From Thermoguttaceae bacterium (lineage in GTDB: Bacteria > Planctomycetota > Planctomycetia > Pirellulales > Thermoguttaceae): a DNA stretch of 64,000 bases. The stretch lies in the NCBI GenBank assembly GCA_017937485.1, contig JAGBDN010000017.1:62001-126000 (forward strand), written 5' to 3'. Under the pieces are notes generated by a model. The model searched no databases. It saw nothing but the letters and a program-made list of their open reading frames with translations, and was not told the DNA's origin. Positions 1 to 64,000 of this stretch are shown one piece after another. A program made the translations under genes and the position numbers. How positions within the stretch are numbered: position 1 is the stretch's first letter; each line of letters begins with the position of its first letter.

Positions 1-1
1 G

Positions 2-253
2 ACGAAAGCGGGCGCGATCGCCGGAATGGTCGCCGGTTTGCTTGTCGCGAACGGGCTTTATTGGGGGCTTTTCATCGTCGAAGGCTCGGGCGTCGCGAAG
101 AAATTTTCGCCGCTCGTCGCGACGGTCGCGATGCTCGTTCCGTTCGTCGTCGTTCCGACGGTCAGCTTCCTTTCGAAGCCTCTTTCTCCGGAACGCGTCG
201 CGAAGGCGTTCGGCGACGACGCGACCTCCGAAAAAGCCGACGCGGCCGCTTAA
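2..253 (+). CDS. C-terminal end of an integral membrane transporter (partial)
   Basis: The reading frame is open from the window edge, so the gene starts upstream. About 83 residues are visible. They hold two hydrophobic segments, a Gly/Ala-rich helix beginning TKAGAIAGMVAGLL and a second one around LVATVAMLVPFVVVPTVSFL, followed by a short charged tail ending in DAAA. The TKAGAIAG start and overall look resemble the last helices of sodium:solute symporter family proteins, which would import a solute with Na+ across the inner membrane. This is a weak family inference from a short fragment, and other multi-helix transporters remain possible. Confidence 0.5.
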   Translation, partial: TKAGAIAGMVAGLLVANGLYWGLFIVEGSGVAKKFSPLVATVAMLVPFVVVPTVSFLSKPLSPERVAKAFGDDATSEKADAAA

Positions 254-359
254 CGCGCTCTTGCGTCGCGCCTTTTCCTTTCTAAGCGACGGCGAAACGA
301 CGTTCGTTCCGCCGTCGCGAGTAAAAACGACAAAATCTTTAAAAAAGCCGAAACCCCTC

Positions 360-389
360 TTGCGTCGCGCCCCTTAAATAAGGTATACT
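360..389 (+). promoter_or_regulatory. Predicted sigma-70 promoter upstream of prc
   Basis: TTGCGT at 360-365 and TATACT at 384-389 with an 18 bp spacer. It lies about 210 bp before the protease start, leaving a long untranslated leader. Confidence 0.5.
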
Positions 390-597
390 CCCCGCGACCT
401 TTTCTCGACGCGGACGCCGCCCAACGACTTCGCGCGTCGCGTCGCCGCTCCGAAACGGCCTGAAAAGTCGCAAATTTCCGCCCGACGACGCAAGAAAACG
501 CCGTTCGCGGCAACGAAGAAGCGGGTCGCGACGCGTTGCGAGCGTCCGTCCCCCTAAAATCGCCCAAATCGGCCAACTTGAACGCAAAGGAAGTCGA

Positions 598-2820
598 ATG
601 ACTACAATTTACGCCGGGAAAAAATTTCGATTGGCGTCGTTATTTTTAACCTTCTCGCTAACGCTCGCCGTCTGCGGTTTCGCGGCGACGTCGCCGAACG
701 AACCGAGCGAACCCCTCAAATCGACCGCGCGCGACCGCTCGATCGCGATCAATTTCACGCGGCTCCTTGAAATTCGACACGTTTCGAAAAATAAGATCGA
801 CGAAGGCGTTTCCGAACGCGGTTTCGAACTCTTTTTGAAAGCGGTCGACCCGACTAAAATTTACTTGACGCGTCAAGACGTCGACGAATTTGAAGCGCTA
901 TACGCTAAAGACTGCGCGCTCAAAGCGAAACAAGGCAAACTCGACGCCGCGTTCGCCGTTTACAACCGCTTCCTGCAACGCGTCGACGAACGAGTCGCCC
1001 TCGCGCAAAAACTCCTCGAAGAAAACAACTTCGACTTTACCGTCGACGAAGAATTTATCCGCGAACCGGAATTGCTCGACTATTCGAAAACCGACGCGGA
1101 AGTCGCCGACCGTATGCGTCGTCGCGTCAAATTCGAACTCCTCGCCCTCGAAGCGGAAAAACGCGACGAAGCCAAGGAAAAAGCCGACGAAACCGACGCG
1201 AACGAAACGACCGCCGAAACGCCGGAACCGATCGTCCCGGGTCGCGCCGAAGACCCGATTTCGAAGCTCAAGCGCCGTTACTCGACCCTGCAAAAGCGTT
1301 TCCGCCAAACGTCGAACGACGACCTGCTCGAAATCTATCTGACCGCGATCGCGAACGCCTACGACCCGCACACGACGTTTATGTCGCCGAAATCTTACGA
1401 AAACTTTATGATTCAAATCAGCTTGAATCTCGAAGGAATCGGCGCGACGCTCCAATGGGACGACGGCTACACCATCGTTAAGCGCATCGTCAAAGGAAGC
1501 CCGGCGGAAAAACAAGGCGAACTCAAACTTGAAGACAAAATCGTCGGCGTCGGCCAAGGCGTCGACGGCGAAATCGAGGACGTCGTCGATATGAAGCTGA
1601 CCGACGTCGTCGAAAAAATCCGCGGCAAAGGCGGCACGACCGTCCGTCTGGAAGTCGTTTCCGAAGACGGCAAACGCAAGATTATCCCGATCGTTCGCGA
1701 AAAGATCGACCTCGAAGACTCCGCCGCGCAAAGCGCCGTGTTCGTCGTTTACCAAAAGGCCGACGGAACGACCGAACTTGTCGACGAAGCGGACGCCGAA
1801 ACGAAAAAGCCGGCCGACGCGGTCGCCGCGTTAAAAGTCGGCGTCATCGACTTGCCGAGTTTTTACCTCGATATGAAGGCGAAAAACAGCGGCGGCGCCG
1901 GGCGCAGTTCCTCGACCGACGTTGAAAAATACCTCGAAGAGTTCAACGCGAAAGGCGTCGACGCTTGCGTCCTCGACCTCCGTTACAACGGCGGCGGTTC
2001 GCTTCCGGAAGCCGTTTCGCTGACCGGGCTTTTCATCGAAACCGGCTCCGTCGTTCAAGTGAAGCCGTCCGAATTCGGCCCCGACCGCGCGCGTTCGTTG
2101 AACGACCCCGACCCGAAAGTCGTTTGGAAGAAGCCGCTCGTCGTCTTGACGAGCCGTCTGAGCGCGTCCGCGAGCGAAATTTTCGCCGGAGCGATTCGCG
2201 ATTACGGCCGCGGTCTCGTCGTCGGCGACGAAACGACGCACGGCAAAGGCTCGGTGCAAAGTATGAACGAAATTTCGAGCGTTCTCTTCAATTCCCTGAT
2301 GCGCGAAGCCCCGAACCTCGGCGCGATGAAGGTAACGATTCAAGGTTTCTACCTGCCGAGCGGCGTTTCCCCGCAGTTGCAGGGCGTTCCGTCGCACGTC
2401 GTTCTTCCGCAGTTCACGAGCGTTCTCGAAGATATTGCGGAATCCGACCTCGACTACCCGCTGACCTTCCCGAAAATCGAACCGGCGCGTTATCCGAAAT
2501 TCAATCTGACTTCGCAAAGCGTCGTCGATTCGGTCGCGAAAAAGTCGGCCGCTCGCGTCGCCGCGTCGGAAGATTTCGGCAAAGAAATCGAGAAAATGGA
2601 ACTTTACCGCACGAGCAAGCTCCGCAAAGCGACGCCGCTTAACCGCGAAAAATACTTTGCGGAACTCGACAAACTCGACGCGAGCAAAGAGGAAACCGAG
2701 AAAATGGAAGAAATCGTCAACGGCGAATCCGGCGTCGAACGCGACTACTACCTCGACGAAGCGTTGCGCCTGACCCGCGACTATTGCGAAGCGTTGCAAA
2801 CGCAAAGCCTCGCGCTCTAA
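598..2820 (+). CDS. prc: Carboxy-terminal (tail-specific) processing protease, S41 family
   Basis: A periplasmic serine protease of the Prc/Tsp type that degrades or trims proteins from their C-termini. The 740 residues start with a signal peptide (hydrophobic stretch around LASLFLTFSLTLAVCGFA), then the N-terminal Tsp domain, a PDZ domain at about residues 270-370 (LEGIGATLQWDDG, GSPAEKQGELKLEDKIVGVG), the S41 core, and a C-terminal helical domain as in E. coli Tsp. The catalytic Ser-Lys dyad is visible: SASASE places the nucleophile at Ser524, and HGKGSVQ gives Lys550. Length fits the long Prc class rather than short CtpA. The ATG at 598 follows AAAGGAAGTCGA, a good ribosome binding site. 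It is monocistronic, ending at a strong hairpin shared with the convergent birA. Confidence 0.93.
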   Translation: MTTIYAGKKFRLASLFLTFSLTLAVCGFAATSPNEPSEPLKSTARDRSIAINFTRLLEIRHVSKNKIDEGVSERGFELFLKAVDPTKIYLTRQDVDEFEALYAKDCALKAKQGKLDAAFAVYNRFLQRVDERVALAQKLLEENNFDFTVDEEFIREPELLDYSKTDAEVADRMRRRVKFELLALEAEKRDEAKEKADETDANETTAETPEPIVPGRAEDPISKLKRRYSTLQKRFRQTSNDDLLEIYLTAIANAYDPHTTFMSPKSYENFMIQISLNLEGIGATLQWDDGYTIVKRIVKGSPAEKQGELKLEDKIVGVGQGVDGEIEDVVDMKLTDVVEKIRGKGGTTVRLEVVSEDGKRKIIPIVREKIDLEDSAAQSAVFVVYQKADGTTELVDEADAETKKPADAVAALKVGVIDLPSFYLDMKAKNSGGAGRSSSTDVEKYLEEFNAKGVDACVLDLRYNGGGSLPEAVSLTGLFIETGSVVQVKPSEFGPDRARSLNDPDPKVVWKKPLVVLTSRLSASASEIFAGAIRDYGRGLVVGDETTHGKGSVQSMNEISSVLFNSLMREAPNLGAMKVTIQGFYLPSGVSPQLQGVPSHVVLPQFTSVLEDIAESDLDYPLTFPKIEPARYPKFNLTSQSVVDSVAKKSAARVAASEDFGKEIEKMELYRTSKLRKATPLNREKYFAELDKLDASKEETEKMEEIVNGESGVERDYYLDEALRLTRDYCEALQTQSLAL

Positions 2821-2871
2821 TCGCGTCCGATTTCGCTCCGTTTTCTTAACGGAAGCGACCGTTTAACGGCG

Positions 2872-2917
2872 AAAAAAGCGCCGCGCTCGACCGTTCGCGT
2901 CGACGCGGCGTTTTTTT
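2872..2917. terminator. Bidirectional terminator between prc and birA
   Basis: CGCCGCG at 2879-2885 pairs with CGCGGCG at 2904-2910. The hairpin is flanked by six A on the left and seven T on the right, so it can serve both convergent genes. Confidence 0.8.
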
Positions 2918-2922
2918 GCGTT

Positions 2923-3552
2923 TCAATCGTTTTCCGCGGAACGACGCAACATTCGCCGAACGACGCGAATCGCAAACGCCGTTCGAACCGCGTCGACGTC
3001 GAACGCGCTTTCCGTCGACTCGTCGCTCAGCTCCGCCAACGAAACGACGCGGTTTCGCAGTTCCTCCGGCGCGTCGGTCGACCGATTCCCAACGTTGACG
3101 CCGACGCCGACGACGACAAACTCCGCGTTCGGCGACTCGATCAAAATTCCGGCCAACTTTCGGTCGCGAACGTAAACGTCGTTCGGCGGTTTCACCCAAA
3201 TTTCGGCGGTCGGCGCAAACTCGCGCGCCGTCGACGCGACCGCGTCCGCGACCCGGAGCGAAAGTTCCGCGCTCTCCCGACGAGTCAGCCGAAACTCGCG
3301 CCAACGAGCGATCAGCGAAAAGGTCAGCGCGCCGTTCCAAGCGGCCCAAGTATGATCGCCGCGACCGCGTCCCGCCGTTTGACGCTCCGCGCCGACCCAA
3401 AACGGCGTTTCCGTCGCCGCGGTCGCCGTTCGAATCCAATCTTTCGCCCAATCGTTCGTCGAGCCGACCGTCTCCAACCAAAGCGCGCCCGCGATTTCCG
3501 TTCGCCGCGCGATTTCTTCGGCGTTTGTTCGTTTTCTTCCCCTTCTTTCCAT
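2923..3552 (-). CDS. birA: Biotin--[acetyl-CoA-carboxylase] ligase (catalytic-only type)
   Basis: Transfers biotin to the biotin carboxyl carrier protein through biotinyl-AMP. The 209 residues hold the ligase core: the GSTNDWAKD motif near residue 30, the biotin/ATP loop QTAGRGRGDHTW near residue 58, and a KPPND element near residue 117 followed by KLAGILIE. There is no N-terminal helix-turn-helix, so it should not act as the biotin operon repressor (group I BirA). The usual KWPND motif reads KPPND here, a substitution at a well-conserved tryptophan. The C-terminal domain is short. The gene is convergent with prc, and the ATG at 3552 has a GTGGGAAA sequence just upstream. Confidence 0.9.
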   Translation of the reverse strand: MERRGRKRTNAEEIARRTEIAGALWLETVGSTNDWAKDWIRTATAATETPFWVGAERQTAGRGRGDHTWAAWNGALTFSLIARWREFRLTRRESAELSLRVADAVASTAREFAPTAEIWVKPPNDVYVRDRKLAGILIESPNAEFVVVGVGVNVGNRSTDAPEELRNRVVSLAELSDESTESAFDVDAVRTAFAIRVVRRMLRRSAEND

Positions 3553-3572
3553 TTTCCCACCGTTTTTTGCTC

Positions 3573-3601
3573 TTGACGGCGCGCGCCGAATTTGTTATAC
3601 C
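3573..3601 (+). promoter_or_regulatory. Predicted sigma-70 promoter for the outer-membrane protein pair
   Basis: TTGACG at 3573-3578 and TATACC at 3596-3601 with a 17 bp spacer, about 125 bp before the ATG at 3727. Confidence 0.55.
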
Positions 3602-3726
3602 CCGACGTCGGTTATTATAGCGCCGCGACGCGAAATTTCCAGCGGCCCTAAAATAACGACGCCGTTTCGCTTATTCACGTTTTACCGTTCGACCGAGAGC
3701 CGGTCGACGCCGATTCGAGGTCGATT

Positions 3727-4962
3727 ATGCTTCGCAAATTCCCGAGTAAAGCCCGACGAACCGCCGCGTTCGCGTTCGCCGTCGCCGCGTTTTTCGGCGC
3801 GTTCTTCGAGGAAATCGGAGCGGTCGCCCAATCGTTCGAACCGTCGAGCGTTCCGAGCTGGGCGCGCCGAACCGCCGAAAACGGCGTTTGGCAAGTCGCG
3901 CCGGGCGCTCCGTTCCGCGTCGATCTTTTCGACGGCTCGCCTTCCGTCGACGTTTCCTCGGACGGCGTTTTCGACGGTTTGCGCGTCGCGCGCGGTCAAG
4001 TTCCGCCGGTCGTTTCTCCGTCGACGACGGCGACGAAAATCGGCGAATCGACCGTTTACGGCTCGACGACGCCCTTCGTTCTTCCCCCGGTTACCGGCGA
4101 CGATCCGGAGTTTGCGCCGATTACGCCGTCGCTCGACGACGAAGCGACGACGATTCAAAAAGTTTTTAAATATCGCGACGATATTTCCGCGTCGTATATG
4201 TTCGTCCCCAAAGGCGACTCGTCCGGGCTCGGAATGCACGAGGTCGAAGGGCGGATTCTTTTCGCGTTCCCTTGGGAAACGATGCGCGAACGCACCTGTT
4301 TGAACAACGGCTATTTCCTTTTAACGCCGAGTTTTAAATACAACCATTGGTCGCAAACGGACGTTCCGGCGACCGCGTTCAAAATGCCCGATTCGACTTT
4401 CGACGCCGGTCTCACCACCCTTTTCGCGACGAATCTGCGCGACTTGGAAGTGAAAGTCGAAGTTTCGGTCGGTCTCGCCTCGTCGTTCGAAAAAGTCGAC
4501 GGCGACGCGTTTTACATCCGCGGACGCGCGATGGGCGCGCTTCCGATCGACAACGACAAGCAAGTGAAGGCGACCGGCGGTCTCATTTATTACGACCGTA
4601 TCGAGTACAAAATCGTTCCGAGCGGCGGGATTATTTGGCGTCCGAACGAGCAAAACATCGTTCGCCTCGTTTACCCCGACCCGCGCTGGTCGCGTTACAT
4701 TACCAAACTTAACGAAACCGACTGGTGGTTTTACATCGGCGGCGAAATCGGCGGCGGACGTTGGCTGATCGAAGATCGCGGCGAAACGTTCAACACCGAC
4801 TACGACGACTATCGCGTCGGGCTCGGCTTGACGTTCGCTTGCGAAAAAATTAAAGGTTGCGTCGAAGTCGGCGGCGCGTTTAACCGCAAACTTGTTTCGA
4901 AACGAGGCGTTTGGTACGAGCCGAAAGACGCCGTTTACTTAAAGACCGGATTCCTGTTTTAA
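3727..4962 (+). CDS. Exported outer-membrane beta-barrel-like protein, paralogue 1
   Basis: 411 residues with an N-terminal signal peptide (FAFAVAAFFGAFFEEIGAVAQ) and a low-complexity linker to about residue 150. The rest is a region of alternating aromatic and charged strands that looks like an outer-membrane barrel, ending in phenylalanine (KTGFLF) as barrels usually do. It is clearly paralogous to the next gene: GGIIWRPNEQNIVRLVYPDP matches GGLVWKPRDDFYLEAMIPYP, and FYIGGEIGGGRWLIE matches IYVAGEVGGNIWAFE. I cannot name the function. The pattern resembles planctomycete outer-membrane proteins of the DUF6268 type, but that is recollection rather than a match I can show. Confidence 0.75.
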   Translation: MLRKFPSKARRTAAFAFAVAAFFGAFFEEIGAVAQSFEPSSVPSWARRTAENGVWQVAPGAPFRVDLFDGSPSVDVSSDGVFDGLRVARGQVPPVVSPSTTATKIGESTVYGSTTPFVLPPVTGDDPEFAPITPSLDDEATTIQKVFKYRDDISASYMFVPKGDSSGLGMHEVEGRILFAFPWETMRERTCLNNGYFLLTPSFKYNHWSQTDVPATAFKMPDSTFDAGLTTLFATNLRDLEVKVEVSVGLASSFEKVDGDAFYIRGRAMGALPIDNDKQVKATGGLIYYDRIEYKIVPSGGIIWRPNEQNIVRLVYPDPRWSRYITKLNETDWWFYIGGEIGGGRWLIEDRGETFNTDYDDYRVGLGLTFACEKIKGCVEVGGAFNRKLVSKRGVWYEPKDAVYLKTGFLF

Positions 4963-4968
4963 CGCCGT

Positions 4969-5012
4969 CGCGTCGCCGACGTTTTTCCTTCCGCCGCGCG
5001 ACGCGTTTTTTT
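4969..5012 (+). terminator. Terminator after outer-membrane paralogue 1
   Basis: CGCGTCGC at 4969-4976 pairs with GCGACGCG at 4998-5005 and is followed by seven T. It would separate the two paralogues or attenuate expression of the second. Confidence 0.6.
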
Positions 5013-5131
5013 CGCGCTTTTGCCGACGGAAAAAAATCGGGTCGTTTTCTTCCGACCGCCGAGAAAAATCGCCCCCCAAACGCGCTCGTTCCCTTTTTTC
5101 AACCGTTTACCTTTTCCTTCGCCGCCGTCTC

Positions 5132-6613
5132 GTGTTTCCGTCCGTTTTTTCGTCGCGCTCCGTCGTTTTCTTCGCCGTCGCTTTCGCCGGTCTTTGCGGC
5201 TCCGCGTCGCCGTCGGCGTTCGGCGCGACGCAAGCGGTCGTTCCCCCGGCGCTCGTCGAATCGTCGTCGACGGAGCCAACCTATTCCGCCGTCGAACGTT
5301 ACCCCGCCGAATCCGCCGCCGTCGCCGCGTTTCCCCCCGCCGAAACAGCCCCGAGCGGCGCTCCCGACGCCGAAAACGCCCCGTCTTTTTTCGGCGCCGA
5401 TTTATTCGACGCGGAAACGTCGCCCTTCCAAATCGATTCCGACGCGTCCCCGTTTCAACTCGGCGGCGGCGCGCCTCCGTTCCGCCTTCCCGACGCGGCG
5501 ACGGACGGCGACGTCCAAATTTTCGAAATCCCGGAAACGAAAGCGACGCGTTTCGGGCTTCTCTCCGCGCCGGAAATTTCCTCCGAAATCGCGTTGACGC
5601 CCGAGTTGAAATCCGTCGCGACCGCCGACGCCGAAACGGTTAAGCTCGACCCTTATTTTTCGCGCAGTCCGTCGAGTTGGGCGACGACGTCGATTCGCGA
5701 AGGTCGCAATTCCCTCTTCCAAAGCGTCGGTTTCGAAGCGTCGAACGCCGCCAATACCGGCGCCCTTCGTTGCGGTTTGCTCGAAACGCGCGCCGACGTA
5801 ACGCTCGGGCTCCCGCTTCCGACCGTTCAAACGCCGCTCCTCGTTTCGCCGACGTTCGCTTGGACGCAAATCGAGACGCCGGAAGACCTCCCGACGCCGT
5901 TCGACGACAAAATTTCGCTCTTTTCGCAAGGGTTGGCGTTCCAATATTACGTCCCGCTGAACGAACGGCTCCTGATTAACGTCAACGTCAACGCTTTTTA
6001 CAACACCGATTATCATTCGAACGCGTCCGACGCCTGGTTTTTCAACGGTTACGCGGCCGCCGCTTGGAAAATCAACCCGCGAACGAACCTTCTTTTCGGC
6101 GTTTATCACAACAACGCGGCGGAAAATTGGAAGACGATTCCGGTTGGCGGACTCGTTTGGAAACCGCGCGACGACTTCTACTTAGAAGCGATGATTCCTT
6201 ATCCGAAAATCGCCAAGCGCGTCGATTTAGGAGTCGTCGACGAAAACATTAACGCTTCCCCGCACTGGATTTACGTCGCGGGCGAAGTCGGCGGCAATAT
6301 TTGGGCGTTCGAAACGACCTCGACCGGCGAACTTAAATCGCGCCCCTTCGCGACGCCAAACGTCGACGCCGAACTCGCGACGCTCCGGCGCGACGCAATT
6401 TGGGCCGGTCGGCAAGCGCGCGTCCGTTATTTCGACTTCCGAATTTTCGCCGGAATCGAAACGAAAACCGGGCGCGACGTCGACTGGGCGCTCGAAGGCG
6501 GCGTCGCGTTGGCCCGCGAACTAACGATTCAAACGATCGACGAGGGCCCCGAATTTAATCGCCGATACACGCCGAACGCCGTCGGAATCGTCCGGTTCCG
6601 CGCGAGTTATTGA
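5132..6613 (+). CDS. Exported outer-membrane beta-barrel-like protein, paralogue 2
   Basis: 493 residues from a GTG at 5132. The frame has no better ATG upstream, and the first residues form a signal peptide (VVFFAVAFAGLCGSASPSAFGA). A long Ala/Pro-rich linker with repeated DASPFQL/GAPPFRL-like phrases fills residues 40-160, followed by the same barrel-like half as the upstream paralogue and a C-terminal tyrosine (RFRASY). Shared landmarks are GGLVWKPRDD near residue 340 and IYVAGEVGGNIWAFE near residue 378. The start is uncertain because no ribosome binding site is obvious. Function is unknown; a surface role is inferred from the barrel-like ending. Confidence 0.72.
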   Translation: MFPSVFSSRSVVFFAVAFAGLCGSASPSAFGATQAVVPPALVESSSTEPTYSAVERYPAESAAVAAFPPAETAPSGAPDAENAPSFFGADLFDAETSPFQIDSDASPFQLGGGAPPFRLPDAATDGDVQIFEIPETKATRFGLLSAPEISSEIALTPELKSVATADAETVKLDPYFSRSPSSWATTSIREGRNSLFQSVGFEASNAANTGALRCGLLETRADVTLGLPLPTVQTPLLVSPTFAWTQIETPEDLPTPFDDKISLFSQGLAFQYYVPLNERLLINVNVNAFYNTDYHSNASDAWFFNGYAAAAWKINPRTNLLFGVYHNNAAENWKTIPVGGLVWKPRDDFYLEAMIPYPKIAKRVDLGVVDENINASPHWIYVAGEVGGNIWAFETTSTGELKSRPFATPNVDAELATLRRDAIWAGRQARVRYFDFRIFAGIETKTGRDVDWALEGGVALARELTIQTIDEGPEFNRRYTPNAVGIVRFRASY

Positions 6614-6706
6614 CGCCCGCCTTATTCGCTTGCTTTCGTTTTCCATTTTGCCCCGCTCGCCTATTTTTCGCGTTCCGTCCGACGCGACGCAAAATCGACG
6701 GGGGCG

Positions 6707-6734
6707 TTAAAAAAAACGCGAAATCGGATATAAT
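6707..6734 (+). promoter_or_regulatory. Predicted promoter upstream of rsmE
   Basis: TATAAT at 6729-6734 with TTAAAA at 6707-6712, spacer 16 bp. The -35 match is weak and the -10 perfect. The start codon is about 200 bp downstream. The rest of the 320 bp gap (6614-6933) shows nothing else. Confidence 0.45.
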
Positions 6735-6933
6735 AAAGAAACGAGCGCGATTCGCCCGACGTTCGGCGCCTCGCCGCGACGCGCTCTCGTCGCTTGGGAC
6801 GGTTAAACGCGCTTCCCCAACCCCGCGTTTCCCCTAATTTAACGCCGTCGCAACCGCCTAAAACTCCCAGTCTCTCCATTTCCTCAACCGAACGCCGTCG
6901 CGCCGACCGACGTTCTTAGAAAGCGCAACGAAA

Positions 6934-7815
6934 ATGAGCGACCTTTTTTACATCGACCCGAGCGAACGCCGCGCCTTGGCGGACGGAATCGCCGTTTTGA
7001 CCGGCTCCGAAGCGCGCCACCTGACGAAAGTTTTGCGCCAAAAAGTCGGCGACGAAGCGACGCTCTTCGACGGAACCGGCAAAGAATACCGTTGCGAAAT
7101 TACTTCGATCGCGAAAGAACGGGTCGAGCTTTCCGTTTTGGAAACCCGCGAAGACTCCCGCGAGCCGGACGTCGCGCTGACGGCGGTCGTCGCTCTTCCC
7201 AAGGGCGACCGGCAAAAATGGGCGCTCGAAAAGCTGACCGAACTCGGCGTCCGCCGCTTCATTCCGCTCGACGCCGAACGCGCCGACGTCAAGTTCGACG
7301 CGAACGTCCGCGAACGCCTCGAACGCCAAGTTCTCGAAGCGTCGAAGCAATGCGGTCGCTTGCGGCTGTTGGAAGTTTTGCCCTCCGTCGCGTCGTCGGA
7401 ACTCCCGGCGCTCGTCGAGTTGATCGAAGCGCGCCGCGCCGGCAAGTCGCTCTCTTCCGAGACTTGCGCCGCCGACCTCGGTCTTTCCGACGCCGCCGAA
7501 AAACTCCGCGTTCGTTTCGGCGCGACCGACCTTTTCGACGAAATCGGCCCCGACGCCGACGTTTTACGCGTCGTCGCGCACCCGATTTCGGACGGCTTTT
7601 TCGGTCAGCAAAGTTTCCCGGAGCTGATTCGTTCGCTCGGCGCCCAAACGCCGCAAAGCGTTTTCCTCCTAATCGGCCCGGTCGGCGGGTTCTCCGACGG
7701 CGAAGTTTCGTCCGCCGTCGAAGCCGGTTGGAAGCCGCTCGACTTGGGCGCCCAGGTGTACCGCGTCGAGACCGCCGCGATCGTCGCCGCCGCGCTTTTC
7801 CTCCATTTGAAATAA
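6934..7815 (+). CDS. rsmE: 16S rRNA (uracil-1498-N3)-methyltransferase
   Basis: Methylates U1498 of 16S rRNA using S-adenosylmethionine; a SPOUT-fold enzyme. The 293 residues show the N-terminal PUA-like part with GSEARHLTKVLRQKVGDEATLFDGTG, then ALPKGDRQKWALEKLTELGVRRFIPL near residue 90. The C-terminal knot carries the SAM-binding signatures LLIGPVGGFSDGEV near residue 245 and YRVETAAIVAAAL near the end. These are diagnostic for RsmE. About 45 residues more than the usual 245 lie in the middle of the protein, between EASKQCGR and the knot. Followed 62 bp later by a MATE exporter. Confidence 0.93.
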   Translation: MSDLFYIDPSERRALADGIAVLTGSEARHLTKVLRQKVGDEATLFDGTGKEYRCEITSIAKERVELSVLETREDSREPDVALTAVVALPKGDRQKWALEKLTELGVRRFIPLDAERADVKFDANVRERLERQVLEASKQCGRLRLLEVLPSVASSELPALVELIEARRAGKSLSSETCAADLGLSDAAEKLRVRFGATDLFDEIGPDADVLRVVAHPISDGFFGQQSFPELIRSLGAQTPQSVFLLIGPVGGFSDGEVSSAVEAGWKPLDLGAQVYRVETAAIVAAALFLHLK

Positions 7816-7877
7816 AAACGCCGCGACGCAACCTTCGCCGTTAAACGACTAACGCCAACGAAAGCAAGTTTTTCCGA

Positions 7878-9401
7878 ATGTCCGAAACAACCGAAACCAA
7901 CGAAACAAACGTCGACGCCGCGTCGCGAAACTGGTTTGTCCGTTTCGTCGCGCTTTTTTCGGCGACGTATTGGCGCGAATGGTTCGCCCGTCCTTGCGGC
8001 GGTCGCGAAGTCCTTTGGCTCGCCGCGCCGATCATCGTCTCGTCCGGCTCCGTCGCGATCATGAACTTCGCCGACCGCGTTTTCCTCGCTTGGTGGGACA
8101 AAAACGCGATGAGCGCTTCGTTTACGTCCGGTTGTTTGTATTGGGGTTTGTCGGCGTTTCCGTTCGGAATCGCGGCGTTTGTGAACGCGTTCGTCGCCCA
8201 ATACTTCGGAGCGAAGCAAGACCGCCGCATCGGCCCGGTCGTTTGGCAAGGCGTTTTCGTCGGATTAATTTTCGGCCCGCTTTTCGTCCTCGCGACGCCG
8301 CTCGTCGAGGCGCTTTTCGCCGCGTTCGGTCATTCGCCGGAAACGGTTCGGTTCGAAACCGTTTATTGGTTTTACTTTGCGTTGGGCGCTCCGGCGTTGA
8401 TCGCGAGCGAGTCGTTGGCGGCGTTTTTCAGCGGACGGCGCGAAATGAAGACGGTGATGGTCGCCGGGCTAATCTCCGTCGCGCTAAATATCGTCCTCGA
8501 CTATCTCCTCATTTTCGGCGTCGCCGGTTACTGCGCTTGGGGAATCGCCGGGGCGGCTATCGCGACGTCGATTTCGATTTGGGCGAAGTTTTTCATTTTC
8601 CTTGCGATTATGCTAAAACGCGACCGCGACGGACGTTACAACGTTCGCGGCGGTTTCCGTTTCGACCGTTCGGAGTTCGCCCGACTCTTCCGTTTCGGCG
8701 CGCGGAGTTCGGCGCAAACGACCGGCGAAAACTGGTGTTACACGATGTTCATTCTGCTTATAGGCGTCTGCGGCGAGACGGCGAGCGCGGCGACGGCGAT
8801 CGCGTTCAACCTCGATTTTTTAGCGTTTATGCCGATCGTCGGAATCGGCGTCGCGGTAACGACGCTCGTCGGAAACCAAGTCGGCGCGGGACTTCCGCAT
8901 TTAGCGGCGCGAGCGACGCAAACGTCGATCGCGCTGGCGACGCCCTTTATCGGCGTTTTAACGGTCGCTTTCGTCGTCGCGCCGCATTTTTTTCTCGACT
9001 TTTACGCGATGAAAAATCCCGCCGAGTTCGAGCCGATTCGCGAAACCGCCGCGAACGTTTTACGCTTTGTCGCCGTTTACCTGTTGGCCGACGCGTTGAA
9101 CGTTATTTTCGCGTCGGCGCTGCGCGGCGCCGGCGACGCTAACTTCATTATGAAGGCGACGTTAGTCGTTTTCGTTCCGATCGTCGTCGCGGCGTTCGTC
9201 GGCGTTTTCGGCTTTGGACGCGGCGTTTACTGGTGTTGGTCGCTGATGACGCTTTACGTTTTTAGCGCCGGAACCCTTTTCGCGTTCCGCTTTTACCGCG
9301 GCGCTTGGCGCAACGCGTCGCTCGTCGAAGTCGATTTGCTCGACGACGCAGAAACGCCGGAAACGTCGTCGTTACAAGACCTTAAAACGCCCGTTAATTA
9401 A
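7878..9401 (+). CDS. MATE family multidrug/Na+ efflux transporter
   Basis: 507 residues with about twelve hydrophobic helices in the two-times-six arrangement of MATE exporters. The first half includes EVLWLAAPIIVSSGSVAIMNFADRVFLAWWD and ALIASESLAAFFSGRREMKTVM; the second half includes FGARSSAQTTGENWCYTMFI and ADALNVIFASALRGAGDANFIMKAT, the usual internal repeat of the GAGD-type loop. It would export cationic compounds using an ion gradient across the inner membrane. The substrate cannot be told from sequence. No clear ribosome binding site precedes the ATG, so it may be translated as part of the rsmE transcript. Confidence 0.9.
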   Translation: MSETTETNETNVDAASRNWFVRFVALFSATYWREWFARPCGGREVLWLAAPIIVSSGSVAIMNFADRVFLAWWDKNAMSASFTSGCLYWGLSAFPFGIAAFVNAFVAQYFGAKQDRRIGPVVWQGVFVGLIFGPLFVLATPLVEALFAAFGHSPETVRFETVYWFYFALGAPALIASESLAAFFSGRREMKTVMVAGLISVALNIVLDYLLIFGVAGYCAWGIAGAAIATSISIWAKFFIFLAIMLKRDRDGRYNVRGGFRFDRSEFARLFRFGARSSAQTTGENWCYTMFILLIGVCGETASAATAIAFNLDFLAFMPIVGIGVAVTTLVGNQVGAGLPHLAARATQTSIALATPFIGVLTVAFVVAPHFFLDFYAMKNPAEFEPIRETAANVLRFVAVYLLADALNVIFASALRGAGDANFIMKATLVVFVPIVVAAFVGVFGFGRGVYWCWSLMTLYVFSAGTLFAFRFYRGAWRNASLVEVDLLDDAETPETSSLQDLKTPVN

Positions 9402-9471
9402 CCGCCGCTCGTTAACCTTCCGCCGTCCCTCCTTGTTTTAACCGCCCTCTCCGCTCGCTCAAGGAAACTCG

Positions 9472-9924
9472 ATGAAAACGCCGACGACCAAAACGCGAAA
9501 CGCCGCCTTGGAGTTGAACTTAACGTCGATGATCGACGTTATTTTCCTCCTCTTAATTTTCTTCGTCTTCACCTCCGATTTTAAAGAGCCGGAAAAACTC
9601 CTCCCGACGAAACTTTCCGACGTCGGAGCCGTCGACGCGCCGCTCGAACAACGGGAGCGCGATCTCGGCAAAATAACGGTTCGCGTCGCCGCAAACCCCG
9701 ACGGCCAACTAACTTGGACGGTCGACGGCGCCCGCGTCGAGTCGTTGGCGGCGGTCGAGGAAACGCTCGCCGCGCTTCAAGAAATCGACCCGACCGTTCC
9801 GGTCGTTCTCGACCCGGAGCGCGGCGTCGCAATCGAAAGCGTTCTCGACGTTTACGACCGGGCCCGGCGCGTCGGTTTGAGCAAAATCCAGTTCGCCGCC
9901 AATCCCGAAACGTTGACGCGTTAA
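9472..9924 (+). CDS. ExbD/TolR family biopolymer transport protein
   Basis: 150 residues with one N-terminal transmembrane helix and a periplasmic domain. The helix begins LNLTSMIDVIFLLLIFFVF and holds the conserved proton-channel aspartate (MID). The tail reads KITVRVAANPDGQLTWTVDG and PVVLDPERGVAIESVLDVYDRAR, typical of ExbD. ExbD normally works with a MotA/TolQ/ExbB stator protein to couple proton flow to envelope work. No ExbB gene is seen within the window, so the partner must lie elsewhere. A good ribosome binding site (AAGGAAACTCG) precedes the ATG. The following gene starts 65 bp later and may be cotranscribed. Confidence 0.88.
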   Translation: MKTPTTKTRNAALELNLTSMIDVIFLLLIFFVFTSDFKEPEKLLPTKLSDVGAVDAPLEQRERDLGKITVRVAANPDGQLTWTVDGARVESLAAVEETLAALQEIDPTVPVVLDPERGVAIESVLDVYDRARRVGLSKIQFAANPETLTR

Positions 9925-9989
9925 CCGACGCCGCATCGACCGCGTTTTCAGTCCCAATTCTTCCTTTTAAACGTTTTACGACTCGTTCA

Positions 9990-12953
9990 ATGAACCTTTC
10001 GACGCCCCGAACGCCCTCTCGCTCTTCTCTTCGACTCGCCCTCCTTTGCGCGGCGCTCGGCGGATTTCTCGACGCCGACGCAACGCGTTTTATTTCAACG
10101 ACTAACGCCGCCGACCCGCCGCGCGCCGTTTGGACGCCGCCGAGTTTCGACGAATTTTCCGCCGACCTTCGTTTCGTCGACGCGCTCGTTTCCCGACGTC
10201 TTGTCGCGCAAGCCGACGCCGAACTCGCCCGACTCGAAACCGGTCTCGCCGACGCGACGCAAGTTCAACGTTTTCAATTTGGAAGCGTCGGCGTTCGCGC
10301 CGCCGTCGAGTCGAGCCGCCTTTTAACCGCCGCCGACCGCGCCGCCGTCGCCGCTCGAATCGCCGCCGTTCGCGCCGCCGTCGAACCCGGTTTCGCCGCC
10401 GACGCGAACCCGTTGCGACCGCTCGACTTCGACGCCGTTCTCGGCCCCGAACCGCCCGCCGACGCCGCGCTCGAATACGCCGCCGCGCTCGTTCGCGCCT
10501 TTTACGAACTCGGCGTTCTCGACGTCGAATCGAACGACGCGTCGTCGCCCGAAACGCCGTCCGACGCAACCGCAGAATCAAACGCGATTTCCGTCGTCGC
10601 CGAATCGCCGTTTCTAATCGCCGCGTTTGAAACGGCGAGCGCGCTCGTTCGCCGTCTTCCGCCGGAAAAGAGTCGATTTTTCGTTTATTGGAGCGCGAAA
10701 ACGCTCCTCGCTCGCGCCGACGCAAGCGCTGACGCCAAAAAACTTTACCGTCAAGCGACGCAAGCCGCGAAGGCGCTTTGCGCCGACGCCGACCAACGAC
10801 GCGACGCCGCCGATTATTTCTTCGCCCGTCTCCTTCTCGTCGAAGCGGCGCGGCGCCAAGACGACGTCAAAACGGCGGCAAGTTTAATCGAACAAACGCT
10901 TAACGACGCGTCGAAAGCCCCGAACGCCGACGACGCCGAGCCGCAAGAACTCGCCGTCGCGCTCGTCGCGGAGGAAATACGCCTCCTTTCGCTCGAAACG
11001 AAGCCCTTTGACGCGGCGAAACTTGCGTCGACCGACGTCGACCTTTTGAACCGTCCGACGTCGACCGGCCCGGCGCGCTTCGCCGACCGCTTTTTCGACG
11101 TTTTCGCCGACCGCGATTTCGCCCGCGTCGCCGCGTTTTTGAACGCCGCCTCCGCGCTCGCCGAATCGGAGACGCCGGAAAACGCCCCGTCGTCCGTCGG
11201 CGCCGACGCCGCTAACTCTTCCGAAAAAACGACTTCCAACGTTCCGAAAATATCGCCGCAAGACGCGCTCGCCGCCGCTCGCGCCGCCGCCGACCGTTTG
11301 CCGACGAGCTTTTGGCGGGCCCGCGCTTCGCTGCTTCTTCGCGAAACCAGCGTCGCGTCCTCCGATTGGCGAACGACGGAAGCCGTTGCGGAAGAACGAT
11401 TTCGCGCCGACGATTGGGAAGCCGCGCTCGCCGAATACGACCGAGCGAGCGCGGAAGCGCAAGCCGCCGGGGCCGACGCCGACGCGTTTCGACTCGCCGC
11501 GACCGCCGCCGGAATCGTCGATAAAATCTTGCGCGACAATCTCTTCAAGTCGAGCCGGCTTTCGTCGACCGACGCCGACTTTTGGCGACTTGAAGCCGCA
11601 CGACGTTTTGAAGCGGCGGCCCGTTCGCGCCCCGACGACGAACTCGCGCCGCGCCTTTTCCTCTTGGCGATTCAACGCGCCCAAGAGTTGAAAAACGCCG
11701 CGCTAAACGGCGAAAGCAACGGGATTTCCGCAAACGACGCGACCGCTTCAAACGACGGCGCGTCGTCGAACGCTCCCGACGTCGCGGCGCTTCGTCGCGA
11801 CTATTTGACGCTTTTCCCGACGGCGGAGAATCGCGGCGCGTTCGCCAACGAGTCGGCCCGGCTCGCGCTCGCCGACGGAAAACTCGACGACGCGGCGTTT
11901 TACGTCGACGTTGTTTCGTCCGACGATTCCGCGTTCTCGGAAACGCTCGCGCTCGCCGACGCGCTCGCAAGCGCCCGATTCGCCGCCGTTAACGCCGATT
12001 CGCCCGACGCCGACGCGCAAAACGCCGCCGTCTTCGTCGACGCGGCTAAACGCCTTCTCGCGAAAACGACCGCCGCGCCGACGTCGGATTCGCCGGATTC
12101 GCCCGCCGAAACGCCGCTCGCCGTTCAAGTTAAGGAAACCGCGCAAAATTTGACGGCGGAAAATTCGACCGCGGTCGACGACGCCGTTTTGACGCGTCTT
12201 TTCGAACTGCCGCGACCGGCGCGAATCGCCGCCGACGCGGAAGTTATCGCCGCGTTCGAAACGCTTCTCGACCGTTGGGACGCCGCGCTCGCCGACGCTT
12301 CCCCCGAACGCGCCGCGCTTCGAGCCGAGCTTCAAGCGAAACGGCTCGCGCTCCGCCTCGACGCCGGGCAAACCGACGCCGTCCTCCGCGACCTCGCGAA
12401 CCTCGAAGAAGCGACGCAAAGCGCCGGGCTCGAAACGCTCGAACGCCTCTTAATTTTCGCCGAAAAAACCCCGCGTGAAACGCAAATCAAAATCGGAAAC
12501 GCCGCCCTCGCTTCGCTCGACGCCTCGCAAGCCGGGCAAACCGCGCAAAATACGCAAACCGCGAAAGCGGCGCAAGAAAAACGGTCGCTTATCCGAGCGC
12601 GAGCGTTTCGCCTCGCCGGAAAAACGCAAGAGTCGCTGACGCTTTTCGCGCAAATTCGCCGTCAAAACCCGAAAAATCTCGCCGCGACGCTCGGAATCGC
12701 CGAAATTTTGACCGCGCAAAACGATCCGAAAGCGCTCGACCAAGCCGTCCGTTATTGGAGCGACGCCGCCGACCTCGTTCCCGCCGGTTCGCCCGCTTGG
12801 TGGGACGCTAAAGAACGCGTCGTCGAAATTTACGTTCGCACCGACCGCCGCGACCAAGCCCGCAAAATGCTCCGAACCCTTTGGTTGACGCGCTCCGACG
12901 CAAGCGATCCGAATCGCCGCGCTCGTTGGGAACGCCTCGTCGGCGCCGAGTAA
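9990..12953 (+). CDS. Large exported Ala/Asp-rich helical (TPR-like) protein
   Basis: The frame is open further upstream, but the ATG at 9990 begins a signal peptide (LRLALLCAALGGFLDADA), giving 987 residues. The body is extremely rich in Ala and Asp, with helix pairs such as AKKLYRQATQAAKALCADADQR and KTQESLTLFAQIRRQNPKNLAATLGIAEI. The last 130 residues look most like tetratricopeptide repeats (ALDQAVRYWSDAADLVPAGS, DQARKMLRTLW). It is probably periplasmic, and by position it may work with the ExbD protein just upstream. I do not recognise a specific family, and function is unknown. Confidence 0.72.
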   Translation: MNLSTPRTPSRSSLRLALLCAALGGFLDADATRFISTTNAADPPRAVWTPPSFDEFSADLRFVDALVSRRLVAQADAELARLETGLADATQVQRFQFGSVGVRAAVESSRLLTAADRAAVAARIAAVRAAVEPGFAADANPLRPLDFDAVLGPEPPADAALEYAAALVRAFYELGVLDVESNDASSPETPSDATAESNAISVVAESPFLIAAFETASALVRRLPPEKSRFFVYWSAKTLLARADASADAKKLYRQATQAAKALCADADQRRDAADYFFARLLLVEAARRQDDVKTAASLIEQTLNDASKAPNADDAEPQELAVALVAEEIRLLSLETKPFDAAKLASTDVDLLNRPTSTGPARFADRFFDVFADRDFARVAAFLNAASALAESETPENAPSSVGADAANSSEKTTSNVPKISPQDALAAARAAADRLPTSFWRARASLLLRETSVASSDWRTTEAVAEERFRADDWEAALAEYDRASAEAQAAGADADAFRLAATAAGIVDKILRDNLFKSSRLSSTDADFWRLEAARRFEAAARSRPDDELAPRLFLLAIQRAQELKNAALNGESNGISANDATASNDGASSNAPDVAALRRDYLTLFPTAENRGAFANESARLALADGKLDDAAFYVDVVSSDDSAFSETLALADALASARFAAVNADSPDADAQNAAVFVDAAKRLLAKTTAAPTSDSPDSPAETPLAVQVKETAQNLTAENSTAVDDAVLTRLFELPRPARIAADAEVIAAFETLLDRWDAALADASPERAALRAELQAKRLALRLDAGQTDAVLRDLANLEEATQSAGLETLERLLIFAEKTPRETQIKIGNAALASLDASQAGQTAQNTQTAKAAQEKRSLIRARAFRLAGKTQESLTLFAQIRRQNPKNLAATLGIAEILTAQNDPKALDQAVRYWSDAADLVPAGSPAWWDAKERVVEIYVRTDRRDQARKMLRTLWLTRSDASDPNRRARWERLVGAE

Positions 12954-13094
12954 AGCCGTCCCAAATCGCTTGACGCTCGTCAATCGCCGTCGCCCAATTC
13001 CCGCGTCTTACCCATTTTAACGCGTTTAGCGAAGCGGTGGTCGAGCAAACGTCGAGAATAACGGGAATAAACGGCGCAAACGGGCGCGACGGCT

Positions 13095-13123
13095 CTTTTC
13101 ATCTTCGCCGAAACGAGTATAAT
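13095..13123 (+). promoter_or_regulatory. Predicted promoter upstream of serS
   Basis: A perfect TATAAT at 13118-13123; the region 16-17 bp upstream (CTTTTC at 13095-13100) is a poor -35. It lies about 105 bp before serS. Confidence 0.4.
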
Positions 13124-13228
13124 AGAGACAAAAACCGGAACGCGCCGACGCCGTTTCGGTCGTTTCGGAGAAAGCGGGGCGTTCCCGCGTCGCCGCCAAC
13201 CTCGTTCGCTCAAACAGGAATCCGCGTT

Positions 13229-14512
13229 ATGCTCGATCGCAAATTCATCTTGGAGAATGTCGAAGCCGTCAAACTCAACTGCAAAAACCGCAACGTTCCC
13301 GCCGACGTCGACCGGTTCGTCGAACTCGAAACGGCGCGCCGCGAACAACAGCGCGAAGTCGAAGCGTTGAACCAAGAGTCGAACGCCGTTTCGAAGTCGA
13401 TCGGCAAGTGCAAAACGCCGGAAGAAAAAGCGGCGAAAATGGAGGAAGGGCGCGCGATTCGCGAAAAAATCGCCGGCGTCCGCCAAACGCTCGACGCGCT
13501 CGAAAAGGAACTCGACCAAATTCAACGCGGCATTCCGAATATGGCGCACCCGGACGCTCCGATCGGCGACGACGACGGCTCCAACCTCGCCGTCGCTTAC
13601 GGCAAAACGCCCCTCCCGACTTGGCCGGAAGGCTTCAAGCCGCTCGATCACGTCGAACTCGCCGAAAAGCTCGACTTAATCGACTTCGAAGGCGGAGCGC
13701 GCGTCGCCGGCGCCGGGTTCTATTTCCTCAAGAACGAAGCGGTTCTCCTCGAACTTGCGCTCGAACAATACGCCCTGAGCAAGCTCGTTCGCGCCGGTTT
13801 CACTCCGACGACGACGCCGGACTTGGCGAAAAACGACGTCCTGCAAGGCACCGGCTACATCCCGCGCGGCAACGAAACGCAAATCTACTCGATTGAAAAC
13901 AGCGACCTTAGCCTCATCGCGACGGCGGAAATCACCCTCGGCGGTCTCCTCGCGAACCAAACGGTCGACGCGGAGCAACTCCCGATGCGCCTTTGCGGTA
14001 TCAGCCACTGCTTCCGCACCGAAGCGGGCGCGGCCGGTCGAGCGTCGCGCGGCCTGTACCGCGTTCACCAATTCTCGAAGGTCGAAATGTTCGCGTTCTG
14101 CCTTCCGAACCAAAGCGAAGCGTTGCACCAAGAGCTTTTGCAACTCGAACGCGACATTTTCGACGGCCTCGAAATCCCGTACCGCGTCGTCGACACCGCG
14201 ACCGGCGACCTCGGCGGCCCGGCCTACCGCAAGTACGACCTCGAAGCCTGGATGCCGGGTCGCGGCGGTTACGGCGAAGTTACCAGCACGTCGAACTGCA
14301 CCGACTACCAAGCGCGCCGCCTGAACGCCCGTTACCGCGTCAAGGGCGAAAAAGGAACGAATTTCGTTCACACCCTCAACGGCACCGCGGTCGCGATTAG
14401 CCGCGCGCTCCTCGCGGTGATGGAAATGTACCAACAAGAAGACGGTTCGATCGTCGTCCCGAAGGCGTTGCGTCCTTACGTCGACTTCGAAGTCATCCGT
14501 CCGAAAAACTAA
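13229..14512 (+). CDS. serS: Seryl-tRNA synthetase
   Basis: Charges tRNA-Ser with serine. The start is placed at the ATG at 13229 (MLDRKFILENVEAVK), after CAGGAATCCGCGTT. The upstream frame extension is non-homologous leader, and 427 residues matches the family. Residues 1-110 form the tRNA-binding coiled-coil arm. The class II core shows motif 2 (FRTEAGAAGRASRGLYRVHQF) and motif 3 (GEVTSTSNCTDYQARRLNARY, then NGTAVAISRALLAVMEMYQ). Everything expected is present and nothing is broken. It is flanked by a promoter upstream and a hairpin downstream, so it is probably monocistronic. Confidence 0.96.
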   Translation: MLDRKFILENVEAVKLNCKNRNVPADVDRFVELETARREQQREVEALNQESNAVSKSIGKCKTPEEKAAKMEEGRAIREKIAGVRQTLDALEKELDQIQRGIPNMAHPDAPIGDDDGSNLAVAYGKTPLPTWPEGFKPLDHVELAEKLDLIDFEGGARVAGAGFYFLKNEAVLLELALEQYALSKLVRAGFTPTTTPDLAKNDVLQGTGYIPRGNETQIYSIENSDLSLIATAEITLGGLLANQTVDAEQLPMRLCGISHCFRTEAGAAGRASRGLYRVHQFSKVEMFAFCLPNQSEALHQELLQLERDIFDGLEIPYRVVDTATGDLGGPAYRKYDLEAWMPGRGGYGEVTSTSNCTDYQARRLNARYRVKGEKGTNFVHTLNGTAVAISRALLAVMEMYQQEDGSIVVPKALRPYVDFEVIRPKN

Positions 14513-14530
14513 AATCCAACGATTTAAGAA

Positions 14531-14575
14531 CGCCGCGTTACAAAACGCCGACGCGGCGCTCCCTTTCGTTTTTTG
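14531..14575 (+). terminator. Terminator-like hairpin after serS
   Basis: CGCCGCGT at 14531-14538 pairs with ACGCGGCG at 14551-14558. A CTCCCTTTCGTTTTTT tract follows. Confidence 0.5.
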
Positions 14576-14616
14576 CCCCTCCCGAAAATATTTAACGAAG
14601 AAAGAATATCGCGCCG

Positions 14617-14817
14617 ATGGAACGCTGTATCCTCTTGGGATTGTTGAATTTCCAACAAATTTTGTTGGCGGTTCCGCTCGCGTTGGCCTTTTCGGTCGTT
14701 TACGCCGCGACGCGTTCCGAAAACCCGCGCTTCATCGCCGTTCGCGCCGCGAAAATCGCCGGTTGGCTCTTCTTCTTTCTTATTTTCGTCGGGGTCGTCC
14801 TTCATTTTGTCGTTTGA
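14617..14817 (+). CDS. Small two-helix membrane protein
   Basis: 66 residues made almost entirely of two hydrophobic helices, FQQILLAVPLALAFSVVYAA (about residues 12-31) and IAGWLFFFLIFVGVVLHFVV at the C-terminus, joined by the short basic loop RSENPRFIAVRAAK. GAAGAAAGAAT precedes the ATG. It lies 230 bp upstream of the cytochrome c biogenesis gene on the same strand, so a link to that system is possible but unproven. I do not recognise a family. The hydrophobic pattern and strand context support a real gene more than chance does. Confidence 0.6.
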   Translation: MERCILLGLLNFQQILLAVPLALAFSVVYAATRSENPRFIAVRAAKIAGWLFFFLIFVGVVLHFVV

Positions 14818-15045
14818 GCGTCGTCGACGCTCGCCCGTTCGGCAAACGCTTAACATTGTCGGCGCAAAAGTTAAGCGTTGCGCGAGTCGTCGTCGCGACA
14901 AACGCGACGGCGCGTTTTCTGCTTTGCCGCGTCGAAAAATCCTCCTTCGAGCCGGCTTTCCCTCCAACTCCCACCGTAAAACGTTAATCGCCCGAAAGAC
15001 AACCAAAACGGTCGCGATACGTTAAAACTTCCAAAAGGCGCTAAA

Positions 15046-18000
15046 ATGAGTAACAAAACGCGAATCTTTCGTCGAACGTTAAAATTTTGCGGTTCGACGC
15101 TTTTGGGCGCGGCGCTGATGACCGCGGCGGCGCTCGCGATGGGTTGGGCGACGTTCGTCGAACGCGAGATGGGAACGCCGGTCGCGCAACGTATAATTTA
15201 CGCTTCCAACTGGTTTTACGTCTTAATCGGCGCGCTCGGTTTGAATATTCTTTGCTCGGCGCTCGTTCGACTTCCGGCCTTTATTCGCCGCGTTCCTGTC
15301 GACGCAAATACCGCCGACGCCGACGCTTCCGACGCGAACTCGTCGACGGCTAAAAACAAAATCGTCGTCGAACGCCGTCTTATCCCATTTTATTTAGCGC
15401 ACTTGGGAATACTTGTTTTACTCGCCGGTTGCTTGGCGACCGCGCTTTGCGGAACGCAGGCTCGAATGACGATTCCCGAAGGGACCGCGGTTGAAAAAGC
15501 GATCGACGCGAGCGCCCGCCTTTTCGACGTCGAACTTGTCGACTTGACGTCGCCCGCCGACGCCGAACCGACGAAGCTCGATATACCGTTCTCCGGAGGC
15601 CCGCTTAATTGGCGCGACTGCGGGAGTTACGCGTCTTGGAAGGAAAACGTTTCGGAACCGCTCCTCGCGAAAATGAGCGAAGGTTCCTTCTTCAAAGACC
15701 TTGCCAAAGGCGCGGCGAAATGGAGTCAAAAAGCGGCGTTCGTCGCGGCGAACGTTTCCCGAACTCAAAAGCCGGGAACGCTTTACGACCGCGACGGCTT
15801 CAAAATCGAAATTCTCGATTACGCGACGATTTACGACTTCGCGCCGGTCGAACCGCTCGTCGCGACGCTGACGCTCAAAAAACCGGACGGCAAAACGACC
15901 GTTGAAAAACTCGAACTCGCGTTCCCGAACGACGCGACGCCGCCGACCGACGCGCTTTCCGCTTCTCGGCGCGCCGTTCGCAAAACGCTAACCGACGGCG
16001 TTCGCGTCGTTTATATGTTGGCCGACTCGAACGCGGAAGCCGCCGCGTTCCTAAAAACCGTCCCGACGAAAGACGCGACGCCCGCTCACAAGTCGACTGA
16101 AACCGACGCGGCGGAAAGCGGCGCGGCGCAAAACGTTAGCAAGAACGACGTCGTCGTTCTTTCGGTCGACGGCGAACGATTCCAAATCCGCCTGACCGAC
16201 TTGGCGCCGCTCGCGTATTCCGGCTCGTCCGACGAACAGCGCGCGTCCCTCGAAACGCAACAAGCGGAAATCAAGCGTCGACTCGACTTAGAACGCAATC
16301 GAGAAGACGCGACGTCGGATAACGCCGCCGAACTCAAACCGCTTCAAACCGTTAAACGCGAAGACTTGGAGCGCAACGCCGCCGAGCTTACCGAACTTCT
16401 TCGCTCGACGAACGAACTCCTCGCCGCCGCCGAGCAAGACAAAGACGAGACCGCGAAAAATTCCGCTCTCGTCGAAGCGCGTCAAAAATATGCGCAACGT
16501 CGCCTTATCAACTATCTTACGTCGGCTTGGGCGCAACTCGAAAGCGCGTCGGCGACTTCGCAAGAATTTTGCGAAGCGCTCGAAAAGATGTTAAGCGACA
16601 CGACTTCGCGACTCGCCGAACTCGACCGTCTCGACGCCGCGTCGCGTTTAGGCGAAACCGGTTGGCGAATCGTCGGTTTCGAGACGTCGCCGACGCTCGT
16701 TTCGGACGTCGAAGAGTTGCAAGGCTGGACGGCGTTAATCCAACTCGAATCGCCGCAAGGGGATAAGTACGAAACGACGCTCTATTCGGAACTCGCCGAG
16801 CGGAACCGTTATCCGGAAAACGGTCGCGTTTTCGGCTCCCTTTGGCTCGACCGCTTCGAAGGTTCGGACTCCGAATACGGTCGCGCTTGGAACCCCGCGC
16901 TTTCCAAGCCGAAACTCGAGTTGGCGCAAACGCCGGACGGCGCGCTTTACTACCGTTATAACAACGGTTGCAACGAATTTCAATCGGGACGAATCGAAAC
17001 GAAAACGCTCGACGCGCAAGCCGAAACGGTCGCCGCCGATCAAATCGCGCTAACCAACGTCGCCGTTCCAACCGATTCGACGGCGCCGACGACGTTCTCG
17101 CTTGAAAAAGTCGCGTTGCAAACCGAATTAGGATACCGCTTTACGCCGGGCGCGTTCGTTCAGGATAAAGCGAACGAATTTTACGGAACGGCCCAAGTCC
17201 GCGTTACGCTCGACGAAGCGGTCGAAACGTTTTGGCTCCGAACAATTCCGCTCGAAAGCGTTTCGGACGAACAACTTAAATACTTAACTAAGCGCGTCGT
17301 TTCGTCGAAACGCGCCGCGACGATTCGCTTGACCGACCGCGAACTCGACCTCGGCGTCGCGCTTTTCGTCAAAAAATTTACGCCGGTTTACGAACCCGGC
17401 TCGACGACCGCCGCGTCGTTTTCGAGTTTAGTTCGCGTTCTCCCGCAAGGACTTAGCGCGAAAGAGCAAGCCGCCGAACTCGCGAAAAATCCGGAAAACG
17501 ACGCGCTGATTCAAATGAACCGCCCGGGCGTTCTGCGTTCTCCCGACTCCGGGCGCGTTTTTTGGGCTTATCAAGACTCGTTCAACGGCCCGTATCGTCC
17601 CGGCGATCCGGAATTCGAGCAAGTCGTCGACGGTCGCCTTCTTCCCGGCGAAACGACGCCGCGCGAAACCCTTTACCGCACGACGATTACGCTCAACGAC
17701 GACCCCGGGCGCGGCCTTAAATATCTCGGTTCGCTCCTGATCGTTTTAGGAACGGCGTTTTTAATTTACCGCAAATCCCCCAAGAGCGCGACGATGAACA
17801 ATCCCAACGCAACCGATTCCAATAAAACGACTTCCGCCGCCAAAACGGTCGCGTCGACGCTCGTCTTCGCGTTCGCGACGCTTTTCGCCTCCGCGACGGT
17901 CGCGCAAGAGCCGTCCGAAGCGCAACCCGTTAAGCAAACGCCGGTTGCATCGGCCTCAACGGAGGCGGCGAAAAATTTCGCGACGACCAACGCTCAAATC

Positions 18001-21000
18001 GACTGGAAAACTTGGCGCCTTCTCCCGGTTTTCGCCGACGGTCGCCGTCAACCGCTCAACACCTTCGCCGAAATTCTCGTTCGCGACGTTTGCGGAACCG
18101 CGACGCCGATTTTCGCCGTTCCGGAAGAGACGCTAACTCGACTCGAAAGCGGCAAACCGTTGAATTTTCCGGAGTTGGAAGACGTCTTAAAAGAAGTCGC
18201 GCCGGAAAAACGCGCCGAACGAACCGCCGCCTTCAACGAAATTAGCGCCGGCGTCGTCGAACGTCAACGCGAAATCGCCGCGAAAATTCGAGCGACTTTC
18301 CCCAACGGAACGCAACGTTTTGAAGCGCCGGAACTCCTCTTTTCTTGGCTCGTCGAACCGGAAATTTGGGATTATATCCCGTTCATCGACGACGCGCAAG
18401 CCAAGGTTTCGCAAGGAGTTTTTAAACGAACGCCGCAAGAAGTCGCAAGTCGTTTTTCGCGTCTTGCGCCGGAAGACTTCGAGCGACTCGACGAAAAGTC
18501 GGGTCGAACCGTCGTCGAGGATTTCCGCGCGACGTCCGGTCAAAATTCGCCCGAAATCGCCAAAGCGCTCGGTGAAGTCGAACGGCGTTTAACCCTTTTC
18601 CGTTCCGTTTCGTTCGTCCCGACGCAAGCGCAGTCGACGCGTCCAAGTCGTTATCTGCAAAGGATTTTATACGGCGCTCCGTCGTCTGTTTCGCCTCATT
18701 CGGGCATGTCGCCGAGCGCGAGTCCGCTTGCGAAACTCGACGCCGCGACGCGCAATCTCGAACGTCTTATCTCGACGACCGACAAAGACTTGCGAAGCGA
18801 GTCGCCTTTTTCGAACGGCGACTTTTTGCTCCGTCAAACGGAAAAATTTTCGCAAAACGGACGCGAAGTCGAAGCGCTCAAGCTCGCTAAAGCCTTTTAT
18901 TTGCTTGAAATGCAAAACGTCGCGACGCCGACGCCCGCCAACGGCGAACGTTTCGAAACGCTGACCGTCGCCGTCGCCGACGCGCTTTCCGAACTGCGCG
19001 ACCATCGGAACGCAATCTTCGCCGCCGGAACGTTTTCCGACGAATACCGCCGCGAACTCCTTCGATGCGTCGACGCGTTGAGCGAAATCGCCGACTTGCT
19101 GGAACTCGCGTATCTCTCGACGACGTCGGAACTTCCGAAAACGCTCGACGTCGTTCCGGTCGTTCGGCGACGCGAATTCCGATTGAACGAAAGCCAAGAG
19201 TCGCCTTGGGTTCCGTTGCAAACGCTCCTTTGGGCGCCGGACTCGCTCCTCGCGCGGTTTGTCGATCCGTCGTTAAACCCGGAATTGCAACAACTTGCGG
19301 AAACGCCGAAACAAACCGCGACGCCGCGACGCAAACGCGAAACGGCGCCGACGCTCGACGAACAAACGATTTCGCCTTTCGCGACGTTCGACGAAGCGCT
19401 CCGCAAAACGCTCGATTTAAGCGTTTACGAACGTCCCGCGTTGGAGGCGTTTCTTGAAGCGGCGACGGCGTATCGCGACGTTTCCGCCTCGGATCGCGCC
19501 GAACGTTTTAACGCGGCGCTCGACCGTTTTACCGCCGAACTCCGTTCCCTTGCCGAGCGTTCCGAACCGTTCCGCGTCGCGCTCGCAACGGAAGAAGTTG
19601 CCGACGAACGACTTAGAATGTCGTTCCTTGGCAAAACCGCCTATCCGGAACCGGACGCGCTCGACGCCGAGTTCCTTTACAACCGCCTGAATCCGTTCTA
19701 CTGGAACTGGGTCGCGTGTTTGCTCGCCGTCGTCGCGCTCGCCGTTTCCTATTGTCGTCAAACGTTCGTCCGTTTGCGACGCGTCGCAACGCGCCAAGGC
19801 CAAACGATTTCATCGCAAGCGTTTACGCCGTTTGAAGAAAGTTTCTTCTTCGTCGCCGGTTTCGCTTTCCTCGCTCTTTCTTGCGCGGTCGCGTTCCTAG
19901 GCGGAGCGATTCGCGCCTATATCACCGGTTGGGCGCCGGTTACGAATATGTTTGAAACCGTTGTTTTGCTTGCATTTTTGATCGCCGCGATCGCAATCGG
20001 TTACACGCTGTACCCGGCTTGGGGACGACCGTTCGCCAACGCTTGGCGCGTTTCGGCGTTTCCGAGTCGACTTCGCGACGCAACGGCGGAAGAACTTCGC
20101 GTTTCTCGTCTTCTCCGTTGGCCGCGCGTCGTTACGATCGTCCTTTGCGTCGTCGCGGCGCTTCGCGTTTGTTATCACGAAGAGACGTCCATTTCCGGCG
20201 ACGCCTTGGCGCGCGTCGTTCTCGAATCGTTCGCAATGCAAGGAATTCTCGACCGTTGCGCAATTTTAGGCACGTTCTTTTTCATCGCTTGGAGCGTTCC
20301 GCGCTTCCTCGCCGCCGTCGCCGCGCTCGTCGTCTTTCCCCAAACGACGCTTCGTCGCGACGACTTGCTTGCCGAATTGCCCGCGGAATTTTCCGACGCC
20401 GTCGAACGCCGCGCCGCGTTCCGGCGTCTGATCGCGTCGCAAATCCTTCAACGTAAAGCGTTTTTGACGGCAAGTTCGGCGATCGCGCTTCTCGTCGCCG
20501 CGGCGGCTTATTTTAACTCGAGCGAATTTAACCCGAATATTCGCCCCCTCGCCGCCGTTTTACGAAGCAACTTTTGGCTGACGATCCACGTTTTCGCCAT
20601 CATCGTCAGTTACGCGCTCGGCGCCATCGCTTGGGTCGTCGCTTTGACGTCGTTAACCGCCTATATTTTCGGCCGTTACCGCGTCGGCGCCGGCGAGATT
20701 TCCGTCGCGGCGCCGGTTGCGGTTTCCGTTTCGAAACGTCGCGAAAAACGGCGAGCCAAGAAAAACGTCGACGTAAATCGAACGATTTCCGCCGCTTCCA
20801 ACGCGACCGCCGATTGGGAACCCGCCTATTCCCGCCGCGTTTCAGGCGTTATCGCGACAATGATTCGCAGCGCCGTTTTGTTCCTGACGATCGGGATTAT
20901 TCTCGGCGCGCGTTGGGCCGACTTTAGTTGGGGTCGTTTTTGGAGTTGGGACCCTAAAGAAGTTTGGGCGCTCGTTACGCTGTTGATTTATCTCGTTGTT

Positions 21001-21264
21001 TTGCACGTGCTTAAAGTCAAGCGTTGCGGCAATTTCGGTCTTGCGGTCGGCGCAACGCTCGGCGCGCTTGCGATTATAACGACTTGGTACGGTCTCAGCT
21101 TCGTGATGGGCGGCGGCGGGCGGCACTCCTACGCGGCGGGCGAATCGAATAAAGTCGCGGTTCTCTACCTCCTTTTCGCCGCCAACATCCTTTGGACGCT
21201 CGTCGCGACGGTTCGTTACCAACTCGTCAAGCAAGGACATAAAGCCAACAAAAACAAACGTTAA
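15046..21264 (+). CDS. ccsBA: Giant fused CcsB(ResB)-CcsA cytochrome c biogenesis protein
   Basis: System II cytochrome c maturation: moves haem across the inner membrane and attaches it to apocytochrome c. 2072 residues in one frame. The CcsB half has helices at about 13-40, 53-73 and 110-135, a very long extracytoplasmic region to about 885, and a closing helix (GLKYLGSLLIVLGTAFLIY). A second signal-like helix (ASTLVFAFATLFASATVAQ, about 938-956) starts a periplasmic domain containing WRLLPVFADGRRQPLNTFAE. The CcsA half begins near 1552 and contains the haem-handling WWD element (WGRFWSWDPKEVWALVTLL, about 1962-1980). Candidate haem-ligand histidines include HSYAAGE near 2027 and others in the helices. 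Known CcsBA fusions are roughly 900-1000 residues, so this one is about double. Confidence 0.9.
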   Translation: MSNKTRIFRRTLKFCGSTLLGAALMTAAALAMGWATFVEREMGTPVAQRIIYASNWFYVLIGALGLNILCSALVRLPAFIRRVPVDANTADADASDANSSTAKNKIVVERRLIPFYLAHLGILVLLAGCLATALCGTQARMTIPEGTAVEKAIDASARLFDVELVDLTSPADAEPTKLDIPFSGGPLNWRDCGSYASWKENVSEPLLAKMSEGSFFKDLAKGAAKWSQKAAFVAANVSRTQKPGTLYDRDGFKIEILDYATIYDFAPVEPLVATLTLKKPDGKTTVEKLELAFPNDATPPTDALSASRRAVRKTLTDGVRVVYMLADSNAEAAAFLKTVPTKDATPAHKSTETDAAESGAAQNVSKNDVVVLSVDGERFQIRLTDLAPLAYSGSSDEQRASLETQQAEIKRRLDLERNREDATSDNAAELKPLQTVKREDLERNAAELTELLRSTNELLAAAEQDKDETAKNSALVEARQKYAQRRLINYLTSAWAQLESASATSQEFCEALEKMLSDTTSRLAELDRLDAASRLGETGWRIVGFETSPTLVSDVEELQGWTALIQLESPQGDKYETTLYSELAERNRYPENGRVFGSLWLDRFEGSDSEYGRAWNPALSKPKLELAQTPDGALYYRYNNGCNEFQSGRIETKTLDAQAETVAADQIALTNVAVPTDSTAPTTFSLEKVALQTELGYRFTPGAFVQDKANEFYGTAQVRVTLDEAVETFWLRTIPLESVSDEQLKYLTKRVVSSKRAATIRLTDRELDLGVALFVKKFTPVYEPGSTTAASFSSLVRVLPQGLSAKEQAAELAKNPENDALIQMNRPGVLRSPDSGRVFWAYQDSFNGPYRPGDPEFEQVVDGRLLPGETTPRETLYRTTITLNDDPGRGLKYLGSLLIVLGTAFLIYRKSPKSATMNNPNATDSNKTTSAAKTVASTLVFAFATLFASATVAQEPSEAQPVKQTPVASASTEAAKNFATTNAQIDWKTWRLLPVFADGRRQPLNTFAEILVRDVCGTATPIFAVPEETLTRLESGKPLNFPELEDVLKEVAPEKRAERTAAFNEISAGVVERQREIAAKIRATFPNGTQRFEAPELLFSWLVEPEIWDYIPFIDDAQAKVSQGVFKRTPQEVASRFSRLAPEDFERLDEKSGRTVVEDFRATSGQNSPEIAKALGEVERRLTLFRSVSFVPTQAQSTRPSRYLQRILYGAPSSVSPHSGMSPSASPLAKLDAATRNLERLISTTDKDLRSESPFSNGDFLLRQTEKFSQNGREVEALKLAKAFYLLEMQNVATPTPANGERFETLTVAVADALSELRDHRNAIFAAGTFSDEYRRELLRCVDALSEIADLLELAYLSTTSELPKTLDVVPVVRRREFRLNESQESPWVPLQTLLWAPDSLLARFVDPSLNPELQQLAETPKQTATPRRKRETAPTLDEQTISPFATFDEALRKTLDLSVYERPALEAFLEAATAYRDVSASDRAERFNAALDRFTAELRSLAERSEPFRVALATEEVADERLRMSFLGKTAYPEPDALDAEFLYNRLNPFYWNWVACLLAVVALAVSYCRQTFVRLRRVATRQGQTISSQAFTPFEESFFFVAGFAFLALSCAVAFLGGAIRAYITGWAPVTNMFETVVLLAFLIAAIAIGYTLYPAWGRPFANAWRVSAFPSRLRDATAEELRVSRLLRWPRVVTIVLCVVAALRVCYHEETSISGDALARVVLESFAMQGILDRCAILGTFFFIAWSVPRFLAAVAALVVFPQTTLRRDDLLAELPAEFSDAVERRAAFRRLIASQILQRKAFLTASSAIALLVAAAAYFNSSEFNPNIRPLAAVLRSNFWLTIHVFAIIVSYALGAIAWVVALTSLTAYIFGRYRVGAGEISVAAPVAVSVSKRREKRRAKKNVDVNRTISAASNATADWEPAYSRRVSGVIATMIRSAVLFLTIGIILGARWADFSWGRFWSWDPKEVWALVTLLIYLVVLHVLKVKRCGNFGLAVGATLGALAIITTWYGLSFVMGGGGRHSYAAGESNKVAVLYLLFAANILWTLVATVRYQLVKQGHKANKNKR

Positions 21265-21282
21265 CGTCGTCCGTTCCCGACC

Positions 21283-21320
21283 GGCGTCGCGCTCTTTGTC
21301 TTTTTTAAGAGCGCGACGCC
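21283..21320 (+). terminator. Perfect 14-bp hairpin between ccsBA and lplA
   Basis: GGCGTCGCGCTCTT at 21283-21296 pairs exactly with AAGAGCGCGACGCC at 21307-21320 around a 10-nt T-rich loop. Downstream is moderately T-rich (GTTACTTTTCTTATC) rather than a clean T run. It probably ends the ccsBA transcript. Confidence 0.6.
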
Positions 21321-21355
21321 GTTACTTTTCTTATCGTCTAATCAACGGCAAGACA

Positions 21356-22516
21356 ATGATTTACCTTCAAAACAATTCGCTCGACCCTTATTTTAACCTA
21401 GCCCTCGAAGAATTTTTTCTTACGCGCCCCAACGCGGACGAAAACGGCGGCGACGCGCCTAACTCGCCGTCGTTCAACGAATTAACCGACGAACCAATTC
21501 TACTTCTTTGGCAAAACGCCCCGACGGTCGTCGTCGGCGGTCGCCAAAACACCTTGGAAGAAATCAACTTAGCGTTTATCGAAGAGCGAAAAATCAACGT
21601 TGTTCGTCGAACGACCGGCGGCGGCGCGGTTTACCACGACTTAGGCAACTTAAACTACTCTTTCATCGTTCCGGACGCGACGCGCTTGGCGCCGACGCCC
21701 GCTAACGCATTATCGTTCGGCAACTTACAAGGCAAGACTCAACAGCGCGTTCCCACCTTAACCGATTCCTTTCGTCTCTTGTCGCAACCGGTCGTCGACA
21801 CGTTGCGCTCTTGGAATTTACCGGCGGAACTCTCCGGAAGAAACGACATAACCATCGACGGTCGCAAGGTTTCCGGTTCGGCCCAAGCGCGTAAAAACGG
21901 CAAAACGCTACATCACGGAACGCTTCTTTTCAACTCCAACCTCGACGACGTCGCCGCCGCGCTAAACGTCGACCCGGAAAAATTCCGTTCGAAAGCCGTC
22001 GCGTCGGTGCGTTCGCGAGTCGCCAACATCGCCGAGTTTTTGCCGAACGACGAACGCGCCGGCCTTATCGAGCGTTTTAAGGCCGATCTTTTGTCGCGCC
22101 TTCAAAAAACGCAAAACATTGTAAAAAAAGAAATTAAAGAAAGCGAGTTGGCGCAAATTCGGAAATTGCGCGACGAAAAATACGCGACTTGGGAGTGGAA
22201 TTTCGGCGCGTCGCCTCGTTTTCAATTTCGTTCTTCCCGACGCTTCGATTGGGGCAAGTTCGAGCTGGCGTTCGACGTCGTTCGCGGTCGTATTGAGCGC
22301 GCGCAAATTTTCGGCGATTTTTTCGCTCTCGACGACCTTTCGCCGTTGTTAACGCGCTTAATCGGAACCCCTTTCGAACGCGACGCGCTTCTTTCCAATA
22401 TTTCGGAACCTCTTTTACGACGGTCGTTGCCGTTCCTTTCGCAAGACGATTTCGTCGAACTCGCCTTAAACGCCGCGACGTCGCGTCCCGACGCGCCCAA
22501 TTGCGACACACCGTAA
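21356..22516 (+). CDS. lplA: Lipoate--protein ligase A
   Basis: Activates free lipoate with ATP and attaches it to E2/H-protein lysines. The start is set at the ATG at 21356 (MIYLQNNSLDPYFNLALEEF), where homology begins, giving 386 residues. The ligase core shows WQNAPTVVVGGRQNTLEEIN, then RRTTGGGAVYHDLGNLNYSF near residue 84, and KVSGSAQARKNGKTLHHGTL near residue 170 with the conserved lysine. The C-terminal accessory domain (KYATWEWNFGASPRFQF) is present, as in E. coli LplA. The protein carries about 50 residues more than the usual 338. It sits between two strong hairpins, so it is likely transcribed alone. Confidence 0.92.
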   Translation: MIYLQNNSLDPYFNLALEEFFLTRPNADENGGDAPNSPSFNELTDEPILLLWQNAPTVVVGGRQNTLEEINLAFIEERKINVVRRTTGGGAVYHDLGNLNYSFIVPDATRLAPTPANALSFGNLQGKTQQRVPTLTDSFRLLSQPVVDTLRSWNLPAELSGRNDITIDGRKVSGSAQARKNGKTLHHGTLLFNSNLDDVAAALNVDPEKFRSKAVASVRSRVANIAEFLPNDERAGLIERFKADLLSRLQKTQNIVKKEIKESELAQIRKLRDEKYATWEWNFGASPRFQFRSSRRFDWGKFELAFDVVRGRIERAQIFGDFFALDDLSPLLTRLIGTPFERDALLSNISEPLLRRSLPFLSQDDFVELALNAATSRPDAPNCDTP

Positions 22517-22543
22517 ATACATTTCGTCCCGACGGCTTTTTTA

Positions 22544-22584
22544 AACGTCGTTAACGCGGTCGTTTTCAACGCGTTAACGACGTT
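22544..22584 (+). terminator. Perfect 15-bp inverted repeat at the convergent lplA end
   Basis: AACGTCGTTAACGCG at 22544-22558 pairs exactly with CGCGTTAACGACGTT at 22570-22584, loop 11 nt. The right arm overlaps the last codons of the convergent minus-strand gene. On the plus strand it is followed by CTTCTTGTATT. Confidence 0.6.
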
Positions 22585-25099
22585 CTTCTTGTATTCGCCG
22601 ACGATAAAGTTGAATCTTTTCTTCGTACTCCGGCAGAATCTTCGGAGCGTTTGTTCCCTCGAACCGACGACGCGCCTCGGACGGAAGTTCGACGCTAAAC
22701 GCTTGTTTTTCTGAAACTTCCGCAACTACCTCTTCCTCTTCTCCCGTTCCGCCGCCGGCCCCGACCGCCGAGGGCGCGCCGGTTTCGCTCGTCGTCTCTT
22801 CGCCCGTCGCGCTTTTATCGTTTTTCCAATCGACGCTAAGAGAATCGTCCGACTTTTCACCGCTTGCCTCGTTCTCCAAGGTTTTCTCGCCGGTCGCTCG
22901 TTTTTCTTCCCCGCTTAAATCCTTTGGCGACAAAGCGCCGGCTTCGTTCCCGCCGTCTTTGCGCGACGTTTCTTCGTCGTCGTTTTTCTCTTGCGGCGCG
23001 GCGTTCTTTGTTCTTACGCCGTCGGTCGTCGACGCTTTCGTCGAGAACGCAACTTCTTCTTTTTCCGTTATTTGCTTTGCCATTTTACGCGTTGTTCTTT
23101 CGTCGACGCCCAAGGTTAACAACGCCGCGAACGCGGAAAATCGCCGTTTTTTTAACAAATCGTCGTCGAGCGCGTCCGCCGTCGCCTCGCCAAAGCAATC
23201 GCCAACACCTTTAATATCGGCGCTTACGCTATCGCTTCTCGCGTTGAAAACGAGCGTCGTTTCCTCCTCCAACGGCGCGACGCTCTCCAAACGCTCCGCC
23301 GCGCGTCCAAAGCGATTATTTTCAACGTCTTTCGCGACTTTTTCCCAACGCTCTTCGTTTTGCGACGCCGTTTCGTCCAACGCGCGCCGCGCCGCTTCGT
23401 CCGCCTCGACGCTCCAAAGTTCCGCGTCTTTTAGAACGCCGTCGGCATTGCGCGAAAACTCGACAAAACCTTGCGCCGACTCGCTTTGCAATCGTTCGCG
23501 CAAACGTTCGACAAGCTCGACGCATTCTCTTTCCGCCGTCGCCGCTTCTTGCCAAAGCGCGTTAAATCGCCGTTTAGCCTCTTCAAGCTCTTCGCCGTTT
23601 TCGCCGAACGCGCTGAAATCGACGTTTAAACGTCCCGCAAAACGCGCCAACAACGCCCGATTCTCTTGTTCAAGGCGTTTTAGACGCGTCGTTCTTTGTT
23701 GCGACAACGCGTCAAAACGCCAACTTTCGCTTAAAATTCGCGCCGCCGTCTCCTCGCGTCGCAACGTCGTTCCCCATTCGCCGACAATCGTCGCCGCGTT
23801 TTTCAACGCGTTCCTTCGCTCCGCCGCCGATTCGCTTCGTAAAACGCGGCTTAATTCCAGCGCCGTCCAATCGCCGACGCCGCCCGGCGCCGTCGACCTC
23901 GCTTCCCATTCCGTCCAAAGCGCCGAGGTCAAAAAAACGGCGATTTCTCTTCCGGTCGTTCGACGCGCGCTTGGCGACAATTCGCCGACGCTATTTTCGC
24001 CAACCTCTCCAATTTCTTTAAATCCTCTATTCTCTTCGTTCGTTGCCGACGCGTTTAATCTCCTTATATTCGCCCAACGCGCTTCGATTTTTTGACGTTC
24101 CCGCTCAACCGCCGCGCCGAGTCGCCGAATTTGCGCGATCAATCCGGTCTCCGGCCTCGTCAAATTCGCGTTCAACTCCCGCGCTAATTGCAACAACGCC
24201 GTCGCGGTTTCTTCGTCCGCCCCGCGTTCCTCTTCGGCGGCGCGCTCCAATTCCGCTTCGAGAGTTTCGGCAATTTCCGCGTTTTGGGCAAGTTCGGAAA
24301 TCAATAACTCCCACATTACTAACAACGACGTTTCTTGAAGCGCTTCTTTTTTTTCAATTTTTTCTTTTACCGTCTCTTCTTTTTTTTCGTTATTCTTTTT
24401 ATTTTCCTCATTTTCCCCAATTTTAAGCGCCGCGCCAACATTTTCCGACGCCGACGGGCAAACGTTGGGCGGATTTTCGTCGCGCTTCTTTTCCCAACTT
24501 CCCGCGCTTCCCCAAATCACGACGTTTATCAAAACCCCCAACGCAAAAAACAGCCGCGTTTTACCTTTATTTCGAAAACGCTCGGGCGACGTCGCGGTCA
24601 AGGCGGCGAAGAATTCGGGTTCGTCGAGCGACGCCGCAATTTCCGCGTATCCGCGACGAGCCGACTCGACGGTCGCGACGCGCAAAACGGCGGAAGTCGC
24701 CTCCGTCTTGCCCAACGGATCGTTCGCCGCCTCTTCGCTGAAATCGACCGCCGCGACCCAAACGCCGGCTTGCGTTGGAAAACGCTTTTCTAAACGTCGC
24801 GCCGCCAACAGCGCCGACGCTCGCCGTTCGCGCGTTCCCGATTTGGTTTTTAAGGCGCTCAAGAAACCGACGCAAAGAGCCGCCGACAAAATAATTGCGA
24901 CGTTCCCCCCGACCGTCGTCGCGTCTTGTTCAAACCGCCAGGCCAACGCGCCGACAAGAACGCCGCCCCCCCAAAGGACGCGCGTTCCCCAACGCGTCGC
25001 CCGCTCGACTCGCGACGCGCGCTCCGCTCTTTTCATCGCGTCCGCCAACAACGCCGAAAACGACGCGCTCTCTTTGTCGTTCCAACCGTTTTTTCTCAC
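22574..25099 (-). CDS. Large membrane-anchored acidic coiled-coil protein, planctomycete-type hypothetical
   Basis: 841 residues. Two helices near the N-terminus (WGTRVLWGGGVLVGALAW, then VAIILSAALCVGFLSAL), a third at about 182-200 (LFFALGVLINVVIWGSAGSW), then some 600 residues of Glu/Arg/Ala-rich coiled coil, and a low-complexity Glu/Lys/Gly tail. A short compact C-terminus reads LPSEARRRFEGTNAPKILPE before a terminal basic helix. From memory, many planctomycete proteins encoded near MoxR/DUF58/VWA clusters share this three-helix plus coiled-coil plan, but I cannot check that here. A tract at 24340-24430 is very A/T-rich because it encodes KKNNEKKEETVKEKIEKK. Function unknown; the soluble part is probably extracytoplasmic. 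Confidence 0.72.
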   Translation of the reverse strand: MRKNGWNDKESASFSALLADAMKRAERASRVERATRWGTRVLWGGGVLVGALAWRFEQDATTVGGNVAIILSAALCVGFLSALKTKSGTRERRASALLAARRLEKRFPTQAGVWVAAVDFSEEAANDPLGKTEATSAVLRVATVESARRGYAEIAASLDEPEFFAALTATSPERFRNKGKTRLFFALGVLINVVIWGSAGSWEKKRDENPPNVCPSASENVGAALKIGENEENKKNNEKKEETVKEKIEKKEALQETSLLVMWELLISELAQNAEIAETLEAELERAAEEERGADEETATALLQLARELNANLTRPETGLIAQIRRLGAAVERERQKIEARWANIRRLNASATNEENRGFKEIGEVGENSVGELSPSARRTTGREIAVFLTSALWTEWEARSTAPGGVGDWTALELSRVLRSESAAERRNALKNAATIVGEWGTTLRREETAARILSESWRFDALSQQRTTRLKRLEQENRALLARFAGRLNVDFSAFGENGEELEEAKRRFNALWQEAATAERECVELVERLRERLQSESAQGFVEFSRNADGVLKDAELWSVEADEAARRALDETASQNEERWEKVAKDVENNRFGRAAERLESVAPLEEETTLVFNARSDSVSADIKGVGDCFGEATADALDDDLLKKRRFSAFAALLTLGVDERTTRKMAKQITEKEEVAFSTKASTTDGVRTKNAAPQEKNDDEETSRKDGGNEAGALSPKDLSGEEKRATGEKTLENEASGEKSDDSLSVDWKNDKSATGEETTSETGAPSAVGAGGGTGEEEEVVAEVSEKQAFSVELPSEARRRFEGTNAPKILPEYEEKIQLYRRRIQEERR

Positions 25100-25384
25100 C
25101 TAACGGTTATCTCCTCTCGCCGATTCTTGCCTTACCGCCTTATTTTTACTATTTCCTTTATTTTATTCAATCAGCCTAATTAAGCTTCATTTCCTTCTAT
25201 CTTCTATTTTACCAGAAAATATACGGAAACGACCGTTAAATTCGAAAAATTTTCCCAAGAAACCTCCTTTTCCTCAAAAAAACGGACGATAACGATTATA
25301 ACGGCGCTTTCTCAAGGGCCGACTCGTCAAGGAAGACGCGCGAAATCGTCCGCCGATTTTCGCAACTAAGAAAAAGGATTGAAG
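25100..25384. other. Divergent AT-rich intergenic region
   Basis: 285 bp between divergently transcribed genes, clearly more AT-rich than its surroundings. It should hold promoters for both. GATTATAAC near 25294-25302 is a candidate plus-strand -10 element, but I see no convincing paired -35. Confidence 0.5.
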
Positions 25385-27868
25385 ATGCTTCGCAACGCCG
25401 TTTCAAAGTTCCGCGTTCGCCGGTCAAAGTCCGGGGTCGTTCAACGTTTAAACGCCGCGCTCCGACGCCGTCGGTTCTCCGACGCGCTCGGCGTCGCGAC
25501 GTTCGTCGCGGCGCTTGTTTACGGAAGCGTCGATAATTCCAACGCTTACGCGCAATTTTTCCAATCGAACGCCCAATCCGCGCAACGTTCGCGAGCGCCG
25601 CAAACCGCTCAACCTAACGCGCGACGCGGCGGAACGGCGGCTCAAACGCCTCTTTTCTCCGGAAAATTCGCCCGTTCCGTTTCCGAGAAGTTTTCTCGCG
25701 GCGACGAAACGCAAAAGCAAAACGCAACGCGACGTTACGCGCAAACGCCCGAACGCGGCGGCGCCGGTCGTTCTCCTTATCCGACCGCGCCCGGCTCTTC
25801 CGCGGTTCGCGCTCCCTTGACGCAACGCCCGAGCAACGTTCCCAACCGCGCTCCGGCGTCGGGTTACGCCGCGCCGTTCGCCGCCGCGCCGTTTGCCGCC
25901 GCGCCGCCCGCCGCGAAATCCGCCGACGCCCTCGCGCAACCGTCGACGAGTCGCGAATCGGCGCAAGAAGCGCTCGCGAAAATCCCTTGGCAAACGCTCT
26001 CGCCCTCGGCTCGCGAAAAACTCGCCGCGCTCGCGAAAAATCCGACGATTTATCGTCGCCTCCCAATGGCCGGCGGTTACTGCAACCCGGAACTGTTCGA
26101 CTTTTTCCTCACGCATCCGCACGCGGTCGTCGGCCTTTGGCGACAAATGGGATACGACGACGTCGCGATGGCGCCGGTCGGGCCGAACGTTTACTCGGTT
26201 CGCGAAAAAACCGGCACGGTCGGGCGCGCGCAAATCCTTTACCAAGACGACGAGCTGACCCTCGTTTATTGCAGCGGAAAATATCAGGGCCCCGTCGTTC
26301 CGCGTTCGCTCGACGGCGAGATGTTTCTCGTCCTGCAAACGCGTTACACGGAAGACCCGACCGGACGCCCGATCGTCGTTTGCCGACTGGACGCGTTCGT
26401 CGACCTGAAAAATCCCGGCGCCGACCTCCTTGCGCGTACTTTCAGCGGAGCGCTCGGAAAACTCGCCGATTCCAACTTCGAACAAACCCTCGCTTTTATC
26501 GACAACGTGTCGCAAACTGCGGAAACGAATCCGGGCGCGCTGTCGGGATCGATCGCCGGTCTTTCGGAACTTTCCCCGGAAGCGCGACGGCTTTTCGCCG
26601 CGAAAACGTCCGAAACCGCTCGTCAAGCGCAACTTAGAGCGCGCGGAACTTACGTCGATTACCGCCTGTTGCCGAAATTGAACAGTCCGACGCCGACGGT
26701 CGCTCGCGTTTTGTCTCGCGAACGCTCCGGCGCCGCCGACGTCGCGATCGCCGCTCGCGCTCGAACCGTCGAGCCGACGCCGGGCGCGCCGATTCCTCCC
26801 GCCTTCAACGCCGCCGCGACGTCGAGCCGCGCCGGTTTGGGCGTCGCTCGTTCGCCGTTAAGTCGAACGCCGTCGACGTTTAACGATTTCGACAAGCCGT
26901 CGCTCGCGCAAAATTCGTTCGCGTTGTCCGACGACTCGGAAAGCGATTTCGACTTCGAAGCGGAACTCGATTGGGAAGAGGAAGAAACGATTAAAGTCGG
27001 CGGCGCTCGCGTCGCGCCACAACCGATTTCTTCCGCGCCGACGCTCGTTCCGGAAACTTCGGTCGCCAAAGCGGCGGCCCGCCCGGCGACGCGTTTTTCC
27101 GACGCGCTCAACCTTATCGACTCGAACGCAAACGACGACGAATCCGGCGATTACGCGACGGAACTTCTCGCCGCCGACCAAGCGCCGACGCTCGCGACCG
27201 ACGACGAGGAAATATCGACCGACGCTTCGCCGCTTCTTCTCGACTTCGAAACCGAACTCCTTGAAGAAACGGAAAAAACGAACGCGAAAGCGAACGTCTC
27301 CTCGGTCGCGAAACCGGCTCCGTTGGCCGCTTTATCGACGGAGAACGCCGCCGACGCGATCGCCTTGCCGGGCGCGGCCTCCGCCGAATCGAACGCCGAC
27401 GCCTCGTCCCTTCCGGTTCTCGTTTTCGACGACGCGCCGGAAGCCGAAACGCCGACCGTTTCGGACGCTTCGACGCCCAACGAAACGGCGACGCTCGACG
27501 ACGTTCCGCTCCTGTTGCTCCCCGAGTTTGAACCGTCGAACGCGGCCCCAGAATCGCCGAAAAAAACCGCGGCCCAACCGTCGGCGAAAGTCGCGTTGAA
27601 AAACGATTTAACGCCTTTGAAAGCGCGCGGTCGCGTCGTTGCGCCGATCGTTCCGAAAACGAAAAAAACGCCGGTCGCCCAACCGTCGAAACCGGAAGCG
27701 AAAACGGCGACGCCGGTCGCTCAACCCGCCCCGGCGCCCGCCCCCGTTTGGCGCGCCGTCGACGCTAAACCCGCGAAAACGCAAGCGCAAGCGGCGCCGC
27801 CGATCGCCGAAACGGCTCGCGTCGCGACGGAAAAAGGCGCGACGTTCCGCAAACCGGAACTCCATTAA
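25385..27868 (+). CDS. Exported Ala/Pro-rich protein with one folded domain
   Basis: 827 residues from the ATG at 25385, chosen over the TTG at 25379 because AAGGA lies six bases upstream with correct spacing. The N-terminus is a long signal peptide ending near VYGSVDNSNAYAQ. A low-complexity Ala/Pro/Gln linker runs to about residue 195, including the repeat APFAAAPFAAAPPA. Residues about 205-400 form a folded domain (MAGGYCNPELFDFFLTHPHAVVG begins a region also containing TVGRAQILYQDDELTLVYCS and DPTGRPIVVCRLDAFVDL). The last 400 residues are acidic, then Pro/Lys-rich and probably disordered. No recognised family; the domain order suggests a periplasmic or envelope-spanning protein. Confidence 0.7.
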   Translation: MLRNAVSKFRVRRSKSGVVQRLNAALRRRRFSDALGVATFVAALVYGSVDNSNAYAQFFQSNAQSAQRSRAPQTAQPNARRGGTAAQTPLFSGKFARSVSEKFSRGDETQKQNATRRYAQTPERGGAGRSPYPTAPGSSAVRAPLTQRPSNVPNRAPASGYAAPFAAAPFAAAPPAAKSADALAQPSTSRESAQEALAKIPWQTLSPSAREKLAALAKNPTIYRRLPMAGGYCNPELFDFFLTHPHAVVGLWRQMGYDDVAMAPVGPNVYSVREKTGTVGRAQILYQDDELTLVYCSGKYQGPVVPRSLDGEMFLVLQTRYTEDPTGRPIVVCRLDAFVDLKNPGADLLARTFSGALGKLADSNFEQTLAFIDNVSQTAETNPGALSGSIAGLSELSPEARRLFAAKTSETARQAQLRARGTYVDYRLLPKLNSPTPTVARVLSRERSGAADVAIAARARTVEPTPGAPIPPAFNAAATSSRAGLGVARSPLSRTPSTFNDFDKPSLAQNSFALSDDSESDFDFEAELDWEEEETIKVGGARVAPQPISSAPTLVPETSVAKAAARPATRFSDALNLIDSNANDDESGDYATELLAADQAPTLATDDEEISTDASPLLLDFETELLEETEKTNAKANVSSVAKPAPLAALSTENAADAIALPGAASAESNADASSLPVLVFDDAPEAETPTVSDASTPNETATLDDVPLLLLPEFEPSNAAPESPKKTAAQPSAKVALKNDLTPLKARGRVVAPIVPKTKKTPVAQPSKPEAKTATPVAQPAPAPAPVWRAVDAKPAKTQAQAAPPIAETARVATEKGATFRKPELH

Positions 27869-27872
27869 ACTC

Positions 27873-27910
27873 AACGACCGCGGCGTTTTACAGGACGCCG
27901 CGGTCGTTTT
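27873..27910 (+). terminator. Strong terminator
   Basis: AACGACCGCGGCGT at 27873-27886 pairs exactly with ACGCCGCGGTCGTT at 27895-27908. The 8-nt loop is TTTACAGG, and TTTTC follows the stem. Confidence 0.8.
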
Positions 27911-27911
27911 C

Positions 27912-27965
27912 TTTATTCCCTCGCCGCTTCTTTATTCCCTCGCCGCTTCTTTATTCCCTCGCCGC
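27912..27965. repeat. Three tandem 19-bp repeats
   Basis: TTTATTCCCTCGCCGCTTC occurs at 27912-27930 and 27931-27949 without a mismatch, and its first 16 bases again at 27950-27965. It starts directly behind the terminator hairpin and is non-coding. Confidence 0.85.
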
Positions 27966-28067
27966 GACCGAGCCGCTTTTCTTTCCTCTCGCAAAAAATT
28001 TTCCGAACGCAACCTTTTCATTCTCGCCGTTTAACGCTCGCCGTTTTCCCGCTCTTGGTCGCGCGTC

Positions 28068-28096
28068 TTGCAATTCGTTTCGCCGTCGGGTAAAAT
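28068..28096 (+). promoter_or_regulatory. Predicted sigma-70 promoter for the beta-helix gene
   Basis: TTGCAA at 28068-28073 and TAAAAT at 28091-28096, spacer 17 bp, about 84 bp before the ATG at 28180. Confidence 0.55.
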
Positions 28097-28179
28097 AAGA
28101 CAAGACGGTCGAACGTTCGTCGCGCCGTCCTTTGTTTAGTTCGCAACGTTCGCTCTAACGTTTGAAAGGTTAAGACGTT

Positions 28180-30021
28180 ATGCGTTTAGGCATTAGCATT
28201 TTTCAACGCGCGCCCCTTCGACGCTTCCGCCGTCTCTGCGCGCTTGTCGCCGTCGGAGCGGTCGGCTCCGCGTTTTCGTTCGCCGCAACCTCTTTTGCAA
28301 CGGACTATTACGTCGATTCGCGAACCGGCGACGACGCGGCCTCCGGACGTTCGCCGCAAACCGCTTGGCGGTCGCTCGAACGCGTTTCGTCGGCGAAATT
28401 GCAACCGGGCGATTCGGTCTATTTTAAAGCGGGCGAGCGTTGGCGCGGCGGGCTGAAACCGGCGTCCGGAGCGTCCGGAAAACCCGTTCTTTATTCGAGT
28501 TACGGCGAAGGCGCGAAACCGAGTCTTCTCCGATCCGTCGCGCTGAACGACGAACGCGATTGGGTCAAAGTCGGCGACAACCTTTGGGCGACGCGACCGA
28601 CGGAAATTCGCGTCGTCGGCTCGGGCGGCGACTTTTTGACCGGTTCTTGGGGCCTGCATACCGAAAACGGCGCGAAAGCGTCGTTTAACGTTAGCGAAGT
28701 CGACGGCGCGAAAACGTTCCGCGTCAAAATCGCCGAATCGGGAACGGCGGGCAATCACGTCCAATGGTCGAACGCGCCGTTTAAGTTGCAAAGCGGGAAA
28801 TCTTACCGAGTTACGTTCGACGCGAGCGCGTCGATTCCGTTCGAAGCGCCGAGCGTTTCGCTGATGCAAGCGGGTTCGCCTTGGAGTTCTTACGGTTCGC
28901 TCCTCCAAAACAAGTTCGCGCCGACGCAAAAAAAATCGCGCCAAGAACTCGTTTTTAAAGCGACGCAAACCGCCGACGACGCGCGAGTTACGTTCTACTT
29001 CGGAACGCTCCCGAAGGGTTGCGAAATAGAAATTTCGAACCTCGTCGTCGAAGAGATCGAAGTCGACGCGCTCGAACTCGACCCGGACGTCGGCAACGTT
29101 ATCCTCGACGGGAAAAAGGCGGCGTTCAAACGTTGGACGATCGACGACCTAAAACAAAACGACGACTTCTGTTACGAACGGAGCGAAGGGCGCGTTTGGT
29201 ATCGCTCCGACAAGAATCCGGCGCTCCGTTTCGACTCGATCGAAGCGGCGGTGATGCGGCACGTTGTCGACCTTTCCGGCGTCCGCGACGCGGTTTTCGA
29301 CGGGCTCGACCTCCGCTACGGCGCGGCGCACGGCTTCGGCGGCTCCGGCAACGAACGCGTTACCATCCGCAACTGCGATATTTCTTGGATCGGCGGCGGC
29401 GACCAATACCGCGAAGGAGGCGCCGGACGTCGCGTTCGGTTCGGCAACGGAATCGAATTTTGGTCGGACGCTCGCGATCATCTCGTCGAAAACTGCCGCA
29501 TTTGGGAGGTTTACGACGCGGCGATCACCAACCAAGGCTCCGGCGTCAACGTCGAGCGGAACATCGTTTACCGCAACAACTTGATTTGGAACTGCGAATA
29601 TTCGTTCGAATATTGGAACCGCGGGCCGGAATCGGTTACCGAGAACGTCGCGTTCGTCGACAACGTTTGTCTTAACGCGGGTTACGGTTGGGGGCACGTT
29701 CAGCGGCCCGATCCGAACGGTCGCTGCGTTATGTTCTACTCGAACACGGCGCAAACGAAAAACCTCGTTTTGCGCGGCAACGTCTTCGCCAACGCGACCG
29801 AAAGCCTCGTTCGCTCCGACGCCGATTGGACGCCGGAACAGCCGCGCTTCGAAGGCAACGTCTATTGGCAGGACGACGCGACGCTCCCCTACGTCCGTTG
29901 GCTTCACAAGAATTACGCGAAAAACGACTTCGACGCTTGGCGCCAAACCGCCGCTCAAGAAAAAGGCGGCGAAATCAAGCGCGTCGACGTTCAACGCCTT
30001 ATCCCGAAAGACGTTAAATAA
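28180..30021 (+). CDS. Exported right-handed parallel beta-helix protein
   Basis: 613 residues with a signal peptide ending near FAATSFATD. The mature start, TDYYVDSRTGDDAASGRSPQ, followed by TAWRSLERV and PGDSVYFKAGERW, is a hallmark of secreted parallel beta-helix proteins of the polysaccharide lyase/hydrolase type. Residues about 150-300 look like an inserted carbohydrate-binding beta-sandwich (FRVKIAESGTAGNHVQW, KSYRVTFDASASI). Helix rungs follow from about 360 (VDLSGVRDAVFDGLDLRYG, RVTIRNCDISWIGGG, DHLVENCRIWEVYDA). A role in binding or cleaving polysaccharide is likely from family knowledge, but no catalytic residues can be assigned. A good -35/-10 pair lies upstream and a strong terminator downstream. 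Confidence 0.82.
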   Translation: MRLGISIFQRAPLRRFRRLCALVAVGAVGSAFSFAATSFATDYYVDSRTGDDAASGRSPQTAWRSLERVSSAKLQPGDSVYFKAGERWRGGLKPASGASGKPVLYSSYGEGAKPSLLRSVALNDERDWVKVGDNLWATRPTEIRVVGSGGDFLTGSWGLHTENGAKASFNVSEVDGAKTFRVKIAESGTAGNHVQWSNAPFKLQSGKSYRVTFDASASIPFEAPSVSLMQAGSPWSSYGSLLQNKFAPTQKKSRQELVFKATQTADDARVTFYFGTLPKGCEIEISNLVVEEIEVDALELDPDVGNVILDGKKAAFKRWTIDDLKQNDDFCYERSEGRVWYRSDKNPALRFDSIEAAVMRHVVDLSGVRDAVFDGLDLRYGAAHGFGGSGNERVTIRNCDISWIGGGDQYREGGAGRRVRFGNGIEFWSDARDHLVENCRIWEVYDAAITNQGSGVNVERNIVYRNNLIWNCEYSFEYWNRGPESVTENVAFVDNVCLNAGYGWGHVQRPDPNGRCVMFYSNTAQTKNLVLRGNVFANATESLVRSDADWTPEQPRFEGNVYWQDDATLPYVRWLHKNYAKNDFDAWRQTAAQEKGGEIKRVDVQRLIPKDVK

Positions 30022-30056
30022 CCCGCCGTCGAACCGCGCTCGCAACGGCGAACGAT

Positions 30057-30102
30057 AAAAAACGGGCGGCTTCCCGATTCGAGAAGGCCGCCCGTCTTTT
30101 TT
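30057..30102. terminator. Bidirectional terminator between convergent genes
   Basis: ACGGGCGGC at 30062-30070 pairs with GCCGCCCGT at 30087-30095. It is flanked by A6 on the left and CTTTTTT on the right. Confidence 0.8.
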
Positions 30103-30122
30103 CAGCCGAGTCGCAACCGCTT

Positions 30123-32414
30123 TTACAGTTTGAAGTTAAAGACTTCGCGCACCAATCGCGTCAAGCGTTGCAAAAGCGTTTGCGGACGCGCTTTAATCTT
30201 CGCCTTCGCGGTCATCCCGACCTTAACGTCGAGATTTTCCGGCTCGTCCAAATCGACGCGCACCCGGAACGACGCGCTCTGCGGACGCTCTTCGCCGCCC
30301 TCGACCGTCTCCGTCGCGACCGGCCCGCCGCCCTTGGCGGAAAGTTGGAACGGAACGCTTTCCATTTTTTGGCGCTCCACGTCGTCGATTTCGCGCACGT
30401 CGCTCAACAGCGTTTCGCTCGGAAACTCGTTCAACTTAATCTTCACCGAGGCGCCCGGCGCGACGAAATCGATTTTCGCCTGGTCGACGATAACCACCGC
30501 TTCCAGCTTCGCGGGGTCGCCGACGCTGCAGATATGCGTTCCCGGCTCAAGGGTTACGTTCAAGTTGCGCGGCGAAAGGGGCGTTCCCTCCCATTGACGC
30601 AACTGCGACGACATATCCTCGAACTTGTTTTCGCGGTCGACTCGATAATAAGGCGACACGACGACGCCGTCGATCGGCGCGCGGAGTTCGAGCTGTTTAC
30701 GCTCCGCTTGAAGTTCGGCGATCGCTTTGCGCAAACCGTCGAGCCGCGCTCGCAACTCTTGAAGCCGCGCGACCGCTTCCTGTTCCGCGCCCAACTGCTC
30801 GCACATTCGCATTTCTTGCTCGGTTTCGCGACGTTGTCCTTGCAGGGCCAACAGCTCCGCGTCGAGCGTCGGACTTTGCAGGCGCGCCAACAGGTCGCCC
30901 TTCTTCACAAAGTCGCCCGGCTCGATAAGCTCGCCGTTCGCTTTGGTCGCGATTTCGGCCAAGACGCCCCCAGATTTCGGCGCCAAGACGTTCGCCGTCG
31001 ACGCGTCGTTCGAACGCAACTCGATCACCGCCGGCGCGTAAATCGAATACGGGAACGGAATTAAACAAAAACCCGCGATCAACGCCAACACGGCGGAAAG
31101 CGACAGGTAAAAGCGCGTCTTTTTCACTCGGTAAATTCTCCCCGGCACCCAAAAAAACTTCGCGATCTTCCAAAGCGGCGCGATCAACAGACCGTACAAC
31201 GACATCGCGGCGATAATCTGCGCGATCACCTTCAAGCCGTAAGCGTCGAAAAAGTGATAGACGAAGAACAAAATCGACGCGGTAACGACCCAGCGGTACG
31301 ACACGGCGCCGATCGTGTAAAGCGCGAACCAGCCTTGATTTCGCTTCGGCAAAAACGGGTCTTCCTGCTGCTCCATTCCCAAAAACCACGACGACGCCTT
31401 TTGCGTCATAATCTTCGTCGCTTTTTGGCGCATATTCGGGATTTCGAGCAAGTCCGACAGCAGGTAGTAACCGTCGTAGCGCAACAGCGGATTCATATTG
31501 AACACGATCGTGCTGAGCGACGAAATAAACATCACGTTCAAGCACAGATAGTGCAACATATTCTCGTTCGTAAACCACCAAATAAAGGTGCATATCGACG
31601 CTAAAGTACACTCGACGAAAACCCCGGCGACGACGATGCCCGCGCGCTTCCACTTGCTCGGAATCATCCAAGAGTCGGATACGTTGCAGTACAAACACGG
31701 CGTCAACACCAGAATCATCACGCCGAGTTCGTGGCACTCGCCGCCCCAATATTTACACGACAAGCCGTGGCCGAACTCGTGAAGCACCTTTGTAAGGCCG
31801 AGCGTAATACTCAGCAAAATCAGGTTTTCCGGGCCGAAAAACTGTTGAAATTCCGGCAACTTCGAGCGGAAATGGTCGAACTCGATCCCAACCAGCAACA
31901 GCGCCGCCGCCATCATAACCAAGCAAAGGCAAAGCGTTACGGGATGGAAGCACCATCGGACGTAAGGCATTAGCCGGTCGAAAAAGCGGTTCGGGTCGAC
32001 GCCTTTAAAACGAATCGCCAAAATGTTCGAACACTGCGCCAACACCTCCTTGCGGCGGCGTTTTTTGCGCCGTTTCAGGAGTTCGTGTCCTTGATCCGGG
32101 ACGCCGACGACGATCAAACTGCATTGGTGCAACTGACCGACGAACGACTGAATCTCTTCCAGCGTAATCTTTTGCGGAGGAAAGCGCGCCTCGAACGCCT
32201 CCTTGATCGCGTCGAGGCTTTTCGTTCCGTCGAGCTGCTCTAAGATGAAATATTCCTCGTCTTGGAAACGATAATATTTCAAGCCGATCGGGTCTTTGAC
32301 GATCCAATACGACCGCCCGAGATACGTCGCGCGCTTGGCTTCGAGATCGCTCCGCGCGTAAATCGACAACACCCGTTCCGCGCTCGAAACCAGACTGTCG
32401 GCCAACGAAGCCAT
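30123..32414 (-). CDS. M50 site-2-type metalloprotease fused to a HlyD-like adaptor segment
   Basis: 763 residues. Residues about 20-110 look PqqD-like (YWIVKDPIGLKYYRFQDEEY, LDAIKEAFEARFPP). A membrane core follows with the zinc motif HEFGH at 212-216 and the second M50 element NMNPLLRYDGYYLLSDLLE, so protease residues are intact. After about residue 440 comes a helix and a biotinyl-lipoyl/HlyD barrel with a coiled-coil hairpin (GELIEPGDFVKKGDLLARLQ, ELRAPIDGVVVSPYYRV), placed in the periplasm. This is the architecture annotated elsewhere as a putative peptide zinc metalloprotease beside HlyD proteins. It is the last of three co-directional genes. The likely role is intramembrane or near-membrane proteolysis tied to an envelope complex; the substrate is unknown. 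Confidence 0.85.
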   Translation of the reverse strand: MASLADSLVSSAERVLSIYARSDLEAKRATYLGRSYWIVKDPIGLKYYRFQDEEYFILEQLDGTKSLDAIKEAFEARFPPQKITLEEIQSFVGQLHQCSLIVVGVPDQGHELLKRRKKRRRKEVLAQCSNILAIRFKGVDPNRFFDRLMPYVRWCFHPVTLCLCLVMMAAALLLVGIEFDHFRSKLPEFQQFFGPENLILLSITLGLTKVLHEFGHGLSCKYWGGECHELGVMILVLTPCLYCNVSDSWMIPSKWKRAGIVVAGVFVECTLASICTFIWWFTNENMLHYLCLNVMFISSLSTIVFNMNPLLRYDGYYLLSDLLEIPNMRQKATKIMTQKASSWFLGMEQQEDPFLPKRNQGWFALYTIGAVSYRWVVTASILFFVYHFFDAYGLKVIAQIIAAMSLYGLLIAPLWKIAKFFWVPGRIYRVKKTRFYLSLSAVLALIAGFCLIPFPYSIYAPAVIELRSNDASTANVLAPKSGGVLAEIATKANGELIEPGDFVKKGDLLARLQSPTLDAELLALQGQRRETEQEMRMCEQLGAEQEAVARLQELRARLDGLRKAIAELQAERKQLELRAPIDGVVVSPYYRVDRENKFEDMSSQLRQWEGTPLSPRNLNVTLEPGTHICSVGDPAKLEAVVIVDQAKIDFVAPGASVKIKLNEFPSETLLSDVREIDDVERQKMESVPFQLSAKGGGPVATETVEGGEERPQSASFRVRVDLDEPENLDVKVGMTAKAKIKARPQTLLQRLTRLVREVFNFKL

Positions 32415-32490
32415 TCGCTTTCCTCTTTACTTCTTTTCGTTTAACTCGTTTAATTTCGGGACGTTCCGCTTACCGGCGCGTTTCGAACGC

Positions 32491-33708
32491 TCAAAGGGAA
32501 CCGGTCAAGGAGCTTTCCGGAACGGACGCGGAAGCGGGCGCCGCCGTCGGAGCGGAAGCGTTCGCGGAAACCGCCGGTTCGTCGACGCAAATTTCGACCG
32601 TAACCAACGCGCCGGGGTTCAAGAGCCAATAACCGGCCTTATTCAGTCGGTTAGCGACGTCGGCGTAAAAATAATAATGTCCCGACTCGACCGTTTGCCG
32701 CACGTAAACGACTTTGCCTTCGAGCTTTTGCGGTTGACCGCCGGGACGCTTCACCTCGACGACGACCTTTTTGTCGGCGATCGTCTCCGGCGCGTAACGG
32801 TCGGCGGGAATGGCCGCGTTGATTTGGACTTTGTCGTAACGAACGATTTTCAGGATTTCGTCTCCTTCGCGGAGCCATTGCCCTTCGTCTTGCATCACGT
32901 CGTCGATAACGCCGTCGATCGGCGAAACCAGCTTGCGGTCTTCGATCGCGACTTCGGCGGCGTTGACGCGCGCTTCGGCGACTTTCACTTTTTCTTGGTT
33001 GACTTCGAGATCGAACTTCGCTTTGTCGATCGATTTAAGCGCGCGAATGTATTCGTAACGTTTTTCTTCGACTTCTTCCGGCGAAACGGAGCCCGGCATC
33101 GTTTTATTCAGCGATTCGGCGCGGTTCCAAGAGGCCTGCGCGACTTTCGCCGCCGCGACGGCGACCTCGACTTCAAGTTCCTTCGCCGCTTCTTTGCGCG
33201 AGACGAGCAACTCTTGTTCCGCGACGATCTTTTCTTCGACCAGCTCCGCGTCCTTTTGTTTCCCGAGAACGTCGCCCTTGCGCACCTGCGTGCCGCGCAG
33301 AAGCGGACGGCGTTTCGTCGTTCCGTCTTCTCCGACGACGAGCGCGCCGCTTTCGTCGCGTTCGCAGAGCCCGAGTTCGACGAGCAACCCCTGCCCGTTC
33401 GCGCTGATAAGGGCTTCGTACCCTTCGCCTTTCGGGATAACGACGCTGGCGTTCGGGACGACGACGCGACCGTCTTTCTCGAAAACGCCGGAACCGGCGC
33501 CGACGTTCGCCGCCGACGCGGAAAGTTCGGCGCTTGATTTCGGGGAAATCGTCAGAGGCTTCGTCCAGTCGGCCGTCGGCGCGTTCGGGCTCTCCATCAA
33601 AGCGCGTTCCAAATCGTCGTTCGCCCAAACCGCGACGCTCGACGCCGTCGTCAACGCCAAAATCGCCGCGACGGTCAAGCGCGTTTTCCGTTCGAATATC
33701 GTTTTCAT
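32491..33708 (-). CDS. Exported HlyD-family periplasmic adaptor protein
   Basis: 405 residues from the ATG at 33708, where a clean signal peptide starts (KTRLTVAAILALTTASSVAVWA). A GTG at 33774 overlaps the stop codon of the upstream gene (GTGA) and would add 22 residues, so translational coupling is the alternative. The mature protein shows a lipoyl-like half-barrel (LRGTQVRKGDVLGKQKD), a long coiled-coil hairpin (about 160-270), the return half-barrel (IEDRKLVSPIDGVIDDVMQD) and a beta-barrel (YDKVQINAAIPADRYAPE). That is the membrane-fusion-protein plan used by RND and type I systems. No inner-membrane pump or TolC-like channel lies nearby. Middle gene of the cluster. Confidence 0.85.
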   Translation of the reverse strand: MKTIFERKTRLTVAAILALTTASSVAVWANDDLERALMESPNAPTADWTKPLTISPKSSAELSASAANVGAGSGVFEKDGRVVVPNASVVIPKGEGYEALISANGQGLLVELGLCERDESGALVVGEDGTTKRRPLLRGTQVRKGDVLGKQKDAELVEEKIVAEQELLVSRKEAAKELEVEVAVAAAKVAQASWNRAESLNKTMPGSVSPEEVEEKRYEYIRALKSIDKAKFDLEVNQEKVKVAEARVNAAEVAIEDRKLVSPIDGVIDDVMQDEGQWLREGDEILKIVRYDKVQINAAIPADRYAPETIADKKVVVEVKRPGGQPQKLEGKVVYVRQTVESGHYYFYADVANRLNKAGYWLLNPGALVTVEICVDEPAVSANASAPTAAPASASVPESSLTGSL

Positions 33709-33770
33709 TTTCGTCGTCTTCTCCCGACGTTTGTCGTTTATCTCGTTAATTTTCAACGCTTTCAACCGTT

Positions 33771-35828
33771 TCACTCGAACCAGAAGAGAACCGTTTTTTG
33801 CAGGAACGCGACCAATTCGTTAAAGCAGACGTACCCGAGCGGACGTTTGCCGCAGTAAACCTTCGCCGAAACGCCGGCGCCGGCGCGCGTTCCCTCCGGA
33901 AGCGACTCCGGTTCGTCGATGGTCGCCCGCATTTGGACGGTCGTTTCCTCCGTTCCGCGATTTTCGGCGCGGTCGTGTTCTTCGACGACGGTCGCGCCGT
34001 AATGTTTCGACGGGTCGACCATCATCACGAACTTCGCGCGGAGCGCCGCTTCCGGGTCGTTTTCTTGCAACTTGCGGAAGTAACCGTCGATATGCCCCAT
34101 TCGCTTTTCCGGCATTTGGAGTTCGAGAATCAAGCCGTCCTCCGGTTTCGCGACTTCGAGCAGAATTTGCCCGGGCTGCACCGGTCGACTGCGGAGTTTA
34201 TTTTCCAAATCGAACGTCATCACCGTTCCGTCGATGGGAGAGCGAACGATCAAATCGTCGCGGCGAGCGTTCAAAATCTTTTGTTGCAACAGAAGCGTTC
34301 GTTCGCGTTCGACGTATTGCGCCAACTGTCCGGCGACGCGAACGCGTTCCGCGTCTTTCGCTTGGTAACTCGCTTCTTTCAAGGCGAGAATTTGCTTGCG
34401 CGTTTCGTTCAACTCGCCGTCGGTCTTTTGCCATTCGGCTTCCAACTCGTTGTTCGACAAGACTAACAACACGTCGCCTTTATTGACGCGCTGTCCGTGC
34501 TTCACCTCGACTTTGTCGACTTTCCCGGCTTCGCGAGCGAAAATGTTATGACGGATCAGCGGCTGAAGCGTTCCGTCGCAGTGCATATTGAAATTCCAAG
34601 GAACCAAAATCAGCGCCAAAATCAACGCGACGACCGCCGCCGAAATCGAAACCGTCTTCGGCAGGTTCCGCGCCGCGACCAAAACCTTCGACTTGCCGAT
34701 CGTTCGCCAAAGCCAACCGAGGAAAATCGAGTTGTGTTCGAGCGAGTTCCCGATCGCGACGCGAGCGTGTTCGACGACGATCTCGACGCGCTTCATCGTA
34801 TGTTCCGAAACGCGAGCGTTTTCGATCTGTTCGACGATCAGCGCGCCGAACGGCGGGTCGACGATTTTCTTGTCTCGCTCCGTTTCGTCGGCGTCGTTTT
34901 CGTCGGTTCGACGCGGAATCAACGGATAAACGGCGATCGCTTTCGTGTGCGACGCGTCGACGTATTCCTCGATCGCCGTTTCGACCTGCGGCGCCAATTG
35001 CGACGAGTCGCCGGTGTAAATAATCGGTTCGTTCGCCGCGACGACCGCGGTCGCCAAGTCGCCGAGCAACTTCGCCGTTTCGGAGCGTTTGTCGACCATA
35101 TCCTGGCCGGAAACCGCCTCGACGCGGGCTTTGCGTCCGCGGCAAATCGCGATAGAAACGCGGTCGCACTCGATCAAACGGCGGCCTTCGTTCGCGACGG
35201 TGTAAACGGTTTCCTTAAAGTCGAGCGTTTTATGAATATTGCGCGTAAAATCTTCGAGTTGCGTCCAAAGATTTTGACGGTCGCTGAAATTTTTAAGTTG
35301 GCGATTCTTATAAAAGTCCGCGGCGTAACGGGTTACCTGACGCACAAACTGCAGATACCCCTTTTGAGCGGCGGGGTTCGAGTCCGGACGTTGGAAGATT
35401 TCGACGATCCCGACGCGCTCCAATTCCGTCGCGACGACGCCGACGACGACGAGGAAATCGGTCGGGTTCCCTCCTTCGTTCGCGCCTTCGCCGCCGGAAT
35501 GCGGCGGCACGATCGCGTCGGTTTCGGTCGAGCGCAACGCGTTGTACAGGAACGCCGAGTGCTTTTTGTTCGCCTCTTCGTCCTCGTGCAGTTTCGCTTC
35601 CTGCAGATTGACCTGATAGCCGAGCGAGAGCCGCCCGGTCTCGTCCGCCGACCAAAAAGCGCCGCCGACCGCGCCCAACGCCGTAACGACGCGGGGCAAA
35701 AATTCGGCTTGAAACTCTTCGGGCGACGCGTCGGAACGCGAAATTTCCGCAATTTCGTTGACAAGAACGCGGATCTGCCGCTTCGTTTGCTCCAACAAAC
35801 TCGAATCGTAACGCTGTTCGGAACTCAT
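33771..35828 (-). CDS. GAF-domain protein fused to a membrane-anchored HlyD adaptor
   Basis: 685 residues from the ATG at 35828 (MSSEQRYDSSLLEQTKRQIR); an in-frame start at 35903 would add 25 residues and cannot be excluded. The cytoplasmic part holds a GAF-like sensor region at about residues 190-370 (TQLEDFTRNIHKTLDFKETV, VANEGRRLIECDRVSIAICR). One transmembrane helix follows (TVSISAAVVALILALILVPW, about residue 415), then a periplasmic HlyD segment with lipoyl-like halves (GKVDKVEVKHGQRVNKGDVL, LIVRSPIDGTVMTFDLE). The gene is first in the three-gene cluster. The arrangement suggests a cytoplasmic signal or ligand could act on the envelope adaptor through one chain; this is inference. Confidence 0.82.
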   Translation of the reverse strand: MSSEQRYDSSLLEQTKRQIRVLVNEIAEISRSDASPEEFQAEFLPRVVTALGAVGGAFWSADETGRLSLGYQVNLQEAKLHEDEEANKKHSAFLYNALRSTETDAIVPPHSGGEGANEGGNPTDFLVVVGVVATELERVGIVEIFQRPDSNPAAQKGYLQFVRQVTRYAADFYKNRQLKNFSDRQNLWTQLEDFTRNIHKTLDFKETVYTVANEGRRLIECDRVSIAICRGRKARVEAVSGQDMVDKRSETAKLLGDLATAVVAANEPIIYTGDSSQLAPQVETAIEEYVDASHTKAIAVYPLIPRRTDENDADETERDKKIVDPPFGALIVEQIENARVSEHTMKRVEIVVEHARVAIGNSLEHNSIFLGWLWRTIGKSKVLVAARNLPKTVSISAAVVALILALILVPWNFNMHCDGTLQPLIRHNIFAREAGKVDKVEVKHGQRVNKGDVLLVLSNNELEAEWQKTDGELNETRKQILALKEASYQAKDAERVRVAGQLAQYVERERTLLLQQKILNARRDDLIVRSPIDGTVMTFDLENKLRSRPVQPGQILLEVAKPEDGLILELQMPEKRMGHIDGYFRKLQENDPEAALRAKFVMMVDPSKHYGATVVEEHDRAENRGTEETTVQMRATIDEPESLPEGTRAGAGVSAKVYCGKRPLGYVCFNELVAFLQKTVLFWFE

Positions 35829-36069
35829 TTTTCTTCGCTCAAAAAATCGGTCGAGGCCGCTAAGCCGTTGCAAAAGCGACGCTCCGGAGTCTGCGCTCTC
35901 CAAAGCGTCTTCGTCGTTATCGGCAAATTGCGACTCCGACTCGATTGTTTTTCGGTAAATTTTTCTTAAACGCTAAACGCTTGGACGTCCTAAAACCGCG
36001 CAAGTTCCCGCCTCGTTCGCGTATTGCTCGACATTATTGGGACGACGCGTTGAAAAACGTCGGCTCCCC

Positions 36070-36097
36070 TTGGGAAAATCGGCGGTTCGGGTATAAT
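36070..36097 (+). promoter_or_regulatory. Predicted sigma-70 promoter for coaD
   Basis: TTGGGA at 36070-36075 and TATAAT at 36092-36097, spacer 16 bp, in the 378-bp divergent gap before coaD. Confidence 0.6.
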
Positions 36098-36206
36098 AAA
36101 CGGGACTCGAACGCCGCCGACGTTCGATTATACGCGTTCGCCGCCCAACGCCAAGGGGCGGAGTCTTGCCCTTCCTTCGCCGTTTTCGAAATTTCAGGAG
36201 CGTTCG

Positions 36207-36722
36207 ATGCCTTCCGACCCGCGCGTCGCCGTTTACCCCGGTTCTTTCGACCCGATCACCCTCGGGCACCTTAACGTCATCGAGCGCGCCAGCCGCCTCT
36301 TCGACCGTTTAATCGTCGCCGTCGGCGTCAATTCGCAAAAGGCGCCTTGGTTCACCCCGGAAGAGCGTTGCGAACTCATTCGCCGCTCGACGGCGGGGCT
36401 CGCAAACGTCGAAACGCGCGTTTACGAAGGTTTAACCGTTCGATTCGCGAAAGAAGTCGGCGCTCGCGTCGTCGTGCGCGGCGTGCGTCCGATCACCGAC
36501 CTTCCCGCCGAATTGACGTTGATGATGGCGAACCGCCGACTCGAACCGGAAGTCGAAACGCTCTTCCTCATCGCCGACGGCGAACTTGCGCACGTTTCCA
36601 GCACGTTAATCAAAGAAATCGCCGGCGCGGGCGAAGAAGCGGCGTTGCGACCGTTTTTGCCCCCTTGCGTCGTCGACGCGGTGCGCCAAAAGATTCGCGG
36701 TTCCGAAAACGCGACGCGTTAA
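36207..36722 (+). CDS. coaD: Phosphopantetheine adenylyltransferase
   Basis: Penultimate step of coenzyme A synthesis: adenylates 4'-phosphopantetheine to dephospho-CoA. 171 residues, close to the usual 160. Nucleotidyltransferase motifs are intact: YPGSFDPITLGHLNVIERA with the (T/H)xGH element, VVRGVRPITDLPAELTLMMA for pantetheine binding, and the late VSSTLIKEIAGAG element. The ATG at 36207 follows CAGGAGCGTTCG, a strong ribosome binding site. It stands alone with its own promoter and divergent from the GAF-HlyD cluster. Confidence 0.95.
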   Translation: MPSDPRVAVYPGSFDPITLGHLNVIERASRLFDRLIVAVGVNSQKAPWFTPEERCELIRRSTAGLANVETRVYEGLTVRFAKEVGARVVVRGVRPITDLPAELTLMMANRRLEPEVETLFLIADGELAHVSSTLIKEIAGAGEEAALRPFLPPCVVDAVRQKIRGSENATR

Positions 36723-36794
36723 AACCGCCTCGTTTTCCCAATCTTCGCGTTTTAACGTCGCTTGGCAAAAAAGAAAAAAATTAAAAAAAGCCCC

Positions 36795-36822
36795 TTGCGC
36801 GATTCGTTTTTTAGGGTACAAT
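36795..36822 (+). promoter_or_regulatory. Predicted promoter of tRNA-Cys
   Basis: TTGCGC at 36795-36800 and TACAAT at 36817-36822, spacer 16 bp, with the tRNA 5' end 18 bases further on. The upstream AAAAGCCCCTTGCG is shared with the asd promoter. Confidence 0.65.
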
Positions 36823-36840
36823 AGCGAGCGTAACAGTTAA

Positions 36841-36913
36841 GGCGTCGTAGCCAAACGGCTAAGGCAACGGATTGCAAATCCGTCATTTACCGGTTCGAAT
36901 CCGGTCGACGCCT
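36841..36913 (+). tRNA. tRNA-Cys (GCA)
   Basis: A full cloverleaf can be drawn. Acceptor GGCGTCG at 36841-36847 pairs with CGACGCC at 36906-36912, and the discriminator base is T (U73), the identity element for cysteine. The anticodon loop TTGCAAA gives anticodon GCA. The T arm contains GGTTCGAATCC. CCA is not encoded. A strong terminator follows eight bases later. Confidence 0.97.
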
Positions 36914-36920
36914 CTTTTAA

Positions 36921-36953
36921 GAGCCGACGTTTTTTAAGCGTCGGCTCTTTTTC
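36921..36953 (+). terminator. Terminator after tRNA-Cys
   Basis: GAGCCGACG at 36921-36929 pairs with CGTCGGCTC at 36939-36947 and is followed by TTTTTC. Confidence 0.9.
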
Positions 36954-36984
36954 TTTCTTGCTTCTTTTGCGTTCGCCGCCCAAC

Positions 36985-37025
36985 GACAAAAAAACGCGAC
37001 GCGCGTTCTCGACGGCGTCGCGTTT
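36985..37025 (-). terminator. Terminator of the cysteine-rich protein gene
   Basis: AAACGCGACG at 36992-37001 pairs with CGTCGCGTTT at 37016-37025. Reading on the minus strand, the hairpin runs into a T tract (A tract at 36988-36994 on plus). Confidence 0.75.
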
Positions 37026-37127
37026 CAGCGGCAAGTTTCGAGTTGATTTCGCGACGCCGATTACCAAGGCGCGCTTTTTCAAGACCTAAACGCTTTTAAG
37101 CGGTTCTCTTACCTCGCGTTCGGCGTC

Positions 37128-37730
37128 TCAATAGCAACCGCAGCCGCCGCCGAACGAAGAGTTCCAAGCGTTGTAAGAGTTCCAACCGCTATAAGCGCCG
37201 CAAGAGGTATACGCGCCCCAACCGCCGTTCCAACCGTAGGTATACGGAACGCAAGCGGAACGACGCCAACCGCAACCGCGGAAGCAACCGCCGCGACGGG
37301 AACGCCCCCAACCGCACGGGTCGCAGCAGCTCGAGTAACACGGCGAATAGCAGCTCGAATAGCACGGCGAGCAGTACGAATACGAGACGCAACGAGCGCG
37401 ACGGCGACCGCAACCGCGGAAGCAACCGGCGTCGTAACCGCAACCGTAATCGCAGCAAGAGATTCCGCAACTAACCGTCGAACACGGGTCGCAGCAAATC
37501 GAATCGCAGGGGTTGCAAGAGACGGAATCGCAAGGATTGCAACTAACCGAACCGCACGCGGACGGCCCGCGATCGTCGATTCCGACGTTTTCCGGAATCG
37601 CGGCGGCTTCGTAAGCGACGGCGTCCGCGGCAGTTTTATCGAGAGCCGCGTCTTGCGCCCAAGCGTTCGCGCCCAAAACCAAAGCCAAGGAAGCGGCGAC
37701 CCAAGAAAACGCAAACTTCTTCAACATCAT
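37128..37730 (-). CDS. Exported cysteine-rich repetitive protein
   Basis: 200 residues from the first of two adjacent ATGs (37730), behind AAAGGAAAGA. A signal peptide ends near LVLGANAWAQ. The mature part has 28 cysteines, often as CNPC, CDPC, CC or CxxC, with internal duplications: SVSCNPCD twice, and GCFRGCGRRRARCVSYSY repeated as GCFRGCGWRRSACVPYTY. The end is Gly/Trp/Tyr/Asn-rich (NGGWGAYTSCGAYSGW) and finishes GGGCGCY. It looks like a disulfide-crosslinked structural envelope protein or a metal-binding protein. I know of no named family; planctomycete cell walls include cysteine-rich proteins, so a structural role is a reasonable inference only. Convergent with tRNA-Cys. Confidence 0.8.
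   Translation of the reverse strand: MMLKKFAFSWVAASLALVLGANAWAQDAALDKTAADAVAYEAAAIPENVGIDDRGPSACGSVSCNPCDSVSCNPCDSICCDPCSTVSCGISCCDYGCGYDAGCFRGCGRRRARCVSYSYCSPCYSSCYSPCYSSCCDPCGWGRSRRGGCFRGCGWRRSACVPYTYGWNGGWGAYTSCGAYSGWNSYNAWNSSFGGGCGCY
37318..37373. repeat. Imperfect tandem repeat inside the cysteine-rich gene
   Basis: Two near-identical units of about 23 bp, of the type AGCAGCTCGARTARCACGGC, encode the alternating SPCYSSCYSPCYSSC stretch. Confidence 0.6.
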
Positions 37731-38143
37731 TCTTTCCTTTCTCAACGAGAGTTAAGCGCGCCCCGCCCGTTCTTCGTCGAGTAAAAAAGCGAAAAACGAA
37801 CGAAGGCGAAAATGTCCCCGACGCGCCAACACGACGCCGCGTCGAAACGGGAAAACGCGCCGACTCGCCGACCGCTCCCAACCGGAAAGCGGCCTGTCCG
37901 ACGAGCCGAGCGCAAACGCCGAGCCGCGACGACTCGACGCCGCGAACGTTTTCGGACGTCGACAATATAACCGCAAGATAGGCGCTTTGGAGAAATCCGG
38001 CGCTTTTTTCACGTTTCAACAAAAGAAACGCTTTAAACAAAATAGCGAAATTAAGCAAAAAGCGCGCCCGTTTCTTCCGTTTTCTATTCCCCGCGTCTTA
38101 CCTAAATCTCCCCAAGCAGTCTCTTCAAAGCGCGCGCCGCCGC

Positions 38144-38171
38144 TTGAAAAAAAACGTTTTTACGGTATAAT
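38144..38171 (+). promoter_or_regulatory. Predicted sigma-70 promoter of iorAB
   Basis: TTGAAA at 38144-38149 and TATAAT at 38166-38171, spacer 16 bp, about 110 bp before iorA. Confidence 0.7.
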
Positions 38172-38283
38172 AATAAGGACGCGAAAGAGCGCGAACGCGG
38201 CGCCGCTCGTCTCTTCGCCCCTTGCGGAGACCGACGATTCCGCGTCGGTTCGAGTTCAACGGAAAAAAATTCGGAATCGAAAA

Positions 38284-40122
38284 ATGACAAAACAACTGCT
38301 GTCGGGCAACGAAGCGATCGCTCGCGGAGCCCTCGAAGCCGGCGTTACGGTCGTTTCCGGCTACCCCGGAACGCCGTCGACGGAAATTTTGGAGAATATA
38401 GGCAAATTTTACGGCGACAAGATGTTCGCCGAATGGGCCCCGAACGAAAAAGTCGCGTTCGAGACCGCCGCCGGCGCGTCGACGACCGGCGCTCGCTCGA
38501 TGACGACGATGAAGCTCGTCGGGCTGAACGTCGCCGCCGACCCGCTGATGACGCTCGCTTACGTCGGCGTCGTCGGAGGTTTCGTCGCGGTCGTCGCGGA
38601 CGACCCCGGCATGAACTCGTCGCAAAACGAGCAGGACACGCGCCTCTTCGCCCACTTCGCGAAAGTTCCGGTTCTCGAACCGTCCGACGCGGCGGAAGCT
38701 AAAGCCTTCACGCTGGCCGGTTACGAAATTTCGGAAAAATTCGGGACGCCGGTGATTCTTCGCACGACGACCACGACGAGCCACTCGCGCGGCGTCGTCG
38801 AATTGGCCGACCCGATCGCGCTGAACCGAACGCCGTCGTTCAAGAGCGACCCGCAGCGTTTCGTTCCGATTCCGGCTTGGGCCCGCGGCATGCGCCTCCG
38901 CTTGGAAGAACGTCTCGAAAAGCTCGCCGAGGAAGCGTCGAATTCGCCGCTGAACCGAATCGAGTGGAACGCGTCCGGCGACCGCCGCGTCGGGATCGTA
39001 ACCGCCGGCGCCGCTTACCAATACGTCAAAGAAGTCTTCCCGGAAGCGAACGTCCTGAAACTCGGTTGGCAGTTCCCGTTCCCGGATCGTCTCTTCCGCG
39101 AATTCGCCGCGCAAGTCGACCAAGTTATCGTTATCGAAGAACTGGAAGACTTCCTCGAAGAACATATGAAAGCGTTGGGAATTAACGCGATCGGCAAACG
39201 CTTGGGCGACGAAAAACTCGTCCCGAACATCGGCGCGCTCGACGTCGACGTTCTGAAGGAAATCCGCGCCAAGCTCGTCGCGAACCCGGCGACCGCTCCG
39301 CTCTTCGACGCGCAAACCGCCGTCGAAACCGCGCCGACGACGGAACTTCCGACTCTTCCGGCGCTCCCGGCTCGTCCTCCGGTCTTGTGCCCGGGCTGCC
39401 CGCACCGCGGTTTCTTCTACGCCCTGAAAAAATTCGACGTCGTCGTTTCCGGCGACATCGGGTGCTACACCTTAGGCGTCGCGCCGCCGCTCGCCTGTAT
39501 GGACACGGTGCTGTGTATGGGCGGCGGGTTCACCGTCGCGCACGGGATCGACCGCGCCAAGAACGACCGTCCGGTCGTCGGGATCGTCGGCGACTCGACG
39601 TTCTTCCATTCCGGGATTACGGGTCTCCTCGACGTCGCTTATAATAAGGGCGGCGCGACGCTCGTCGTTTTGGACAACCGCGTTACGGCGATGACCGGAC
39701 ACCAAGAGAACCCCGGTTCCGGCAAGACGCTCCTCGGCGAGGAAACGTTCGCGGCCGATATCGCCGAAATCGCGAAAGCGACCGGGTTTAAGAACGTCGT
39801 CGAAGTCAATCCTCGCGACTTGGCGCAAACGACCGCCGCGCTGAAAACGGCGATCGAGTCGCCGGAACCTTGGCTGATCGTCGCGAAAGAGCCTTGCCCG
39901 CTCGCGTACCGCAAAAAGATCGAAAAGATTTACCGCGTCGACCAAGACAAGTGCAAGAAATGCGGCGCTTGCGTGAAGCTCGGCTGTCCGGCGATCGAGC
40001 GCGACGCCGACAAAACCGTCCGCGTCAACCCGGCGTTCTGCGTCGACTGCAAACTTTGCGAACAAGTCTGCAAATTCGGCGCGTTGGAAGAAATCGACGT
40101 TAAAATGGGAGGGCTCGTCTGA
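38284..40122 (+). CDS. iorA: Indolepyruvate:ferredoxin oxidoreductase, alpha subunit
   Basis: Oxidatively decarboxylates aryl-pyruvates (from aromatic amino acids) to aryl-acetyl-CoA and reduces ferredoxin; an oxygen-sensitive enzyme typical of anaerobes. The ATG at 38284 (MTKQLLSGNEAIARGALEAG) is where homology begins; the frame upstream is promoter DNA. 612 residues match the family. The pyrimidine domain has the GYPGTPSTEILENI start and WAPNEKVAFETAAGAS. The TPP-binding domain has GDSTFFHSGITGLLDVAYNK near residue 436. The C-terminus carries two [4Fe-4S] motifs, CKKCGACVKLGCP near 557 and CVDCKLCEQVC near 580. The stop codon shares its last base with the iorB start. Confidence 0.96.
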   Translation: MTKQLLSGNEAIARGALEAGVTVVSGYPGTPSTEILENIGKFYGDKMFAEWAPNEKVAFETAAGASTTGARSMTTMKLVGLNVAADPLMTLAYVGVVGGFVAVVADDPGMNSSQNEQDTRLFAHFAKVPVLEPSDAAEAKAFTLAGYEISEKFGTPVILRTTTTTSHSRGVVELADPIALNRTPSFKSDPQRFVPIPAWARGMRLRLEERLEKLAEEASNSPLNRIEWNASGDRRVGIVTAGAAYQYVKEVFPEANVLKLGWQFPFPDRLFREFAAQVDQVIVIEELEDFLEEHMKALGINAIGKRLGDEKLVPNIGALDVDVLKEIRAKLVANPATAPLFDAQTAVETAPTTELPTLPALPARPPVLCPGCPHRGFFYALKKFDVVVSGDIGCYTLGVAPPLACMDTVLCMGGGFTVAHGIDRAKNDRPVVGIVGDSTFFHSGITGLLDVAYNKGGATLVVLDNRVTAMTGHQENPGSGKTLLGEETFAADIAEIAKATGFKNVVEVNPRDLAQTTAALKTAIESPEPWLIVAKEPCPLAYRKKIEKIYRVDQDKCKKCGACVKLGCPAIERDADKTVRVNPAFCVDCKLCEQVCKFGALEEIDVKMGGLV

Positions 40123-40718
40123 TGACCCAACAAAACTCGAACAACACGACGAGCGTCGTTCTCGTCGGCGTCGGCGGACAGGGGATTTTGCTGGCTAGCG
40201 CGATCGTCGCTCAAGCGGCGCTCGACTCCGGTTACGACGTGAAGACGAACGAAATTCACGGGATGGCGCAACGCGGCGGCTCGGTCGTCGCGCAAATCCG
40301 TTACGGCGAAAAGATTTACAGCCCGTTGATTCCGAAGGGAACCGCGACGGTCTTGGCGTCGCTCGAACGCGTCGAGTCGTTGCGTTACGTCGATTATTTG
40401 GCGCCGAACGGTCTCGCGGTCGTTTCCGACCAAATCATCGTTCCGACGACCGTTTCGTCCGGGGCCGCCTCCTATCCGACGCTCGACGAAGAGACGCTTC
40501 GCAAGTATTTCCCGCGTTTGGTTTACGTTCGCGCCGTCGAACAAGCCGCCGAACTCGGAAACGCTCGCGCCGCGAACACGATTCTGCTCGGTTCCCTGTC
40601 GACGCAACTCGATTTGTCGCTCGACGCTTGGGAGGGCGCGATTTCGAAGCGCGTCAAACCGGCGTTCGTCGACGTCAACTTGAAAGCGTTCCACCTCGGA
40701 CGCGAACTCGCGCGATAA
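40122..40718 (+). CDS. iorB: Indolepyruvate:ferredoxin oxidoreductase, beta subunit
   Basis: 198-residue gamma-type partner subunit of the indolepyruvate oxidoreductase. It starts with VVLVGVGGQGILLASAIVAQ, the usual glycine-rich signature of 2-oxoacid oxidoreductase gamma domains, then EIHGMAQRGGSVVAQIRYG. The ATG overlaps the iorA stop codon (TGATG), so the two should be translationally coupled and made in equal amounts. No cluster-binding cysteines are present, as expected for this subunit. Confidence 0.95.
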   Translation: MTQQNSNNTTSVVLVGVGGQGILLASAIVAQAALDSGYDVKTNEIHGMAQRGGSVVAQIRYGEKIYSPLIPKGTATVLASLERVESLRYVDYLAPNGLAVVSDQIIVPTTVSSGAASYPTLDEETLRKYFPRLVYVRAVEQAAELGNARAANTILLGSLSTQLDLSLDAWEGAISKRVKPAFVDVNLKAFHLGRELAR

Positions 40719-40884
40719 CGCGACTTACCGTTTTACCAACCGTCGCCGTTCGACCGCCGAAAAAACGTCGCGCTTTCCCAACCGCGACGCGAAATTTCGG
40801 CGTTCGTCGGCGGCGTTTTCTCCCGGCGCTCGAGCGCGCCCCCCCTAAAAATCGGCCTGACTTTTAGCGAAAGCGAGAAAATAT

Positions 40885-42117
40885 ATGAACTTACGCGCGG
40901 AATTGAAAAAGAATATCGATTGGGTCGGCTACGTCGACTACGGCGTCCGCGACTTCCACAGCTACGACACGCACCGCGGCGCGACGTACAACGCTTACCT
41001 CGTTCGCGACGAAAAAACGGCGCTGATCGACACGGTGAAAGGCCCGTTCGCCCCGCAACTTTTGCGCAATGTCGCCGCGTTAACCGATTTAGATAAAATC
41101 GATTACGTCGTCTGCAACCACGCCGAACTCGACCACTCCGGCGCGCTTCCGGCGGTGATGGCGGCCTGTCCGAACGCGACGCTCGTTTGCAACGCCAAGT
41201 GCTTGGAAACGCTCGCCGGTCTCTTCGATATTTCCGGTTGGAAAACGCAAGTCATCGCGTCCGGCGACACGTTAAGCCTTGGTTCGCGGTCGCTTACGTT
41301 CGTCAACATTCCGATGGTTCACTGGCCGGAATCGATGGTTTCGTACATGCCGGAAGAGAAGATTCTCTTCTCGAACGACGCGTTCGGCCAGCACCTCGCC
41401 ACGTCGGAACGTTTCGTCGACGAATACGACCTCGCGAAGGTTCTCGAAGAGGCGAAAAGCTACTACGCGAACATCGTTACGCCTTACGGACGCCAAGTCT
41501 TGAAGACGCTCGAAGTCGCGTCGCAACTCGAAATCGAAACGATCGCGCCGAGCCACGGTCTCATTTGGCGCGGGAACGTCGACGTTATCGTTAACGCTTA
41601 CAAGACTTGGGCGACCGGAAAATACGCGCCGAAAGTCCTTATCGTTTACGACACAATGTGGCAAAGCACCGAAGCGATGGCCGAGGAGATTTACGCCGGA
41701 GCCGTCGCGTTCAACGAGACGCTTCCGCCGGACGCGCCGCGTTTGGACGTTCAAACGATGCACGCTCGTCGCACGACGCTGACCCGTTTGGCGACCGAAG
41801 CGCTCGACGCCGCCGCGATCGCGTTCGGAAGCGCGACGCTCAACGCGAACCTGATGCCGGCGATGGGCGCCGTTCTCGCGTATTTCCAAGGACTTAAGTT
41901 CCGCGAAAAAGCGGCGCTTTCGTTCGGCTCCTTCGGTTGGGGCCCGGGCGGCGCCGAAGCGATTCAAAAGGCGCTCGAAAACGACCTCAAATATCCGACG
42001 CTCGCCGCGCCGCTCAAGTCGAAGCTCCGCCCGACGCCGGAAGTTCTCAAGCAATGCCGCGAAGCCGGGGCCGCGTTGGCCGCCGAGGCTTGGCGACGCT
42101 ACGAAGCCGACCGTTAA
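40885..42117 (+). CDS. Flavodiiron protein (A-type flavoprotein; O2/NO reductase)
   Basis: Reduces O2 to water and/or NO to N2O in the cytoplasm, protecting oxygen-sensitive enzymes. 410 residues in the usual two domains. The N-terminal metallo-beta-lactamase-like domain has the diiron ligands HAELDHSG (near residue 79), the histidine in MVHWPES, the aspartate in FSNDAFGQH and the histidine in PSHGLIWR. The C-terminal flavodoxin domain starts at VLIVYDTMWQSTEAMAEEIY, with FGSFGWGPGGAEAIQK near the end. No rubredoxin or flavin reductase extension is present, so electrons must come from separate rubredoxin or ferredoxin. It lies 166 bp after iorB on the same strand; protection of that operon's enzyme is a plausible link. 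Confidence 0.95.
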   Translation: MNLRAELKKNIDWVGYVDYGVRDFHSYDTHRGATYNAYLVRDEKTALIDTVKGPFAPQLLRNVAALTDLDKIDYVVCNHAELDHSGALPAVMAACPNATLVCNAKCLETLAGLFDISGWKTQVIASGDTLSLGSRSLTFVNIPMVHWPESMVSYMPEEKILFSNDAFGQHLATSERFVDEYDLAKVLEEAKSYYANIVTPYGRQVLKTLEVASQLEIETIAPSHGLIWRGNVDVIVNAYKTWATGKYAPKVLIVYDTMWQSTEAMAEEIYAGAVAFNETLPPDAPRLDVQTMHARRTTLTRLATEALDAAAIAFGSATLNANLMPAMGAVLAYFQGLKFREKAALSFGSFGWGPGGAEAIQKALENDLKYPTLAAPLKSKLRPTPEVLKQCREAGAALAAEAWRRYEADR

Positions 42118-42161
42118 TCGCCGACGCGCGAGCCGACGCTCGCTAAACGCCGACTTTTGCC

Positions 42162-42198
42162 AAGCCGCGAAATTTCGTTTCGCGGCTTTTCTTTTTTC
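42162..42198 (+). terminator. Terminator after the flavodiiron gene
   Basis: AAGCCGCGAAA at 42162-42172 pairs exactly with TTTCGCGGCTT at 42178-42188; a T-rich tract (TTTTCTTTTTTC) follows. Confidence 0.88.
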
Positions 42199-42387
42199 TT
42201 GCGCCGCGAGCCGCGTCGTAATATTTTGCGCGTTTCCGCCAACTTAACAATTTCGCGCTAAAATACCTTCGACGTTTCTTCCCTCGCGTTCGGGCTAACG
42301 TTCGTCCCGCGACGCGTCCGTCTTAACGCTTTAAACGCCGCCCGAACGACTCGCCCGTTCGAGCGCGTTCGCAAAGAAAGGAAAATT

Positions 42388-42885
42388 ATGTTGACCGATT
42401 ATCTCGTTCCGCGAGGTTACAGCCTGACTTCGCCTTTCGATTTTCGCCGCGGTCTCAACCGCTTTTTCTCCGACCTAACCTCCGAAACGCGCGGCGGCCT
42501 TTCCTTCGCGCCGTTCGAAAACCGTTGCGCGCCCAGCGTTTGGGAAACGGCGGACGAATATTTCGTCGAAATCGCCGCGCCGGGCCTTGCCGACGACGCC
42601 GTTTCCGTCGAACTCGCCGGTTCCGATTTGACGGTTTGTCTCCGCCGCCCGGTCGACGACGTCGCCGAAAAAAACGGTCGTTATTGGCGCCGCGAGCGAA
42701 CCCAAGGAGACGCGACCTTCGCCGTCTCCTTCCCGAGCGCCGTCGACGCCGACGCGACCGAAGCGCGACTCGAACGAGGCGTTTTGCTCCTCAAAGTCCC
42801 GAAAATGGAAAAAGCGCGCGTCAAAAAAATCGACGTCAATAAAACGCCGACGCTCGCGGCCCCGCAAACAAACGACAACGACTAA
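42388..42885 (+). CDS. Hsp20/alpha-crystallin small heat-shock protein, first copy
   Basis: ATP-independent chaperone that holds unfolding proteins. 165 residues with a short N-terminal arm, an alpha-crystallin domain starting at CAPSVWETADEYFVEIAAPG and running through FAVSFPSAVDADATEARLER, the conserved GVLLLKVPK end strand, and a C-terminal tail. AAAGGAAAATT precedes the ATG. It forms a two-gene operon with the next sHsp, 18 bp apart. The paired genes probably encode subunits that co-assemble or have split roles. Confidence 0.93.
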   Translation: MLTDYLVPRGYSLTSPFDFRRGLNRFFSDLTSETRGGLSFAPFENRCAPSVWETADEYFVEIAAPGLADDAVSVELAGSDLTVCLRRPVDDVAEKNGRYWRRERTQGDATFAVSFPSAVDADATEARLERGVLLLKVPKMEKARVKKIDVNKTPTLAAPQTNDND

Positions 42886-42903
42886 ACAACAGGAGAAAAG
42901 AAA

Positions 42904-43338
42904 ATGAACTCGACTTCCGAACGCGACGCCCTCGCTTGCCAAAAAAACGCTTCGACCGCCCTCGCCGACGCCGATTCCGAACGCCGCGAGCGCTGCGCTC
43001 CGTCCGTCGACGTCGTCGAATTTGACGACGCTTACGTCGTAACCGCGGAAATGCCGGGAGTTTGCGACGATTCCGTCGACGTCGATTTCCAAAACGGCGA
43101 ACTGACGATTTGCGGTCGCGTCGCCGATTGCCGACGCCGAGAAGACGCGACGCGCCGAACCGCCGGATTCGAACCGAAAGATTATTACCGCTCGTTTCGC
43201 GTCGGCGGCACGATCGACTCCGACAAAATCGAAGCGGATTTTTGCGACGGTCTGCTAACGCTGCGCCTGCCGAAACGTCAAGAAATCCAACCGCGCAAAA
43301 TCGCGATCAATCAAAAAACCGACGAAAGCGAATCCTAA
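42904..43338 (+). CDS. Hsp20/alpha-crystallin small heat-shock protein, second copy
   Basis: 144 residues. The alpha-crystallin domain begins APSVDVVEFDDAYVVTAEMP, continues with VDVDFQNGELTICGRV and YYRSFRVGGTIDSDKIEADF, and closes with the conserved CDGLLTLRLPKRQEIQPRKI. Its ribosome binding site is a strong ACAGGAGAAAAGAAA. It is divergent enough from the upstream copy to be an old duplication. A bidirectional hairpin ends the operon. Confidence 0.93.
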   Translation: MNSTSERDALACQKNASTALADADSERRERCAPSVDVVEFDDAYVVTAEMPGVCDDSVDVDFQNGELTICGRVADCRRREDATRRTAGFEPKDYYRSFRVGGTIDSDKIEADFCDGLLTLRLPKRQEIQPRKIAINQKTDESES

Positions 43339-43414
43339 CGCTTTAAAAGTCGGCGGTTAGAGCGAACGCTCGACACTAGAAAGACTCGGCGTCCCGCGCC
43401 GCTCCAACGACAAA

Positions 43415-43450
43415 AAAAGACGACGTTCTCCGAAGAAAACGTCGTCTTTT
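43415..43450. terminator. Bidirectional terminator between hsp20 operon and rpsA
   Basis: AAAAGACGACGTT at 43415-43427 pairs exactly with AACGTCGTCTTTT at 43438-43450. A-tract and T-tract flanks serve both strands. Confidence 0.9.
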
Positions 43451-43512
43451 CGTTTATTCGCGTTCCAAGCGCCGCTTGCGTTCAAACGGCGCTAAGACAA
43501 TCGCGTTCGAAA

Positions 43513-45282
43513 TCACTCTTGGCCCGGGAGCTTGAAGAGCGGCCCGGCGTCGCCGCCCATACCGCCTTTAAGGTTTTCCGGTTTGATGGTCGGCGTCGAA
43601 GTAACGACCGGCGCTTCTTCTTCGACGGCTTCCGCTTCTTCGTCGGCGCCTTCGGCGCGTTTGCGGGAAAGACCGATTTTGCGTTCGTCGGCGTCGACGC
43701 GCAGAACCATGACTTCGATTTCTTCGTCGACTTTGACGACGTCTTCCGGATTTTCAACCTTGTGGTTGGCGAGTTCCGAAATGTGAAGGAGACCTTCGAG
43801 GTCGTCTTCCAAGCTGACGAAAACGCCGAAGTTGGTGATCTTCGTAACTTTACCGGTAACGATTTGATTCGGCTTATATTTTTCCGGAATGCGGGTAACC
43901 CACGGGTCTTCCGAAAGTTGTTTCAAACCGAGAGCAATGCGGCGGCTCTTCTTGTCGACCGAGGTAACGACGCATTCGATTTCGTCGTTCTTGCGGACGA
44001 CTTCGCTCGGATGCGTGATCTTGCGAACCCAGCTCATATCGCTGACGTGAAGCAAACCGTCGATGCCTTCTTCGATTTCGATGAAGGCGCCGTAGTTGGT
44101 GAGGTTGCGAACGACGCCCTTGACGCGCATGCCGACCGGGTACTTTTGATCGACCGTTTCCCACGGGTTGCTCGTCGTTTGTTTGACGCCGAGGGAGATT
44201 TCTTGTTTTTCTTTGTTGATGCCGAGGATAACGACGTCGATTTCTTGCCCTTGCGAAAGGATTTCGTTCGGGTGATTGATGCGTTTCGTCCAGGACATTT
44301 CGCTAATGTGGACGAGGCCTTCGACGCCTTCTTCCAACTTAACGAACGCGCCGTAGGTCATAACGTTGACGACGACGCCCTTGACTTTCGCGCCGATCGG
44401 GTATTTCTCTTCGACGTGTTCCCACGGGCTCGGGGTCTTTTGCTTCAAACCGAGCGAAATCTTTTCCTTTTCGTAATCGATTTGAAGAACCATAACTTCG
44501 ATCTTTTGATCGATTTTGACGAGTTCTTTCGGGTCGGTGATGCGGCCCCAGCTCATGTCCGTGATGTGGAGCAAACCGTCGATGCCGCCCAGGTCGATGA
44601 ACGCGCCGAATTCGGCGATGTTCTTGACGGTACCTTCGCGAATTTGGCCGACTTCGAGTTCGTTGAGCAACGAGGTTTTCTTTTCGGCGCGGTCTTTTTC
44701 AATGAGAGCGCGACGGCTGACGACGATGTTGCGACGGGTTTCGTCGATCTTGAGAACGACGCACTTGATCGTTTGGTCGATGAATTCGCTGATGTCGGAC
44801 GGACGGCGAACGTCGACTTGGCTGGCCGGGAGGAAAACGTTGACGCCGATGTCGACGAGAAGACCGCCCTTGATCTTCTTCGTAACTTTACCGTCGACGA
44901 CGTCGCCTTCCTTAACGCGTTGCATCATTTCGTTCCACGCTTCGATCTTAGCGGCTTTGCGCTTGCTAAGAACGATCATACCGCGCGCGGAAACGTCTTC
45001 GCCGGTCATCGTGTCTTCGAGTTCTTCGACGAGAACCTTAACTTTGTCGCCCGGTTTCGGAGCTTCTTCGTCTTCTTCCCATTCCGAAACGGGGATGGCG
45101 CCTTCGCTCTTATAGCCGACGTCGACGATAACGAATTCTTTTTCGATGCGAACGACGGTTCCTTCGATGAGTTGATTCAACGAAATCTCGGCGTCGGCGC
45201 CGTAATACGCGAGGAGGTCTTCTTCGAGAACGACGTCTTCGATGTTTTTGTCCAAACCGCGAATCAGAGTACGATTAACCAC
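43513..45282 (-). CDS. rpsA: 30S ribosomal protein S1
   Basis: RNA-binding protein that delivers mRNA to the 30S subunit. 589 residues with six S1 (OB-fold) domains; the last four are most canonical, for example IREGTVKNIAEFGAFIDLGG, VKGVVVNVMTYGAFVKLEEG, VKGVVRNLTNYGAFIEIEEG and VTGKVTKITNFGVFVSLEDD. The first two domains are degenerate, as expected for the ribosome-docking end. The start is a GTG at 45282 behind TTTAGGAATTTTGTA. The C-terminal tail after the sixth domain is acidic and ends in LFKLPGQE. The opposite strand carries an open frame of 600 codons that is a codon-bias artefact. Confidence 0.96.
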   Translation of the reverse strand: MVNRTLIRGLDKNIEDVVLEEDLLAYYGADAEISLNQLIEGTVVRIEKEFVIVDVGYKSEGAIPVSEWEEDEEAPKPGDKVKVLVEELEDTMTGEDVSARGMIVLSKRKAAKIEAWNEMMQRVKEGDVVDGKVTKKIKGGLLVDIGVNVFLPASQVDVRRPSDISEFIDQTIKCVVLKIDETRRNIVVSRRALIEKDRAEKKTSLLNELEVGQIREGTVKNIAEFGAFIDLGGIDGLLHITDMSWGRITDPKELVKIDQKIEVMVLQIDYEKEKISLGLKQKTPSPWEHVEEKYPIGAKVKGVVVNVMTYGAFVKLEEGVEGLVHISEMSWTKRINHPNEILSQGQEIDVVILGINKEKQEISLGVKQTTSNPWETVDQKYPVGMRVKGVVRNLTNYGAFIEIEEGIDGLLHVSDMSWVRKITHPSEVVRKNDEIECVVTSVDKKSRRIALGLKQLSEDPWVTRIPEKYKPNQIVTGKVTKITNFGVFVSLEDDLEGLLHISELANHKVENPEDVVKVDEEIEVMVLRVDADERKIGLSRKRAEGADEEAEAVEEEAPVVTSTPTIKPENLKGGMGGDAGPLFKLPGQE

Positions 45283-45875
45283 TACAAAATTCCTAAATTT
45301 GTGGAGTCATTTACCGGATAAAGCGAAACGGACGCGCCAAAAAGGACGCGGGAAGCCGCCGCGCGACGGGAAACCGTCCTTTTGGCGGCGCAAGCGATTT
45401 CGCTTCATCCCCAATAAAAAACAGGGTGAAACTTGGCGGCGCTCATTACGTTGCGAACGCCGCGGATATTTTTTTACTTTTGTGTTTTTTCGTCGAACGA
45501 AAAATTCGGCCCTAATCGACGCGAAAGAGGCGCAAACCTCGCTCCGACGCGCTCGCCGCTAACCGTTTTAACGATTAAACGAGAACCGCCGTCCGTCGCG
45601 TCGCGTCTTCGCTCAAATTTTCCAAATTCGTTGAAAAATCCCGCGTAAGACGCCGAATGATAAATCGACGCATTGTTATTTTAACAAACGGTTTCAATAG
45701 CGCAAGCGGAGGGCGACGGCTTTTTTTCAAAACTTTTAATTTTTTTGAAAAAATCCGCTTTTTTTTCAGCGTTTCCGCCGTTCAACCGACGTTTTTTCCC
45801 TATTTTAGCAAAAACGGCCGGCGCCGTCGACGCCGTATTTCTCCCATTCACCCCATTTTAACATTAGCAACGCCA
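45283..45875. other. 593-bp region without a supported gene
   Basis: It lies between the divergent rpsA and pterin-synthase genes. A small AT-only inverted repeat is present (TTTTTTCAAAA at 45722-45732 and TTTTGAAAAAA at 45743-45753), and the region 45650-45870 is AT-rich. Both promoters should lie here, but I could not identify a convincing -35/-10 pair. Confidence 0.5.
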
Positions 45876-46541
45876 ATGGCTCGTCGTTCGTCTCAACGTC
45901 GTTTCGCCGTGTCCCTCGACGACGCGGAACTTACCTTCAACGCGGCGCATTTTGTCGCTTTTCCTTTAGCGGTTCCCGGGCCCGACGGCGGAGCGTTCTC
46001 TTTCGACGCGGCGACGCAACAAGTCGTCCGTATTAATAACGACGACGTTCTCGCGACGGCGGCGGTGCGTTCCGCTTCCGAACCGGCTTGGTTCGGCGAA
46101 CCGATTCACGGGCACGATTTTCGCGTTTCGATTCGCGTGGAAGGGCCTCGCGACGCGTCCGGGTGCGTTCTCGATTTCGTCGCGGCGCGGCGGGCGCTCC
46201 TCGAAATCGCGGCGGTTTGGAACCATCGAGCGATTTTAGCGACGCGAGCGCCGGAAACGGAGTACCGCGAAATCCCGCCGACGCCGGACAATCCGGTCGG
46301 CGAAGTCGTCGTTCTTTGGCGCGGCGCGCCGGAACCTCGCCGCTGGGTCGTTCCGCTCGACGCGGTCGCTTGGATCGACGCGCTCAACGCTTCGACGGAA
46401 GAAATCGCCGCCGTTTTTCTCGATCGTTGGCTCGAAAAAATCGTCGAAATCGGCGCGCTATCCTTCCCGACCTCGGAATACCGATTTACGTTGCGACTCG
46501 AAGAATCGCCCGGAGCGTTCGCCGAAGTCGCCCTCGGTTAG
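45876..46541 (+). CDS. 6-pyruvoyltetrahydropterin synthase / QueD-like protein, atypical (PTPS-III-like)
   Basis: 221 residues from the ATG at 45876, where family similarity starts; the frame extends upstream through non-homologous AT-rich DNA. Zinc ligands are visible: FNAAH gives His25 and IHGHDF gives His78 and His80. CVLDFVAARRALLEIA and a late STEEIAAVFLDRW also match the family. The catalytic cysteine normally four residues before HGH is glycine (Gly74), and a glutamate (Glu75) sits three before it, as in the PTPS-III type that makes the folate precursor 6-hydroxymethyl-dihydropterin. The usual LDH motif reads WNH, and about 50 residues separate His25 from HGH. A pterin enzyme is likely; whether for folate or queuosine is open. 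Confidence 0.78.
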   Translation: MARRSSQRRFAVSLDDAELTFNAAHFVAFPLAVPGPDGGAFSFDAATQQVVRINNDDVLATAAVRSASEPAWFGEPIHGHDFRVSIRVEGPRDASGCVLDFVAARRALLEIAAVWNHRAILATRAPETEYREIPPTPDNPVGEVVVLWRGAPEPRRWVVPLDAVAWIDALNASTEEIAAVFLDRWLEKIVEIGALSFPTSEYRFTLRLEESPGAFAEVALG

Positions 46542-46614
46542 CCAAAAGTTAAGAAAACCTAACAAAATTTCCAAAAATTTAGCGAAAAAGAGGCGTTTTC
46601 GCGTTAAAAGCCCC

Positions 46615-46642
46615 TTGCGTCGACGCAAAAATCGAACATAAT
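46615..46642 (+). promoter_or_regulatory. Predicted sigma-70 promoter of asd
   Basis: TTGCGT at 46615-46620 and CATAAT at 46637-46642, spacer 16 bp, preceded by AAAAGCCCC as in the tRNA-Cys promoter. Confidence 0.6.
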
Positions 46643-46684
46643 AAGTCGCGTCTTGCAAAAACGACGCGAAAACGTCGATTTTTA

Positions 46685-46698
46685 TTAGGCAAGCCTAA
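46685..46698. repeat. Perfect palindrome in the asd leader
   Basis: TTAGGC-AA-GCCTAA, placed about 43 bases after the -10 element and 92 bases before the asd start codon. A possible operator or small RNA hairpin. Confidence 0.5.
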
Positions 46699-46790
46699 CT
46701 TTAAGTTTTATCGTCGACGGGATTTCCGTCGCGTTCCCTAACTTTTGACGACGCTCGACCCGGCGCCGTCCCAACCGCAAGGAGTCCGCT

Positions 46791-47804
46791 ATGTTCGATT
46801 CCGTCGCCGTCGTCGGAGCCACCGGAGCCGTCGGAACGCTCGCTGTTCGCATGCTTCAAGAACGCAAGTTCCCGTACAAGAAGATGAAGTTCTTGGCGTC
46901 GCAACGCAGCGTCGGCAAAGAAATTATGTTCAACGGCGCGCCGATCAAAGTCGAGTTGCTTTGCCCGGAAGCGTTCGACGACGTCGATCTCGTCATCGCC
47001 AGCACGCCGGACGACGTCGCTCGCGACTTCATTCCGGAAGCTCGCAAACGCGCTAAGATCGTCGTCGACGAAAGCGGTTATTGGCGTATGTATCCGGACG
47101 TTCCGCTCATTATTCCGGAAGTCAACGCCGAAGATATTCGCAAACACAAGGGTCTCGTTTCGAGCCCGAACTGCTCGACGACGCAACTGGTCGTCGCGCT
47201 GAAACCGTTGCACGATTACGCTCGCGTCCGCCGCGTTATCGTCAGCACCTACCAAGCGACGAGCGGCGCCGGTCTCCCGGGGAACCGCGACCTCGTTTCG
47301 ACGTCGAAGGCTTGGCTCGAAGGCGAAACGTACCGCGAGTGCGAAACGGAAGCGTTCCCGTATCCGATCGGCTTCAACTGCATTCCGCAAATCGGCGGAG
47401 AAAAAGAACGCGGCTACACGTCGGAAGAACTGAAACTTCTGCACGAAACGCGCAAAATTTTGGGCGACTCCGCGATTCAAGTCTGCCCGACCGCCGTCCG
47501 CGTTCCGGTCGCGAACTGCCACTCGGAAAGCGTCGTCGTCGAGACCGAGCGCAAAATTTCGGTCGAAAAAGCCCGCGAACTCTTCGCCGCCGCGCCGGGA
47601 ATCGTCTTGATGGACGACCTCTCGAAGAAAGAATACCCGACGCCGTACCACTGCCACGACACGGACGACGTTTACGTCGGCCGCATCCGCGAAGATATGA
47701 CGACCGCCAACTCCCTCGCGTTCTGGTGCGTCAGCGACAACCTCCGCAAGGGCGCCGCGACGAACGCCGTTCAAATCGCCGAATGGATTCAAAAGAACCT
47801 CTAA
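46791..47804 (+). CDS. asd: Aspartate-semialdehyde dehydrogenase
   Basis: NADPH-dependent reduction of aspartyl phosphate to aspartate semialdehyde, feeding lysine/diaminopimelate, threonine and methionine synthesis. 337 residues. The Rossmann start VAVVGATGAVGTLAVRMLQE, the phosphate-binding ASTPDDVARDFIPEA region, the catalytic Cys128 in SSPNCSTTQ, and the substrate-binding RVPVANCHSESVVVE are all intact. CGCAAGGAGTCCGCT before the ATG is a strong ribosome binding site. A lone gene with its own promoter and downstream hairpin. Confidence 0.96.
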   Translation: MFDSVAVVGATGAVGTLAVRMLQERKFPYKKMKFLASQRSVGKEIMFNGAPIKVELLCPEAFDDVDLVIASTPDDVARDFIPEARKRAKIVVDESGYWRMYPDVPLIIPEVNAEDIRKHKGLVSSPNCSTTQLVVALKPLHDYARVRRVIVSTYQATSGAGLPGNRDLVSTSKAWLEGETYRECETEAFPYPIGFNCIPQIGGEKERGYTSEELKLLHETRKILGDSAIQVCPTAVRVPVANCHSESVVVETERKISVEKARELFAAAPGIVLMDDLSKKEYPTPYHCHDTDDVYVGRIREDMTTANSLAFWCVSDNLRKGAATNAVQIAEWIQKNL

Positions 47805-47863
47805 TCGGCCGTCGATAACTCCCGGCGGTTCCGCGACTTAAAGTCGACTCGACCGCCGCCGAC

Positions 47864-47900
47864 CGCGACCGCGTTTTCCCAACGAGAAGACGCGGTCGCG
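47864..47900 (+). terminator. Terminator-like hairpin after asd
   Basis: CGCGACCGCGT at 47864-47874 pairs exactly with ACGCGGTCGCG at 47890-47900; only a weak T tract (TCGTTTCTTG) follows. Confidence 0.6.
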
Positions 47901-48024
47901 TCGTTTCTTGTCGACGCGACGCCGCCCAATTCTTGTTCAACGCCGCCCAACGACGTCAAAATAGCGAAACCGCGTAAAAAGCGCCGACGCGTCGGAAAAA
48001 GCGGGCGTTCCGAAAAATCGCCGT

Positions 48025-48052
48025 ATACAAAGGGCGGAAAATTTCGTATAAT
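48025..48052 (+). promoter_or_regulatory. Predicted promoter of the VWA protein gene
   Basis: A perfect TATAAT at 48047-48052 with a weak ATACAA at 48025-48030, spacer 16 bp, about 70 bp before the ATG. Confidence 0.45.
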
Positions 48053-48121
48053 CGAAACGCCGTCGTCGCGTCGCGCGCCGACCGAACCGTTTTCATCGTT
48101 GCGTTTTCCTTTTCCGTCGTT

Positions 48122-50497
48122 ATGCCCCGCTTTTCCTTTCAACCGCTCGGCGACAGTTGGACGCTCGTCGCCGTTTTGCTCGCCGCGCTCGTCGTCGGAC
48201 TCGTCGTTTTCCGTCCGAACGACGCGACGCTTTCGCGCTTTCGCCGCCGCGTCGCGCTCGGGCTCCGTTTGGCGCTCGTCGCGATTTTCGCCGTTCTTTT
48301 CGCGCGACCGTCCGTCGTAAGCGTTGAGAAAGAAGAACTTCCGGCGTCGTTCGTTTTCCTTTGCGACCTTTCGGAGAGTATGTCGATTCGCGACGAAGCC
48401 GACGGAGCGAGCCGTTTCGACGCGATGAAAGCCGGGTTCGCGTCCGTTCAAGACCGACTCCGCGCCCTTTCGGAGCGTTTCGACGTCCGCGTTTTCGGCT
48501 TTGGCGACGCGACCGAGGAACTCGAACTCGTCGACGGCGCCGTCCGTTTTCCCGACGCGCCGACCGGTTCCGAAACGCCGCTCGGAGACGCGCTCGCCGA
48601 AACGCTCCGAACGACCGCCGGGAGCCGAACGCTCGGCGTCGCCGTTATTTCGGACGGAACGCAGCGAACGAAAGACGCCGAATCGCCGTCGCCGCAAGAC
48701 GTCGCGCTCCGTTGGCGGGACGCGGAACGCCCGATTTTCGCCGTTCCGCTCGGCTCCGCGGAGGGTTCCCCGACGACGCGCGACGTCGCCGTCCTCGACC
48801 TGCGCTCGAACGACCGCGTTTTTCTCGGGAACGAGCTGACCGTCTCCGGCCAAGTTCGCGTTCTTGGGCTCGCCGGGCAAAAAATCCCGCTCGCGCTTTC
48901 GCTCGAGACGTCGCCGGGCAAGCTGGAAGTCGTCGACGAAACGGAACTTGCGCCGACTTCGAACGACGCGACGCTCTCTTATCGCTTCGTTTGCGCCCCG
49001 AAAACCGCCGGGCAATGGAAGCTGCGCGTCGCCGCGCCGCCGCAAGAAGGCGAACTCGCCGACTCGAACAACGAACTCGGCGCGTTCGTCGCCGCGATCG
49101 ACGGCGGACTCGACGTCTTATACATCGAAGGCACAAGGCGTTACGAGCAAAACTTCCTCCGCGCCGCGCTCGACGAAGCGTCCGACGTCCGCGTCCGATA
49201 TTGGCGTCCGTCGACCGCCTCGTTGGTCGCTCGACTCCCCGACGCGACCGAAGCGGAGCGGGTCGCCGCCTTGACGCGTTCGCGCAAATCGTTGATCGAA
49301 ACGTTCTTCAAACCGGGCAAATACGCCGCTTACGTCTTGGGCGACGTCGACGCGGCGGTGTTTCAGCCGAACGAGTTGAAGGCCCTCGCCGACCTCGTCG
49401 AGAGCGGAACCGGGCTCGTCGTTCTCGCGGGCGAACGCTCGCTTGGCGCGGGCGGGTACGCCGAAACGCCGCTGGCCGACGTTTTCCCGGTCGCGACGCG
49501 AAGCGCCGACCGTTTGCCGCTCGACTCCGACCTCGCCGACTTTGACGCCGCGTCGCCGGAATCGCAGAAACTCCGCTTCGACGGGGAGTTCCGCGCCGCG
49601 CCCGCCGTTCGCTCCGGGCGACCGGACTTTGTCGCGCAGTTGAATCTCGACCCGAAAAAGAACGCCGAAAGTTGGGCGAAGCTCCCGCCGCTGTCGAGCG
49701 TTTACCGCGTCGGAACGCCGAAACCGGGCGCGACGACCGCTTTGACCGCGACCGGCGCGCTCTCCGACGGCGCGACTTCTAAAGAGTTGCCGCTTCTTGT
49801 GTTGAACCGCTTCGGCGACGGTCGCGTCGCGACGCTCGCGACCGACTCGACTTGGCGCTGGCGGATGCGCGGTTTCGAAGACGAACACCGCAAGTTTTGG
49901 CGACAGTTGCTTTTATGGACGGCGAAATTGGACGAGCTTCTCGAAGGCGAACTCGCGGTCGAACTCGAACGCAGCCGGTTCGCGCCGGGCGAAAACGTCG
50001 ATTTCCGCGTCGTTTACCGTCCGAAAGAGGGGGAAGATTTGTCGAAATTGAAGGCGAAGGCGACCGTCGTCGGGCCGGACGGTTCGCGAACCGACGTCGC
50101 GCTGACCGACGCAAACGGCGTTTGGACGGGAACTTATCGCGGCGGCGAAACGCTCGGCGTCGGCGATTACCGCGTCGAAGCGTCGGTTCTTTCGTCGACC
50201 GGAACGCCGCTCCAAAGCGCGCAAGCTCGGTTTTTGACGTTCGCGCAAAACTTGGAACTCGACGAACCGGCCGCGTCGCCGTCGACGCTCGAAAACCTCG
50301 CGTCGACGACCGAAGGGAAAACGTTGCGCGTCGACGACTTAGCGTCGTTTCTCGACGAGTTGGCGCAAAAACGGGCGACGGTCGCCGACTTCCGCGAAGT
50401 CAAGCGGTCGCTTTACGATACTTGGGCGATTTTCGCGCTCTTCGCCGGACTCCTGATCGCCGACTGGGCCCTGCGCAAACGTTGGGGCGCCGCGTAA
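48122..50497 (+). CDS. Membrane protein with VWA and glutamine-amidotransferase-like domains
   Basis: 791 residues. One or two N-terminal helices (LVAVLLAALVVGLVVFRP, LRLALVAIFAVLFARP), then a von Willebrand A domain with the start of a MIDAS motif (FVFLCDLSESMSI, DxSxS form) at about residue 80. An Ig-like stretch (FLGNELTVSGQVRVLGLAG) precedes a class-I-amidotransferase-like fold with VLYIEGTRRYEQNFLRAAL and TGLVVLAGERSLGAGGYAE. Another beta domain and a C-terminal helix (LYDTWAIFALFAGLLIADWA) complete it. In planctomycetes such proteins usually accompany MoxR ATPase, DUF58 and BatA-like genes; none is adjacent here. The amidotransferase part lacks a visible catalytic Cys, so a binding role is more likely. 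Confidence 0.82.
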   Translation: MPRFSFQPLGDSWTLVAVLLAALVVGLVVFRPNDATLSRFRRRVALGLRLALVAIFAVLFARPSVVSVEKEELPASFVFLCDLSESMSIRDEADGASRFDAMKAGFASVQDRLRALSERFDVRVFGFGDATEELELVDGAVRFPDAPTGSETPLGDALAETLRTTAGSRTLGVAVISDGTQRTKDAESPSPQDVALRWRDAERPIFAVPLGSAEGSPTTRDVAVLDLRSNDRVFLGNELTVSGQVRVLGLAGQKIPLALSLETSPGKLEVVDETELAPTSNDATLSYRFVCAPKTAGQWKLRVAAPPQEGELADSNNELGAFVAAIDGGLDVLYIEGTRRYEQNFLRAALDEASDVRVRYWRPSTASLVARLPDATEAERVAALTRSRKSLIETFFKPGKYAAYVLGDVDAAVFQPNELKALADLVESGTGLVVLAGERSLGAGGYAETPLADVFPVATRSADRLPLDSDLADFDAASPESQKLRFDGEFRAAPAVRSGRPDFVAQLNLDPKKNAESWAKLPPLSSVYRVGTPKPGATTALTATGALSDGATSKELPLLVLNRFGDGRVATLATDSTWRWRMRGFEDEHRKFWRQLLLWTAKLDELLEGELAVELERSRFAPGENVDFRVVYRPKEGEDLSKLKAKATVVGPDGSRTDVALTDANGVWTGTYRGGETLGVGDYRVEASVLSSTGTPLQSAQARFLTFAQNLELDEPAASPSTLENLASTTEGKTLRVDDLASFLDELAQKRATVADFREVKRSLYDTWAIFALFAGLLIADWALRKRWGAA

Positions 50498-50543
50498 CAT
50501 CGTTTCTCCGACGCCGTCTTAATCTCTTAATTAGCAAGCGTTA

Positions 50544-50579
50544 AAAAAACGCCGACTCCGTTTCGAAGTCGGCGTTTTT
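50544..50579. terminator. Bidirectional terminator between the VWA gene and the DUF1559 cluster
   Basis: AAAACGCCGACT from 50546 pairs with AGTCGGCGTTTT ending at 50578. A7 lies before it and T5 after. Confidence 0.85.
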
Positions 50580-50647
50580 CGTCGATTAACGTCGGAACGT
50601 TAAGTCGGTCGCCGCGACGAAACCGCCGCGACGCCGAGCGTCAACGT

Positions 50648-51085
50648 TCATTCGGACGGAATATCGAGTTCGTAAACGAACGGGCCTTTGCCGCTAAAGG
50701 TCGTTTTTTCTTGCGTTTCGGAACCGTATCGCGCCGGAACGGCCTCTTCGAAAACCGGTTCGGGGCCCATCGGGCCGTCGACGGTTTCGCCCGTGTCGAC
50801 GCGCGCCGACACGGCGACCAAATACGAGCCTTCCGCCAACCCTTTCGTTTCGGAAATCTTGAATTTTCCGTCGGTAATCGCCGCGCCGGAACTCGTTTGA
50901 AGGGCGTTCGACGAATCGGGCGTAAACTCGATCGAACCTTGAGCGATCGGCGTTCCGTCGATCGAAATCGTTCCTTCGACCGCTCGACGGCCCTGCGGAT
51001 TCTTGGAACCGCAACCGGCGGTCGCGCCGACGACGCAAACCAAGAGCGTCGCCAGCGCCGCCCAAGTCAAAACGTTACGTTTCAT
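50648..51085 (-). CDS. Lipoprotein partner of the DUF1559 protein (module 2)
   Basis: 145 residues. A lipoprotein signal ends in the lipobox ATAGC, so the cysteine near residue 25 should be lipidated. The mature part reads like a small beta-sandwich of the carboxypeptidase-regulatory/transthyretin type: VEGTISIDGTPIAQGSIEFT, FKISETKGLAEGSYLVAVSA. Planctomycete DUF1559 genes are commonly followed by such a lipoprotein. Here it lies 30 bp after the DUF1559 stop and should share its transcript. The function is not established; an envelope-anchored binding or assembly partner is a reasonable guess. Confidence 0.8.
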   Translation of the reverse strand: MKRNVLTWAALATLLVCVVGATAGCGSKNPQGRRAVEGTISIDGTPIAQGSIEFTPDSSNALQTSSGAAITDGKFKISETKGLAEGSYLVAVSARVDTGETVDGPMGPEPVFEEAVPARYGSETQEKTTFSGKGPFVYELDIPSE

Positions 51086-51115
51086 CGTTGTTCTTATCCT
51101 TTCGTTCGCAAGCGC

Positions 51116-52144
51116 TTAAAGTTGAACGTTCGTTTCGCCGCCCTTCGAAGTCGAAAGCGCTTGCCAGGTTTCGCGGTTCACCGTGTCGGAAACGAAGCGA
51201 ACCGAACCGTCGACCATCGAGACGTTGACGCCGCCCGAGTGGTTGCTACGCGCGCTCAAAAAGACCGCTTTCGACGTGCTGCCGCTCGTCGGAACCGTCT
51301 TGTACCCGTCCAACGGGAAACGTTCCGGGTCGTGCGACGTTTGTTTAAAGGAGTCGTGGAAGTAGTCGGGGTTCGACGGGTTCGGCGTGTAGTACGCGCT
51401 GTAAATCGTCGACATACCGTACCAAATCAAACCGCGCAGGTCGTTTGTGCCGGAACCGGTCCAAGAACCTTGAATCGTTTCGGAAAACGCCATCGTGTTC
51501 GAAGTTCCGTCGGTAATCGCCGACAACGCGACCGGAGCGTCGAAACGTTTGTCGTCGCCGCGAATGTTAAACGCCGCGCCGCGGTTAACGACGCCGTTGT
51601 ATTCCGTAACCCAACCGATCGCGCCGTTCGTGTTGTAGTCGCATTGATAAATCCCGGTCGAACCGACGCAAGCGACGTAATTATGGTGTTCGAAGCCGTT
51701 AAAAGAGCTTTTTCGCGGCTCGTCGGACGGGCAAGTGTACGCGTTGAACCGTTTTCCGGCCAGCAATGTGTTGTTGTCGCCGGAATTGAAGGGATAATTG
51801 GCGCCCCAAGTGTATTCGCTCGCGTAAGCCGCTTCTTCGATATACGGGAAAAGCGCGATCGCCCACGTTCCGTGTTGCGCGTCGATCCCGCCCGGCGGCA
51901 GGTACGTTCCGTCCGCGTCGACGTAGTTGTGAATCGCCAACCCGAGTTGTTTCAGATTGTTCGTGCATTGCATGCGACGCGCCGCTTCGCGCGCCGCTTG
52001 AACGGCCGGAAGAAGAAGGCCGATCAAAATTCCGATGATCGCGATGACGACTAAGAGTTCGACAAGGGTGAAACCGAAGCGGCAAACTTTGCCCCCCCCC
52101 CCCAGTTTAACATCTTTTTCGAAAGCATTCCAAAACTCCTTCAT
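51116..52144 (-). CDS. DUF1559 pseudopilin-like protein, copy 2, with poly-G tract (possibly out of phase)
   Basis: As written, 342 residues from the ATG at 52144. The prepilin-like segment [20 protein letters not shown], the DUF1559 hallmark [20 protein letters not shown] and the C-terminal [19 protein letters not shown] signature are intact. The first residues are suspect. No ribosome binding site precedes 52144; instead AAGGAG at 52141-52136 lies inside the first codons and points to an ATG at 52128 in another frame. With the 12-G tract as given, that frame stops after 25 codons; with 13 or 10 G it would read [20 protein letters not shown] into the gene. The gene may therefore be shown in an OFF phase. 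DUF1559 proteins are thought to be surface or pilus-like, but their role is unproven. Confidence 0.85.
52092..52103 (-). repeat. 12-G homopolymer tract in DUF1559 copy 2
   Basis: C12 on the plus strand, G12 on the coding strand, located between the initiation region and the prepilin-like helix. Gly codons elsewhere in the window are mostly GGC or GGA, so the run of GGG is not explained by codon bias. Confidence 0.95.
52136..52141 (-). promoter_or_regulatory. Ribosome binding site pointing to an out-of-frame start (52128)
   Basis: AAGGAG on the minus strand, 7 bases before the ATG at 52128-52126. It is the best match in this leader and matches sites used by neighbours (AAGGA before 54248, AAGGAG before 57994 and 56213). 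It lies downstream of the ATG at 52144, so it cannot serve that start. Confidence 0.75.
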
Positions 52145-52240
52145 AAATTGAATAAAAGAAAGCCTTTTCGCCGTTTCGTCGCGTCGAAAAAGCCGGGAAA
52201 AAATAAGGAAAACGGACGAACCGTTTCCGTCGACGCCTTC

Positions 52241-52269
52241 AATATACCCGCCGAGCGCTAAAAAAGCAA
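52241..52269 (-). promoter_or_regulatory. Predicted promoter of DUF1559 module 2
   Basis: On the minus strand, TTGCTT at 52269-52264 and TATATT at 52246-52241, spacer 17 bp. It lies about 100 bases upstream of the gene in an AT-rich 330-bp gap that otherwise holds only the terminator of module 1. Confidence 0.55.
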
Positions 52270-52378
52270 GAAAAATCTCCCGCTTTCGTCAACTTTTTTC
52301 AAAATTTACGCTAAAAATATTGCCGCGGCGACAAAGTTTAGCAAATCTTCCCAAACCGCCCATCTTTCGGCGCGACGT

Positions 52379-52424
52379 AAAAAAAACGCCCGGAACCGCT
52401 TGCTAGAACGATTTCGGGCGTTTT
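52379..52424 (-). terminator. Terminator after lipoprotein of module 1
   Basis: AAAACGCCCG at 52383-52392 pairs with CGGGCGTTTT at 52415-52424. On the minus strand the hairpin ends in a long T tract (A8 at 52379-52386 on plus). Confidence 0.8.
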
Positions 52425-52475
52425 CGATTTTTTCAACGACGCCGCAAGCGCCGTCAAAAGAAGGCGTTAGCGCGA

Positions 52476-53003
52476 TTAAAGAACGCCGCCGCCGTTGTCC
52501 GCCTTGTCGCGAACCGCTTCGCCGACGTTGACCTCCAAGTTATTCGTCCCTTCGACGACTTCGACTTCAAGCGGCGTCGTGCCGACCAAGCGATACTCCT
52601 CGGCGACGACGAAGAACTCTTCGTAAGTCGCGCCGCTGTCGACGTATTCTTGGTAAATCCGCGCCGATTCGGCGTCGATCGGGCTCGGCGGAGGAGGCGT
52701 GCCTTCGCCGACCGTTTTCGCGACCGAGACCTTAAATTTACCCGCCGGGGCGCCCTTATATTGACCGTGCGTAACGATCGTCGCGACGCCTTTCGCGTCG
52801 GTCGTGCCGCCGCTCGTCCACTTGATCGATTCGTCGACCGGTTTCATAGAAACCGCCGCGCCCTCAAGCGGTTTGCCGTCTTGAATCACCGTAATCGTCG
52901 TCGGATTCAGTTTCGGCATACCGTCCGGAAGTTTCGGCCCGCAACCGACCGTCGACGCGAGCGCCGCCAAAACGAGCGCGCTCCCGAGAAAAATTCGTTT
53001 CAT
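52476..53003 (-). CDS. Lipoprotein partner of the DUF1559 protein (module 1)
   Basis: 175 residues from the ATG at 53003; the frame extends upstream, but the lipoprotein signal starts here (MKRIFLGSALVLAALASTVG, then Cys). AAAGGCGGAAATA precedes the ATG. The mature region is a beta-rich domain: NPTTITVIQDGKPLEGAAVS, GTTDAKGVATIVTHG and PAGKFKVSVAKTVGEG, resembling carboxypeptidase-regulatory folds, followed by a helical insert and GTTPLEVEVVEGTNNLEVNV. It resembles the module 2 lipoprotein in plan but is longer and diverged. It lies 126 bp after the first DUF1559 gene. Confidence 0.8.
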   Translation of the reverse strand: MKRIFLGSALVLAALASTVGCGPKLPDGMPKLNPTTITVIQDGKPLEGAAVSMKPVDESIKWTSGGTTDAKGVATIVTHGQYKGAPAGKFKVSVAKTVGEGTPPPPSPIDAESARIYQEYVDSGATYEEFFVVAEEYRLVGTTPLEVEVVEGTNNLEVNVGEAVRDKADNGGGVL

Positions 53004-53129
53004 TATTTCCGCCTTTCTCGACGACGCGCAAACGCCGCCGTTGTTCGACTTAAAATCAGTCGCGGAACGCCGACGCAACCGTCGACGCTCCGCGTCAAAA
53101 GAACGTTAAATTTTCGCTAAACGCTAAAA

Positions 53130-54248
53130 TCACATCGTTTCGGTTTCGCCGCCGGACGGGGTGCCCATCGCGCCCCAAACGCCGTAGGGGCTCTTGCCGG
53201 TGCATTGCGTCGAGGTCGCGCTCAGGTTGCCGCAGTCGATCGTTTCGCTGACGAAGCGGACGGAACCGTCGGTCATCGCGCAGTTGACGCCGCCGGAGTG
53301 ATAGCTGTTCGGCGGATAAATCGCGCCCCATTGACCGTTGGACGAAGCGAGACAGCTCGGCGCGTTCGGCGGAAGAACGGTGTGGAAACCGTTCCAGCCG
53401 CGCCCGTCTTGGAAGAAGTTGCCGCGCCAGGTGTCGCAGGTGGCAACCAGTTGCGTCGGGTCGTCGGCTTTGCGGGCGTTGTTCATACAGACGTCCGGGT
53501 GGCAGTCGAGGTCGCCGGTGTAGAAGGAGGAAACGGTGGCGGAACCGCCCTTAACCGCGCTCGACCAATAGCCTTCCGGCGCGCTGGCCGATTCGCTGAC
53601 CGCGACGGTGTTCGACGTGCCGTCGGTGCAGGCGGCGTAAGTCTTCCAGTGTTCTTGGTGGAAGAGACCGCGCGTATGGCATTTTTTCGTCGAAACGTTG
53701 ATATAGTTCGGGTGGTTGTACGGCGCGTCGAGTTTGCTTGTGCCGTCGCCGAGGGAGTACATCACGTTGACGCGAGCGTTGCCGGCGTGAACGGACGGTT
53801 GCATACCGTTCGGTTCCGACGGACAAATGATCGTCGTGATCGGGTTTTTGTAGACGTCCGATTCAAAGAAACCGCCGGCCCAGAGCCCGATTTCGCCTTT
53901 GTGCGTTTTTTTGTCGAGATCCATAATACGGTCGTAGCGCGGCGCCTCTTCCATAAACGGAAGCAACGGAATCGTAACGCTAAGCGGCGCGTAGTTGTCC
54001 CAACCGAACGCCGAGAACGGCGACATCGTCGGGAGCGCGTTGTATGCGTCGTGATAGTTTTGGAGCGCCAAACCGACTTGTTTCAAGTGGTTCGTGCATT
54101 GCATACGGCGCGCCGCTTCGCGAGCCGCTTGAACCGCCGGGAGAAGAAGCCCGATCAAAATACCGATGATCGCGATAACGACCAACAATTCGACGAGAGT
54201 GAAGCCGTTAGGTTTGCCCCCCCCCCCCATTTTACCAAATTTCGACAT
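53130..54248 (-). CDS. DUF1559 pseudopilin-like protein, copy 1, with in-frame poly-G tract
   Basis: 372 residues. ATG at 54248 behind AAGGA with an 8-base spacer. It reads [20 protein letters not shown], then [20 protein letters not shown] and [20 protein letters not shown], the type-IV-pilin-like N-methylation helix and DUF1559 start. The C-terminal signature [20 protein letters not shown] is present, with several cysteines in between. The 12-G tract immediately follows the second Met and is in frame, so this copy is ON as written; one base more or fewer would break it. A perfect-consensus promoter lies about 100 bp upstream. Expected location is the inner membrane then cell surface or pilus-like structure (family inference). 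Confidence 0.92.
54217..54228 (-). repeat. 12-G homopolymer tract in DUF1559 copy 1
   Basis: C12 on plus, G12 on the coding strand, encoding GGGG directly before [11 protein letters not shown]. Same length and same relative position as the tract at 52092-52103. Confidence 0.95.
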
Positions 54249-54345
54249 TACGTTGTTCCTTTAATCTTAAAATAGTATTAAATCGCGCCGAAAAACTACT
54301 TTTCGACGATTTTTTGCCTCAACAGCGCTACAACGCGCCGTTTTT

Positions 54346-54374
54346 ATTATAAAGCGTCAAGAAATACTTGTCAA
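54346..54374 (-). promoter_or_regulatory. Perfect-consensus sigma-70 promoter of DUF1559 module 1
   Basis: On the minus strand, TTGACA at 54374-54369 and TATAAT at 54351-54346, spacer exactly 17 bp. It is the only promoter in the window with both hexamers perfect. It implies high expression and a leader of about 90 nt. Confidence 0.85.
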
Positions 54375-54423
54375 GAAACGCGAAAAAAATTTTTAATAAA
54401 TCTGCTCAAAAAAGAAAAATCTC

Positions 54424-54454
54424 AACGGCGTAATCGTCGAAGTCGCCGTTTTTT
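54424..54454. terminator. Hairpin with T run
   Basis: AACGGCG at 54424-54430 pairs with CGCCGTT at 54444-54450, followed by TTTT on the plus strand. There is no plus-strand gene just before it, so its role is unclear. Confidence 0.35.
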
Positions 54455-54497
54455 ATCGCGCCGCCTGTCAAACGCGGCAAATTAGAGAATTTAGAAA

Positions 54498-54543
54498 AGT
54501 TCGTCGACGGTTCCCAAGCCGCTTCGCTCGAAAACCGTCGACG
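54498..54543 (-). terminator. Terminator of trmB
   Basis: CGTCGACGGTT at 54502-54512 pairs exactly with AACCGTCGACG at 54533-54543. On the minus strand AACTTTTC follows. Confidence 0.65.
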
Positions 54544-54554
54544 TTAATTCGCGT

Positions 54555-55295
54555 TCAGCCGATTCTTTTCACGAAATACGACCGATAAACCGGCGCTTCA
54601 TTGAGGCGCGTGCGACGTTCGAAGTGCGTCAAATAATCGAGATCGCCCTCGGCTTTACGCTCCGGAATATCGAACGGCCCGGCCAAGTTCGACGAGAGCT
54701 TAATCGTTTCAACGCCGCTCTTAAAGTACTCTTCGACGTCGGTCCAAAAATGGAGCTTCCCGCCGACGACCAAGCGTTCTTCGATCATTTGGATCACGTC
54801 CGGGCGAACGATGCGGCGTTTGCGGTGCGCCTTCTTCCACCAAGGATCCGGGAAGTAAATATGCGCGCCGACGAGCGAATTCAGCGGAATAATGTCGCGC
54901 AACACCCGCGCCGCGTCCGCCGAGAACATCACGCCGTTCGGAGTATTTTGCTTCGCCAAGCGCGACGCCGACGTCAACGCGTAACGATAAGCCAGCTCGA
55001 CGCCGATAAAGTTGCGCTCCGGCGAACGCTTCGTCGCCGCCGCGATGAAAAGGCCCTTGCCGGAACCGATTTCCAACTCCGTCGGCGCGACGCGACCGAA
55101 AAGCCGCTCCGAAAGCGCTTCGAAACTCATTCCGGCGTAAGCGTCGTAACCTTGCGCGCGAACGCCTTCCGCTCCGAACAGCTCCGCCGTTTCGGCTTCG
55201 TAAGGCCCTTGCTCGGCGTACTCGTCGAGAAGCGGAATAAAATAACGCGAAAGTTCGAGACTTCCCTTAATTTTCGGCAAGGAACGACGGCCCAT
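54555..55295 (-). CDS. trmB: tRNA (guanine-46-N7)-methyltransferase
   Basis: Makes m7G46 in the variable loop of tRNAs. 246 residues from the ATG at 55295 (a TTG nine bases upstream is a weaker option). The SAM site LEIGSGKGLFIAAATKRSPE, the NFIGVELAYRYALTSASRLA strand, and the family signature IYFPDPWWKKAHRKRRIVRP (about residue 150) with a late HFWTDVEEYF are all present. The N-terminal 75 residues are longer than in E. coli TrmB. Reads in the same direction as the FabZ-like gene upstream, 111 bp apart. Confidence 0.95.
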   Translation of the reverse strand: MGRRSLPKIKGSLELSRYFIPLLDEYAEQGPYEAETAELFGAEGVRAQGYDAYAGMSFEALSERLFGRVAPTELEIGSGKGLFIAAATKRSPERNFIGVELAYRYALTSASRLAKQNTPNGVMFSADAARVLRDIIPLNSLVGAHIYFPDPWWKKAHRKRRIVRPDVIQMIEERLVVGGKLHFWTDVEEYFKSGVETIKLSSNLAGPFDIPERKAEGDLDYLTHFERRTRLNEAPVYRSYFVKRIG

Positions 55296-55406
55296 CCGAC
55301 GCAAACCCCCTATTTTATAATTTTTAACGTTTTCGAGTTTTGGTCGCGCACCGACGCGACGTTAAACTCCGCGCAAACCGCCCGGCTTAACGCGCCGTCG
55401 ACTTGT

Positions 55407-55913
55407 TCACTCGCTCGCCGGCGTCGACTCGATCGGAAGCGGAACGCCCTTCAAGACGCCTTCGCAGACGATATTGTCTCCGACGAGGCACATAAAGTGC
55501 GACGTAACCAAAATTTTGCGCCATTTAATCATTTCCGCTTGAATAACAAGACGGTCGCCCGGGCGCACCATTCCGCGGAACTTCACCTCTTCGAGCCCGG
55601 CGAACCCCATCACGGCGCCGTTGAACATATTGTGCTTCGTAACGAAATAGCTCGCCATCTGCGCGGCGCATTCGCACATCACGACGCCCGGCGTCAACGG
55701 GAAATCCGGCATATGACCGCGAACCCAGAATTCGTCCGGCGTCATATCTTTGTAACCGACGCACTTCTTTTCTTCGAAGTTGTCGTAAAGAATCGCCGTC
55801 AGTTGCTCCATTTCGAAACGTTGGCGATTGTACTTGCGAATCTCGTCGAGCGTCGCGATCGGCGCGTTCATATCGTAAAGCGACTCGTCGACGATAAGCG
55901 GTTTCTTGGCCAT
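55407..55913 (-). CDS. FabZ/FabA-like 3-hydroxyacyl-ACP dehydratase
   Basis: 168 residues with the hot-dog fold of FabZ-type dehydratases. The active-site stretch RGHMPDFPLTPGVVMCECAA has the catalytic histidine and the glutamate in CECAAQ, and KFRGMVRPGDRLVIQAEMIK is the conserved second half. A strong AAGGAGGCGTTCG precedes the ATG at 55913. It would dehydrate 3-hydroxyacyl-ACP in fatty acid synthesis, though it diverges from typical FabZ (HMPDFPLTPG rather than HFPxxPVMPG). Planctomycetes often have several such paralogues, so a special fatty acid or other thioester substrate is possible. Confidence 0.85.
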   Translation of the reverse strand: MAKKPLIVDESLYDMNAPIATLDEIRKYNRQRFEMEQLTAILYDNFEEKKCVGYKDMTPDEFWVRGHMPDFPLTPGVVMCECAAQMASYFVTKHNMFNGAVMGFAGLEEVKFRGMVRPGDRLVIQAEMIKWRKILVTSHFMCLVGDNIVCEGVLKGVPLPIESTPASE

Positions 55914-56025
55914 CGAACGCCTCCTTGCTCCCTTGCGGCGACGCGAAAACGAACGTTCCGCTTTCCGCCGTTTCTCTATTCTTCTTATTTCCCCGAGTCA
56001 ACGCGTTCCGAGGCCGGCGTAAACG

Positions 56026-56066
56026 GCAAAAGCGCGAAAAGCGTTAAAAAACGCCATTCGCGCTTT
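56026..56066 (-). terminator. Hairpin downstream of the 32-residue basic peptide gene
   Basis: AAAGCGCGAA (about 56028-56037) pairs with TTCGCGCTTT at 56057-56066; the minus strand ends in a short T run. Confidence 0.55.
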
Positions 56067-56114
56067 GTTGCGAACGTTGCCCGAACGCGTTTTCGACCGA
56101 AATCGAAATCGCTA

Positions 56115-56213
56115 TCAGGTCTTGACCAAGCGACGCTTGGCGCGGCGCGCTTTCGCGTTGGCCGGACGTTTGCCGTGATTCGCCTTTTTAAGACCTCTAC
56201 CCGGTTTAGCCAT
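56115..56213 (-). CDS. 32-residue highly basic peptide, possible ribosome-associated protein
   Basis: The reading frame is longer, but AAGGAG with a 6-base spacer stands exactly before the ATG at 56213, giving 32 residues starting MAKPGRGLKKANHGKRPANA. About 13 of the 32 residues are Lys or Arg and there are no acidic residues. Composition and size are those of tiny ribosomal or RNA-binding proteins such as bTHX, although I see no direct match. A hairpin terminator lies some 50 bases downstream, so it looks like a small independent transcript between the FabZ-like gene and uracil-DNA glycosylase. The ideal ribosome binding site is the best evidence that it is translated. Confidence 0.7.
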   Translation of the reverse strand: MAKPGRGLKKANHGKRPANAKARRAKRRLVKT

Positions 56214-56534
56214 GTTAATCTCCTTAAATATGCTCGAATCGCTCTTCCTGAAACCAAGAAGACTGGAAACGCGGGCGAGCGTCGAAGGCGGCGCCGCCGG
56301 ACGCCTCAAAACGTCCCAAAGGGCGAAATGGGGCGGAATCGTTCCTTAACGAAAATACTTTGCTCCTCATTATAGCGCCGACGCGCGCCTTGAAAAGGGG
56401 GGAACGCGACCTCTTTTCCCCTCTTTTTTCTTTTTTTTTCCAAAACGTTGCGACGGAACATTCGCTCCCAACCGCCGCGCTTATCCGACTTTCGCTATTT
56501 TCTCCATTTTACAACAAACGGCGAACGGCGGCGT

Positions 56535-57443
56535 TTATTTCGTCGGCGTCGGGAGCCCCATTTCGCGCATCAGGAGTTGCAAGTCGGCCCAAGCGTCCTT
56601 TTTGGCGGGCGGATTGCGCAACAAATACGCCGGGTGATAAGTGCAGATCACCTTCATTCCGCGGTAGTCGTGAACTTTTCCGCGGAGCCGTCCGATCGGA
56701 ACGTCGACGCCGAGCAGATTTTTCGCCGCGATCGAGCCGAGGCAGCAGATAAATTTCGGTCGAACGACGTCGAGCGTCGCGTCGAGGAACGGGCGACACG
56801 CCGCCGCTTCGTCCGGATGCGGGTTGCGGTTTTGCGGCGGTCGGCAGCGGACGACGTTGCAGATGAAGACCGAGTCGCGCGGAATTCCCATCCCCTTTTC
56901 GATCATATCGGTTAGCAGTTTGCCGCTGCGCCCGACGAACGGGAGCCCTTGCGCGTCTTCGTCCGCGCCCGGCCCTTCGCCGACGAAAACGAGTTCCGAC
57001 GTCGGGTTTCCGCTCCCGAACACCGTTTGCGTTCGACTCGCCGCCAACTCGGCGCAACGAGCGCAACGGGCGACGTCGGCGCAGATAACGCGAAGTTGCT
57101 CCGTTCGTTCGGCGAACTCCGGAGCGGTCGCGTCGCCGGTCGGTTCGAAAACGCGAAACGGTTCGCTCTTCGACGGCGCGACGGGAACCGGAACTTCGAC
57201 TCTCGACGACGCTTCCGGCGGTTCGGGACGCGAAATCGGCGGCGGAGTTTGTCTCGTTTGCGCCATCGCGACGTTTTCCGTATTTTGCGCGTTTTGCTTA
57301 TTCTGTTTTTTCATTCCGTTTTGTCCCGTTCGAGCGCCTCGCGAACCGACGTAAAAATCTTGAACGCCCGCTCGACTCAAATCTTCGAGGTACTCGTAAA
57401 GATAGCGCGTCGTCGACGTTTTCGACAACTTTTCCGGTTCCAT
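56535..57443 (-). CDS. Uracil-DNA glycosylase, family 4-like (Fe-S type), with N-terminal extension
   Basis: Removes uracil from DNA. 302 residues from the ATG at 57443 (behind GGAGCGAAGGCG). The last 190 residues form the glycosylase: [20 protein letters not shown] begins it with two cluster cysteines, motif A is [20 protein letters not shown], then [34 protein letters not shown] with the other cysteines, and motif [15 protein letters not shown]. This is the [4Fe-4S] family 4 layout. The first 110 residues are Pro/Gln/Asn-rich; [20 protein letters not shown] at its start occurs in other planctomycete glycosylases as I recall. The extension might bind a partner. Confidence 0.92.
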
Positions 57444-57632
57444 CGCCTTCGCTCCGTCGCGGTCGTTTCGACCCGATTTTGTCAATATTATTAATAGATA
57501 CGCTCGGCGCGGTCGAAAAACGTCGTTTCGGCCTCCGCGCCCCTCTTATTATACGTCGCGTCGCGCAAAATCCAACGGGGGTTCCCGACGACGTTTTCTT
57601 TTTTCGCCGTCCTGCGCTTTCCGTCAAGAAAC

Positions 57633-57666
57633 GCGAAAAGCGGAACGTCGCCGCTCCGCTTTTCGC
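57633..57666 (-). terminator. Terminator of csrA
   Basis: GCGAAAAGCGGA at 57633-57644 pairs exactly with TCCGCTTTTCGC at 57655-57666. On the minus strand it is followed by GTTTCTTG. Confidence 0.7.
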
Positions 57667-57703
57667 ATTTTAGTTACGTCGCTTTTACTTTCAGCTTCCG
57701 CAA

Positions 57704-57994
57704 TCAACGTTGCAAGCTAATTTCAAAATCCGCGGCGTTTTTCCGAACGACTCGACGAGTCGCGGTCGCAGTCGCGGTTCCGTCGACGGCGACCGCGCAA
57801 ACGGCGTCTTCTTCGACGTCCGAAACGGCGTTTTCACGTCGAATCGCTTCGTAAATCTCTTGCCGGTGAACGGGAACGTTCGACGGCGCTTCAATACCGA
57901 GACGGATGCGATCGCCTCGCACGTCGACGATCGTAACGACAATATCGTCCCCGATATAGATACTTTGATCCTTGTATCTGGACAAAACAAGCAT
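57704..57994 (-). CDS. csrA: Carbon storage regulator CsrA, with long C-terminal tail
   Basis: Dimeric RNA-binding protein that blocks or stabilises target mRNAs at GGA sites. The start is the ATG at 57994, behind AAGGAG with 8 bases. Residues 1-52 are a clear CsrA: MLVLSRYKDQSIYIGDDIVV, DRIRLGIEAPSNVPVHRQEI. The remaining 40 residues are an Ala/Thr-rich tail (AVAVDGTATATATRRVVRKN), making 96 residues instead of the usual 60-75. No flagellar or FliW gene is seen in the window. Confidence 0.93.
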   Translation of the reverse strand: MLVLSRYKDQSIYIGDDIVVTIVDVRGDRIRLGIEAPSNVPVHRQEIYEAIRRENAVSDVEEDAVCAVAVDGTATATATRRVVRKNAADFEISLQR

Positions 57995-59144
57995 TATGAC
58001 AACTCCTTCTAACGATGCGGTATCCGTTCCTCGAAAGCGATTTTCTTTCCTCAACTCGCTTCCGACAGCTTGTCGACTCGTCGCCGAGCGACCGTCGCGC
58101 GATCTTTCCTGAAACCTTAACGCTTTTTTGTTTTATTTTCCTTTTTAATTTTCAGGGAAAATAAAGCGCGTTAAGTTGCGCGTCGGACGTTCGTCCGAGT
58201 AATTCGGCGCCGACTTTTCTTCGCCGCCCTTTTGCGTTTCGTCCTTTATTTCTTTAGGACGCCCAAGCGGCTTCGTCGTCGACGCGGCGCTTCGAAGCGT
58301 TGAACGCAACGCTCGCGCCTCGCGGCGTCTTCGGCTTCCGACGTTTATACGCAAACGTTTTTCGAACGCTCGAAACAAAATCAAATTTCAAGGCGTCTTT
58401 TTGGAAATCGCTCGACGCCCGCGCCGATTTTAGCGATTTCAACGTTTGCAACGCCGCCGACTCAACGGTCGCCGCGTCGGTTCGGCGTTGGAAAGGCGAG
58501 TCAAAGCCGCTCCGCTCTCGGAGATTCCCGCCGCGACCCCTCGCTCGACTTTTTCCTCCTTAAATATGTCGAGCGGCTGTCGCGACTTCGTCCGTCTTCT
58601 TCCAACGTCAAGCGACGTCGAGACGGAAAATCGCGCCTTTCTTATCAAAGTTCATCGTCAGACCTCGGAGTCGCTTATAATAAAAACCGGGGTTTCCTCG
58701 GGAAAAAGACCGGTTCGCGGCCTACTTAAGCGCGACGTAACTTTTTCGCCGGTTATTCCGTTTACACAGGTCGAACCGGTCTTGCGCAACCCGCCGATAA
58801 AACAAGCGCGCGTCAAACGCTTCTCGTTTTATTTAGAAAAAAAGCGGCGTTTTCCTTGAAATTCTTCCGCGTTCCGACCGACGGTATTCTTTCCCCATTT
58901 TCACCACTCAACCAAAGATTCAAAACCGCTTCAATCGCTACTTCTCCCACAACCTACCCAACTTTGTTAAAATATTCAAAAAAAAGCGAAAAAAGCGCTA
59001 ATGAAACCTTGAAAAAAGACGTCCAAGACGCATATAATTAATATAGTTTGTTTAGTCGACGTTTTCTCGTTAATTTCGCGAGGCGCGTCTAAGCTAACGA
59101 TAAGCCCGATCGTTACGTTTTTTCCATCGTTTATCGGAGTTTTT
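57995..59144. other. 1.15-kb region with no supported protein gene
   Basis: Frames here are short, mixed in strand and without family features, and no ribosome binding site fits them. CGCTTATAATAAAAAC at 58672-58687 looks like a -10 element, so a non-coding transcript is possible. The end contains the promoter of the next lipoprotein. Confidence 0.5.
59009..59038 (+). promoter_or_regulatory. Predicted sigma-70 promoter of the low-complexity lipoprotein
   Basis: TTGAAA at 59009-59014 and TATAAT at 59033-59038, spacer 18 bp, about 105 bp before the ATG. Confidence 0.65.
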
Positions 59145-60107
59145 ATGTCAATATCTTCCCGTCGCCGTCCGCTTTCGTCTCTTCGCAACGTCGCGCTCGT
59201 TTCGTTTTTGATCGCGACGCTCTTCGGCGCCGTCGGTTGCGCCGGCGGTTCCAATCCGTTTTGCTGCAATTCTAACGAAAAAGATCAAGTCGACCACTTA
59301 GAACGCGCTCAAAGCCTCGACGAAAACGAAAAAAATACGACGCCGACCGAAGAAAATTCCGACGAAAATCAGGAAGAAGAAAAGAAATCGCCGCCGCTTC
59401 AAGCGGAAAATCCGTTGCCGGACGGTTCCGGCGACGCGACGCAAATCGCCGCCGCCAACGCGACGCCGAAAACCTTCAAACAAGAAGTCCCGGTTACCGT
59501 TTCGCCGAGCGACGCCGCGCAAAACGCGACCGCGACGAACGACGCGCTTCTCCCGGCGCCCGCTCTTCCCCCCGTCCAAACGCCGCAAGCCGCGCCCCCC
59601 GCCGCGACGCCGGTCGAAACCGCGCCGGAAGAAACGAACGCGACGCCGATCGAAACCGCGCCGGAAGAAACGAACGCAACGCCCGAAAACGACGCCGACG
59701 CCGCGTCCGAAACGTCCGCGCCAACCGTCGATTCGCCCGCCGTCGCCGAACAAACCGCGGTCGACGCTCAAGAAGTTCAAGACGACCAAGACGCGCAAGA
59801 CGCTCCGCAAGAAGAACCCCAAGACGCGCAAAAGCCGTCGGAAGTTCAAAAAGAAAAAACGCCGGAAACGCCGGTTAACGTCGCTCGAACGTCGCGACGC
59901 AACGGGCCGCAACGCGCCGCGACGCGCCAAGTCGCTCAACGCGCCGCCAACCGAACGGTCGCCGTTCCGCAAACGCGCGCCGCCTCGACGCTCTCCGCGC
60001 CGACTCCGGTCGTCGGCTTCCGAACCCGAGCGGTCGTTCCCGCCGTTTCGCCGTCCGCCGCGCCGACGCCCGGCGTTACGTTCCGAACGCGAACCGTCGT
60101 TCCTTAA
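59145..60107 (+). CDS. Low-complexity lipoprotein
   Basis: 320 residues. A lipoprotein signal with lipobox AVGC (cysteine near residue 29) follows a basic start (MSISSRRRPLSSLRNVALVS). TCGGAG precedes the ATG. Almost all of the mature chain is Ala/Pro/Glu/Thr-rich and probably disordered: ETAPEETNATP occurs twice in tandem, a Gln/Asp stretch follows, and the C-terminus is basic, ending in a near-repeat PTPVVGFRTRAVVP / PTPGVTFRTRTVVP. No folded domain can be seen. It might be a tether between outer membrane and cell wall or a scaffold; this is a guess. Confidence 0.72.
   Translation: MSISSRRRPLSSLRNVALVSFLIATLFGAVGCAGGSNPFCCNSNEKDQVDHLERAQSLDENEKNTTPTEENSDENQEEEKKSPPLQAENPLPDGSGDATQIAAANATPKTFKQEVPVTVSPSDAAQNATATNDALLPAPALPPVQTPQAAPPAATPVETAPEETNATPIETAPEETNATPENDADAASETSAPTVDSPAVAEQTAVDAQEVQDDQDAQDAPQEEPQDAQKPSEVQKEKTPETPVNVARTSRRNGPQRAATRQVAQRAANRTVAVPQTRAASTLSAPTPVVGFRTRAVVPAVSPSAAPTPGVTFRTRTVVP
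59613..59684 (+). repeat. Two tandem 36-bp coding repeats
   Basis: 59613-59648 and 59649-59684 differ at three positions and encode the 12-residue unit ETAPEETNATPx in the lipoprotein. Confidence 0.8.
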
Positions 60108-60122
60108 TCGACGAACCTTTTC

Positions 60123-60151
60123 GGCGCGTCGCGTCTCGTTCGCGACGCGCC
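60123..60151. terminator. Perfect 11-bp hairpin between convergent genes
   Basis: GGCGCGTCGCG at 60123-60133 pairs exactly with CGCGACGCGCC at 60141-60151 around TCTCGTT. There is no clear T run, so intrinsic termination is uncertain. Confidence 0.5.
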
Positions 60152-60166
60152 CTCAAAACCGCCGTT

Positions 60167-61426
60167 TCATTCGAAAACGCTTCGGAAAAACGTCGCGTAC
60201 TGCGCAAAGCAATGCCGCGACGCTTCCATTCCTTTCGCCGCGTTCTCGGCGGAAAACACTATTTTCCCCAAAAGCCCCTTCGAACTCAACAAAGAGGCCG
60301 CCGCAACCGCGTTTTCGCCGACTTCCAACCAAAATTCTTCGTCGCCGGAAACTTCGCAGTCGACGTAATTCCCCCATTTTCTCGCGGCGCCGCGCAGGCC
60401 CAACGCTTGGCGCCTCTCCGCCGTTTGATAAGCGAACCTCAAGACGCGATCCGCTCCCGCGAAAAAATTGCCGAGAGGCGCGAGAACGCCCGTCGCCGCC
60501 GCTTCAAGTTCCGGCTCGTCGGCGTCGACCGCGGCGCCCAACAAAAACGCCGCGCCAAACGGCGGTTCGTCGCGACGCGCTCGCCGCGCCAACGCCCGAA
60601 CCGTCAACCGAGCCCCCAACGAATGCCCGATCAACGCGACTTTCGTCGGGTCGGTCGCCAACGTCGACGCAAATTGCGCAAACTTTTCCGCGCCGTCCCC
60701 GTCGACGTAATCGCGCGCCTCGTCCCAAAAAACGTTCGACGGCCAACGATAACAATCGAACGTCGCTCGCGGAAAAATCGGACGCAACGTTTTGACAATT
60801 TCGTCGCAAGACGCTTCCGCCGACAACCAACCGGGACAAAGCGCGACGCGTTCGATCGACGGCAAACGCTCGCGAACGCCCCGAAATAATTCGCGCGCCG
60901 CCCTCTCCCGTTCCCAACGTCGAAACCCTCGCAAGTCGGCGGAAAACATTCTCAACGCGACGCCGACGACGAAAATATCGTCGCAAAGCCCCAGTCCCGG
61001 AATCGCGTCGAAGATCGCGTCGACCGGCGAAAGACAGTAGAGCGCGGCGGCGGTCAACGCGACGAGCGTTTTCTTCGAGAAACCGCGATATTCGCCGGTA
61101 AAAGTCGCTTCGAGCGCTCGAAAAAGCGTCTTCACGCCGTCGAACGCGGCAAGCGGTCGGAGCGAAAAGAACTTCGGCGACGCGAATTTTTCGCGCCATT
61201 TGCCGAGATCCGAGACGACGGAAAGCGCTTTCTCCGGATTCGCGACAACGCTCTCCGCCTCGCCCTTTTTCCCTTCCCAAATTCGGGTCGCGCGACGTTT
61301 TTTTTCGTCGTTTAACGCGTCGGCGCGTTCTTCGCCGGGCTCGACGTTCTTTCCTCCCGCCGCGAACGCCGACGCTCGCCAAGACGCGCCGTCTCCCGTT
61401 TTTTTTCCGTTTTCTTTCGCTTCCAA
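60167..61426 (-). CDS. DUF1232 (YkvA-like) membrane segment fused to an alpha/beta hydrolase
   Basis: 419 residues from a TTG at 61426, behind CGGGGAAACGTT; no in-frame ATG lies near. After a charged 110-residue N-terminus, residues about 115-160 carry the DUF1232 hallmark ALYCLSPVDAIFDAIPGLGL with the following DDIFVVGVALRMF. The second half is an alpha/beta hydrolase with the nucleophile elbow VALIGHSLGARLTVRALARR (Ser near residue 270) and later GAAFLLGAAVDADEPE, similar to lipase-like DUF726 proteins. I do not know a characterised protein with this pairing. The likely location is the inner membrane, cytoplasmic face, with an unknown ester substrate. Confidence 0.78.
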   Translation of the reverse strand: MEAKENGKKTGDGASWRASAFAAGGKNVEPGEERADALNDEKKRRATRIWEGKKGEAESVVANPEKALSVVSDLGKWREKFASPKFFSLRPLAAFDGVKTLFRALEATFTGEYRGFSKKTLVALTAAALYCLSPVDAIFDAIPGLGLCDDIFVVGVALRMFSADLRGFRRWERERAARELFRGVRERLPSIERVALCPGWLSAEASCDEIVKTLRPIFPRATFDCYRWPSNVFWDEARDYVDGDGAEKFAQFASTLATDPTKVALIGHSLGARLTVRALARRARRDEPPFGAAFLLGAAVDADEPELEAAATGVLAPLGNFFAGADRVLRFAYQTAERRQALGLRGAARKWGNYVDCEVSGDEEFWLEVGENAVAAASLLSSKGLLGKIVFSAENAAKGMEASRHCFAQYATFFRSVFE

Positions 61427-61475
61427 AACGTTTCCCCGTTCGCCGCCGACCGCGACTTTTTCCCCTTAATTAACG

Positions 61476-61527
61476 CAAAAACGCCGGGAAACGGTTCGTC
61501 TCATTTCAACGAACCGCTTTCGGCGTT
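61476..61527 (-). terminator. Terminator of the ferredoxin gene
   Basis: AACGCCG at 61480-61486 with CGGCGTT at 61521-61527, and inner arms CGGTTCGT at 61492-61499 with ACGAACCG at 61509-61516. On the minus strand the stem runs into TTTTTGCG. Confidence 0.8.
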
Positions 61528-61585
61528 GTCGCTTTCTCGCTAGCTAACCGCGGCGCTTTGCGTCGACGCGGTCAACGTTCGAAAC

Positions 61586-61753
61586 TCACTCGAGGGTGAT
61601 CGCGCCGGTCGGGCAAGCGTCGACGCAAGCGCCGCAACCGGCGCAAGTGTCGTTGACGACGGCGACGTCTTGGACTTCGATCGCGCCGCACGGGCAGGCG
61701 TCGACACACGCGCCGCAAGCGACGCAAGATTCGGCATTAACAATAGCGGCCAT
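61586..61753 (-). CDS. 2[4Fe-4S] ferredoxin, clostridial type
   Basis: 55-residue electron carrier. ATG at 61753 behind TTAGGAGAGCTGAA; longer frame extension upstream is not homologous. Two CxxCxxCxxxC(P) motifs are visible: CVACGACVDACPCGA and CAGCGACVDACPTGA, each followed by the GAI turn. It is low-potential by family and could serve as the electron acceptor of the IorAB enzyme or donor to other reductases in the cell. Single gene, between the hydrolase fusion and a divergent acetyltransferase. Confidence 0.96.
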   Translation of the reverse strand: MAAIVNAESCVACGACVDACPCGAIEVQDVAVVNDTCAGCGACVDACPTGAITLE

Positions 61754-62212
61754 TTCAGCTCTCCTAAAGTAAAATTTTGTCAAAAAAATGAACGTCGATC
61801 AAAAAGAAACGCTCGTCTAAACGCGCGCCCTTTTCCTTCGACGTCGTTAATCTTCTTTTCGAACGATCTCGGCGCTTCCGGTCGGTCGGTTCGTCGCGCC
61901 GAACCTCCCGCCGCTTTTCGCCGTCCCAAACGTTGCGTTCGGGCGTCAAACGTTCTCCCCCAAATTTGCGTTCGACAAAATTGGCGTCGACGGTTTAATA
62001 ATACTCCCGAAATCGGAGCGAATCAAGCCCTATCGGTCAATCTTTCGGCAATATTTTAAGAAAAAATCGCAATTTGACGCGTTCGCCTCTTTTGCAAATC
62101 GATAAAAGACGTAAAATGTCAAGCGTCGGTAAAAAACGCCCGACGTCGGTCGTCTCGCGCCCGCGAGAAGTTTCCCGCCTCTAATTTTTTCCCGCAAGAA
62201 AGCGCCCCTCCT
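61754..62212. other. Divergent intergenic region
   Basis: 459 bp between ferredoxin and the GNAT gene. It should hold promoters for both; TTGCAA at 62092-62097 and TAAAAT at 62112-62117 have too short a spacer (14 bp) to be convincing. Nothing else is recognised. Confidence 0.45.
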
Positions 62213-62803
62213 ATGGTCGAAGCCCCCGCGATCCAAACGCTCGACGAATCGCAAATCGACGCGACGCTGGATCGCGAAATTCGCCGTTTTCTTGTCGACA
62301 CGTTCCCGAATTGGGCGGATATTTTCCGAACGCGCCGCGCTTGGCACGACGCCCGCCCGGTTCGCACCGTCCTCGCGACCGTTCCCTCGTCGGCGCCGTC
62401 GAACGCGGAGCCCGCTCGAAACGAGGTCGATTTTCGCGTCGTCGGGCACGTCGCCGTCGTCGAGCGCGCCATCACGACCTGCTGGAATTGGCGGTACGCG
62501 GTCGCCGGCGTCCAAGGCGTTTCGGTCGCGCCGGACTTTCGCAAAACCGGCCTCTCGACGCGCCTTCTCGACGTCGCGCTCGCCGAATCGGCCGCGCTCG
62601 GATACCCGTTCGCCGTTCTTTTTTGCCGCGAACCGCTCGTTCCGTTTTACGAACGAAACGGTTGGAGCCTTCCGAACGACTCGATGGTGATGTGGAAAGA
62701 CCGCGAACTTCCGATTCATATGCAGTCGAACTGCCCGATGTACCGCGAGTTGAGCGGCGAAACCTTCCCGGAAGGCCCGATCGACGTTCACAACCCGTTT
62801 TGA
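62213..62803 (+). CDS. GNAT family N-acetyltransferase
   Basis: 196 residues. The acetyl-CoA-binding part of the GNAT fold is readable: VAGVQGVSVAPDFRKTGLST, then RLLDVALAESAALGYPFAVL, and the VPFYERNGW beta-bulge motif near residue 150. The first half has a strand pair (FRVVGHVAVVERAIT) consistent with the fold. The pyrophosphate loop RKTGLST is a weaker form of the usual R/QxxGxG/A. Substrate is unknown; the short GVSVAPDFRKTGLS pattern is slightly reminiscent of NodA-type acyltransferases. No operon partners on this strand. Confidence 0.82.
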   Translation: MVEAPAIQTLDESQIDATLDREIRRFLVDTFPNWADIFRTRRAWHDARPVRTVLATVPSSAPSNAEPARNEVDFRVVGHVAVVERAITTCWNWRYAVAGVQGVSVAPDFRKTGLSTRLLDVALAESAALGYPFAVLFCREPLVPFYERNGWSLPNDSMVMWKDRELPIHMQSNCPMYRELSGETFPEGPIDVHNPF

Positions 62804-63029
62804 CGGCGCGGCGAGCAAGCGTCTTTCGCCCGCCGACGTCGTTCGTTCCCCCTTATGTATTAATAACCGGCGCGACGCCGACCTATAATAACCCTTTAAA
62901 CGACGTCGGCAAACGTCCGTATATTAATTAACGTCGGCGTTCAAGCGTCGCGTTTCGACGCGGCGACTTCGCGTTTTCCCTTTTTTCGCTTTCTCCCATT
63001 CCCCCCATTTTGCCCCAACGGAGTATTTT

Positions 63030-64000
63030 ATGCGTTTTCCGTTATTCCGTCGTTCTTACCTAACTAGTTTCGCCGCCGCCTTTGTTTGCTCGTTCGCCCT
63101 TTCGACGGCGGGAGCGCAAGACGCCGCCGCGCCGTTCGACCTCGCCGTTCCGCAAAACGCGTCGAAAGCCGACCTTCTCGCTTTCCAAGAAAAATTGACG
63201 CAAGCGCTCCAAAACGCCGCGCCCGCCGACGCCGAACGCCTTTACGCCGAATCGGCCGCCGCGTTTTACGAGTCGACGAAAGCGCTCCTCGCGCTCGACT
63301 TGACCGCCGACGAACGCTCGCGATACGTTTCGCAACTCGCGCAAATCGTCGCGACGTTCGCGCTCGAAGAAGGCGTCGCGGCGCAAAAACTCGGGCCGCG
63401 TTTCGACGAGCTGACCGCGTTGGCGCAAGAAGCGAAATCGGCGTTCGAAGCCGCTTCCGACGCGGAAACCGCCGCCGCAAAACGCGCCGAATACCTCGAA
63501 TACGCGAATTACGCCTTCTTGGTTCGCCTCCAAGTCGCGCAAAACTTGGCGGCTAAGATTCGCGACGACGCGTTCATGTCGCTCGCCCAAGACGCGGTCG
63601 CGTTCGCGGTCGAGAACCCGGAATACGGCGAAACCGCTTATCAAATCGTTATGCAAATGCGCGCTTACTCGAACGTCGTCGGCGACGCCGCGCTCGACCT
63701 CCTCGGCGAAGAGTTCGAAAAAACGAAAAATCCGACGCTGATTCAGCCGATCAAAAAGACGCTCGGTCGCCGTCGGTTCGCGCGTCTCCCGGGCGGCGAA
63801 CTCAAGCTCGAAGGGCTCCTCCTCGAAAACGGGAAGTTCGAGAAGAAATTCGACTGGAAAGATTACCAAGGCAAGGTGATTCTCGTCGAATTTTGGGCGA
63901 CTTGGTGCGGGCCGTGTCGCCGCGAAATTCCGATTTTGAAGGAATTTTACGCTAAATACAAGGACGCCGGTTTCGAACTGATCGGATATAGTATCGACCA
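63030..64000 (+). CDS. TlpA-like periplasmic thioredoxin-fold protein (partial, runs off the window)
   Basis: About 323 residues seen, no stop reached. ATG at 63030 behind CGGAGTATTTT. A signal peptide (FAAAFVCSFALSTAGAQ) is followed by about 230 residues of Ala/Glu-rich helices. A thioredoxin-like domain begins near residue 255 with the AhpC/TSA-TlpA strand GKVILVEFWATWCGPCRREI; the redox motif WCGPC is intact. It should act as a thiol-disulfide oxidoreductase outside the cytoplasm, possibly keeping apocytochrome c cysteines reduced for the CcsBA system. Planctomycete proteins with a long helical N-terminus plus TlpA domain are common. Confidence 0.88.
   Translation, partial: MRFPLFRRSYLTSFAAAFVCSFALSTAGAQDAAAPFDLAVPQNASKADLLAFQEKLTQALQNAAPADAERLYAESAAAFYESTKALLALDLTADERSRYVSQLAQIVATFALEEGVAAQKLGPRFDELTALAQEAKSAFEAASDAETAAAKRAEYLEYANYAFLVRLQVAQNLAAKIRDDAFMSLAQDAVAFAVENPEYGETAYQIVMQMRAYSNVVGDAALDLLGEEFEKTKNPTLIQPIKKTLGRRRFARLPGGELKLEGLLLENGKFEKKFDWKDYQGKVILVEFWATWCGPCRREIPILKEFYAKYKDAGFELIGYSID

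Follow-up and report, generated by a model that had tools for sequence, protein, structure and literature searches.

Guanine tracts in the predicted leaders of DUF1559 pseudopilin genes as candidate phase-variation switches in Thermoguttaceae

RESULTS

Two DUF1559 pseudopilin genes with G12 tracts

The DNA analyzed here (64,000 nucleotides, referred to as the window) belongs to the genome of a Thermoguttaceae bacterium (G000; 116 contigs, 4.37 Mb) that is related to ruminant-gut species. It carries two DUF1559 pseudopilin genes, each with a tract of 12 G near its 5′ end, and two small predicted lipoprotein genes:

50648-51085, minus strand: small predicted lipoprotein gene 3′ of pseudopilin gene 1 (ATAGC by eye; no Pfam/NCBIfam match)
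51116-52144, minus strand: DUF1559 pseudopilin gene 1, 342 amino acids from the called ATG at 52144 (PF07596, E = 2.5e-43, and PF07963; prepilin [TIGR02532] and H-X9-DG models)
52070-52072, minus strand: Phe codon of gene 1, predicted mature N-terminus (G/FTLVE) by analogy with gene 2
52092-52103, minus strand: G12 tract of gene 1, inside the leader (run count)
52104-52111, minus strand: GTTAAACT, the flank directly 5′ of the gene 1 tract, common to most tract leaders of the genus
52126-52128, minus strand: alternative ATG of gene 1 after AAGGAG (52136-52141), in frame at G13 and out of frame at G12
52142-52144, minus strand: ATG called as the start of gene 1; it is in frame at G12, and no Shine-Dalgarno site was found ahead of it
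52476-53006, minus strand: small predicted lipoprotein gene between the two pseudopilin genes (lipobox STVGC by eye; sub-threshold PF10670 match)
53130-54248, minus strand: DUF1559 pseudopilin gene 2, 372 amino acids (PF07596, E = 2.9e-48, and PF07963; prepilin motif)
54204-54248, minus strand: predicted 15-codon prepilin leader of gene 2, in the register of solved pilins; AGGA at 54257-54260 before the ATG
54217-54228, minus strand: G12 tract of gene 2, inside the leader (run count)

Both pseudopilin genes belong to the DUF1559 family, with 149.5 and 165.7 bits against a cut-off of 23.3 over the full model, and in both a prepilin-type leader with G as its last residue is followed by FTLVE and a hydrophobic helix (PF07963, TIGR02532). 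A preliminary description of this DNA had noted that in both genes the coding strand has G12 immediately ahead of GFTLVELL and that GGGGK is encoded there. Indeed, the plus strand reads C12 at both sites, and GGGGK stands ahead of GFTLVELL in both proteins. The same description put all other G/C runs of the window at about 8 or less; there are no others that long, and the exact maximum is 7. It also named GGC and GGA as the usual glycine codons, which holds for GGC (1087 of 1770 glycine codons in the fetched DUF1559 bodies of G000) but not for GGA, because only 152 of the 1770 are GGA. Its conclusion that codon bias does not explain the tracts stands: with GGG at 189/1770 (10.7%), four consecutive GGG codons have a probability of about 1e-4 by chance. 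Besides the G tracts, no tandem repeats were found between positions 50000 and 55000.

Solved mature pilins start right after the leader, so we predict that its GGGG is lost on maturation. Fourteen of the 20 solved pilins matched by gene 2 put mature residue 1 at the Phe of GFTLVE (query residue 16), the matches being mostly weak, with E below 0.001 for the first five alone. For gene 2, removal of a 15-residue leader by cleavage between G and F is therefore the predicted outcome. The structure model (pLDDT 80) shows a long helix at the N-terminus (18-69) and gives weak structure matches to pilins; a structure search with the DUF1559 body for a function returned only weak pilin matches among the families listed there. 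From the prepilin signal, we infer that the DUF1559 proteins with tracts are surface proteins. G000 has one prepilin peptidase match (PF01478) and six T2SSE ATPase matches.

In both window genes, the length of the tract sets the reading frame. At G12, gene 2 is in frame from 54248, with AGGA 8 bases ahead, and from 54230; at G11 or G13, not a single ATG is in frame. In gene 1, the sole in-frame start at G12 is 52144, which is without a Shine-Dalgarno site; at G13, the ATG at 52128 that follows AAGGAG comes into frame, and at G11 there is no in-frame ATG. Because the ATG with AAGGAG needs G13, gene 1 may be off or weakly on at the assembled G12. Since database homologues of gene 1 (P0121-P0124) are annotated from the 52144-type start, gene 1 might even act as a three-level switch with a strong, a weak, and an off state.

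Tracts in the whole genome

A profile search gave 62 PF07596 matches in G000, fragments among them, and 50 distinct genes with the FTLVE helix were found in the fetched loci of this genome. The 68 listed places with at least eight G, merged by hand, correspond to 32 runs: 19 of G8, 5 of G9, 1 of G10, none of G11, 6 of G12, and 1 of G13. Because this spectrum falls to zero at G11 and rises again at G12, the G12-G13 tracts do not belong to the tail of the normal run distribution. All seven runs of at least 11 G lie in leaders of DUF1559 pseudopilin genes; the single G10 run lies close to the end of contig C101, at a distance of 14 bases, and away from pilins. The glycine codons of the seven tracts are GGG in 28 of 28 cases, which has a chance of 6e-28 if codons are independent (GGG 10.7% in the family). 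The feature is real and strongly non-random.

Tracts in the genus and beyond

The search for G runs covered 40 relatives; 20 genomes, G000 counted in, belong to the same genus. DUF1559 genes are present in all 20, with 23 to 68 matches each. The genus table holds the runs of at least 10 G from G000 and from all 13 further genus genomes with any (14 genomes), and contains 88 distinct runs. The preliminary description had proposed to count G tracts at the homologous position of DUF1559 genes in relatives; the tract recurs there in 11/20 genus genomes, in a total of 46 genes that are non-independent, the genomes being related. The pilin tracts number 7 in G000, 1 each in G005, G006, G010, G014, and G018, 2 in G007, 3 in G019, 7 in G016, 10 in G009, and 12 in G011; a pilin tract of G10 or more is absent in the other 9 of the 20. 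Altogether, G009 has 13 distinct G10+ runs in the genus table. Forty-five of the 46 tracts stand directly before FTLVE and one before a variant helix (G011:C120); their lengths are G10 (2), G11 (15), G12 (25), and G13 (4). Directly upstream, GTTAAA(A/C)T or a near form precedes the tract, with a score of 6 to 8 of 8 in 42/46 pilin leaders. Furthermore, two leaders of G016 contain an inverted tract, C12, coding for APPPHFNKG, and these have the GTTAAA(A/C)T-like flank as well. The remaining runs of the genus table (40/88) lie elsewhere than in pilin leaders.

The named relatives are metagenome-assembled genomes of Thermoguttaceae and further planctomycetes; their sources include the rectum of goat and water deer and the gut of water buffalo. 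They have G10-G13 in the leader at 4 of 11 loci. The pilin-leader tract is not confined to the genus, because the planctomycete Th196P3bin88 (L267), which from its isolate name we take to be of termite origin, has G13 at the same leader place in a gene with 50% body identity. Among 175 database homologues (120 of the 677 listed for gene 2 plus 55 for gene 1), 15 have GGGG in the leader and one has PPP. Among the runs examined in genomes from other genera of this family (all those listed for G020, G021, G022, and G024 and part of those for G023), not one is at a pilin in either orientation, and at the order level, none of 13 runs examined (first listed place, 12 of 15 genomes) is at a pilin.

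Some sequencers are known to produce poly-G when they fail, and draft genomes do not give reliable tract lengths. A sequencing or assembly artefact would accord with the poly-G junk that the relative G023 has at contig ends, yet it is extremely unlikely as the source of the tracts. The window tracts are flanked by clean coding sequence, the tracts occupy one place in one gene family in 11 genomes, and relatives from several projects agree, at the 4/11 loci and in the 15/175 homologues with GGGG. All lengths come from draft assemblies, in which the homopolymer consensus may err by one base, and the exact length of a tract may be off by one.

Frame states

For 109 distinct pilin genes in the fetched loci, the ATG with the best Shine-Dalgarno site was taken as the start, and a gene was called on if that ATG reads into FTLVE. 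With a run of at least 10 G or C (42 genes), 23 genes are on, 17 are off, and 2 are without a Shine-Dalgarno start; with a run of 7-9 (10 genes), the numbers are 5, 2, and 3; and with a run of 6 or less (57 genes), 44, 3, and 10. The off share is thus 17/40 for the long and 3/47 for the short runs (Fisher p = 7.8e-5), and the three off genes with short runs (L246, L256, and L264) have interrupted G-rich stretches. In G000 alone, the classifiable genes that lack a run of 10 are all on (35/35), versus 5 on and 2 off among the genes with a tract (p = 0.024), the two off genes being window gene 1 and that on C75. The call depends on a simple Shine-Dalgarno rule, and stricter and looser spacing give different counts: with looser spacing, 23 of the 46 pilin tract genes are on, 20 are off, and 3 are undecided. 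The looser rule miscalls G000:C57, whose start has a spacing of 3, as off; under the stricter rule it is on. With G000:C57 excluded, the out-of-frame products are 10-36 amino acids long in 18 of 19 genes and 113 amino acids long in one. As in phase-variable loci, the tract is placed such that the reading frame depends on its length. A second ATG that adjoins the tract is in frame in some genes.

Near-identical loci

On/off length polymorphism is found among close relatives, between genomes with different species handles. The tract of G009:C166 is G12 and off, that of G019:C557 is G13 and on, and 60/60 bases are identical on each side; the two genomes are two species or one organism binned twice. 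Similarly, G016:C178 (G11, off) and G019:C491 (G12, on) match at 59 and 56 of 60 flanking bases. Window gene 1 (G12) and G009:C447 (G11) match at 59 and 59 of 60. Other pairs have the same state: G000:C75 and G009:C61 have the same G12 and are both off, and G009:C496 and G011:C65a have the same G11, identical flanks, and are both off. Such shared off states count against frequent switching, and fixed loss would also fit them.

These pairs bear on two other explanations. RNA polymerase or the ribosome could undergo programmed slippage and so yield full-length protein from every tract length, the tract merely tuning the level. The intact bodies kept in off genes would be in line with this; alone, however, it leaves the length differences of near-identical loci unexplained, and we regard it as very unlikely. 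Alternatively, a poly-G leader might have been inherited and copied with the paralogs, with no switching involved and with the off copies being decaying genes. Such an origin would account for the GTTAAA(A/C)T flank that 42/46 tract leaders have in common, for the occurrence of interrupted or shortened tracts (L091 with G6CG6, L254, L256, and L264), and for the common off state of G000:C75 and G009:C61. It is nevertheless unlikely, as the bodies of off genes are long, open, and undegraded (336 codons past the leader in L026), the tract is pure G though GGC is the common codon, and its length varies between near-identical loci.

Flank motif and leader turnover

The 5′ flank is also found outside of pilins, where it scores 7 or 8 of 8 at 5 of the 40 long G runs; as a control, 3 of the 1039 shorter runs (4-6 G) from the same loci reach a score of 7 or better. 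Two of these five runs (L151 and L132) are upstream of DUF1559 genes, one (L160) is inside an MmeI-type gene, between the methyltransferase and target recognition domains, one (L177; its relative L203 has score 6) is close to the N-terminus of a protein with an FGE-sulfatase domain, and the fifth is L080. Searching 20 genomes for the motif with at most 2 mismatches gave 82 matches versus 15 with the reversed pattern. Many of the weaker motif matches fall in unrelated genes, and a reading of the flank as part of a mobile element was set aside.

Genes with bodies that are 85-99% alike differ in the presence of a tract. At one locus, L086 (G000:C106, no tract) is 96-98% alike to L145 (G13) and L153 (G12) on both sides of a replaced block, which itself does not align and ends 8 bases before FTLVE. 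Conversely, similar leaders precede unrelated bodies: L015 and L176 are 77% identical along 91 bases, and the similarity of their bodies is about 0.35 (a crude ratio). Leader turnover by exchange among paralogs is likely, judged from these alignments. In gonococci, a guanine quadruplex upstream of pilE is a recombination site, and the tract could likewise be a recombination signal for the exchange of 5′ modules and bodies among DUF1559 paralogs. The replaced block in L145 and L153 compared with L086, the inverted C12 in the two G016 leaders, and the flank at 5/40 non-pilin long runs versus 3/1039 shorter ones all point in this direction. However, a recombination signal predicts neither the frame states nor the one-base length differences, and the 5′ block also differs among many DUF1559 leaders without a tract; as an explanation of the tracts it is improbable, and it may act beside phase variation.

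DISCUSSION

In sum, we propose that the seven pseudopilin genes of G000 are phase-variable via slippage of G12-G13 tracts in a predicted cleaved leader, and we put the probability of this at about 0.82. The preliminary description had read the tracts as a candidate for phase variation, and our data support this reading: the tract recurs in relatives, and near-identical loci differ in length and in frame state. In our model, replication slippage (slipped-strand mispairing) would alter the length of a tract within a growing population. If a tract gained or lost one or two G, translation would end early and the gene would be off, whereas a change by three G would be silent in the mature protein, because the glycines leave with the leader. 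The unstable tract would hence sit in the very part of the protein that is predicted to be discarded. The tracts, seven in G000 and as many as twelve in one relative, would slip independently of one another, so that many on/off combinations would be possible.

If the model is true, random switching of DUF1559 genes would suggest that their products are exposed at the cell surface and under selection by phages, grazers, or a host. Cells could vary their surface, phase variation would reach a phylum for which we found no report in the literature searched, and the role of DUF1559 would become testable from existing metagenome reads.

A wider reading, which is possible and which we put forward tentatively, is that gut planctomycetes use their largest gene family for combinatorial surface variation. 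A portable cassette, GTTAAA(A/C)T-G10-13-(C/T)AA, would be inserted in either orientation in the disposable leaders of up to 12 independently slipping pseudopilins, promoter-leader blocks with or without the cassette would be swapped between paralogs, and the cassette would also occur in a few other genes, such as the MmeI-type restriction-modification gene.

Slipped-strand contingency loci are known from Campylobacter, Helicobacter, and Haemophilus. The tracts described here resemble them in being long, pure mononucleotide tracts near the 5′ end and in their short out-of-frame products. The mechanism is already known; what appears to be new is that gut planctomycetes would use it across a large family of pseudopilin genes. 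We found no report of phase variation in Planctomycetota in the open-access literature, subscription papers being mostly outside this scope, and none of homopolymer phase variation in DUF1559 genes in the open-access literature.

As far as its relevant passages go, a survey describes homopolymeric tracts at the 5′ end as a general inactivation device (PMC2831843). The likeness lies in a 5′-end tract that leads to early truncation; the difference is that poly(A)/poly(T) is over-represented there, whereas here poly-G is found in one family. The gene family itself is the one for which 74 genes are given in Rhodopirellula baltica (PMC2754498) and 68 paralogs, the largest paralog group and of unknown function, in Planctopirus limnophila (PMC10632474), compared to 62 matches in G000; the passages on DUF1559 in these two papers do not mention G tracts.

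Among known systems, the pilus genes of Neisseria are the nearest in kind to the tracts of G000. The passages of PMC5953494 on these genes describe polyC tracts in pilC and simple sequence repeats in 23 of 607 pilS alleles, and the likeness is that of a homopolymeric G/C tract in the reading frame of a pilus-related gene, with a predicted on/off switch. In contrast to the system described here, PilC is a protein of the pilus tip, for which PMC5953494 gives two copies in each genome. In the Thermoguttaceae, another phylum and another protein family, many paralogs have the tract, and it is the pilin-like protein itself whose predicted cleaved leader contains it.

Variants of the tract at DUF1559 genes

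In the leaders of three DUF1559 genes, the cassette (the G tract with its 5′ flank) lies in reverse orientation, and the inverted tracts encode poly-proline. Further G tracts bordered by the pilin-tract flank are found upstream of DUF1559 genes, where the switch may act at the level of transcription.

Tracts in reverse orientation or upstream of DUF1559 genes (locus, genome:contig; G000 is the source genome; G009, G011, and G016 belong to its genus)
L149, G016:C106, inverted tract, C12
L199, G016:C207, inverted tract, C12
L244, G011:C184, inverted tract, decayed, C8
L151, G009:C99, G12 upstream
L257, G000:C93, G8 upstream
L132, G011:C43, G14 upstream

One locus is represented by L086 on the one hand and by L145 and L153 on the other, which are 96 to 98% alike on either side of a differing block. 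The promoter-leader block immediately 5′ of FTLVE has been replaced, and only one of the two versions carries the tract.

At 50648 to 54248 of the window, a small gene for a predicted lipoprotein comes after each pseudopilin gene, and the off state of a pseudopilin might reach this downstream gene as well.

At several loci (L070, L105, L180, L191, L263, and L267), a contig ends within about 80 bases of the tract, as if the assembly were frequently broken there, through mixed lengths or repeats. Contig ends of G023, a relative from another genus of the family, carry long poly-G (L315 to L323), which looks like sequencing or assembly junk.

The tract in other genes

FGE-sulfatase-domain proteins of two genomes have G11 close to the N-terminus (L177, G011:C88; L203, G016:C255), with a flank resembling that of the pilin tracts. 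The pilin-tract flank GTTAAACT also borders a G10 at 1499 to 1508 of L160 (G009:C522), within an MmeI-type restriction-modification gene. This tract lies between the methyltransferase domain and the target recognition domain, and the gene is a candidate phase-variable methyltransferase.
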